Positions 1-37,250 of a DNA stretch of 37,250 nucleotides are shown here, in pieces. The DNA comes from Bacteroides sp. OM05-12 (GTDB lineage: Bacteria > Bacteroidota > Bacteroidia > Bacteroidales > Bacteroidaceae). The notes under the pieces were generated by a model. That model saw only the letters and a program-made list of their open reading frames with translations, ran no database searches and was not told the origin of the DNA. A program made the position numbers and the translations under genes. Where the stretch lies: contig NZ_QSUN01000028.1 in assembly GCF_003438995.1 (NCBI RefSeq), positions 1 to 37,250 on the forward strand. The letters run 5' to 3'. Position 1 is the stretch's first letter. Every line of letters starts with the position of its first letter.

Positions 1-1
1 A

Positions 2-39
2 AAGAGGCAAATAACTGTATTTTAGTTATTTACCCTCTT
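2..39 (-). terminator. Probable terminator of tRNA-fMet
   Basis: Imperfect inverted repeat just downstream of the tRNA on the minus strand. AAGAGG-CAAATAACT (2-16) faces AGTTATTT-ACCCTCTT (24-39) around a 7-nt loop, and the minus-strand side ends in CTCTTT. The T-tract is cut by the window edge, so its strength cannot be judged. Confidence 0.55.
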
Positions 40-44
40 AAAAG

Positions 45-117
<73 letters not shown>

Positions 118-139
118 ATGTTTATTTCTTTTGTGAGTG

Positions 140-169
140 CAAAGGTACGACTTTATTTTAAAATTGCAA
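140..169 (-). promoter_or_regulatory. Bacteroides-type promoter of tRNA-fMet
   Basis: On the minus strand a -7 box TACCTTTG (140-147) matches TAnnTTTG. A TTG element (167-169) lies 19 nt upstream, the usual -33/-7 spacing in Bacteroides. The -7 box lies 23 nt before the tRNA 5' end. Confidence 0.7.
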
Positions 170-280
170 TATATTCATGAGATATTTTTCAAGTAAACTT
201 TTAATAAACCTATAATGTGCTGTAAACCAGCTATGTCAGTTATGAATATTAACTCTTTTTATTTATTAAATTTTTCTTTT

Positions 281-312
281 CTTGTGTAGTATCAATAAAA
301 ACTGTACTTTTG
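281..312 (+). promoter_or_regulatory. Promoter of the tetR-fabG-rluA operon
   Basis: The -7 box TACTTTTG (305-312) matches TAnnTTTG. TTG at 282-284 lies 20 nt upstream. The ATG of the TetR gene is 30 nt downstream, giving a short leader. Confidence 0.6.
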
Positions 313-342
313 CTCAAATTATTAAGCAATGTGCAATAACCT

Positions 343-939
343 ATGACTGTATCCAAAACGAAAGCAAAATTAGTAGATGTGGCTCGACAACTCTTTGCGA
401 AAATGGGAGTTGAGAATACAACCATGAATGATATTGCTTTGGCTTCGAAGAAAGGACGCCGTACTCTCTATACTTACTTTAAAAGTAAAGATGAAATCTA
501 TATGGCTGTTGTTGAGTCTGAACTTGACAGATTATCAGAGATTATGCAAAGCGTTGCGGAGAAAAATATCTCTCCGGATGAAAAAATGATTGAAATGATT
601 TATACACGACTGGATACCGTGAAAGAAGTTGTTTATAGAAATGGAACATTACGTGCTAATTTCTTTCGGGATATTTGGAGAGTCGAAAAAGTGCGCAAGA
701 AATTTGATGCAAGAGAGATTATTCTATTCAAAAGTGTACTAACGGAAGGAAAAAACAAAGGCGTTTTTGAAATAGATGATGTTAGTATGACAGCTACGTT
801 AGTACATTATTGTGTAAAAGGAATAGAAGTACCTTATATTCGTGGTCATATAGGTAGTGGACTTGATGCCGAAACGCGTTTAAAATACGTACGAGACATT
901 GTTTATGGAGCTTTACATAGAAAAGAAATTAGTCAATAA
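343..939 (+). CDS. TetR/AcrR-family transcriptional regulator
   Basis: A 198-aa protein with the TetR fold. The N-terminal helix-turn-helix lies at about residues 5-55; it contains KLVDVARQLFAKMG, then TTMNDIALASKKGRRTLYTYF, whose pattern is that of the recognition helix and YxYFxxK segment of this family. The rest (about 60-198) is the all-helical ligand and dimer domain, which is poorly conserved, so the effector cannot be read. It is the first gene of a unit with the FabG-like reductase (22-bp gap) and an RluA-type gene. Regulation of fatty-acid or lipid genes, or of its own operon, is a reasonable inference from the neighbour but is not shown. Confidence 0.85.
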   Translation: MTVSKTKAKLVDVARQLFAKMGVENTTMNDIALASKKGRRTLYTYFKSKDEIYMAVVESELDRLSEIMQSVAEKNISPDEKMIEMIYTRLDTVKEVVYRNGTLRANFFRDIWRVEKVRKKFDAREIILFKSVLTEGKNKGVFEIDDVSMTATLVHYCVKGIEVPYIRGHIGSGLDAETRLKYVRDIVYGALHRKEISQ

Positions 940-961
940 ATAATTTAATTTACTTTTAATT

Positions 962-1708
962 ATGGGATTATTAAACGGAAAAACAGCAATTGTTACAGGA
1001 GCCGCACGCGGAATCGGTAAAGCTATTGCTCTAAAATTCGCTTCAGAAGGAGCTAATGTTGCATTTACAGATCTGGTTATAGATGAAAATGCTGAAAAAA
1101 CAGTTAAAGAAATAGAAGCTTTTGGGGTAAAAGCCAAAGGATATGCATCTAATGCTGCAAACTTTGCTGAAACTGAAACTGTTGTTAATCAAATTAAGGA
1201 TGATTTTGGTACTATTGATATTTTGGTAAATAATGCCGGTATTACAAAAGATGGTTTGATGATGCGTATGAGCGAGGCACAATGGGATGCTGTTATTGCT
1301 GTGAATCTGAAATCTGCTTTTAATTTCATTCATGCTTGTACTCCTATTATGATGCGTCAAAAGAATGGAAGTATTATCAATATGGCTTCTGTTGTTGGTG
1401 TTCATGGTAATGCCGGACAATGTAATTATTCAGCTTCTAAGGCTGGAATGATTGGTTTAGCCAAATCGATTGCCCAGGAATTAGGTTCACGTGGTGTTCG
1501 CGCCAATGCAATTGCTCCTGGATTCATTATTACCGATATGACTGCCAAACTTTCTGATGAAGTGAAAGAAGAATGGAGTAAGAAAATACCTCTTCGTCGT
1601 GGTGGAACTCCTGAAGATGTTGCTGATGTAGCTACATTCCTGGCTTCTGATATGTCATCTTATGTCACAGGGCAAGTTATTCAGGTAGACGGTGGAATGA
1701 ATATGTAA
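962..1708 (+). CDS. fabG: 3-oxoacyl-[acyl-carrier-protein] reductase (FabG-type SDR)
   Basis: A 248-aa classical short-chain dehydrogenase/reductase. The NAD(P)-binding glycine motif TGAARGIG is at residues 12-19 and NNAG at 90-93. The catalytic tetrad N115, S143, Y156 and K160 is complete (NYSASKAG around Y156). The C-terminus ends DGGMNM, typical of FabG. In the family this enzyme reduces 3-oxoacyl-ACP with NADPH in the first reductive step of fatty-acid elongation, in the cytoplasm. Length and motifs are normal. It lies 22 bp after the TetR gene and 1 bp before the RluA-type gene, so it is clearly cotranscribed. FabG paralogues with other substrates are common, so the physiological substrate is an inference. 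Confidence 0.88.
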   Translation: MGLLNGKTAIVTGAARGIGKAIALKFASEGANVAFTDLVIDENAEKTVKEIEAFGVKAKGYASNAANFAETETVVNQIKDDFGTIDILVNNAGITKDGLMMRMSEAQWDAVIAVNLKSAFNFIHACTPIMMRQKNGSIINMASVVGVHGNAGQCNYSASKAGMIGLAKSIAQELGSRGVRANAIAPGFIITDMTAKLSDEVKEEWSKKIPLRRGGTPEDVADVATFLASDMSSYVTGQVIQVDGGMNM

Positions 1709-1709
1709 T

Positions 1710-2378
1710 ATGACTGTAGTTTACGAAGATAATCATATTATAATTGTCAATAAGAGTAGTTCGGAAATAGTTCAAGGTGACAAGACCGGAGATACTCCTC
1801 TTTCAGATATTGTTAAGCAATATCTGAAAGAGAAATATAATAAACAGGGAAATGTATTTGTAGGTGTAACACACCGCTTGGATCGCCCTGTGAGTGGATT
1901 AGTTATTTTTGCAAAAACCAGTAAGGCACTCTCGAGGTTAAATGAAATGTTCAAACATAGCGAGATAAAAAAAACATATTGGGCTATTGTGAAAAACTGT
2001 CCCCAAAAAGAAGAGGAAGAACTTACTAATTATCTTGTACGCAATGAGAAACAGAACAAGTCTTATGCATATGATAAAGAGGTAAAAAATTCAAAGAAAG
2101 CAATTCTTCATTATAAACTTATTTCCCATTCTGAAAATTATTATTTACTTGAAGTTGATCTAAAGACCGGTCGCCATCATCAAATACGTTGTCAGTTAGC
2201 AAAAATGGGATGCCCGATAAAAGGGGATCTTAAATATGGTTCTTCACGTTCCAATTCTGATGGAAGTATTTGCTTGCATGCACGAAAAATAAGTTTCATT
2301 CATCCGGTTTCTAAAAAAGTAATAGAGGTAGAAGCTCCTGTTCCGGATGATAATTTATGGAAAGCACTTGTGTCTTAA
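1710..2378 (+). CDS. RluA-family pseudouridine synthase
   Basis: A 222-aa protein of the RluA family, which isomerises uridine to pseudouridine in rRNA or tRNA. The signature HRLDRPVSG is at residues 55-63, with catalytic Asp58. The family's later motifs are also present: the KTYWAIV strand, then LKTGRHHQIRCQLA (RxHQIR motif) and IKGDLKYG. There is no N-terminal S4 domain, so it resembles the short RluA/TruC-like group rather than RluC or RluD. The ATG follows the fabG stop by one base, so translation is probably coupled. The exact RNA target cannot be told from the sequence. Confidence 0.87.
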   Translation: MTVVYEDNHIIIVNKSSSEIVQGDKTGDTPLSDIVKQYLKEKYNKQGNVFVGVTHRLDRPVSGLVIFAKTSKALSRLNEMFKHSEIKKTYWAIVKNCPQKEEEELTNYLVRNEKQNKSYAYDKEVKNSKKAILHYKLISHSENYYLLEVDLKTGRHHQIRCQLAKMGCPIKGDLKYGSSRSNSDGSICLHARKISFIHPVSKKVIEVEAPVPDDNLWKALVS

Positions 2379-2388
2379 TAAACAAAAA

Positions 2389-2428
2389 AGCCGCCCTCAG
2401 TATTCGCTAATACTAAGGTTTGCGGCTT
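2389..2428 (-). terminator. Terminator downstream of the QEPEKK-repeat gene
   Basis: Long hairpin between two convergent genes. AAGCCGC...CAGTATT (from 2389) pairs with AATACTAAGG...GCGGCTT (to 2428) around a 4-nt loop. On the minus strand it is followed by TTTTTTG, a good intrinsic terminator. On the plus strand the following bases are CCTCTCTC, so it is a weaker stop for the RluA operon. Confidence 0.8.
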
Positions 2429-2461
2429 CCTCTCTCAAATAGAAACGTCTGTGCTTAATTG

Positions 2462-2875
2462 TTACGCTAACTTCATATCAGGACAAGTCGTTTTTTCTTT
2501 TTTTATTGAATCACTAGGTTGTGATTGTTCCTTTTTCTCCGGTTCTTGGGCCATAGCATAAGAAGTTCCGACTTCACCTTTTGGCTTTTCTACAGTAGTG
2601 CTATCCTTTTTTTCCGGCTCTTGAGCCATGGCAAAAGAAACACTTGGGCTTTCAACTACTACAGTGTCTTTCTTTTCTGGCTCTTGAATCACAGCAAAAG
2701 AAATACTTGGACTTTCAACCACTGCTGTGTCTTTTTTCTCCGGCTCCTGCATAAATGCCAATGAATTTTCGGGATTTACTACTGTTGTATCTTTCTTCTC
2801 CGGTTCTTGTGCAAATATAGATAAACTACTACCCATTGTTAATCCTACTACTGCTACATAAACTAACTTTCTCAT
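2462..2875 (-). CDS. Exported QEPEKK-repeat protein, function unknown
   Basis: A 137-aa protein from the start MRKLVYVAVV; another ATG lies two codons earlier at 2881. The signal peptide is about residues 1-22, with a predicted cleavage FA|QEPEKK. The mature part is five QEPEKK units at a period of about 20-25 residues (63 bp in the most regular part). The linkers resemble DTVVVESPSVSFAMA. Most repeats therefore recreate a short hydrophobic stretch and an Ala before Gln, like the signal-peptidase junction. There is no lipobox and no enzyme motif. The protein is low-complexity and rich in Glu, Lys, Ser and Val, so it is probably a disordered periplasmic or surface protein. It is preceded by a sigma-54-like promoter (2939-2955) and lies just downstream of the sigma-54 regulator gene. 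I do not recognise a family. Confidence 0.8.
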   Translation of the reverse strand: MRKLVYVAVVGLTMGSSLSIFAQEPEKKDTTVVNPENSLAFMQEPEKKDTAVVESPSISFAVIQEPEKKDTVVVESPSVSFAMAQEPEKKDSTTVEKPKGEVGTSYAMAQEPEKKEQSQPSDSIKKEKTTCPDMKLA

Positions 2876-2938
2876 AATCATTTGCTTTAATTGTTAATGT
2901 TCTTGCTATTTTCTTGTTTTACCTTCTGAGAAATTAAG

Positions 2939-2955
2939 TTCAAAGCACGTGCCAA
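2939..2955 (-). promoter_or_regulatory. Sigma-54 (-24/-12) promoter of the QEPEKK-repeat gene
   Basis: On the minus strand the sequence TTGGCACGTGCTTTGAA matches the RpoN consensus YTGGCACGrNNNTTGCW at 12 of 14 defined positions. The whole -24 element TTGGCACG is perfect. The mismatches are T for r and A for C in the -12 element. The likely transcript starts near 2928, about 50 nt before the ATG at 2875. The neighbouring regulator (3079-4425) is a sigma-54 activator, which supports the call. Confidence 0.72.
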
Positions 2956-3020
2956 AGTAGTCGTTTATTACTAATGTGTATATTTACAGGTAGTTATGGT
3001 TATATTCTGATTCGTTTGAT

Positions 3021-3070
3021 TGTAGAAAATAGTGAGATGTGTAGAAATTATTGTGGAATAATTCCACAAT
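3021..3070 (-). promoter_or_regulatory. Putative enhancer site (UAS) for the sigma-54 regulator
   Basis: A perfect palindrome, TTGTGGAATAATTCCACAA (3051-3069, extending one base each way), sits about 95-115 bp upstream of the -24/-12 promoter. Two further half-sites TGTAGAA occur at 3021-3027 and 3040-3046, in the same direction as TGTGGAA at 3052-3058. Activators of the NtrC class bind such palindromes about 80-200 bp upstream of their promoters. It also lies 9 bp past the regulator's stop codon, so a terminator role is an alternative, but there is no T-tract and only a minimal loop. Confidence 0.55.
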
Positions 3071-3078
3071 ATCAAATA

Positions 3079-4425
3079 TTATAGATCGATCTGATAAAGT
3101 TTGAGTTTATTATAAAGTGTTTTTCGATCTATGCCCAACAACATGGCAGCTTTGCTCTTATTATTGTTGGTATGGCGTAGAGCTTCTAGAATTTGTTCCT
3201 TTTCTCTTTCTTCATTGTGTAGGGAAATGCTCATAGTCTGTGTTGGCGTTTCAAGAATTTCATTTCCCAATTCATTAATCGAGATAAAGTTCTGTTGCGC
3301 TAACAGTGTGGCACGTTTTACAACATTCCTCATTTGCCGTAGATTACCGGGCCAATGGTACTCTTGTAAGGCGGCAACAGCTTTTGCGTCAAAACCAATA
3401 AGATGCTTGTCTAATTCTTTATTCGCCTGATCAAGAAAGAAATTAGCGAATAAAAGTATGTCTTCCTTTCGATCTTTTAGACAAGGCATCTTTAGAGTGA
3501 ATTCATTGATACGGTGATAAAGATCTTCACGGAAAGTGCCTTTTTCTATGGCAACTTCCAGATTTTCATTCGTTGCGGAGATTAGACGAATATCTACATT
3601 CATTTCTTGGGTAGAACCAACGGGACGAACACGTCTTTCTTGTAGAGCACGAAGTAGTTGTATCTGTACTTCATAGCTAAGATTTCCTATTTCATCCAAG
3701 AAAATAGTTCCTCCATTGGCTGCAACGAAAGCTCCTGTTTTATCTGTTAAAGCTCCTGTGAAGGAGCCTTTAATATGTCCGAAAAACTCCGATGCTGCCA
3801 ACTCTTTTGGTATAGAACCACAGTCAATTGCAATGAAAGGTTTATCAGCACGTTTGCTTAACTGATGAATGCGATGGGCGACATATTCCTTACCTGTTCC
3901 ACTTGCACCGTTTATCAGAACAGACATATTTGTGGGAGCTACCAAACGTACATAACCGAATAGTTGTTTGGCTGCATCGCTTTCACCTTCAAGAAAATTA
4001 TCCTGAACTTTATTATTTATCTGTTCTCCTTTATTCACGGACTGTTTTGGGGGAATAGAATCGTTGTCCGATAAAGCTTCATTGATTTTCTTTAAAAGTT
4101 CATCCGGATTCACCGGTTTGGAAATGTAGTCTTTTGCACCTGATTTGATGGCTTCTACTGCTGTTTGGATGTCAGCATAGCCGGTCATGATGATTAAAGG
4201 GAGCTCCAGACTATGTTCATTCATCCACTTCAATAGGTGAATACCGTCACCGTCAGGTAAGCGAAGATCTGAGAGTACAAGATTAAAATGACCGGATTCC
4301 AATGATTTTCGGGCACGGGCTATATTGCTTGCTGTATCGGCAGCAAAGCCTTTTTTGCATAGCCAAGTTTTAAGCATTACTCCGAATGTGATATCATCTT
4401 CTACTATTAATATAGAAACAGCCAT
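3079..4425 (-). CDS. NtrC-family sigma-54-dependent response regulator
   Basis: A 448-aa protein with three domains. The receiver domain is residues 1-115, with phospho-acceptor D53 and the acidic pair E9/D10/D11. The AAA+ sigma-54 interaction domain is about 145-380. It has Walker A GASGTGKE (173-180), the sigma-54 loop as GSFTGA (220-225, the usual GAFTGA with Ala to Ser) and Walker B IFLDEIG (241-247). The C-terminal Fis-type helix-turn-helix is about 405-445 (KSKAAMLLGIDRKTLYNKL). Once phosphorylated, such proteins form rings that remodel the sigma-54 holoenzyme using ATP. It follows the hybrid kinase gene by 68 bp, on the same strand, and is the last gene of the five-gene run. The gene next downstream has a sigma-54-like promoter and is its likely target. 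Confidence 0.93.
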   Translation of the reverse strand: MAVSILIVEDDITFGVMLKTWLCKKGFAADTASNIARARKSLESGHFNLVLSDLRLPDGDGIHLLKWMNEHSLELPLIIMTGYADIQTAVEAIKSGAKDYISKPVNPDELLKKINEALSDNDSIPPKQSVNKGEQINNKVQDNFLEGESDAAKQLFGYVRLVAPTNMSVLINGASGTGKEYVAHRIHQLSKRADKPFIAIDCGSIPKELAASEFFGHIKGSFTGALTDKTGAFVAANGGTIFLDEIGNLSYEVQIQLLRALQERRVRPVGSTQEMNVDIRLISATNENLEVAIEKGTFREDLYHRINEFTLKMPCLKDRKEDILLFANFFLDQANKELDKHLIGFDAKAVAALQEYHWPGNLRQMRNVVKRATLLAQQNFISINELGNEILETPTQTMSISLHNEEREKEQILEALRHTNNNKSKAAMLLGIDRKTLYNKLKLYQIDL

Positions 4426-4493
4426 TTCTAATAAATTTTAGTTGAACAAAAATACGGTTATTTTTCCTCTTTTGATAAATACGCTAATACCTT

Positions 4494-6971
4494 TTAACAT
4501 AATCCTGAGAACTTCTCGCATTGTACGATAACTTTATCTATTTCCTCTAAGGCAAAGATAGCTTTCTCTTGCATATCTGCGCTGAAAGCCTCATCGCGGT
4601 GTGCTTCGAGCCATGCAAGAAATTGGACACAGCGGGTAGCGTTTATCATTCTGAAAAGCGGCAACATTTTGTGTGCTAATCCGGTAAGATGCTTAGCATC
4701 TGAAGCATCCAAAGCTGTCTGTAATGCGTCACGGTTATTTCTAGTTTCGGAAACGAACGTTCGCAAGATTTTTGCAGCGGCAGCCGGATCGTCTTCCGAG
4801 AAAGTGGTAAGTGCTGCGAATTTTAATTCATGGGAATCAGTATCCAATTGTGCCTTATCGGAGTTTTCGTGCGCTACTTCGGGAATTGAAAAGACACGGC
4901 TTAGTTCATTTAAAGAGAAAGGCTTATGTAAACAATCGGCAAAGCCTTTTGCTTTAAAATCCTCCTCATCCATATCACTCCGTGCCGTGACTGCTATAAC
5001 GGATATACTTCTCGCTTGAGGAATATTGGAACTCCTCAACAGTTCCAATAGTTCAAACCCGTTCATGGCAGGCATCTGTACGTCCGTCAGCAAGATGTCG
5101 AACGATTCATTCTTTAAATATTCAAATAACTCTTCCGGTTGTTCGCAGCATACGGCTTCTACGTTTAGTTGTTTTAGCATTTCCACTGTGAGTTCCAACT
5201 GAATACGGTCGTCGTCAATGAGCAAAGCGCGGGTGGGTTTGGGACTTTTCGGTGATTCGTTTTCCTCTTTTTTTTGAGTTTCGATTATTCCACCAACCGG
5301 GAATAGCGGCAGGCAAACCTCAAAAGAACTTCCTTTTCCGGATATGCTCTCTACTTTTATCGTTCCTTCCAACAAAGCAACCAATTTCTGAGTGATAGAC
5401 AAGCCTAATCCGAAACCTTCTTCTCCCTGTGCGTTTTTCAGGCGGGTGAACTCTTGAAATATTTTATCCTTTTCTTCGTCGGAGATACCTTTACCCGTAT
5501 CTTTTACCGTTAGATATAACTTGGATTCCCGATAGGAAACAAACAGTCCGATGCTGCCTTCCTCTGTAAACTTGATGGCGTTAGATAGTAGATTGTCCGT
5601 AATTTGCCGTATCCGGAAGGGGTCGCTGATGTAGTGCCCATTTAATTCGGGGGCTATTTGGTAATCCAACCTCAGATTTTTCTTCTCGGCTATCGGCTCA
5701 AAGCTAATCTTTATCTCGTCAAACAATTGGTGCGGGTTGAAAGTAACCCGATTTATCTCCACCTTATTGGAGTCGAGCTTGTGGAAATCCAATAAGTCTT
5801 TGACCAACTTCAACAAGTGCTCGGAAGAAGCTTTCATGTTATCCAGATAAAAACGCTGCCTTTCTTCTGTCGTAAGCCGGGACAGCAAATCCGTATATCC
5901 GATAATGGAACCGACCGGTGCTTTGATGTCGTGCGTGATGGTCAACATCAGTTTCTCGCGGGAGACAAGCAAATTCTCCGCTTTTTGTTTGGCAATCTCC
6001 AATTCGCGGCGGTAATGGTTACTTTTTGTTATGTCCCGCCATATCAATATCAGAAACAAAGCGGCTAGGAATGCCGAGCCGATTGCTATTCCACTGATGA
6101 CGCGCATGGAGTGTTGGCGCACCATCCGGTTCTGCTCCAGTTTGTCCAGTGAGCGGCTCATCTCTTCTTCTTCAAAGTCACGGAGAATCTGGTTTATCTT
6201 TGCAGACAGGATTTGACCGTTGTAACGCAGCTTGTTTGCCCTGTTTCTAAGTAATTCCAAGTGCTCCTGACGTTTGTCGCTTATTTGTATCTGTATGTTT
6301 CTCAGGATGACGGCAACCGTGTCCGCCGGATTGTAAGCCTGCACCAACGTGTCGGTGATGTACTCATGCGAGGTGTTAGTTACCGTAGCGGTGTCTTGTT
6401 TTCCGGGTGCGAAAGCCTCTGCCAGACGTTTGAAGAAACCTTTCGGCTTCTTTTGTACCTGATAGGAGTTTTGCCGGACCACTACTTTCTTCTGCACACG
6501 CTCTTCTTTGAGCAACGAATCCTGTTGTGAGATAATCTTCTCTATATTTCGTTGATAAATGCCCGCCGCTGCCGTGTCGTTCATTGCTTTGAGCAAGCTC
6601 AGCATATTTTGTTCTTTCCGGTTGAGCAGTAAGGAGATGCTGTCTACACGTTGTGATTGCACGGAGTCGGAAACGAAAGTCTTGAGGGTATCGATCGAAG
6701 CAAGTGCTTCTTGCATCGCCTTGCGGTAAAGCGGGTAATCATTCAGGCGTCCGACACTTAGCGACTGACCGATAACTTCTGCCTGATAGAGCTTGGCAAG
6801 TGTGTTATTGGTAATCTTTCGCTTGGCGTCCAGTTCGGCTTCGGAAATGTCCGGCTCTGCCAATACCTTCATTTCCTGATACACAAACCATATAGAGAAA
6901 AATAACAATGTGGTCAGCAATAAATAGCCTACCGTCACCTTCGCCCTTATTGATTTGTTTTCCTTCCGCAT
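4494..6971 (-). CDS. Hybrid sensor histidine kinase with receiver and Hpt domains
   Basis: An 825-aa inner-membrane kinase. TM1 is about residues 12-31, an extracytoplasmic helical region about 32-288, and TM2 about 291-311. HisKA contains H347 (THDIKAPVGS). HATPase_c has the N box DNLLSNAIKF (459-468), DTGKGIS (491-497) and GFGLGLS (519-525). A receiver domain (about 580-700) has D630 in LLTDVQMPAMNG. A C-terminal Hpt domain (about 735-825) has H767 in LAHKMLP. The order H347, D630, H767 gives a complete internal phosphorelay, whose last step would phosphorylate D53 of the adjacent NtrC-type regulator. The sensor region has no recognised fold; it contains a Lys/Arg-rich segment around 150-190. 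The start is 9 bp after the MATE stop. Confidence 0.93.
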   Translation of the reverse strand: MRKENKSIRAKVTVGYLLLTTLLFFSIWFVYQEMKVLAEPDISEAELDAKRKITNNTLAKLYQAEVIGQSLSVGRLNDYPLYRKAMQEALASIDTLKTFVSDSVQSQRVDSISLLLNRKEQNMLSLLKAMNDTAAAGIYQRNIEKIISQQDSLLKEERVQKKVVVRQNSYQVQKKPKGFFKRLAEAFAPGKQDTATVTNTSHEYITDTLVQAYNPADTVAVILRNIQIQISDKRQEHLELLRNRANKLRYNGQILSAKINQILRDFEEEEMSRSLDKLEQNRMVRQHSMRVISGIAIGSAFLAALFLILIWRDITKSNHYRRELEIAKQKAENLLVSREKLMLTITHDIKAPVGSIIGYTDLLSRLTTEERQRFYLDNMKASSEHLLKLVKDLLDFHKLDSNKVEINRVTFNPHQLFDEIKISFEPIAEKKNLRLDYQIAPELNGHYISDPFRIRQITDNLLSNAIKFTEEGSIGLFVSYRESKLYLTVKDTGKGISDEEKDKIFQEFTRLKNAQGEEGFGLGLSITQKLVALLEGTIKVESISGKGSSFEVCLPLFPVGGIIETQKKEENESPKSPKPTRALLIDDDRIQLELTVEMLKQLNVEAVCCEQPEELFEYLKNESFDILLTDVQMPAMNGFELLELLRSSNIPQARSISVIAVTARSDMDEEDFKAKGFADCLHKPFSLNELSRVFSIPEVAHENSDKAQLDTDSHELKFAALTTFSEDDPAAAAKILRTFVSETRNNRDALQTALDASDAKHLTGLAHKMLPLFRMINATRCVQFLAWLEAHRDEAFSADMQEKAIFALEEIDKVIVQCEKFSGLC

Positions 6972-6980
6972 ACTTATTTC

Positions 6981-8327
6981 TTAATTTAATGCCTTCATTG
7001 TTTGTTGCCGGAAGCGCAGGAACAGCATAATGCCCGCACTCGTCAGCCCGAACGGGAATCCCATCCACACACCTACGATGCCCCAGTCTAGTACGAACCC
7101 GCAAATGTAACCGATGGGCAACGAGATGATGAAATAGGCAATAAAGGCGATCACCATCATCGGCTTTACGTCCGAAATTCCACGCAAGGCATTGGCAAAG
7201 GCTATCTGCAGACCGTCGCCGAACTGATAGATAAGCAACGGCGCTATCAGGCTCGCCACCATTACGCTGACCGCCTCGCTGTCTGTGAACCAGCCGCCCC
7301 AATAGTCTCTCAGCAAGAAAATTGGAATGGAAGCCGATACTGCCATCACCATGATAAGGTGAAATCCGGCGTAGGCGGAGCGGCGTACGTTTAATATTTC
7401 ACCCTTTCCTTTAAAGTTGCTCACACGAACGGCTATTGCCGCACCCATGCCGTAGTACATCATGAAACATATCTGCGAGATGGCAAGCATAATCTGATGA
7501 GCCGCCAGCTCAATCGTACCCAGCCACCCTATCATGATGGCACTGAGACTGAATGAGGCTGTTTCCATTCCCATCTGGAAAGCGATAGGCCACCCCAGTT
7601 CGTTTAGCTTCCGGAAATCCGGTTTGTTCAGCACCGCCCGTTTGAATCCGGCCAGACTGCGTATATAGCGTTTGCCGAAAAAGAATATCGCGGCAAAGAT
7701 TACTACCATCATTATACGCGAAAACAGTGTGCTGATGCCTGCTCCCAACAAACCCAGTTCGGGAAATCCCATCTTGCCGTTAATCAGGATGTAATTGCCG
7801 ATGATATTTAAGATATTGCCGCCAAGGAGTATCCACATGGAAGTTTTTGTGTCCGTAATGCCGTCGGCAAATTGCTTGAAACCATTAAATAACAGTACAA
7901 AGACGAGCGAGATGAGCAACACGATAAAGTAAGGTTTGATGAGCGGAATCAGTTCTTCCGGCTGCCCCAGCTTTTCTACGTTGAAGTAGAGAATCGTCAT
8001 GGCAACGGTGAGCAGCAGCGCCACAAGGACGTTTGCCGCCAAACTGTTCTTCAAAACTCTTCCGGCAGCGTATAAATCTCCTTTCCCGTACAGGCTGCCT
8101 ATGATGGGAGTGAGTCCGTAAGAGAATCCCGTGCTGAAAATAATCACCAGATTGAACATATTGTTGACGAACGAGGCGGCTGCGAGTTCATTCGTGCTGT
8201 GATGTCCTATCATCAGCGTATCGGCAAATCCTAATATGATGACACCGATTTGCCCGATGACAATAGGAATGCCCAAGTAGATCAGCGCCCGGTAATGTTC
8301 TCGATATGTATTGAAGAAATGACTCAT
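6981..8327 (-). CDS. MATE-family multidrug efflux transporter
   Basis: A 448-aa integral membrane protein with about 12 hydrophobic helices in two halves, typical of MATE (NorM-like) sodium- or proton-coupled exporters of cationic drugs. The N-terminus IYLGIPIVIGQIGVIILGFADTLMIG carries the family's first-helix pattern, with the conserved Asp-Thr before MIG. The repeat in the second half starts near ELGWPIAFQMGMETASFSL. Length is normal. The ATG overlaps the stop of the M16 protease gene by 4 bp (ATGA), and the kinase gene follows after 9 bp, so translation is coupled on both sides. The substrate cannot be deduced. Confidence 0.92.
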   Translation of the reverse strand: MSHFFNTYREHYRALIYLGIPIVIGQIGVIILGFADTLMIGHHSTNELAAASFVNNMFNLVIIFSTGFSYGLTPIIGSLYGKGDLYAAGRVLKNSLAANVLVALLLTVAMTILYFNVEKLGQPEELIPLIKPYFIVLLISLVFVLLFNGFKQFADGITDTKTSMWILLGGNILNIIGNYILINGKMGFPELGLLGAGISTLFSRIMMVVIFAAIFFFGKRYIRSLAGFKRAVLNKPDFRKLNELGWPIAFQMGMETASFSLSAIMIGWLGTIELAAHQIMLAISQICFMMYYGMGAAIAVRVSNFKGKGEILNVRRSAYAGFHLIMVMAVSASIPIFLLRDYWGGWFTDSEAVSVMVASLIAPLLIYQFGDGLQIAFANALRGISDVKPMMVIAFIAYFIISLPIGYICGFVLDWGIVGVWMGFPFGLTSAGIMLFLRFRQQTMKALN

Positions 8328-9568
8328 GTATTTTTTTTCGCTATATAATATAAGGTGGAACTGTTCTCGCGTACGAAGGTCTCTTTTGCCACCCTCATTA
8401 TCTGCGAGGCAGAAACCGCCCTGTACTTGTCCACTTCCGTATTAATGTCCTCCGCTTTTCCGATTAGCTCGAAATAGGCCAGATTCGTGGCAAGGTCCAG
8501 ATAGTTGATGTTGGCAAATATGAAATTGCTCTCATACTTGTTTTTCACTTTCTCCAGCTCTTCTTCGGCTATCGGCTCGTTTTTCAGCAACTCCAACTCC
8601 TGCCGGATAGCTTCTTCCGCCTGCTCTAAGGATATGCCCGGAACAGGATTGCCCATTATATGAAAAAGTCCTGCTTCCACCGAACCGGATATGTAGGCGT
8701 CTACCGTGGAGAAGACCGCCTTCTCCTTCACCAGATGCTGTACCAAACGGCTGGAACGTCCGTTGGAGAGAATATCCGAGAGCATATCGAAGGCGTAATA
8801 GTCGGGATGTGTGCGCTCCACCATGTGAAAAGTCATGGAGAGAGCATCGGCAGGCACGTTGCGCTCTACCGACAAGCGGCGTTCTTCTTGTTGTGCAGGC
8901 TCTTGCGGCAGATTTCTGGGACGTACGTCTCTCTGCGGAATCGGACCGAACCATTTTTCCGCCAGACGGATGGTCTCTTCCAGCGTGATGTTGCCCGACA
9001 CAGCAAGTATGGCGTTATTTGGCGCGTAAAAGCGGAAAAAGAAATCCTTTACCTCATCCAAAGTAGCTTGTGTGATGTGCGAAATGTCTTTGCCGATGGT
9101 ACACCATTGATAGGGGTGAACACGATAGGCGAGTTCGCGAACCAATGCGCCCATATCACCGTATGGCTGGTTGAGATAGCGTTGCTTGAATTCTTCCGAC
9201 ACGACTTGGCGCTGCACCTCCAGATTTCTCGGAGTGAAAGCGAGACTTAGCATACGGTCGGACTCAAGCCAAAATGCCGTCTCGATATTCTGTCGGGGCA
9301 GCGTGATATAATAATTCGTAATATCGTTGTTCGTCCAGGCATTGTTCTCGCCTCCCGCCTGTTGCAGCGGAGAATCATAATCGGGAATATTGACGGAACC
9401 TCCGAACATCAGATGCTCGAAAAGATGGGCGAAACCCGTGTGATCCGGATGCTCATCGCGCGCGCCTACATTATATAATAGATTGAGCGCGACCATTTGT
9501 GTCGTTTTATCCTCGCTATGCACGATCCGCAGACCGTTGTCGAGTGTATGCCTGCCTATTTCTATCAT
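8324..9568 (-). CDS. M16-family zinc metallopeptidase
   Basis: A 414-aa single-unit M16 (pitrilysin/processing-peptidase-like) peptidase. The inverted zinc motif HLFEH (HxxEH) is at residues 48-52 in TGFAHLFEHLMFGG, with an acidic helix further on (residues about 120-135) supplying the third ligand. The C-terminal half has the second M16 domain (about 165-390). No signal peptide is seen, so it may act in the cytoplasm, unlike the exported M16 enzymes of Bacteroides. It begins 3 bp after the cyclophilin gene and overlaps the MATE gene. The substrate is unknown. An intact HxxEH makes it the active-type subunit. Confidence 0.9.
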   Translation of the reverse strand: MIEIGRHTLDNGLRIVHSEDKTTQMVALNLLYNVGARDEHPDHTGFAHLFEHLMFGGSVNIPDYDSPLQQAGGENNAWTNNDITNYYITLPRQNIETAFWLESDRMLSLAFTPRNLEVQRQVVSEEFKQRYLNQPYGDMGALVRELAYRVHPYQWCTIGKDISHITQATLDEVKDFFFRFYAPNNAILAVSGNITLEETIRLAEKWFGPIPQRDVRPRNLPQEPAQQEERRLSVERNVPADALSMTFHMVERTHPDYYAFDMLSDILSNGRSSRLVQHLVKEKAVFSTVDAYISGSVEAGLFHIMGNPVPGISLEQAEEAIRQELELLKNEPIAEEELEKVKNKYESNFIFANINYLDLATNLAYFELIGKAEDINTEVDKYRAVSASQIMRVAKETFVRENSSTLYYIAKKNT

Positions 9569-9571
9569 TTT

Positions 9572-10417
9572 TTATTCGATTACGGAAACTTTCATTTTGA
9601 TATCTTCTACCGGGCGGTCGCCACGATCCTTTTTCACCTTTTGGATGGCGTTCACTACCTCCATACCTTCTACAACTTCACCGAATACGGTGTACTCGCC
9701 GTCCAGATGCGGAGTTCCACCCACAGTGGTATAGGCTTTTACCTGTTCCGGTGTAAATTTGAAGTCGGGCAGACTGTCCGTTTCCACTTGCGCTTCCGCT
9801 ACCAGGTGTTCCTGCAAATCATACAATCCGTCCTCGTCATTTTCCTTCCGCATCTTGTAGATTTCCTTCATATGCTGCTGCACCAATTTGTTGAACGCCG
9901 CCGTCAGTTTGTTCTTGTTCATCTGTTGCTCCATGCCCAGCATCTCACTTTCGGAGTACACCTTACCCGTCACGATATAGAACTGGCAGCCGGAAGATTC
10001 CTTCTTCGGATTTACCTGATCGCCCTGACGTGCTGCCGCCAGTACGCCCTTTTTGTGGAAGTGCTTCGGATATACGAACTCTGCCGGAACGGTATATCCC
10101 ACATCGCCTGCGCCGAGTTGTTTCCCTGCCGGAGCATTTTTTGAATCGGGATCACCCCCCTGAATCATGAAGTCCTTGATTACGCGGTGGAACAAAGTAC
10201 CGTCATACGCACCTTCTTTCACCAACTTAATGAAATTATCACGATGTTTCGGTGTATCGTTATACAACTTCACCTTAATATCTCCCATGCCGGTTTCAAT
10301 CAATACCAGCGTTTCCTTCTGATTTTCCATATTACTTTTCTTTTTATTTTTATCTGCGCTGCAAGCAATGAAGCCAAATGCCAGAATGGCAAATATAACA
10401 GCTATCTTTTTGTTCAT
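9572..10417 (-). CDS. Cyclophilin-type peptidyl-prolyl isomerase lipoprotein
   Basis: A 281-aa protein from the start MNKKIAVIFA. An in-frame ATG 14 codons earlier would bury the signal sequence, so I reject it. The lipobox FGFIAC puts lipid-anchored Cys at residue 19, followed by a Lys-rich tether. The cyclophilin domain has DTPKHRDNFIKLV, GTLFHRVIKDFMIQGGD and a split YTVPAEF/GTPHLDGEYTVFGEV. An insert of about 70 residues (ESEMLGMEQQMNKNK onward) sits before the final strands. Such enzymes catalyse cis-trans isomerisation of proline bonds in envelope proteins. It is the first gene of the protease, MATE, kinase and regulator run, which hints at an envelope-quality theme (inference). Confidence 0.9.
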   Translation of the reverse strand: MNKKIAVIFAILAFGFIACSADKNKKKSNMENQKETLVLIETGMGDIKVKLYNDTPKHRDNFIKLVKEGAYDGTLFHRVIKDFMIQGGDPDSKNAPAGKQLGAGDVGYTVPAEFVYPKHFHKKGVLAAARQGDQVNPKKESSGCQFYIVTGKVYSESEMLGMEQQMNKNKLTAAFNKLVQQHMKEIYKMRKENDEDGLYDLQEHLVAEAQVETDSLPDFKFTPEQVKAYTTVGGTPHLDGEYTVFGEVVEGMEVVNAIQKVKKDRGDRPVEDIKMKVSVIE

Positions 10418-10460
10418 ATAAATGATATTTTGTTTGTTCTGAAAAGAGATTAATATCATG

Positions 10461-10468
10461 CAAATCTA
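10461..10468 (-). promoter_or_regulatory. -7 box upstream of the cyclophilin gene
   Basis: Minus-strand TAGATTTG matches TAnnTTTG, 43 bp before the chosen ATG (10417). No clear -33 TTTG is seen. This would be the main promoter of the five-gene run down to the sigma-54 regulator. Confidence 0.45.
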
Positions 10469-10541
10469 CTACTTTTTTGTGGATAAAACATGAACTCGTC
10501 ACGATAATTAAGATGCTTTCATATAGAGTACAAGAATCGAT

Positions 10542-10559
10542 GCTACAGATATCTGTAGC
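10542..10559. repeat. Perfect 18-bp palindrome
   Basis: GCTACAGATATCTGTAGC reads the same on both strands with no spacer. It lies in the spacer between the divergent cyclophilin and clpB units, 25 bp before the 21-bp-phased array. It is operator-like, but no binding protein can be named. Confidence 0.7.
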
Positions 10560-10578
10560 CATTATTACAACTATACGA

Positions 10579-10682
10579 ATTTTCATCGCGATGATAATTA
10601 TTTTCATGGCGATGATAATAATTATCATGGCGAGTAGAATTATTATCATCGCGATGATAATTTTTATGCTCGTGGAGATAAT
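10579..10682. repeat. Array of near-palindromic units at exact 21-bp spacing
   Basis: Five units have centres at 10588.5, 10609.5, 10630.5, 10651.5 and 10672.5. Units 1 and 4 hold the perfect palindrome CATCGCGATG; unit 4 extends to TTATCATCGCGATGATAA. Units 2 and 3 have CATGGCGATG and CATGGCGAGT, and unit 5 is degenerate. AT-rich linkers resemble ATAATTATT. Both strands are open for about 80 codons here, only because 21 is a multiple of 3; the encoded Ile/Met repeats do not look like a protein. This spacing places equivalent bases on the same DNA face every two turns. Confidence 0.8.
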
Positions 10683-10977
10683 ATTTAAGCTCTCGCTTCG
10701 CTGTTTTTTATCCTGATGAAAATACTTTTTGATCCGAATGGAAAATGTAAGCATATAGGAATACCGGATATGACAATCTGTCACTCTATTCTGTCCTTTA
10801 GCAGATGTGCAGAAACGGAGGATTCGGAAAGTCGGTATGCTTTTTCTTTTAGGCATATCATCTGTGCTGTCCGCGTCTTAGTCGGATTGAAAAGTAAGTT
10901 GGTTGTACCTTTTTCTAACATCTTAGTGAAATGTGAGCAGATAAGAGCGATATTTTGTAACTATGTAAGAGTAATAA

Positions 10978-11262
10978 GGGAGACATTTCAAAAAAAGAGG
11001 GGGACATTTTATAAAATGAAGATGCTCTACAAAGCGTAAAACGGTGATTCTAAAAAAATATGGTGGACATTTATGGAAAATAGGGGAGACATTTCAAAAT
11101 ATAATATACTGCTTAAGAGATATAATGGCGATTCGGAGCAAGAATGGGAGACATTCTAAAAAAAGAGGTGGACATTTTATAAAATAAATATGCTCTATAA
11201 AACGTAAAATAGTGATTCTTGAAAAATATAGTGGACATTTGTAAAAATGAAGGTGGACATTT
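10978..11262. repeat. 84-bp tandem array of GACATT boxes
   Basis: Eight boxes of the form GGnGACATT occur, with GAC at 10982, 11003, 11066, 11088, 11150, 11171, 11234 and 11256. The intervals are 21, 63, 22, 62, 21, 63 and 22. This is a pair of boxes 21-22 bp apart, repeated every 84 bp for about 3.4 units. Linkers are also related (for example TTATAAAAT then ATGCTCTA and GTGATTCT in units one and three; unit two is more diverged). No convincing gene lies inside. It could be a decayed transposon end or a regulator-binding array. Confidence 0.75.
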
Positions 11263-11606
11263 TGCCGTTTTTGGGTTCCGTGCCACAATCGCAGGGATTT
11301 TCGTCGAACTAACCTTTTACAATGCTGTTCTCATCCTCTGTTCCCATTCTCTGAAAACCCGTCTTGTTTTCTACGGATAAAATGGGAAGGGAGCATTTCT
11401 TACCTGAAAATACAAATGACAGATACCTTATGTATATATAGCGACCACCGTACTCAAAGCAGTATTCTTCTATCAGGAATACTCTTTCCGTCTCTTCAAA
11501 AAGTTAAATTGGTTAAAAAATCCGTTTCGCCAGCTTCTTGGCAAATCTTTTGAAGTATATAAAGTGTTTAACAGACGAAGAAAAAATAGGAAAGGAGAAC
11601 AAATAT
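11263..11606. other. clpB upstream spacer
   Basis: 344 bases without a gene. It holds an inverted repeat AGTATTC (11461-11467) and GAATACT (11477-11483), separated by 9 bp, about 125 bp before the clpB ATG. A weak sigma-54-like stretch TTGGCAAATCTTTTGAA occurs at 11538-11554. I see no CIRCE element. An SD-like AAAGGAG lies at 11591-11597, 9 nt before the ATG. Nothing else is recognisable. Confidence 0.5.
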
Positions 11607-14195
11607 ATGAACTTTAACAACTTCACAATTAAATCGCAAGAGGCGGTTCAGGAGGCTGTGAACTCAGTTCAGAGTCATGGACAGCAGGCTATCGAGCCGG
11701 TACACTTGCTCGCCGGAGTGATGAAGGTAGGCGAAAACGTCACCAACTTCATTTTTCAGAAGCTGGGTATGAACGGGCAGCAAGTAGCTCTCGTCCTCGA
11801 CAAGCAGATCGAATCACTTCCGAAGGTGTCGGGAGCCGAGCCCTATCTCAGCCGCGAAGCCAACGATGTGTTGCAGCGTGCTACGCAGTATGCCAAAGAT
11901 ATGGGCGATGAGTATGTATCCCTCGAACAAATAGTGCTGGCATTGCTCAACGTGAAAAGCACTGCGTCCACCATCTTGAAAGATGCGGGTATGACGGAAA
12001 AAGAACTCAAATCCGCTATCACCGAGCTGCGTAAGGGTGAGAAAGTGACCTCTCAATCCAGCGAAGATACCTATCAATCCCTGAATAAATACGCAATCAA
12101 CCTGAACGAGGCGGCGCGTAGCGGCAAACTAGACCCGGTTATCGGGCGTGACGAAGAAATCCGCCGTGTGCTTCAAATTTTGAGCCGTAGAACCAAGAAC
12201 AATCCGATCTTGATTGGTGAGCCGGGCACAGGCAAAACGGCAATCGTGGAAGGACTTGCTCACCGTATCTTGCGCGGTGATGTGCCGGAGAACCTGAAAG
12301 ATAAAGTAGTATACTCACTCGATATGGGTGCGTTGGTGGCCGGTGCCAAATACAAAGGAGAATTTGAGGAACGGTTGAAAGCCGTTATCAACGAAGTCAC
12401 AAAATCGGAAGGCAATATCATCTTGTTTATCGATGAGATACATACACTTGTCGGCGCAGGAAAAGGAGAGGGGGCAATGGATGCCGCCAATATACTGAAA
12501 CCGGCATTGGCGCGCGGTGAGTTGCGCTCCATCGGTGCAACTACTTTGGATGAGTATCAAAAGTACTTCGAAAAGGATAAGGCGCTCGAACGTCGTTTTC
12601 AGATTGTCTATGTAAATGAACCGGATACCTTGAGCACTATTTCCATCCTGCGGGGATTGAAAGAGCGCTACGAAAATCACCACAAGGTGCGTATCAAAGA
12701 CGATGCAATTATCGCAGCGGTGGAATTATCCAATCGGTACATTACCGACCGTTTCTTGCCGGATAAGGCGATCGACCTGATGGATGAAGCTGCTGCAAAA
12801 TTACGTATGGAGCGTGACTCCGTACCGGAAGAACTGGATGAAATATCTCGTAAAATCAAGCAGTTGGAGATTGAACGGGAGGCAATAAAGCGTGAAAAGG
12901 ATGAACCGAAGCTGAAGCAGCTCAACAAAGAAATTGCCGAGTTAAGAGAACATGAAAATTCGTTGAAAGCAAAATGGCAGAGCGAGAAAACGCTGGTCAA
13001 CAAGATTCAGCAAAATAAACAGCAGATCGAGCAACTTAAGTTTGAAGCCGACAAAGCCGAGCGCGAGGGTGATTATGGTAAGGTGGCCGAGATACGTTAC
13101 GGCAAACTTCAGGCATTAAATGATGAGATTGATGAAATTCAGAAAGAGTTGCATCAAATGCAGGGAGATACTGCCATGATAAAGGAAGAAGTAGATGCAG
13201 AAGACATCGCTGATGTAGTATCCCGTTGGACGGGAATTCCTGTCAGCAAGATGCTTCAAAGCGAACGTGAAAAACTACTTCATTTGGAAGAAGAACTGCA
13301 TCTGCGTGTCGTAGGACAGGACGAGGCTATTGCTGCTGTATCTGATGCCGTACGTCGTAGCCGTGCCGGATTACAAGACCCGAAACGACCGATTGGTTCT
13401 TTTATCTTCCTTGGTACTACCGGGGTTGGAAAAACGGAGTTGGCAAAAGCATTAGCCGAATACTTGTTTGATGACGAAACATTGATGACGCGTATCGATA
13501 TGAGCGAGTATCAGGAGAAACATTCCGTTTCACGACTGATCGGAGCTCCTCCGGGATATGTCGGTTACGATGAAGGAGGTCAGCTGACTGAGGCTGTACG
13601 TCGCAAACCCTATTCCGTAGTACTGTTTGATGAGATTGAAAAAGCTCATCCTGATGTATTCAACATCTTGTTGCAAGTGTTGGATGATGGGCGTTTGACA
13701 GACAACAAGGGACGTATGGTTAACTTCAAGAATACCATTATCATCATGACTTCAAACTTGGGCAGTGCATATATCCAAAGCCAGTTTGAAAAAATGAACG
13801 ATGAGAACCGGGACGTAATCACTGAGGAGACAAAGAAAGAGGTGATGTCTATGTTGAAGAAAACCATCCGCCCGGAGTTCTTGAATCGTATAGATGAGAC
13901 AATCATGTTCTTACCGTTGGACAAAGAACAGATAGAGCAAATTGTAATGCTCCAGATAAATGGAATAAAACGGATGCTTTCTGAAAATGGAGTGGATTTA
14001 CAAATGACTGATGCAGCCGTACAGTTCCTTGCAAGTACAGGATATGATCCTGAGTTTGGCGCCCGCCCTGTAAAGCGTGCCATCCAACGTTACTTATTAA
14101 ACGATTTGTCTCGCAAATTACTGGCTCAGGAAGTCGACCGTAACAAACCGATTCTCGTAGATGCTGCCGGAGACGGATTAATATTTAAAAATTAA
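11607..14195 (+). CDS. clpB: ATP-dependent disaggregase ClpB (Hsp100)
   Basis: An 862-aa protein from [11 protein letters not shown]. The start is supported by AAAGGAG 9 nt upstream and by alignment to ClpB; an ATG 23 codons earlier is rejected. The Clp N-domain is about residues 1-145. AAA-1 has Walker A GEPGTGKT at about 205-211 and Walker B LFIDEIH. The coiled-coil M domain (about 395-520) marks ClpB as opposed to ClpA or ClpC. AAA-2 has Walker A GTTGVGKT at about 603-610 and [12 protein letters not shown]. The C-terminal ClpB_D2 domain completes the fold. With DnaK it dissolves heat-denatured aggregates in the cytoplasm. The first part of the gene is visibly richer in G+C than the last part. 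Confidence 0.97.
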
Positions 14196-14252
14196 TAGGT
14201 AAGGCATAGATAGAGAGTAGGAAAATGTTTTTCATTGTATGGAGCCCCAATG

Positions 14253-14301
14253 AAATCAGCCCGGATTTAGTATATTTTATACGAATCCGGACTGATTTTT
14301 T
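14253..14301 (+). terminator. clpB terminator
   Basis: Stem AAATCAGCCCGGATT (14253-14267) pairs with AATCCGGACTGATTT (14284-14298), with one G-U pair, and runs into a T-tract to 14301. It lies 57 bp past the clpB stop and also separates the convergent DUF5606 gene. Confidence 0.88.
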
Positions 14302-14324
14302 ATATCTGATTGTAATCTTTAAAC

Positions 14325-14753
14325 TTATTCCGCTTCAGTTGTTTCCTTTTCGGCTTCTACATCTTCAAAATCAGTAATATTATTGCTGACTAAAATGTTG
14401 TACCAAGATATTAATTTCTTAATATCAGTCGGGTAAACGCGGTCACGATCATAGTCCGGTAATATTTCAGTGAAATATGCACGAAGTTCATCAACCGTTG
14501 CTTTTTTAGGATCAATTGAGGCTACTGCACCGTTCTCTTTCTTTTTTAATGAAGTCAGAACATCCTTTAAAGGCACTTCAGAATCATTTGTATACATGGC
14601 AATATCGGCCAAAGAAGTAATTTTTTCATTTCCGTAAGCGGGCATACGCTTTTTATCCGGTGTAATACTCTCAACAATCAACATGTTTTTACCTTGAGAT
14701 ATAAGTTTGTATAATCCCGGTTTTCCTGAGATAGATAAAATAGTCTTTAACAT
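14325..14753 (-). CDS. DUF5606 domain protein
   Basis: A 142-aa cytoplasmic protein. It begins MLKTILSISGKPGLYKLISQ, the N-terminus I associate with the DUF5606 family of Bacteroidota. The visible parts are a small beta-rich N-terminal half (about 1-55, with GLYKLIS...NMLIVESI), a helical middle (DVLTSLKKKENG, then VDELRAYFTEILPDYDRDRVYPTDIKKLISWYNIL) and an acidic Glu/Thr tail. There is no signal peptide and no catalytic motif. Function is unknown. It follows coaE by 112 bp and has its own -7 box at 14786-14793, so it is probably transcribed separately as well as by read-through. Confidence 0.8.
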   Translation of the reverse strand: MLKTILSISGKPGLYKLISQGKNMLIVESITPDKKRMPAYGNEKITSLADIAMYTNDSEVPLKDVLTSLKKKENGAVASIDPKKATVDELRAYFTEILPDYDRDRVYPTDIKKLISWYNILVSNNITDFEDVEAEKETTEAE

Positions 14754-14785
14754 AGTTATATTTTAATATTTTAGTATTCGAGTGG

Positions 14786-14793
14786 CAAAAGTA
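14786..14793 (-). promoter_or_regulatory. -7 box of the DUF5606 gene
   Basis: Minus-strand TACTTTTG matches TAnnTTTG, 33 bp before the ATG at 14753. No clear -33 element is seen. Confidence 0.5.
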
Positions 14794-14865
14794 ACATTCA
14801 GTTATGAGACATACAACGTATTCGTAGGAAAATACTTTGTTTTAAACAAATATTAGGAAAGTATA

Positions 14866-15456
14866 TTAGCTCTTCAGTCGATCAAGAATTGTTTGGATCT
14901 GGGGAATTAACGGAGTAACATCATCATTATAAACTACATAATGGGCGCATTTCGCTTTTTTTTCATCATCCATCTGACTTTGAATTCGTTTTCTTATCAA
15001 TTCCTCAGATGAATTGTCTCGCTTCATAGCTCGTTGTAAACGTAGCTCTAAAGGAGCATAAACCATTATTATTACATCAACCTCATCTGAAAAACCAGCT
15101 TCAATAAGAATGGCAGATTCAATAGCTACAAACGGGCAATTATTGTTTTTTTCGAGACTCCATCTCCTAAAATCATCTTTAACGCAAGGATGTATTATTT
15201 GATTGACTTGTTCCGCATGATTTTGATTTCCGAAGATATAAGAAGCTAAAAGAGTTTTATTTAATTGTCCTGCTTTGTAAATATCATTACCAAGTAAGTT
15301 GGTAAGCTCCTTACGTATTTTCTCATCTTCCAAAGTTAGTCGTTTGGACTCAATATCGGAGATATAGACAGGAATTCCCATTATTTCCAGCAAATGTGAA
15401 ACTACTGATTTTCCACTTCCGATGCCACCGGTTATACCTATTTTAATCTTCATCAT
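14866..15456 (-). CDS. coaE: Dephospho-CoA kinase
   Basis: A 196-aa P-loop kinase with Walker A GGIGSGKS at residues 10-17. The CoaE pattern follows: [12 protein letters not shown] (the D-x-D/A-like metal site after the P-loop), [13 protein letters not shown] and [13 protein letters not shown]. The lid-like segment is [24 protein letters not shown]. It phosphorylates the 3'-OH of dephospho-CoA with ATP, the last step of CoA synthesis. Length is usual (about 195-205). The start overlaps the YbbR gene by 14 bp; an alternative ATG is one codon in (15453). It is the fourth gene of nusB-yajC-ybbR-coaE. Confidence 0.95.
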
Positions 15457-16465
15457 TATTATATGTAGGAAGTTGTTCTATCAGATAATCAATTTCTGCC
15501 GGAGAAATACGAATATGACTGACACCTGCCGGCATGGATTTAATCTTCACTTTATATTTCTCGGAATTATTGTTTAATAGTTCATTATAAGGAACTTCTA
15601 ATATAAAATCATCCGGATGAATATCTTTAAAGTAATTTAATCCTACCTGAAATGTGACTTTTACTTTTGACGGAAATGTCCGCAATATTTTATCTGCAGG
15701 AAAGTCTACGCCAATTAATGGGATTTCCAACGTTTTCTCTGTGATAAGGTCAATGGGTAATAAAATATTGACTGAATTAGGAACAAACTTTGCTCCTTTG
15801 ATTTTTGCCAATAATAATGTCTGCCGGGTTGTATCAGTAAGATTATTTAAATTTAAAGGTTCTGTTCTTGCGTACTGAAGTGTGTCCAAAATGGATTTTG
15901 GGGCATATACGATAACAGAATCTTGTGAGTAAATCGTATCTGTCAGGTAATACTGCGGGCTTGTCGATATGTTTCCTTGCAATAAGACCGGTACTTTTTT
16001 AGCTTTGCCACGAGAATAGATGAATTCTAATGTGTCCGGTTTGATCGCTAATAGTCTCGTTGAGGCATTTAACTGACTTAAAATTTTCTTTTCCAGTTCA
16101 CGTGCATAAATCCGAACATGATTACCTCTATTCTTATAAGCATCAAAATCAAGTGTCAAAGGATAAAAACTCTGCCCTAACATGTAGTTCAATAAAACAG
16201 TTCCTTTGTCTTTGATTTGTATCTTCAATTCGGAGGGAAGTTCCGAAGTTAAAACCGCATCATTCGGTATGCCTTTTAAGCGTAGAGGAATTGTAAATTC
16301 CGTTTCATAATCGTTCTTTAGGGTTTGTAATAACCAAAAGCCCGTTGATACGATGAAAAAAAACAAAAAGACCAAAAACTCTCTGCTTTTATCACTGAGC
16401 AAAAAGTTCTTAATCTTTCGTTGTACCTTCGTATAAAAATATCTTATGTTCTTGAAACGGAACAT
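15443..16465 (-). CDS. YbbR-like domain membrane protein
   Basis: A 340-aa protein with one N-terminal membrane helix (about residues 28-47, [17 protein letters not shown]) after a basic cytoplasmic end. An extracytoplasmic part follows with YbbR-like beta repeats: [27 protein letters not shown] and KVPVLLQGN...[18 protein letters not shown] are typical strands. YbbR proteins of Firmicutes (CdaR) modulate the diadenylate cyclase CdaA. The Bacteroidota form sits instead between yajC and coaE, so that role is only an analogy. The gene starts 6 bp after yajC and overlaps coaE. Confidence 0.82.
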
Positions 16466-16471
16466 CTTCTT

Positions 16472-16792
16472 TTACTTAGACGCTTCCTGAGTTTGATCGG
16501 GAGCACTTGCAAAAACAGAATTTTTATCAATAGTGATTTTTACATTATCTGCGATTTCCAAAAGAATAGTGGTATCCTTGATATCCTTGATTTTACCATA
16601 GATACCTCCGGCAGTGACTATTTTCTGACCTACTTCCAGGTTCTTACGGAAATTCTGGATTTCTTTTTGCTTCTTGTTTTGTGGACGGATCATGAAAAAA
16701 TACATAATAGCAAATACAGCTATCATCATAATCCAAAAATAACTACCACCACCCGTTGGAGCACTTTGCAATAATACAGTTAATAAATTCAT
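16472..16792 (-). CDS. yajC: Preprotein translocase subunit YajC
   Basis: A 106-aa protein with one transmembrane helix at about residues 17-35 (YFWIMMIAVFAIMYFFMIR). A cytoplasmic domain follows that starts RPQNKKQKEIQNFRKNLEVGQKIVTAGGIYGKI, the classic YajC signature. It is part of the SecDF-YajC assembly that assists Sec export. Length is normal. It lies 51 bp after nusB and 6 bp before the YbbR gene. Confidence 0.95.
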   Translation of the reverse strand: MNLLTVLLQSAPTGGGSYFWIMMIAVFAIMYFFMIRPQNKKQKEIQNFRKNLEVGQKIVTAGGIYGKIKDIKDTTILLEIADNVKITIDKNSVFASAPDQTQEASK

Positions 16793-16843
16793 AAGATTTC
16801 TTTTAATTAATTTCTACATTCAATTAGTAAACAAACAAAGGTA

Positions 16844-17770
16844 TTAGTTTTTTGTCAATTTACCTTCTTTTTTTAATTGATTAACGATTCCATCCAACGT
16901 CCCGTTAATAAAACCGCCACTTTTTGCTGTACTATATAGTTTGGCAATATCTACATACTCGTTTAAAGATACGCTAACCGGTATATTAGGAAAACTTAGA
17001 ATTTCAGCTAATGCAATTTGTAAAATAATCACATCCATAAAAGCGATACGGTCTAAATCCCAGTTACGGGTGTTCTCGCTAATTAAATGACGGTAGTAAT
17101 CTGCATTCAAAATGGAACGGCGGAACAGACGACGCGCAAATTCCTGATCTTCTTCATCTTTAAATTCAGGAAGTAGAGGTTGGTTTGCGCCATTCTTTAA
17201 TTCAAAACGTTTAATTGTTTTTAAAACGAAAGTATCCACAATCTCTTTATCGTCATTCCAATATAAACTTTGATCTTCCAATACTTGATCCAATGTTTCA
17301 TTGTTGAAAATGAAGCTTTTATATAATTTGCGCCACAATTCACGATCATCTTCATAAGATGTTTCTTTTGTAGCCATATATTCCTTATATATATCGGATT
17401 CGCTTATTTTTTCGAACAGATCTTTAATGAATTCGGTTTCATTGTCCCAGCTTTTCTTTTGATTAACAACGAATTCACTCAGTTGCTTGTTTATTTCCAA
17501 CTGTGCTATGAATTGATTGTCTACGAATTTCATGCAAGGGGCTAATTCTTCTTTGGTAGGCACTAATTTGTTTTTTGCGGCATCTATTCGCTTTTCGGCA
17601 TATTTCGTCAACTCCACCATCAATAGCAACAGATAATTATATAGATCATATGCTTTTGACAAGCTAAAAAACAACTCTTTCTCTGCGGTATCCAGGTTCT
17701 TGCCTCCGTTCTGATAATAGGCATAGATAATCTGTACAATCTTTAGACGAATAAGAACTCTGTTAATCAT
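16844..17770 (-). CDS. nusB: Transcription antitermination factor NusB (long Bacteroidota form)
   Basis: A 308-aa protein from MINRVLIRLKIVQIIYAYYQ. The extra 22 codons of the longest frame lie on the promoter (-7 box 17805-17812), so I reject them. The C-terminal part (about 175-305) is the NusB domain: FARRLFRRSILNADYYRHLI, NWDLDRIAFMDVIILQIALAEIL and PVSVSLNEYVDIAKLYSTAKSGGFINGTLDGI. The N-terminal half is a divergent helical extension, so the protein is twice the length of E. coli NusB (139 aa). That length is usual in this phylum. NusB with NusE binds boxA in rRNA transcripts. It is the first gene of the unit. Confidence 0.92.
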   Translation of the reverse strand: MINRVLIRLKIVQIIYAYYQNGGKNLDTAEKELFFSLSKAYDLYNYLLLLMVELTKYAEKRIDAAKNKLVPTKEELAPCMKFVDNQFIAQLEINKQLSEFVVNQKKSWDNETEFIKDLFEKISESDIYKEYMATKETSYEDDRELWRKLYKSFIFNNETLDQVLEDQSLYWNDDKEIVDTFVLKTIKRFELKNGANQPLLPEFKDEEDQEFARRLFRRSILNADYYRHLISENTRNWDLDRIAFMDVIILQIALAEILSFPNIPVSVSLNEYVDIAKLYSTAKSGGFINGTLDGIVNQLKKEGKLTKN

Positions 17771-17804
17771 AACTTTCTTGAATATTACTTTTATTAACGA
17801 GCTG

Positions 17805-17812
17805 CAAAAGTA
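17805..17812 (-). promoter_or_regulatory. -7 box of the nusB-yajC-ybbR-coaE operon
   Basis: Minus-strand TACTTTTG matches TAnnTTTG, 35 bp before the nusB ATG at 17770. It lies inside the longer open frame and therefore supports the downstream start. Confidence 0.55.
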
Positions 17813-18010
17813 GATATTTTTAGTGAGAACCGACAAATAAATTGCATTTTTTATACAATATTTCTTTTGTTGGATATTAAAAAGAGATTTTACAATGAAG
17901 TTTCTGCTTTTTTCTTTTGACTATTTAAAAAAAATACTCAATTTTGAGCCCGATTTAGGGAAGGTCTCTATAAACCTTTTCAATGTAGAAACAGATTACT
18001 TTAAAGAAAC

Positions 18011-18421
18011 ATGGAAGAATTCAAAAAGAAAAGTGCAGTTGAAATGAATGACAAAGAGATTATATTCTCAAAGTCTATTAAAGCCGGTAAACGCATTTAT
18101 TATCTGGATGTGAAGAAAAACCGTAAGGATGAAATGTTCCTTGCCATTACCGAAAGTAAGAAAATTGTTTCCGGTGAAGGAGACGATTCGCAAGTTAGTT
18201 TCGAAAAGCATAAAATCTTTTTATACAAAGAGGATTTTGAAAAATTCATGAATGGCCTTAATCAGGCTATCGAATTCATTAATGAAACCCAGGGTGAACC
18301 TGCTCAAGTTTCCCAAAAAGTTGATATGGTAGAGACTGAAATGCAAGAAGATTGCACGGAGAAAGAGGAAAAAACTACCGGAGATTTAGCTGATGAAATA
18401 AAAATAGATATTGATTTCTAG
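18011..18421 (+). CDS. PUR-domain nucleic-acid-binding protein (DUF3276)
   Basis: A 136-aa protein. Residues about 15-95 match the bacterial PUR-alpha-like (DUF3276) fold: EIIFSKSIKAGKRIYYLDVKK, then DEMFLAITESKKIVSGE and HKIFLYKEDFEKFMNGLNQAIEFI. The C-terminal tail (about 96-136) is acidic and probably disordered. In this family the PUR repeat binds single-stranded DNA or RNA; its role in Bacteroidota is not settled. It stands alone, divergent from nusB with 240 bp between them, and ends 170 bp before rplY, which has its own promoter. Confidence 0.85.
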   Translation: MEEFKKKSAVEMNDKEIIFSKSIKAGKRIYYLDVKKNRKDEMFLAITESKKIVSGEGDDSQVSFEKHKIFLYKEDFEKFMNGLNQAIEFINETQGEPAQVSQKVDMVETEMQEDCTEKEEKTTGDLADEIKIDIDF

Positions 18422-18462
18422 ATAAAAAGATAAGCGATCAATCTAATTATATCGTCTAAATA

Positions 18463-18493
18463 TTTGATTTATCGAAAAGAAAGCGTAATTTTG
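18463..18493 (+). promoter_or_regulatory. Promoter of rplY-pth-hslR
   Basis: A near-perfect Bacteroides promoter: TTTG (18463-18466), 19 nt, then TAATTTTG (18486-18493). It gives a leader of about 90 nt before the rplY ATG. Confidence 0.8.
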
Positions 18494-18506
18494 CACCGCT
18501 TTTGAA

Positions 18507-18536
18507 ACATCGTGTGATATAACCACATCGTGTGAT
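18507..18536 (+). repeat. Direct repeat in the rplY leader
   Basis: ACATCGTGTGAT occurs twice, at 18507-18518 and 18525-18536, period 18 bp, in the 5' leader just after the promoter. It could be a protein-binding site on DNA or in the leader RNA. I know of no described element that it matches. Confidence 0.6.
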
Positions 18537-18591
18537 GGTGAATTAAGCATTTGAATAAACTTAATTTAGAGTAACACAAAAAAATTAAAAA

Positions 18592-19200
18592 ATGAGATCA
18601 TTTGAACTAAAAGGAACTGCAAGAAACATTGCAGAACGTTCTTCTGAACAGAAAAAAGCTTTAAAGGCTATGCGTAAAAACAACGAAGTACCTTGTGTAT
18701 TGTATGGAGTTGGAAAAGATGCTGACGGAAAACCTGTTGCAACACATTTTACTGTTTCGTATGACAGTCTTCGCAATTTGGTGTATACACCGCATATTTA
18801 CGTAGTAGATCTTACTATCGATGGCAAAATGGTGAACGCTATTATGAAAGATATCCAATTCCATCCGGTAAAAGATACGATTCTTCATGTAGACTTCTAT
18901 CAAATAGATGAAGCTAAACCAATCGTTATGGAAGTTCCTGTTGCATTGGAAGGTTTGGCAGAAGGTGTTAAAGCCGGTGGTAAGTTGTCTCTTCAAGCTC
19001 GTAAGTTGAAAGTGAAAGCTTTGTATAATCTTATTCCTGAAAAGTTGGTAGTTAACGTTAGTAACTTGGGATTAGGAAAAACTATCAAAGTAGGTGAGTT
19101 GTCTTATGAAGGTCTTGAATTGATTAACGCTAAAGAAGCTGTTGTTTGCGCTGTTAAGTTAACTCGTGCGGCAAGAGGTGCAGCTGCTACTGCTAAATAA
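18592..19200 (+). CDS. rplY: 50S ribosomal protein L25 (CTC/TL5 form)
   Basis: A 202-aa protein of the long L25/general-stress CTC type. The N-terminal L25 domain (about 1-95) has ELKGTARNIAERSSEQKKALKAMRKNNEVPCVLYG, and FHPVKDTILHVDFYQID. The C-terminal TL5 beta-domain (about 96-190) has VPVALEGLAEGVKAGGKLSLQARKLKVKAL. It binds 5S rRNA in the central protuberance of the large subunit. The tail ends in an Ala/Arg-rich stretch. It heads an operon with pth (33-bp gap), the same rplY-pth order as in many bacteria. Confidence 0.95.
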   Translation: MRSFELKGTARNIAERSSEQKKALKAMRKNNEVPCVLYGVGKDADGKPVATHFTVSYDSLRNLVYTPHIYVVDLTIDGKMVNAIMKDIQFHPVKDTILHVDFYQIDEAKPIVMEVPVALEGLAEGVKAGGKLSLQARKLKVKALYNLIPEKLVVNVSNLGLGKTIKVGELSYEGLELINAKEAVVCAVKLTRAARGAAATAK

Positions 19201-19233
19201 TTAATCTTATAAGAAAGATTACAACCAATTTCA

Positions 19234-19797
19234 ATGAAATATTTGATTGTAGGATTGGGTAATATAGGTGAAGAATACCGAAATACTCGTCACAACATAG
19301 GATTCAATGTATTGGACGCCCTCGCAAAGGCGTCCAATCTTGTTTTTACAGACGGACGTTATGGAGCAACCACAACTCTGTCTGTAAAAGGCAGAACTTT
19401 AATTCTGCTGAAGCCTTCTACTTATATGAATTTGAGTGGAAACGCAGTCCGATATTATATGCAAAAAGAAAATATTCCTTTGGAAAACGTGTTAATCATT
19501 GTCGATGATTTAGCGTTGCCATTTGGGACCTTACGTCTTAAAAGTAAAGGTAGTGATGCCGGACACAATGGGTTGAAACATATTGCAGCGACACTCGGTA
19601 CTCAAAACTATGCACGTCTTAGATTTGGTATCGGAAATGATTTTCCAAGGGGCGGACAAATTGATTTTGTGCTCGGACATTTCTCTGAAGAAGATATGAA
19701 AACAATGGATGAGCGTTTGGAAACTGCCGGAGAAATAGTGAAAAGTTTTTGCTTGGCAGGTATTGATATCACGATGAACCAATATAATAAGAAATAA
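19234..19797 (+). CDS. pth: Peptidyl-tRNA hydrolase
   Basis: A 187-aa enzyme that cleaves the ester bond of peptidyl-tRNA dropped from ribosomes. Motifs in order: [24 protein letters not shown] with catalytic His20, [10 protein letters not shown] with the substrate-binding Asn, then [30 protein letters not shown]. The Asp of the VDDL segment belongs to the catalytic site. Length is normal. It is the second gene of rplY-pth-hslR, with only 5 bp before hslR. Confidence 0.96.
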
Positions 19798-19802
19798 AGA
19801 AT

Positions 19803-20225
19803 ATGGCTGAAGCAAGAATAGACAAATGGCTGTGGGCTACCCGGATCTTCAAGACACGCACAATTGCCGCCGAAGCTTGCAAAAAAGGACGTGTTATGAT
19901 TGGAGGTTCACAAGTTAAAGCCGCACGTATGATTAAACCGGGAGATGTTATTCAAGTGAAGAAACCTCCTATTACTTATTCTTTTAAAGTTGTACAGCCC
20001 ATTGAGAAACGTGTCGGAGCTAAGCTGGTATCCGAATACATGGAAAATGTAACCACTCCCGACCAATATGAATTATTGGAGATGAGTAAAATAAGCGGAT
20101 TTGTAGATAGGGCAAGGGGTACGGGAAGACCTACTAAAAAAGAGCGCCGAAGTCTTGAAGACTTTACCGAACCTGAATTTATGGATGATTTTGATTTTGA
20201 CTTTGATTTTGACAATGAAGATTAA
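19803..20225 (+). CDS. hslR: S4-domain RNA-binding protein, Hsp15 type
   Basis: A 140-aa protein. The S4 domain (about residues 1-65) starts ARIDKWLWATRIFKTRTIAAEACKKGRVMIGG, the pattern of Hsp15, which in E. coli binds free 50S subunits carrying stalled peptidyl-tRNA. The C-terminal half is variable: RARGTGRPTKKERRSLEDF, then a strikingly acidic-aromatic tail of alternating Asp and Phe (DFDFDFDFD). The pairing with pth fits a shared role in rescuing stalled ribosomes (inference). The ATG is 5 bp after pth. Confidence 0.87.
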   Translation: MAEARIDKWLWATRIFKTRTIAAEACKKGRVMIGGSQVKAARMIKPGDVIQVKKPPITYSFKVVQPIEKRVGAKLVSEYMENVTTPDQYELLEMSKISGFVDRARGTGRPTKKERRSLEDFTEPEFMDDFDFDFDFDNED

Positions 20226-20277
20226 TGAAAAGGACTTTTCGGGTTAGTGTTTTTCTACGAAGTTTATTCCCATTCAA

Positions 20278-20671
20278 CATACGGTCGATTGTTTGCAAAC
20301 GATAGGAGTTTGTCAACAATCGACCGTATGTTTGTTTACAAACGTCCTTATGTTTTTTTCAAGCAACCCGATGATTTTAGAAAACATCAAGGTGTTTTTA
20401 AAAAACATCATGGTCGTTTCAAAATTACCTAAGGGAGCGTTACCTAACGCACAAGGGAGCGATGGCTAACGCTCAAGGGAACGATGGCTTACATCTACGG
20501 GGGCGTAAGCCGACACTCCCTTAGGCGTTTTTAGCTTGCTTGTTTTGCTGATTCTGTTATTTCAACTTTTACTTTGATTTGCCTTCACCTTATCACTATT
20601 TATATCTTTGTTGTTGATTGTCAATTTGTTACAGTGAAGGTAAATTTTCGTGAGCTGCACTCCAAAATGGA
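20278..20671 (+). repeat. 0.4-kb structured intergenic repeat, copy 1
   Basis: About 394 bp that recur in the same direction at 36817-37195. It starts with a 16-bp inverted repeat (20278-20293 and 20315-20330) around a short loop. Then comes a shared A/T-rich stretch with AAACATCA repeats. Next is a nested fold: CCTAAGGGAG (20428-20437) pairs with CTCCCTTAGG (20516-20525), enclosing two 22-nt AAGGGAGCG-type tandem units and a GGCTTAC/GTAAGCC hairpin. A CCTTCAC/GTGAAGG pair follows, and the end TGAGCTGCACTCCAAAATGGA resembles the insertion-sequence end next to copy 2. No gene is credible inside it. Confidence 0.85.
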
Positions 20672-20946
20672 TTATGCTACCTTTTTTACAATAGACCAAG
20701 AGAACTTGGTTCACGGAGGACACTGATTATATCGGTTTAATAATGGAGGAACTCCGTTTTTATTCGCTCAATTCGCGTCATCCGTGAATCATTGGCTTTC
20801 TTTAATTGAGAGTTGAAATCTAGGATTCCCATCCAAACTTCTTTCACTCTCAATTCTTAACTCTCAACTCTCAACTAAAGAAAAGTACCTGCACTGCAAT
20901 ATGCTATTTATCAGATGTATATGTCTAAATAGTGATAAGGTGAAGG
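20582..20946. repeat. Segment bounded by perfect 21-bp inverted repeats
   Basis: The 21 bases at 20582-20602 (CCTTCACCTTATC... core) are repeated exactly in inverted orientation at 20926-20946. The 365-bp segment overlaps the end of repeat copy 1. It contains no gene, only fragments such as GGTTCACGGA/TCCGTGAATC inverted pieces and CTCTCAA simple repeats. Confidence 0.75.
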
Positions 20947-21069
20947 TGATAATAAGTAATTTAAAAATATATGCAAAATTAGAATTAATGTTTACGGATA
21001 AGCCTATTAGACAGGCTATCGCCCCATCTTTTCTAATTATTGCCAAAAGAAAAAACTGAGAGTTAGGAG
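20672..21069. other. Repeat-rich spacer without genes
   Basis: 398 bases between hslR and the HIT gene, after repeat copy 1. They include an inverted pair GGTTCACGGA...TCCGTGAATC (about 20708-20790), a run of CTCTCAA/CTCTCAACT simple repeats (about 20845-20876) with a facing TTGAGAGTTGA near 20804, and the inverted 21-mer at 20926-20946. No promoter or RNA gene is convincing. Confidence 0.5.
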
Positions 21070-21492
21070 CTAAAGATTAGCTTTAATCGCTTCAATCATT
21101 TCTTGGTATTCCTTATCTGTGAAATAAACTTTACCGGGATTCATGGTGAAAGTGCCGCCAAAGTCCGGTCCGTCTACATATTTAGGTGCTAAATGAAAAT
21201 GCAAATGAGAGAGTTTATCGGAATAAGCTCCGTAATTTATTTTTGTCGGGTGGAAAGTCTTATCCATCGCACGGGTTACGCGAACTACATCTGCCATGAA
21301 AGCATTTCGCTCTTCATCATTCAATTCAAACAAATCGTTTACGTGGTCTTTATAAGCCACTAAGCAGCGGCCACGGTAGGTTTGCTCTTTGAAAAGAAAT
21401 ACACGTGAAACACTCAACTGAGCTATTTCAATCATTAAACTGTGTAAGGTGTCATTATTTTGACAATACAAACAATCTTTAGGATCACTCAT
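21070..21492 (-). CDS. HIT-family nucleotide-binding protein
   Basis: A 140-aa protein with the histidine-triad motif H96-L-H-F-H100 in SHLHFHLAPK. The N-terminal CLYC (C7, C10) is the start of the zinc site seen in HinT/Fhit-like branches. HIT enzymes hydrolyse nucleotide phosphoramidates or dinucleoside polyphosphates; the exact substrate is not visible. The protein is full length, although the triad is followed by a short tail. It lies 41 bp downstream of the Kef-type antiporter gene on the same strand, and a weak -7 box (minus-strand TACTTTTA, 21521-21528) lies in that gap. Confidence 0.88.
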   Translation of the reverse strand: MSDPKDCLYCQNNDTLHSLMIEIAQLSVSRVFLFKEQTYRGRCLVAYKDHVNDLFELNDEERNAFMADVVRVTRAMDKTFHPTKINYGAYSDKLSHLHFHLAPKYVDGPDFGGTFTMNPGKVYFTDKEYQEMIEAIKANL

Positions 21493-21533
21493 GGTAAAAT
21501 AATTTTAGATTATAATGTTGTAAAAGTATGGTA

Positions 21534-23813
21534 TTATTTATCACTTGATGGGGAATTATCCGTTTTTTCACTAACCAATTTGTACACATCGTCATTTTCG
21601 CCCACTACCCAGATAATATCTCCTTCTTCGAAAGGAATGTTCACGTCCGGCGTCTTCAGTGCGTCGTTAGCACGTTCCACACCAACAATCAAGCATTTAT
21701 ATTTATCCCGGATGCCTGATTCTCGGATAGACTTACCAAGAAATACGGAATCTTTATCGATAACAAATTGTTTTAAACTCATTTCATGCTTTTCTATATC
21801 CGGCTCATTTTGATCTATCGCTGCATCTGTCAATTCTTCTCCGAATTCAGTTAGCTGCTCATCCGTGCCTATTACCTGAATCTTATCTCCGGGGTAGATT
21901 CTTGTTGATGCACCGGGAATGTTAATCCGATGATTACCACGAAGAATAGATGCAATATGCACTCCATATTTTTGCCCGATAGCTAATTCTTTCAGCGTTT
22001 TGTCTGCCCAAAGTGAAGTACCGGGCACGTCAAAGTCCGTAAGATGCAAATCACGGGAGAGCAATTTTCCTGCATATTCCGGTTTTTGCTTACCCAAATA
22101 GGCGGCTTGGACGTCACGAAAACGAAGGTTCTGTATAAAAGTCCGCTCCATCATGATGGATTGTTTTTTTAATCTGCGGGAATAGACCATCAGGCAAACT
22201 AGTAAAATAGCTACTCCAAGTGCCAGACCGATAGAAGCCTTGAACAGACTAGCGATGACAAACATTACGAAAGATATGGCTATTACCATTCTGAGGATAA
22301 TGGTTGATACGAGTGGAGCACGGTTAAAGCGATTGTCATCCCACAGTGCACAAAATTCAATTGAATGATTCTTCTTGACGATAATGGCACGCAGAAAAGG
22401 AGAAATACAGAGTATTGTGAATACTGCGCCAAGTAAGGAAGCCCAGAATTGGGGTAGGCTTGCACGGAAAAATGGAATTATAAATTGGAACGATAAGGTG
22501 ATTACGGCGATAGATAAAATGGAATAAATAATTACGATGCGTACAATTGCCGTTAGAAGTTTTTTCCAGTTATTTTCATGATTTACGGTTTGAGAACCGG
22601 AAGAGTAACGTTCCATGAACTGTTTCCAGCTTGTTGGCAGCCAATGTTCCACTTTTTCCGATGCCGGACCCGCCAATCGGATCATATAAGGTGTAAGGAA
22701 GGTGGTGACTACGGAAACTGCTACCACAATCGGGTAAAGGAAATTACTGGTGACGTGCAGGCTTACGCCGAGTGAAGCAATGATGAAAGCAAATTCCCCT
22801 ATTTGCATTAAACTAAAGCTAGACTGCATGGCGGTTTTTAAAGATTGTCCGGCAAGCAGCACTCCAAAGGTTCCGAAGATCGCTTGTCCAAATATCACGG
22901 CAAAGGTTATCACAATAATAGGTACGGCATATTCGGCAATCATGGCGGGATCGACCATCATGCCGACCGATACGAAAAATATAGCACCGAATAAATCTTT
23001 TACCGGTTTTACCAAACGATCTATTTGTTCCGCTTCAATTGTTTCTGCAAGAATAGAGCCCATAATGAATGCGCCAAAGGCAGGAGAGAACCCTGTTTTT
23101 GATGCCATTACCACCATTCCGAAACAAAGACCGAGCGAAACAATCAGCAATGTTTCATCGCTCATTAACTTTTTCATCCGTTTCAGAAAAAGGGGAACGA
23201 TATAGATACCGACTATAAACCAAAGAATCAGGAAGAAACCAAGTTTTCCGATACTGTCAAGCATCTCTGCCCCTTCAATATTCTTGCTTACGGCCATTGT
23301 AGATAGCATCACCATTAGGACAATTGCCAGTATATCTTCTAATATTAGAATGCTCAGCACCAATCCTGCAAATTTTTGTTTGCGCAAACCTAAATCATCA
23401 AAAGCCTTATATATAATGGTAGTGGAAGACATGGCAAGCATACCGCCCAAGAAAATACAATCCATCCGATGCCAACCGAAGCTGAGTCCTACGAAGATCC
23501 CGACCATTATCATACAGAAAATGATTGTTACAGCAGCAATGACGGCTGTACCGCCTACTTTCATTATCTTCTTGAAACTAAACTCCAATCCTAAAGCAAA
23601 CAGTAAGAAGATAACACCGATATCCGCCCATGTTTGTATATTGGCTACATCCATTACTGAAGGAGTCAACGGCATATGTGGGCCTGCCACGAAACCGGCA
23701 ACGATATATCCTAGTACTAAAGGCTGCTTTAGGCGTTTAAATATCAGCGTTATAATACCTGCACAGATAAGGATCAATGCAAGGTCTGCTATCAAAGGAG
23801 CTAAATGAGACAT
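21534..23813 (-). CDS. Kef-type monovalent cation:proton antiporter with two RCK_C domains
   Basis: A 759-aa protein. Residues about 1-390 form the CPA2 Na/K:H antiporter module, with roughly 12 helices; LVLGYIVAGFVAGPH and FLLFALGLEFSFKK are typical. There are about four more helices at 415-545 (LLTAIVRIVIIYSIL, FWASLLGAVFTILCI, FVMFVIASLF). Two TrkA-C/RCK_C ligand-binding domains follow: about 570-645 (GTSLWADKTLKEL...GDKIQVIGTDEQL) and about 665-745 (VFLGKSIRESGIRDKYKCLIVGVER...GDIIWVVGENDDV). No full RCK_N Rossmann domain is seen, unlike KefB or KefC of E. coli. It probably moves K+ or Na+ against protons at the inner membrane. Confidence 0.9.
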   Translation of the reverse strand: MSHLAPLIADLALILICAGIITLIFKRLKQPLVLGYIVAGFVAGPHMPLTPSVMDVANIQTWADIGVIFLLFALGLEFSFKKIMKVGGTAVIAAVTIIFCMIMVGIFVGLSFGWHRMDCIFLGGMLAMSSTTIIYKAFDDLGLRKQKFAGLVLSILILEDILAIVLMVMLSTMAVSKNIEGAEMLDSIGKLGFFLILWFIVGIYIVPLFLKRMKKLMSDETLLIVSLGLCFGMVVMASKTGFSPAFGAFIMGSILAETIEAEQIDRLVKPVKDLFGAIFFVSVGMMVDPAMIAEYAVPIIVITFAVIFGQAIFGTFGVLLAGQSLKTAMQSSFSLMQIGEFAFIIASLGVSLHVTSNFLYPIVVAVSVVTTFLTPYMIRLAGPASEKVEHWLPTSWKQFMERYSSGSQTVNHENNWKKLLTAIVRIVIIYSILSIAVITLSFQFIIPFFRASLPQFWASLLGAVFTILCISPFLRAIIVKKNHSIEFCALWDDNRFNRAPLVSTIILRMVIAISFVMFVIASLFKASIGLALGVAILLVCLMVYSRRLKKQSIMMERTFIQNLRFRDVQAAYLGKQKPEYAGKLLSRDLHLTDFDVPGTSLWADKTLKELAIGQKYGVHIASILRGNHRINIPGASTRIYPGDKIQVIGTDEQLTEFGEELTDAAIDQNEPDIEKHEMSLKQFVIDKDSVFLGKSIRESGIRDKYKCLIVGVERANDALKTPDVNIPFEEGDIIWVVGENDDVYKLVSEKTDNSPSSDK

Positions 23814-23837
23814 AGACTTTCTTGTATTTGGTCAATG

Positions 23838-23845
23838 CAAAAATA
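23838..23845 (-). promoter_or_regulatory. -7 box of the antiporter gene
   Basis: Minus-strand TATTTTTG matches TAnnTTTG, 25 bp before the ATG at 23813. No -33 TTTG is clear. Confidence 0.45.
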
Positions 23846-23881
23846 CAGGAAAATTATTAATAACGGGCGGTAAACAAATGA

Positions 23882-23919
23882 AAAAGTGCTGACGAATTTG
23901 ACCATTCATCAACACTTTA
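23882..23919 (-). terminator. Terminator of pepT-gcvT
   Basis: Stem of about 15 bp: AAAGTGCTGACGAAT (from 23883) faces ATTCATCAACACTTT (to 23918) around a 6-nt loop. On the minus strand it runs into TTTTTCATTTG. It lies 31 bp after the gcvT stop. Confidence 0.75.
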
Positions 23920-23950
23920 ATATGTAAAAATACAGTTCTGCTTTATAACC

Positions 23951-25036
23951 TTATTTTCTGAAAGGAGGGCGGACAACGACAGCTTTCACGCCTTTTCCTC
24001 TGACGCTGACAAAAATTTCTGTCCCTGCTTTTGAATATTCAGGTTTTACGTATCCCATACCGATACCTATTTTGCGACAAGGAGACATCGTTCCGCTGGT
24101 TACTTCACCTATTATTTCACCGGCTTCATTCATCAGTTCATATCCGTGACGAGGGATTCCTCTATCAATCATCTCAAAACCGATAAGCTTGCGGGTGGTC
24201 CCTTCTGCTTTATGCTTTTCCCAAAGAGGACGGGATATGAAATTCTTGCCTTCGGTAAACTTGGTAATCCATCCCAATCCGGCTTCTATGGTGGAAGTGG
24301 TATCGTTGATGTCGTTTCCATACAAACAGAAGCCCATTTCTAGACGTAATGTATCGCGGCATCCTAATCCTACCGGCTTAATACCGAATTCTTTACCGGC
24401 TTCAAATACTGCATTCCATATTTTCTCTGATGCTTCCGGATAGAAATAAAGCTCGAAACCTCCGGCTCCGGTATATCCTGTATTTGAAATGATCACTTCT
24501 TTCTCGCCGGCCAGTTCACCTACTACAAAAGTATAATAAGGTATATCGGACAGGTTTACGGAGGTCAGTTTCTGTAATGTCTCTAATGCTTTAGGCCCTT
24601 GGATGGCAAGTTGCGCCATGTGGTCGGAAGCATTTTCCAGAATTGCGCCTTCTGTATTTTGTTTTACGCACCAATTCCAGTCTTTTTCTATATTAGCAGC
24701 ATTTACTACCAAAAGATATTTTTCCGGTTCATACTGATAGAGTAGGAAATCGTCAACTATCCCTCCTTTATCGTTCGGAAAACAAGTGTATTGTACTTTT
24801 CCAGGCTCTAAAGCAGCAACATTATTAGAAGTGATTTTTTGCAAATACTCCAATGCTTTAGGACCTTTTACCCAAAACTCTCCCATGTGGGACACATCAA
24901 AGACTCCTACTGCATTGCAAACAGTGAGGTGTTCATCAATAATGCCGCTGTATTCTATCGGCATATTGTAACCTGCAAATTCAGACATCTTAGCACCGAG
25001 TGCTATGTGTATGTCGGTAAACGGTGTGGTTTTCAT
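23951..25036 (-). CDS. gcvT: Aminomethyltransferase (glycine cleavage T protein)
   Basis: A 361-aa protein from [17 protein letters not shown]. The longest frame adds 12 codons that do not belong to the family and overlap the pepT end. The folate-binding GcvT domain spans about 1-260: [37 protein letters not shown] and [13 protein letters not shown]. The C-terminal barrel is about 285-361 ([21 protein letters not shown]). It transfers the aminomethyl carbon from the H protein to tetrahydrofolate. gcvH and gcvP are not in the window, so the complex is encoded at other loci. The gene starts 10 bp after pepT. Confidence 0.96.
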
Positions 25037-25046
25037 AGTATTATAA

Positions 25047-26270
25047 TTATTTATTAGCGATAAGTTCCGCAATTTTGATTATTACATTCATGGCTTTTTC
25101 CATAGATTGGATAGGAACGAATTCGTATCGTCCGTGGAAGTTCAATCCTCCGGCAAAGATATTAGGGCATGGTAAACCTTTGAAAGAAAGTTGTGCTCCA
25201 TCCGTACCTCCACGAATAGCTTTAACTTTCGGTTCTACTCCTGCTAGTTTCATCGCATCAAAAGCTATATCAATAATATGCATCACAGGCTCTATCTTTT
25301 CACGCATATTATAGTATTGATCGCGAAGTTCGAGGGTTGCAGTACCTTCACCATATTTTTCATTGATGTATTTCACTATTCTTTCTACTTCTTTTTTACG
25401 GTTCTCAAACTTAACCCGGTCATGATCCCGGATAATGTATGAAACAGTAGTTTGTTCTACTTCTCCCTGAATACCTATCAAATGATAAAAACCTTCATAA
25501 CTTTCCGTATGTTCAGGAGCTTCACATTCCGGTAACATATCAATAAATTGGTTAGCTACACGGATAGAATTTATCATTTTATTTTTTGCATAGCCCGGAT
25601 GTACGTTACGCCCTTTAAAAGTAATCTTGGCGGAAGCTGCATTAAAGTTTTCAAATTCTAGTTCGCCAACTTCACCACCGTCCATCGTATAAGCCCAATC
25701 GCAAGCAAATTGCTCGACATTAAATTTATGGGCACCTTCACCGATTTCTTCGTCGGGGTTGAATCCTATACGGATCTTGCCATGCTTAATTTCCGGATGC
25801 TCTTTCAGATAAACGATTGCTGATATAATTTCAGCAATACCGGCTTTATCATCTGCGCCAAGGAGTGTATTCCCATCGGTTACAATTAAATCTTCACTTT
25901 TGTGATCAAGCAATTCAGGAAATTGAACAGGTGAAAGAACAATCTTATTCTCTTTGTTCAACACAATATCTCCACCATCGTATTCTTTAATAATCTGTGG
26001 CTTTACATTTTTTCCACTCATATCCGGACTGGTATCCATATGGGCTATAAAACCTATTGTAGGTAACTTTTTATCTGTATTGGCAGGTAAAGTGGCAAAC
26101 AAATACCCATATTCATCGAGAGTTATATCTTCGAGCTTTAAAGCTTCCAGTTCTGTTTTTAGATACTCGGCAAAGACCATTTGTCCTGGAGTACTTGGAG
26201 TGATGCCTGTTAACTCACTTGATTGAGTATCAAAGGTCACATACTTTAAGAAACGTTCTACTAAAGTCAT
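25047..26270 (-). CDS. pepT: Peptidase T (tripeptide aminopeptidase)
   Basis: A 407-aa M20B zinc peptidase. Visible metal and catalytic motifs in order: [14 protein letters not shown] (zinc His and catalytic Asp), [13 protein letters not shown] (bridging Asp), [13 protein letters not shown] (catalytic Glu and zinc Glu) and [16 protein letters not shown] (zinc Asp). A dimer/lid domain lies at about 205-310. The final zinc His is in [14 protein letters not shown]. It removes N-terminal residues from tripeptides in the cytoplasm. Length is standard. gcvT follows after 10 bp, so the two are cotranscribed; a functional link is not obvious. Confidence 0.96.
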
Positions 26271-26312
26271 ATATCCAATTATTAAGATTATTTTATGTGC
26301 CCGTAAAGGTAA

Positions 26313-26353
26313 AAAAAGAGCTACGAATTACAAAAGAATTCGCAGCTCTTTTT
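26313..26353 (-). terminator. Terminator of the purF-like gene
   Basis: AAAGAGCTACGAATT faces AATTCGCAGCTCTTT around a 7-nt loop. It is followed by a run of seven T on the minus strand (and TTTTTC on the plus strand). It lies about 35 bp past the purF-like stop and just before the pepT promoter region. Confidence 0.85.
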
Positions 26354-26387
26354 CTCATCTATTAAGGATGATTATATCTTAATGGCA

Positions 26388-27794
26388 TCAAAAATGACTG
26401 GAACCGTCAAAACAATGCGTACATACTTTACATTTTGGTAACCCGATGGCCTCGATCAAAGTTTCTAAGGAATTAAACTGAAGTGATGATAATCCGAAAC
26501 GTTCTGAAATAATACGAACCATTTTCTCATATTCGGGAGAACCTGTTGTGGCATATTTGTCTAGATTCTTATTCTCATCTCCTTCCAGTTCCTTAATAAT
26601 GCGGCGGGTTGCTAATTCCAAATCCGACTTAGAAGCTGTAAAGCCTATAAACGGACATCCATAGATAATAGGAGGGCAACCTATGCGCATATGGACTTCT
26701 CTTGCTCCGTAATCAAATAGAATTTTTACATTATCTCGCAACTGTGTGCCACGTACAATGGAATCGTCACAGAAAATAATACGTTTACTATCAAGCATGG
26801 CACGATTGGGAATAAGCTTCATTTTAGCGACTAAGGAACGCATACTTTGGTTGCTGGGAGTAAAACTTCTTGGCCATGTAGGGGTGTATTTTACAATGGC
26901 ACGATGATAGGGGATGCCTTTACCTTCGGCATATCCAAGTGCTTGCCCGATACCGGAATCCGGGATGCCACATACACAATCTGCTTCACAAGGATCTTTC
27001 AGTCCCATTTTCATTCCGCTCGTGAAACGTACATCTTCTACATTGCGACCTTCATAACTGGAATTTGGAAATCCATAATACACCCACAAAAATGAACAAA
27101 TCTGCATTTGCTCATTTGGCTTGCGAAGTTGTTCCATTCCATCGGCACGTAAACGTACAATCTCACCCGGACCTATATATTTCAGAATCTCATAATCCAG
27201 GTTTGGGAAGCTGCTCGATTCGCTGGTTGCCGCATAAGCACCGTCTTTTTTACCTATTATAATAGGAGTACGCCCCCACTTATCACGGGCCGCGATAATA
27301 CCATCTTCTGTCAGCAGTAACATGGAACAGGAACCTTTCACACGGTTGTATACATTCTCAATGCCTTCCACAAAACTCTTGCCTTGAATTATAAGAAGAG
27401 CAATCAGTTCGGTCTGGTTCGTGTTTCCGGAACTTAATTCAGCAAAATGCATGCCTTCCGATAAGAGTTCACGTTCCAACTGATCCAGATTTTGTATCTT
27501 AGCTACTGTTACAATAGCAAATCGTCCCAAATGAGAGTTTATTACTATCGGTTGAGCATCGGTATCACTGATGATGCCAATTCCTGCTTTTCCTTTAAAT
27601 TTGGGTAAATCCTGTTCAAATTTTGTACGAAAGTATGAGCTTTCGAGATTGTGTATAGAACGTGTAAAACCTTCATCCTCCGAATAAGTAGCCAATCCGC
27701 CACGTTTCGTTCCTAGATGAGAATTATAGTCTGTACCGTAAAATAAATCGGTCACACAGTCTGTCTTGGCAACTGTTCCGAAGAAACCTCCCAT
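26388..27794 (-). CDS. PurF-like phosphoribosyltransferase with degenerate glutaminase domain
   Basis: A 468-aa homologue of amidophosphoribosyltransferase, which makes phosphoribosylamine from PRPP and glutamine. The PRTase half is intact: PDSGIGQALGYAEGKGIPY, and the PRPP loop FCDDSIVRGT (341-350). The four cysteines that bind the [4Fe-4S] cluster in the Bacillus enzyme have equivalents here: C233, C380, C458 and C461. The glutaminase half is damaged. It begins MGGFFG instead of MCGIxG, so the nucleophile Cys2 is Gly. The usual HVRYST and HNGN segments are replaced (IISDTD at 75-80, VAKIQN at 97-102). It may use free ammonia, or have another role. It is a single-gene unit. Confidence 0.88.
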   Translation of the reverse strand: MGGFFGTVAKTDCVTDLFYGTDYNSHLGTKRGGLATYSEDEGFTRSIHNLESSYFRTKFEQDLPKFKGKAGIGIISDTDAQPIVINSHLGRFAIVTVAKIQNLDQLERELLSEGMHFAELSSGNTNQTELIALLIIQGKSFVEGIENVYNRVKGSCSMLLLTEDGIIAARDKWGRTPIIIGKKDGAYAATSESSSFPNLDYEILKYIGPGEIVRLRADGMEQLRKPNEQMQICSFLWVYYGFPNSSYEGRNVEDVRFTSGMKMGLKDPCEADCVCGIPDSGIGQALGYAEGKGIPYHRAIVKYTPTWPRSFTPSNQSMRSLVAKMKLIPNRAMLDSKRIIFCDDSIVRGTQLRDNVKILFDYGAREVHMRIGCPPIIYGCPFIGFTASKSDLELATRRIIKELEGDENKNLDKYATTGSPEYEKMVRIISERFGLSSLQFNSLETLIEAIGLPKCKVCTHCFDGSSHF

Positions 27795-27826
27795 TTGCTT
27801 ATTTTTGTAGTTAGTTATAAGTGCTG

Positions 27827-27834
27827 CAAATTTA
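27827..27834 (-). promoter_or_regulatory. -7 box of the purF-like gene
   Basis: Minus-strand TAAATTTG matches TAnnTTTG, 33 bp before the ATG at 27794. Confidence 0.5.
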
Positions 27835-27884
27835 AAAAATAAATAAAAGCCCCGAAAGGGTTTTGAGTAAATTCTAAATAAAAA

Positions 27885-27918
27885 TCCTCCTCATTCAAAT
27901 TAAAAAGAATGAGGAGGA
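27885..27918 (-). terminator. Terminator of the LruC lipoprotein gene
   Basis: A perfect 12-bp stem, TCCTCCTCATTC with GAATGAGGAGGA, around a 10-nt AT loop. On the minus strand it is followed by TTTTTATTT. It lies 30 bp past the stop at 27948. Confidence 0.9.
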
Positions 27919-27947
27919 CTATACATTATATATTAAATATTTACATA

Positions 27948-30023
27948 TTATTTATACCAATCAGCATCTTCTGCGCCTTGTGTTGCTACCCAATTATTAA
28001 ACTTCGGATAAACGACGTCAATACGCTCTCTTTCTGCCGGCACTTTATATTCCATAGTCGGAATATCTATGGCAAACGGATAATTTGTGGAAGATACGTA
28101 ATATAAACCCTTTTCAGGAACAGATTTATCATCATATTTACCGAATAGACTCATATCTGCCAAACTAGTCGGAGACTTTTTGGGTAAATGCACCTCTTTT
28201 CTGGAAGCGGAAGTCGGCATAATAAACGGATTATAAGGAGCTACAAGCTTTGATTTATCCACGCTGTTATAGTCATCACGGTTGTATTCTATCGTAATCT
28301 TGAAATTACCGCCTTTATAAACACGATCTTTGCCTGTAAATCCATCCTTTGTACTGTCGAATAATCTGAAAACAGCATAACGTTGTCCTAGTTCCACATC
28401 ATACATTCCAATATTAGCCGACGGGGTCGATGCCCATGTAGGACGTTCTATCGATACACTCTTGAGATTTGTGGCGGAAACACCGTCTAATTGATATCCG
28501 AATGCATTATCAACTCCAGCTCCATTATTTATTGGAGTAAAAATATCTTCTGTCTTAATCGCTTTATTGTCTTTATCAAAAGTAATTGTGGATTGATAGG
28601 TAAGGACTAAATCATTCATATCGTAATCACCTTGAGAAGGCCACAAATCTTCAAAAGCAATTGTACCGTTTTTGGTCATAGTTATATTAGGAAATACAAT
28701 CTCCTCATCACCGATTGACGGCACATTCGGGCTTTCAGGATCAATAATAGATTTTATCGGAGTTGCATCTACATAGAATAGCACATCTTCATAGCTGCTA
28801 TCATGTGAACCCGGATCACCATCTTCAAAACCTATCACTATTGTTTGGGTCTTCTGATCGAACAATGTCATACAGCGGCTTTCACCTTTATTGAAACTTT
28901 GGTTTGAGTAATAAATCGGCTTATTCACATCCACTTCTTTGTGATCATGGAAACCGTTGGATATTAAGAACCAACCAATTGTATATCCCGGAAGGAAAGT
29001 TTCGCTACCTGCTTGGTCGTATCCCTCTCCAAAGAACTTCAAATGTACCTTACATCCCAATGTCAAAGGGGCTTTATTAAAACTATTGTTTCCATAGGAA
29101 TTATAAGGATCATCTCCGCCAATTGACACGTTTGGGAAAATAATATATTTAGGTAATGTTGCAATATCAGGAGTAGTTCCGGTTTTATAATAATAATATC
29201 CGAATGTATTTTGATAACCGGCTCTTTCATTTAAAAATACTAAATCAATAGTGGCTCCTTTAATATCGCTGCCATCGGCTGCCTTTTGAGAAATAGAGAT
29301 ATTAGTCTGGCTCTCATTACTTAGATATTTAGTATTATCTTTCTTATTACCGGCTTTTCCTATTTTAGCTTGTAGCCTATTTAAGAGAGCCGCTATATAT
29401 TCCCCATTGCTATTTACCGTTAAATCAATTGCCATATAACCTTTTTCATGGATTTTTCCGTATTTAGACCACTTACATAAAGAATAAATAGCTTTTGTCT
29501 CATCTACAACATAAGGTGATGTGCTACCGCTTGTAGTGGCACGGGTTAAAGCCTTAGTTTCCTCAGTTGACTCCTGTTGTAAAGCAGGTAGATCAAAACT
29601 GGCTTTTCCGTCAATAATAGAAAGTTCTACACATTCGGGTAATCCTAAATAAGATGTATACAAATATACCTCATTTAAATCCGAAGGAATAGGCATGTCT
29701 CCATCAAATGTACAATTATCATCCGTATAAGCTTTGAACAACGCATTAACGTTTTCTTTCTTTATACGATTCCCATTTACAAATTCAATAGGGTTTTCAG
29801 CATAAACCTCAATTAAAGCCTTATAACCCGGAACTCCATAATTTACATACAGTGAACGGGCTATTGTCGTCTCAAAACCAAAATACTGATCAGTTGCAGG
29901 CTTTTGTCCATCATCATCTCCCGAATCATACAAGTCTTTCTCAGAACAAGCCGCTAACGCTGTTATCATTAACAATATAGTTAATAATGCTCCTACGTTT
30001 TTTGATAATTTTAATTTAGCCAT
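27948..30023 (-). CDS. LruC-domain lipoprotein, surface or envelope
   Basis: A 691-aa protein from MAKLKLSKNVGALL. An ATG 22 codons earlier would cover the promoter and is rejected. The signal peptide ends in the lipobox ALAAC (Cys about residue 25), followed by SEKDLYDSGDDDG; an acidic stretch after the lipid Cys is a known surface-export feature in Bacteroides. The middle (about 250-420) is beta-rich, with Gly/Asn-rich turns and a DUF4114-like stretch (FLPGYTIGWFLISNGF, IVIGFEDGDPGSHDSSYEDVLFYV). The C-terminal part (about 455-690) is the LruC/DUF4842 region, with FEDLWPSQGDYDMNDLVLTY. Its exact role is unknown; adhesion or matrix binding is a guess. It is a monocistronic unit. Confidence 0.85.
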   Translation of the reverse strand: MAKLKLSKNVGALLTILLMITALAACSEKDLYDSGDDDGQKPATDQYFGFETTIARSLYVNYGVPGYKALIEVYAENPIEFVNGNRIKKENVNALFKAYTDDNCTFDGDMPIPSDLNEVYLYTSYLGLPECVELSIIDGKASFDLPALQQESTEETKALTRATTSGSTSPYVVDETKAIYSLCKWSKYGKIHEKGYMAIDLTVNSNGEYIAALLNRLQAKIGKAGNKKDNTKYLSNESQTNISISQKAADGSDIKGATIDLVFLNERAGYQNTFGYYYYKTGTTPDIATLPKYIIFPNVSIGGDDPYNSYGNNSFNKAPLTLGCKVHLKFFGEGYDQAGSETFLPGYTIGWFLISNGFHDHKEVDVNKPIYYSNQSFNKGESRCMTLFDQKTQTIVIGFEDGDPGSHDSSYEDVLFYVDATPIKSIIDPESPNVPSIGDEEIVFPNITMTKNGTIAFEDLWPSQGDYDMNDLVLTYQSTITFDKDNKAIKTEDIFTPINNGAGVDNAFGYQLDGVSATNLKSVSIERPTWASTPSANIGMYDVELGQRYAVFRLFDSTKDGFTGKDRVYKGGNFKITIEYNRDDYNSVDKSKLVAPYNPFIMPTSASRKEVHLPKKSPTSLADMSLFGKYDDKSVPEKGLYYVSSTNYPFAIDIPTMEYKVPAERERIDVVYPKFNNWVATQGAEDADWYK

Positions 30024-30046
30024 AATATTTCTGTTTGTTAATGTTG

Positions 30047-30054
30047 CAAATTTA
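30047..30054 (-). promoter_or_regulatory. -7 box of the LruC lipoprotein gene
   Basis: Minus-strand TAAATTTG matches TAnnTTTG, 24 bp before the chosen ATG at 30023. It supports that start over the longer frame. Confidence 0.5.
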
Positions 30055-30175
30055 GATAATATTTGTTTTATAGTGAATATATTTTGCAACTTTCTCTTAA
30101 AATAATTAATTATTTAACTATTAACTTTATTTTTATCACTGTTTTCGGTGAAGATGTTTATTATAAATAAAGTAT

Positions 30176-30183
30176 TAACTTTG
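30176..30183 (+). promoter_or_regulatory. -7 box of crcB
   Basis: TAACTTTG matches TAnnTTTG, 27 bp before the crcB ATG. The transcript would start only about 20 nt before the ATG, which leaves no room for a fluoride riboswitch, and none is seen. Confidence 0.5.
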
Positions 30184-30209
30184 CACTTTAAATAATAAAT
30201 TGTTTCTTA

Positions 30210-30581
30210 ATGAGAAGTCTCATCTATATTTTTATCGGAGGAGGTGTCGGAAGCGTATTTCGCTATCTGATTCAATTGGCCATTAATCAAAGTGTTATAA
30301 CAAAACTTCCTTTAGGTACTTTTGTCGCGAATATAATCGGTTGTTTTCTTATAGGTGCTTTTTATTCATTATCCGAGCGGTTAAATCTTTCCAACGAAAT
30401 TCGATTGCTCTTTACTGTTGGCTTTTGTGGCGGATTTACGACTTTTTCAACTTTCTCTACTGAAAATCTTAATTTATTAAGAGAGAATCTTTACGGGACA
30501 TTCTTCTTATATACATTCTTAAGTGTTGCTGTTGGAATAGTCAGCGTCTTTGCGGGGATATGGGCGGTAAAAAGCCTGTGA
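30210..30581 (+). CDS. crcB: Fluoride channel CrcB/Fluc
   Basis: A 123-aa membrane protein with four helices. The family motifs are in order: IGGGVGSVFRYLI, PLGTFVANIIGCFLIGAFYS with the conserved Asn, and TVGFCGGFTTFSTFSTE with the Phe/Thr/Ser residues of the fluoride pore and central sodium site. Fluc proteins work as antiparallel dimers that leak toxic fluoride out of the cytoplasm. Length is normal for the single-gene homodimer type. It lies 113 bp before eno on the same strand; enolase is the classic fluoride-sensitive enzyme, so the neighbourhood is suggestive. Confidence 0.95.
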   Translation: MRSLIYIFIGGGVGSVFRYLIQLAINQSVITKLPLGTFVANIIGCFLIGAFYSLSERLNLSNEIRLLFTVGFCGGFTTFSTFSTENLNLLRENLYGTFFLYTFLSVAVGIVSVFAGIWAVKSL

Positions 30582-30661
30582 GTCTACCTATAAATAGGTA
30601 TTTTCAATCTATATATAGAAAAAAGCAATTTAGAAAAAAACATTATTCCCTCTCTGATTGT

Positions 30662-30669
30662 TATCTTTG
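30662..30669 (+). promoter_or_regulatory. -7 box of eno
   Basis: TATCTTTG matches TAnnTTTG, 25 bp before the eno ATG. It shows that eno can be transcribed independently of crcB. Confidence 0.5.
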
Positions 30670-30682
30670 CTAAGAACAATAA

Positions 30683-31975
<1,293 letters not shown>

Positions 31976-31997
31976 GATAAACTTATATTTAACGGAT

Positions 31998-32040
31998 AAG
32001 CCACCAAAGATTATACTCTATTCATCTTTGGTGGCTTTTT
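31998..32040 (+). terminator. eno terminator
   Basis: A perfect 14-bp stem, AAGCCACCAAAGAT with ATCTTTGGTGGCTT, around a 12-nt loop, followed by TTTTTGTTT. It lies 22 bp after the eno stop. The convergent Cys-rich gene ends 28 bp beyond it. Confidence 0.95.
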
Positions 32041-32067
32041 GTTTACCTATCTGAATTTCATTGAAAT

Positions 32068-32331
32068 TTATTTCTTTTTAGAGTCACAAGACTTTTTGCA
32101 TTCAGACTTACATTCTTGTTTACTGCAAGCACATTTTTTGCAGTCGCTTTTCTTACATTCTGCGTTTTTACAATTGTCTTTGCAGCATGCTTTATCGCAC
32201 TTCTTGTCTTTATCACATTTCTTTTGGCAACATTGTTCTGTCTTTGTACATTTTTTAGGTTCTTGTGCATTCGTTGCGGTAAAGATACCCATTGCAGCAA
32301 TGAATGCTGCACAAATCATAATTTTTTTCAT
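32068..32331 (-). CDS. Small exported Cys/Lys-rich protein, metallothionein-like
   Basis: An 87-aa protein from MKKIMICAAF; an ATG three codons earlier is possible. The signal peptide is residues 1-22, cleaved at TNA|QEPKK. The mature 65 residues hold 15 Cys and about 22 Lys in a near-regular pattern: CC, CDKDKKC, CCKDNC, CKNAEC, CKKSDC, CSKQEC, CKSEC. This density resembles metallothioneins and Cys-rich secreted peptides, but I recognise no named family. Oxidised in the periplasm, it could form a disulfide knot; reduced, it could bind soft metals. Two longer open frames on top of it (opposite strand and another minus frame) arise from the biased composition. A -7-like box TTTCTTTG lies upstream (32368-32375). 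Confidence 0.8.
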   Translation of the reverse strand: MKKIMICAAFIAAMGIFTATNAQEPKKCTKTEQCCQKKCDKDKKCDKACCKDNCKNAECKKSDCKKCACSKQECKSECKKSCDSKKK

Positions 32332-32367
32332 TTGAATCATTATTGAATTAATACTTGTTGTCAGTTA

Positions 32368-32375
32368 CAAAGAAA
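32368..32375 (-). promoter_or_regulatory. -7-like box of the Cys-rich gene
   Basis: Minus-strand TTTCTTTG differs from TAnnTTTG by one base and is 36 bp before the ATG at 32331. Confidence 0.35.
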
Positions 32376-32518
32376 GGGAATTTTGTGATATGTTTTGTTG
32401 TCTGTAATCTTATCATTTTATAAAAACCTTTATATAATGATAAAAAAGGAAGAGTTATGAGTGGGGAAAAGGATGTTGAAAATATGATCTTATAAAATAG
32501 TGTTTCGGGAATAAATTG

Positions 32519-32526
32519 TATCTTTA
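32519..32526 (+). promoter_or_regulatory. -7-like box of the 32546 gene unit
   Basis: TATCTTTA is one base off TAnnTTTG and lies 19 bp before the ATG at 32546. It overlaps the longer open frame that starts at 32516, which argues against that upstream start. Confidence 0.4.
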
Positions 32527-32545
32527 CCCCATTAAGATAAAATAT

Positions 32546-33127
32546 ATGGAAAAAGAGACTAAATTTACCGATACGGTAATACTGATAGATGCATTGTTCA
32601 TGGATTTTGTTATCGATGATTTGAAGAAAAATTTTGAACGAATGCTAAATAGGGAGCTGCATGATGTAGAACTTGATAAATTGATTACTTATATTTCATT
32701 GGATGCGGATGTTAGAGAGGGAAGTGATGAGATACAAGTTCTGTTTATTTATGGTGAGAATGTGAAGCAGTTGAGGCATTGCCATCCGTCGGATTTAGAA
32801 AAGGAGTTGAATAATACGGCTTTTCGTAATCCGCTTGGAGAGTTTTCTTTCTTTTCTTTTCAACCTGAAGGTATGGCAACAATAGAAGAACTCTATTTAG
32901 AGTCTTTGAAAATAGTAGCCGATGCAAAAGAGATTGATAAACTGATCGTAATCTCCTTTAATGAGGAATATGGTGAAAAGGTGAATGACATATTAAATAA
33001 GGTGGATGGTAAAGAGATTATTCAGTTTCGTATGAACGAACCGGAATATCGGACATCTTATCGTTGGGAAATGTTGGCATATCCTATTATGCAGGCATTG
33101 GGAATCAAGGGTGAAGAATTACAATAG
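32546..33127 (+). CDS. Conserved-looking cytoplasmic protein, function unknown
   Basis: A 193-aa protein from MEKETKFTDTVILIDALFMDFVI. Ten extra upstream codons overlap the promoter-like box and are rejected. There is no signal peptide or membrane helix. It alternates strands and helices: TVILIDALF, then DDLKKNFERML, IQVLFIYGENV, FSFFSFQPEG, KLIVISFNEEYGEKV and YRWEMLAYPIMQALG. That suggests an alpha/beta fold, perhaps a Rossmann-like domain. I do not recognise a family with confidence. It ends 6 bp before a LysR-type regulator on the same strand, so the two are an operon, followed by the YeiH-type transporter. Confidence 0.8.
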   Translation: MEKETKFTDTVILIDALFMDFVIDDLKKNFERMLNRELHDVELDKLITYISLDADVREGSDEIQVLFIYGENVKQLRHCHPSDLEKELNNTAFRNPLGEFSFFSFQPEGMATIEELYLESLKIVADAKEIDKLIVISFNEEYGEKVNDILNKVDGKEIIQFRMNEPEYRTSYRWEMLAYPIMQALGIKGEELQ

Positions 33128-33133
33128 CATTTT

Positions 33134-34033
33134 ATGTCAGCAGATTTCAGACTAAAAGTATTTTGTAGCGTGGCTAAGAATCTCAGCTTTACAAAGGCCT
33201 CGCAAGAATTGTTTGTGAGCCAACCGGCTATAACAAAGCATATTCAGGAATTGGAGAGTTTGTATCAGGCACGTTTATTTGAACGTCTGGGGAATAAAAT
33301 ATTATTAACTCCTGCCGGTAAATTGCTGTTGGAACATAGTGAACGTATCTTGGAATCCTATAAACGGCTGGAATTTGAGATGCATTTGTTGCAGAATAAA
33401 TATACCGGGGAACTGAAATTAGGGGCAAGCACTACCGTTTCCCAATATGTTTTACCGGTCTTATTGGCGCAGTTTATAGAGAAATTTCCTCAAGTGTCTC
33501 TTTCTCTTTTGAATGGAAATTCTCGTGCCATAGAAAAAGCCTTAGAAGAGCATCGCATTGATTTAGGGTTGGTTGAAGGCATTGTTCGGCAACCGACTTT
33601 GAAATATACTTCTTTTCTGGAGGATGAGCTGGTAGCTGTAGTGCATACGAAGAGCAAATTGGTATCACTTGATGAAATAACGATAGAAGAACTTCAGAAT
33701 ATACCTTTGGTGTTGCGTGAAAGAGGTTCCGGCACATTGGATGTCTTGGAAACAGCGTTGGCTGAACACAATATTAAATTGTCTTCACTGCATGTAAAGA
33801 TGCATCTGGGAAGTACGGAAAGCATCAAGTCTTTTCTGGAACATACGGATTGTATGGGTATCATATCTATTCGATCTATTAATAGAGAACTGTATGCCGG
33901 CAGATTTAAGGTAGTGGATATTAAGGACTTGAAAATGACTCGTACGTTTAGTTTTGTACAAGCGCATGGACAAGAAGGAGGATTGGAACAATTATTCATG
34001 CAATTTGCTTCAAACCATAACGAAAAGTTATAA
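33134..34033 (+). CDS. LysR-family transcriptional regulator
   Basis: A 299-aa LTTR. The winged helix-turn-helix is residues about 4-62: LKVFCSVAKNLSFTKASQELFVSQPAITKHIQELESLYQARLFER. A linker helix runs to about 88. The periplasmic-binding-protein-like effector domain is about 90-295 (GELKLGASTTVSQYVLPVLLAQFIEKFPQVSLSLLNGNS, HRIDLGLVEG, PLVLRERGSGT). It resembles CysB/CysL/YeiE-type regulators, which often sit next to yeiH. The yeiH-type gene starts 80 bp downstream behind its own promoter, so it is the likely target. The effector is unknown. Confidence 0.9.
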   Translation: MSADFRLKVFCSVAKNLSFTKASQELFVSQPAITKHIQELESLYQARLFERLGNKILLTPAGKLLLEHSERILESYKRLEFEMHLLQNKYTGELKLGASTTVSQYVLPVLLAQFIEKFPQVSLSLLNGNSRAIEKALEEHRIDLGLVEGIVRQPTLKYTSFLEDELVAVVHTKSKLVSLDEITIEELQNIPLVLRERGSGTLDVLETALAEHNIKLSSLHVKMHLGSTESIKSFLEHTDCMGIISIRSINRELYAGRFKVVDIKDLKMTRTFSFVQAHGQEGGLEQLFMQFASNHNEKL

Positions 34034-34074
34034 GCAATAAAGAAAAACGATTAGGTGGAATGTAGGTATCGTAT

Positions 34075-34082
34075 TACCTTTG
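34075..34082 (+). promoter_or_regulatory. -7 box of the yeiH-type gene
   Basis: TACCTTTG matches TAnnTTTG, 32 bp before the ATG at 34114. A TTAG (34051-34054) lies 20 nt upstream as a poor -33 element. This suggests a promoter that needs activation, possibly by the adjacent LysR protein. Confidence 0.55.
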
Positions 34083-34113
34083 CGCTCAATTAAAAAACGT
34101 AAAAAGTAATAAA

Positions 34114-35100
34114 ATGCACACACTTAACAATTTCTTACAAGAACACAAGAAAGCAATCTATGTAACTTTACTTGCTGTATTGACACTTTTCTTATTAATG
34201 GAATATATTCCTGTCTTGGCCCCTTATTCAGAATGGGTTACACCTCCGGTTGCTCTTTTTGTAGGATTGGCTTTTGCTTTGATTTGTGGGCAAGCGCATC
34301 CTAAATTCAATAAAAAGACTTCGAAATATTTACTTCAATATTCGGTGGTAGGTTTAGGATTCGGTATGAATCTGCAAGCGTCTTTAGCTTCCGGAAAGGA
34401 AGGTATGGAGTTCACGATTATCTCTGTAGTAGGAACGATGTTGATAGGTTGGTTTATTGGTAAGAGGATGTTGCGTGTAGACCGTGATACAGCCTATTTA
34501 ATAAGTTCGGGTACCGCTATTTGCGGTGGTAGTGCCATTGCTGCCGTCGGTCCTGTGTTGAAAGCAAACGATAGTTCTATGTCAGTCGCTTTAGGTACGA
34601 TATTTATTCTTAATGCGATAGCTTTGTTTGTATTTCCTGCTATCGGTCATGCATTGGATCTTAGTCAGCAACAGTTTGGTACATGGGCAGCGATTGCCAT
34701 CCATGATACAAGTTCTGTAGTTGGTGCGGGGGCAGCTTATGGTAAGGAGGCTCTTGAGGTGGCAACAACAATTAAGTTAACGCGTGCTTTATGGATTATT
34801 CCGTTGGCATTGGTTACTTCTTTTATTTTTAAAGGTGACGGTAAGAAGATCTCGATTCCTTGGTTCATATTCTTCTTTATTTTAGCTATCGTTGTGAATA
34901 CTTATCTTTTGGACAGTGTCCCTCAAGTAGGTCATGAAATTGCTCGTTTTGCTCGTAAAGGGCTGACTATAACCTTGTTCTTTATTGGTGCTTCTCTTTC
35001 GATGGATGTAGTAAGGCAAGTTGGTATTCGCCCGATGATACAAGGTATTCTTCTTTGGTTGGTGATCAGTGTAAGCTCATTGGTCTATATCCTTTGGTAA
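34114..35100 (+). CDS. yeiH: YeiH-family (UPF0324) putative anion exporter
   Basis: A 328-aa inner-membrane protein with about 10 hydrophobic helices. Family landmarks are KYLLQYSVVGLGFGMNL, AYLISSGTAICGGSAIAAVGPVLKA, AIAIHDTSSVVGAGAAYG and TIKLTRALWIIPLAL. YeiH proteins are annotated as putative sulfate exporters; related TauZ-type proteins are linked to release of sulfite or sulfate from sulfonates. Direct transport evidence is thin, so the substrate is an inference. Length is normal. A LysR gene precedes it, the usual arrangement for this family. Confidence 0.87.
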   Translation: MHTLNNFLQEHKKAIYVTLLAVLTLFLLMEYIPVLAPYSEWVTPPVALFVGLAFALICGQAHPKFNKKTSKYLLQYSVVGLGFGMNLQASLASGKEGMEFTIISVVGTMLIGWFIGKRMLRVDRDTAYLISSGTAICGGSAIAAVGPVLKANDSSMSVALGTIFILNAIALFVFPAIGHALDLSQQQFGTWAAIAIHDTSSVVGAGAAYGKEALEVATTIKLTRALWIIPLALVTSFIFKGDGKKISIPWFIFFFILAIVVNTYLLDSVPQVGHEIARFARKGLTITLFFIGASLSMDVVRQVGIRPMIQGILLWLVISVSSLVYILW

Positions 35101-35131
35101 ATCAAGGTTGTTTAGAGAAATAGATATATAC

Positions 35132-35184
35132 ACCCTTCTTCTATCCTTCCTTTATTATATATTGGTTTAGAAGAGGGGTTTTTA
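35132..35184 (+). terminator. Terminator of the yeiH-type gene
   Basis: ACCCTTCTTCTA (35132-35143) pairs with TAGAAGAGGGGT (35168-35179), with one G-U pair, and is followed by TTTTTATTTT. It separates the convergent miaA gene. Confidence 0.82.
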
Positions 35185-35189
35185 TTTTC

Positions 35190-36131
35190 TTATGTGGTTT
35201 GAAATTTTTCTTCGATATAGTTTAGGATTTCTTTTTCCTGTTCAGGATGAAACCATACGATCTCCTCGTCTCTTTTAAACCAAGTCATTTGCTTTCTGGA
35301 ATATATACGGGAGTTTTGCTTAATCTTTTCGATGGCAAAAGATAAATCCCATTCACCATCTAGATAGTTGAATATTTCTTTGTAACCGACTGTGTTGAGC
35401 GAATTGAGGTGTTTATAAGGATATACAACTTTTGCTTCTTCCAACAATCCATCTTCAATCATCATGTCTACACGGCGGTTGATACGTTCGTATAGCTCTT
35501 CCCTGTCACGTGTCAGACCGATTTTAAGGATATTGAATGGTCTTTCTTTGGCGGAGCGTGTACGGAAAGAAGTATAGGTACGTCCGGTCATGTAGCAAAT
35601 TTCTAATGCGTGAACTACCCGCTTGGGATTTTTTAAGTCGACAATCTTGTAATATTCGGGATCGAGCAGCTTTAATTCGGCACACAAATTATCAAGCCCT
35701 TCCTCTTCGTAGCGTTGTTTCATTAACGTGCGCGTTTTTTCGTCAACGGTAGGTATGTCATCAATCCCTTTGCACACAGCGTCTACATACATCATAGAGC
35801 CACCGGTGAGTATAACGATGTCTTTTTCTTGAAACAATACGGAGAGGAGTTTCATTACTTCCGTTTCATATTGCGCTGCACTGTAGTAATCTGTCAGTTG
35901 TAGTGTTCCGACAAAATGATGCGGAACACGTGCTAATTGTTCCGGGGTAGGAGCAGCCGTACCTATTTTAAGATCAGCGTAAAGTTGTCGGGAGTCGGAA
36001 GAAATAATATCGGTTTGAAAGCGTTCCGCCAGGCGGAGGCTTAATTCCGTCTTACCGACTCCGGTAGGACCAATGAGGACAAGTAAGGTTTTTGCTTTAG
36101 AATTTATCTTCTTCATAGGGACCACTGCCAC
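35190..36131 (-). CDS. miaA: tRNA dimethylallyltransferase MiaA
   Basis: A 313-aa enzyme that adds a dimethylallyl group to A37 of tRNAs reading UNN codons. It has P-loop GPTGVGKT (21-28), then [20 protein letters not shown] with the conserved catalytic Asp. Then come [40 protein letters not shown] and the C-terminal [20 protein letters not shown]. Length is usual. An alternative ATG, MKKINSK at 36116, would shorten the overlap with the upstream gene from 35 to 20 bp; both starts keep the P-loop. It is the second gene of a two-gene unit. Confidence 0.95.
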
Positions 36132-36648
36132 CGCCTATGTCAAATCCTTCCGGATCGAAATCTTCTAAATCAAAATCCTGATCGCCATAAAACGTTTCAT
36201 CCAAATCAATAGAAGAGTTAGCTGCTGCCATTTCTTCAAAATCAATGGTTTGAGTAGGAGGATTGCCATGTTTCTTGGAACAAACGGCCTTGTCTAAGTC
36301 TTGTCCTGTAATAATTTCAGATAGTTCGATGAAAAATACACGCTCTGCAAGCGGATCGAATACATAAAGCAATTTCTGTTTTTCATCTTCAATCAGATCG
36401 CTTAACATGGTTTCTTTCATAATCCATGAGTCTTCTTCGGAATTATTGTCCATATCTTCCAATGTGATTTCTTTTTCTTTTTCCCAGTTATCATCACAAA
36501 TGAAGAAAGAAGTCATTTGGTCATCTTTGTAACCGACAGACTTTAGAATAGCTTCGTGCAAATCGAAGAATGTTGCTTCGGAATCTATTTTAATTTCCCG
36601 AACGAAATCGTCTACTTCGTCTGATATAATTGTAAATCTGTATACCAT
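36097..36648 (-). CDS. pRiA4b ORF-3-like / IS1096 passenger TnpR-like protein
   Basis: A 183-aa protein from [19 protein letters not shown]; the 21 extra upstream codons cover the promoter and are rejected. The N-terminal part (about 1-125) looks like the plasmid pRiA4b ORF-3 family: [20 protein letters not shown], then [30 protein letters not shown] and [21 protein letters not shown]. Despite the family's transposon-derived name, these proteins are common on chromosomes and no transposase is nearby. The C-terminal third is very acidic with Gly ([22 protein letters not shown] written in part) and probably disordered. It overlaps miaA. Its function is unknown. Confidence 0.78.
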
Positions 36649-36671
36649 AATCTGATGATTTTTTAATGGCG

Positions 36672-36702
36672 TAAAAGTAGTAAAAATATTGCTGCGAGCA
36701 AA
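36672..36702 (-). promoter_or_regulatory. Promoter of the pRiA4b-like gene and miaA
   Basis: On the minus strand TTTG (36699-36702), 19 nt, then TACTTTTA (36672-36679), one base off the TAnnTTTG consensus. It ends 23 bp before the chosen ATG at 36648 and supports that start. Confidence 0.65.
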
Positions 36703-36816
36703 TATATGCATAGCAATTAAATGAAAAAATCATGAGGAAGTAATATTTCGGATTATCGGTAAAATCATGTGTATATTTACCGCTTGGTTTAACTGCAACA
36801 AATACCTGTTATTTTG

Positions 36817-37195
36817 CATACGGTCGATTGTTTATAAACTCCTATCGTTTGCAAACAATCGACCGTATCTTTGTCTACAAACGTCCTTATGTTTTTTTCA
36901 AACAACCTGATGTTTTAAAAAAACATCAAGATCGTTTTATAAATATCGCCTAAGGGGGCGTTACCCAACATTCAAGGGGACGACGGCTAACGCTCAAGGG
37001 AGCGATCGCTTACATCTACGGGAGCGTAAGCCAACACTCCCTTAGGTATTTTTAGCTTGTTATTTTGTTGATTTAGCAGTTCTCGATTTTACTTTGAACT
37101 GCCTTCATCTTATCACTATTTGCTCTTATGTTACTGATTACTATTTAATTAAAGTGAAGGCACTTTTTTTATGAACTGCACCCCAAAAGTTGGAC
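36817..37195 (+). repeat. 0.4-kb structured intergenic repeat, copy 2
   Basis: About 379 bp related to 20278-20671 in the same orientation. The opening inverted repeat (36818-36833 and 36853-36868) is the same as in copy 1, but the loop core reads TCCTATC, where copy 1 has GATAGGA. The nested fold is kept: CCTAAGGGGG (36949-36958) with CTCCCTTAGG (37037-37046), enclosing AAGGGRRCG tandem units and a CTTAC/GTAAG hairpin. A GCCTTCA/GTGAAGGC pair follows. The last 24 bases are the insertion-sequence end at 37172. Confidence 0.85.
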
Positions 37196-37250
37196 AAGAC
37201 AAGTCTTACACATGAAATTAAGTTATTGTTATTCTTTGTCCGAGAAAAAA
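37172..37250 (+). mobile_element. Probable left end of an IS3-type insertion sequence (cut by the window)
   Basis: TGAACTGCACCCCAAAAG followed by TTGGACAAG at 37172-37198 has the TG start and the CTGCACCCC...AAGTTGGACA pattern of terminal inverted repeats of the IS3/IS150 group. A short open frame begins at 37212 (MKLSYCYSLSEKK), where the first transposase gene would be expected, and is open to the window edge. The other end and target duplication cannot be seen. Confidence 0.5.
37212..37250 (+). CDS. Possible start of IS3-type OrfA (partial)
   Basis: Thirteen codons (MKLSYCYSLSEKK), open at the window edge, 40 bp inside the putative insertion-sequence end. That is the usual place for OrfA, the helix-turn-helix transposase subunit. 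Too short to identify by itself; the call rests on the terminal repeat. Confidence 0.3.
   Translation, partial: MKLSYCYSLSEKK

Follow-up and report, generated by a model that had tools for sequence, protein, structure and literature searches.

A conserved sigma-54-type promoter and enhancer array behind an NtrC-type regulator gene of Bacteroides, leading a predicted small transcript whose product appears changeable

The window analysed here, the whole stretch of 37,250 bases from Bacteroides sp. OM05-12, carries genes for a hybrid sensor kinase, an NtrC-family response regulator and a small exported protein, with a promoter element and a series of putative enhancer sites between the last two. 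The features are listed below.

4494-6971, minus strand: hybrid sensor kinase (Pfam: HisKA, HATPase, receiver and Hpt)
3079-4425, minus strand: NtrC-family response regulator (Pfam: receiver, sigma-54 interaction domain and Fis-type HTH)
3051-3069, no strand: putative enhancer palindrome TTGTGGAATAATTCCACAA, that is TTGTGGAA-TAA-TTCCACAA (scan; recurs in relatives)
3040-3046, no strand: putative enhancer half-site TGTAGAA (motif scan)
3021-3027, no strand: putative enhancer half-site TGTAGAA (motif scan)
2939-2955, minus strand: sigma-54-type -24/-12 element TTGGCACGTGCTTTGAA (motif scan; the element proper spans 2940-2954)
2929, minus strand: approximate transcription start, inferred as 12 bp past the -12 G
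2462-2881, minus strand: ORF of the small exported protein, in which EPEKK recurs five times at intervals of 20-25 residues
2450-2457, minus strand: TAAGCACA in the 3' UTR, resembling AGTAAGCACACTA upstream of the terminators of relatives
2384-2432, minus strand: intrinsic terminator, a hairpin with T-run (2381-2432 folds at -26.4 kcal/mol)

The regulator and the kinase had been described in an earlier note as a sigma-54 activator and a hybrid kinase with a full phosphorelay. The domains for this are found, with the reservation that the Hpt match (E 0.0002) lies below its curated cut-off; the N-terminal part of the kinase, about 330 residues, matched no Pfam family. The translation of the regulator shows a GSFTGA loop, which is of the GAFTGA type of NtrC-family response regulators. 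The protein scores below the cut-off of each of the best 25 NCBIfam models listed, and under the curated equivalog cut-off for all five of NtrC, AtoC, ZraR, GlrR and LuxO. The RpoN DNA-binding domain is found once per genome in all 16 relatives tested.

The small gene encodes a protein with a signal peptide (assigned by eye) followed by an acidic low-complexity tail, for which neither Pfam nor NCBIfam gave a match. The EPEKK-repeat lineage is rare: a clustered set of 5.8 billion yielded 8 proteins at E <= 0.001. The number of repeats varies. The repeat alignment gave one weak match in 399 genomes of the family, too little to place the lineage by species. Downstream, the small gene and a convergent pseudouridine synthase gene flank one hairpin at 2378-2432, which may serve both converging genes. 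The only Rfam match in the window is to tRNA.

The sole exact match to TGGCAC-N5-TTGM in the 37,250 bases sits inside TTGGCACGTGCTTTGAA, but with one mismatch permitted there are 6 matches against 3.7 expected, so that the -24/-12 element is unconvincing by itself. GG at -24 and G at -12 are present at the correct spacing, with ten bases between them; the -12 box reads TTTGAA, with an A in place of the C of the classical -12 GC, a position which is variable in relatives (whose sites had to contain GG and G to be picked up by the pattern). The element had been called near-consensus; its -12 box is not TTGC. The palindrome lies 9 bp past the stop codon of the regulator gene and would be expected 0.02 times in the window with up to 3 mismatches, while TGTRGAA alone is frequent (18 against 10 expected). 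From the core TGTGGAA-N3-TTCCACA to TGG the distance is 97 bp. The element, the palindrome and the two half-sites thus lie where the earlier note had placed them, and its remark that this promoter differs from the TAnnTTTG kind agrees with the scan: there is no TAnnTTTG in the 150 bp upstream of the small gene, and at least one at 12 of 29 other gene starts tested in the window. The regulator gene has a TAnnTTTG 29 bases upstream of its own start.

Conservation of this arrangement in relatives, which had been proposed as a check, was confirmed in the scan of a genome collection with the regulator, which gave at least 80 loci, the best identity among the matches listed being 76%. Among these, the 30 nearest loci are L001-L029 and L031, L030 being cut off. 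Twenty-four of the 30 have a TGGYAY...TTG element within 700 bp behind the regulator, 16 of these with an exact TGTRGAA-N3-TTCYACA palindrome and the remaining 8 with half-sites; L007 is atypical, its element lying some 250 bp beyond the enhancer array. Loci without an element within 700 bp are L005, L015, L020, L022, L025 and L031, of which L020 and L031 have less than 150 bases of sequence in that region, while a unit lies at greater distance in L015, L022 and L025. Among the more distant matches listed, the element is present behind the regulator in L036 and L038 and in none of 47 others (L032-L080 without these two).

A promoter element was counted as a unit when two or more half-sites lay 20-150 bp upstream of it, identical starts being merged. 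No unit by this strict definition was found within 1.1-1.5 kb in 26 of 70 regulator-downstream regions; six of these 26 contain the RNA segment and loop described below yet fail the strict definition, and in six of the genomes there is a unit at another site (L119, L124, L125, L140, L158 and L159). At L184, L199 and L200 some 250-350 bp separate the enhancer array from the promoter element, far more than at other loci.

In total 92 units were found, 76 of them small or without an ORF. These 76 comprise 41 small exported ORFs of the family of the window (window included), 3 of a 104-residue protein, 23 ORF-less units with a conserved segment, 3 ORF-less Bacteroides units without it (L130, L024 and L144, the last being the L011 locus), 2 SusC units, 3 of Phocaeicola and 1 of an Alistipes MAG. 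The segment, 17-nt GTTTATGTTTGTTTGTG, is present without mismatch and together with a terminator loop GTCTATTC in 23 of the 26 ORF-less Bacteroides units (L008, L010, L013, L016, L109, L114, L117, L132, L133, L168, L169, L183, L186, L188-L194, L196, L198 and L202). ORFs inside L194 and L202 run into or past the terminator region and were judged spurious. Six further loci (L170, L178, L184, L197, L199 and L200) have the segment with at most one mismatch and the loop, and were left unsorted for missing the strict unit definition. In the coding units the exact segment occurs in 22 of 41, in three of them (the B. fragilis-type L085, L102 and L105) as a non-coding leader copy, the ORF's own copy being altered. 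The leaders of several B. fragilis-type loci (L001-L003, L101, L102 and L105) contain such a non-coding copy, matching the signal-peptide segment and placed ahead of the real ORF, an arrangement that a duplication would leave; in L029 (B. nordii) the small exported ORF is present in two tandem copies.

In coding loci the segment corresponds to signal-peptide codons, so that a constraint on the protein could explain its conservation there but not in the ORF-less loci. What follows the segment also differs between the two kinds of unit. The 80 bases after it (or fewer, to the terminator) were folded and compared with shuffles, leaving out L132, L194 and L198, where the segment lies directly on the terminator. 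The hairpin z was on average -4.1 (range -6.2 to -1.3, n=20) in ORF-less units and 0.1 (range -3.0 to 1.5, n=20) in coding units, the latter taken from 25 holding the segment with at most 2 mismatches. The loop GTCTATTC occurs in 57 of 70 promoter-led transcripts, a set that includes near-copies; the window is among the 13 without it, and in some of these 13 the contig ends there. Stems around the loop were read by folding each sequence, the MAFFT alignment having placed the loop flanks poorly. In 30 loci selected for having the loop, 28 stems were distinct counting A/T flanks, and 19 once the stems had been roughly cut back to their G/C-rich portion. L125 shows a tandem repeat of a terminator half with the conserved loop. 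Ten Bacteroides loci gave no Rfam match at E <= 0.1.

Both RNA elements, the 17-nt segment and the terminator loop, were sought in the unit of the window and are absent, from which it follows that the protein is the likely product in this genome and the transcript of the window likely the mRNA of a fast-changing exported protein. The ORF-less relatives have a promoter, no ORF, an intrinsic terminator and conserved structure, as a small regulatory RNA would on the level of sequence, and their transcript is probably a small or dual-function RNA. The earlier note had seen a secreted repeat protein as the output. An exported ORF is indeed present in the window, but does not appear to be an essential output of the locus, the ORF being absent in many relatives in which promoter, RNA segments and terminator persist. 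To judge from these comparisons, the protein is the changeable part and the small transcript with its sigma-54-type promoter the constant part.

An alternative is that the transcript is an mRNA only and that the ORF-less loci are decaying pseudogenes with promoter and terminator still left. Coding versions are widespread, the window and the B. fragilis group included, and the exact segment is absent in L011/L144, where the ORF is broken, and in L130 and L024. Against decay stand the exact segment in 23 of 26 ORF-less and 22 of 41 coding units, the strong hairpin of varying stem sequence that ORF-less units have where others have the ORF body, and the position of the segment directly on the terminator in L132, L194 and L198. 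The ORF-less state, scored for 24 rows with L130 among them, requires at least 5 changes on a tree of 62 regulators, made by a quick method and with 18 weak forks and some long branches, and at least 2 on well supported branches alone, so that loss of the ORF, or its regain, probably happened more than once. Together with the covariation of the Phocaeicola RNA described next, these points make the pseudogene explanation unlikely in our view.

In the sister genus Phocaeicola a different ORF-less RNA, a candidate new RNA, appears to lie behind the same regulator. Its block GAAGATGCCTATGTGTTA is found with at most one mismatch in 32 of 61 genomes. Thirty loci were read: 29 have the promoter element upstream, 25 have two or more half-sites no further than 160 bp from it, and 28 have the 3' part of the regulator upstream in the same locus (L241 and L245 do not). 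The 18-base block is exact in 29 of the 30 loci, one mismatch being allowed; as it was the search key, this invariance is largely built in. CCCAACCCC, which lies outside the search key, is nearly invariant. The longest ATG frame has 4-13 codons in 26 of 29 loci and 19, 25 and 43 in the others. A short frame MKMPMC or MIMKMPMC lies inside the conserved block in L233-L262; MKMPMC is common, with start or stop gone in several loci, and may be a leader peptide or the leftover of a longer ORF. The predicted structure shows two-sided change in 17 of 25 pairs, and 0 of 500 shuffles match it in percent paired, in pairs or in cells that change on both sides, in pair types or in covariation score, the shuffles ignoring kinship and the structure being derived from that same alignment. 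The covariation score is 0.35, against 0.08-0.15 for slid versions. Rfam gave three weak matches in 8 Phocaeicola loci, all below the gathering score.

The tie between the enhancer array and the adjacent regulator was examined in a palindrome census of 119 genomes from the genus of a B. fragilis genome. The pattern TGTRGAANNNTTCYACA has 108 occurrences, against 16 for the backward (reversed-pattern) control, and is found in 56 of 77 genomes with the regulator against 10 of 42 without (Fisher p 3e-7), regulator presence being scored at E <= 1e-180. For pairing with promoter elements, L033-L080 except L038 were omitted, identical 80-base contexts were merged and a palindrome was kept if 150 bp of sequence preceded it and 200 bp followed. 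Of 70 distinct palindromes, 60 have TGGYAY-N5-TTG within 200 bp on exactly one strand, none on both and 10 on neither. Distances from palindrome end to TGG at the 60 sites fall at 88-89 (7), 96-100 (28), 107-112 (13) and 118-123 bp (8), the other four being 64, 72, 72 and 86. These clusters are about one helical turn apart, with a vector strength of 0.71 at a period of 10.5 and 0.72 at 10.75 and a broad maximum (0.69-0.72 from 10 to 11.5); the relatives are not independent, so that the clusters stand on fewer than 60 events. Enhancer-type sites upstream, as at sigma-54-dependent promoters, are thus a regular feature of the predicted promoter. The proposal that promoter and array belong to the adjacent NtrC-type regulator is strengthened by their recurring position behind its gene, the one-strand pairing, the helical spacing, the greater frequency of palindromes in regulator-bearing genomes and the rpoN found in each of the 16 relatives.

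The 10 palindrome-bearing genomes scored as lacking the regulator would fit reading of the sites by some other activator. The recurring position behind the regulator gene and the association with its presence speak against this, as do G051 and G093, which belong to the genomes scored without it and have palindrome-promoter sites before an RND gene; in these two the E-value cut or an incomplete assembly may conceal the regulator. We hold another activator to be very unlikely, and take the adjacent regulator as the probable reader of the sites.

As for the promoter, primary promoters of Bacteroides are described as having TAnnTTTG at -7 (PMC7366714, as far as the part available to us goes), and the TTTG of the element might belong to such a promoter, the base preceding the final TTG being T in 42 of 50 distinct sites listed (TGG and TTG, with the -12 G, were imposed by the search pattern). 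The TA is missing, however, with T at 5 and A at 9 of the 50 sites at its two positions, the distance from TTGG to TTTG is much too short for -33/-7, a sigma-54 activator gene adjoins the site, and TTGC is frequent at the promoter sites of Phocaeicola. The base following TTG at the 50 sites is A in 21, C in 13, T in 11 and G in 5. A primary-sigma promoter is therefore most improbable here, and a sigma-54 promoter the better description. The position of the palindrome, close behind the regulator stop codon in many loci, would suit a hairpin in the RNA, or a terminator, of the kinase-regulator operon instead of a DNA enhancer. This idea is hardly tenable, since the palindrome also occurs upstream of RND, SusC-like and other genes, has extra half-sites in direct orientation beside it and lacks a following T-run in the sequences printed.

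The earlier note had also seen a self-contained module in this locus, and this part is not supported as put there, like sites being found before RND efflux genes and another small exported protein, which together suggest, on the sequences, a small regulon. Palindrome-promoter sites precede RND membrane-fusion genes in L086, L087, L118, L121, L126, L135, L136, L149, L153-L155, L160 and L161 (identified by protein start, L149 and L121 by family test), the HlyD-type gene of L157 (tested) and the 104-residue exported protein of L081, L128 and L147, which scores above the cut-off of no family. SusC-type genes lie behind such sites at a spacing of 72 in L148 (tested) and L150, with a PepSY-like gene on the other side of the L148 palindrome. 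Four of the 10 palindromes without promoter element precede genes of SusC-like appearance. At L127, L138, L151 and L152 palindromes with extra half-sites lie 150-190 bp upstream of SusC-like TonB-receptor genes (L127 tested, the others by likeness) and show no recognisable sigma-54 element.

That the RNA segment is complementary to efflux-gene start codons is no more than suggestive. The segment makes 15-16 contiguous pairs at the start codon of 7 of 11 RND leaders, where no more than 3 of 500 dinucleotide shuffles do as well; the other 4 leaders have a run of 11 only, reached by 36-89 of 500. A single standard segment served for all leaders but that of B. fragilis. In 168 control starts, some of which resemble miscalled ORFs, runs go up to 14, and the pairing was first spotted by eye (post hoc). 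In duplex energy the standard segment against the 11 RND leaders ranks in the best 6-15% of 163 control gene starts. For the B. fragilis segment the ranks are 1-16%, with 1.2% for L149, which is its own leader; the terminator loop gave nothing in duplex energies against the same 11 leaders. A scan of 8 genomes for the exact motif of one leader gave a single occurrence in each of 3. Apart from the B. fragilis pair the energy ranks do not stand out, and four leaders lack the pairing, so control of the pump by the RNA is a hypothesis, and we do not claim the RND efflux mRNA as a target. It is a tentative and doubtful suggestion that the unit repeatedly switched its output between protein and RNA and that the signal-peptide-derived segment pairs with the start codon of the co-activated RND gene in an incoherent feed-forward loop; if true, the regulator would turn on a pump plus a brake on that pump in gut Bacteroidota. 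In B. thetaiotaomicron bile salts are described as highly upregulating components of two efflux systems (PMC10994844, from the part available to us).

The explanation we propose, and think likely as a whole, is a phosphorelay acting through an NtrC-type activator and sigma-54 on a small transcript with a changeable product. A presumed signal would pass from the hybrid kinase, through its receiver and Hpt domains, by phosphorelay to the NtrC-type regulator, which would bind the TGTGGAA/TTCCACA sites 3' of its own gene. Looping across about 90-120 bp in helix phase would then activate sigma-54 polymerase at 2939-2955, giving a short terminated transcript that would be the mRNA of the exported protein in the window and, in many relatives, a structured RNA without ORF. 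Sister sites would extend this activation by the regulator to RND efflux genes and, within the B. fragilis group, to another small exported protein.

Circuits of this kind are known elsewhere. In Vibrio the LuxO/Qrr system runs from a phosphorelay to an NtrC-type regulator, sigma-54 and small RNAs, and in E. coli the sigma-54 regulator of ZraS/ZraR/ZraP activates an adjacent small exported protein. Unlike these, the regulator here scores 329 bits against a LuxO cut-off of 800 and 367 bits against a ZraR cut-off of 760; Rfam gives no match above the gathering score in the scanned loci, one unit lies beside the regulator, and the exported protein matches nothing in Pfam or NCBIfam. In Enterobacteriaceae the kinase QseE and NtrC-type regulator QseF (GlrK/GlrR) activate the small RNA GlmY from a sigma-54 promoter with upstream sites, in a system which serves envelope homeostasis (PMC6075780, the part available to us). 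The present locus is similar in having an NtrC-type regulator with a kinase, a sigma-54-type promoter, upstream sites and, in relatives, a candidate small RNA. It differs in its hybrid kinase, which has receiver and Hpt domains, in its candidate sites, which read TTCCACA, in a transcript that can code for a protein and in having no Rfam match above the gathering score in the scanned loci. Among Bacteroides small RNAs, to which FopS and GibS of B. thetaiotaomicron belong as do the candidates here, FopS is described as bile-induced and binding near start codons (PMC11697453); unlike the transcripts here, its members have, in the part of that source available to us, primary-sigma promoters, a length of about 65-70 nt and a multicopy family. 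The circuit thus appears to work like known sigma-54 small-RNA circuits, with a regulator that is none of those tested.

An open-licence literature search returned no recognised description of the regulator, its sites or these RNAs, and little on a role of sigma-54 in gut Bacteroides. What the locus offers here is a candidate activator with a DNA site, a rule for the spacing and a list of targets. In addition, an mRNA seemingly became a small RNA, or held both roles, more than once, with conserved nucleotides that outlast the reading frame.
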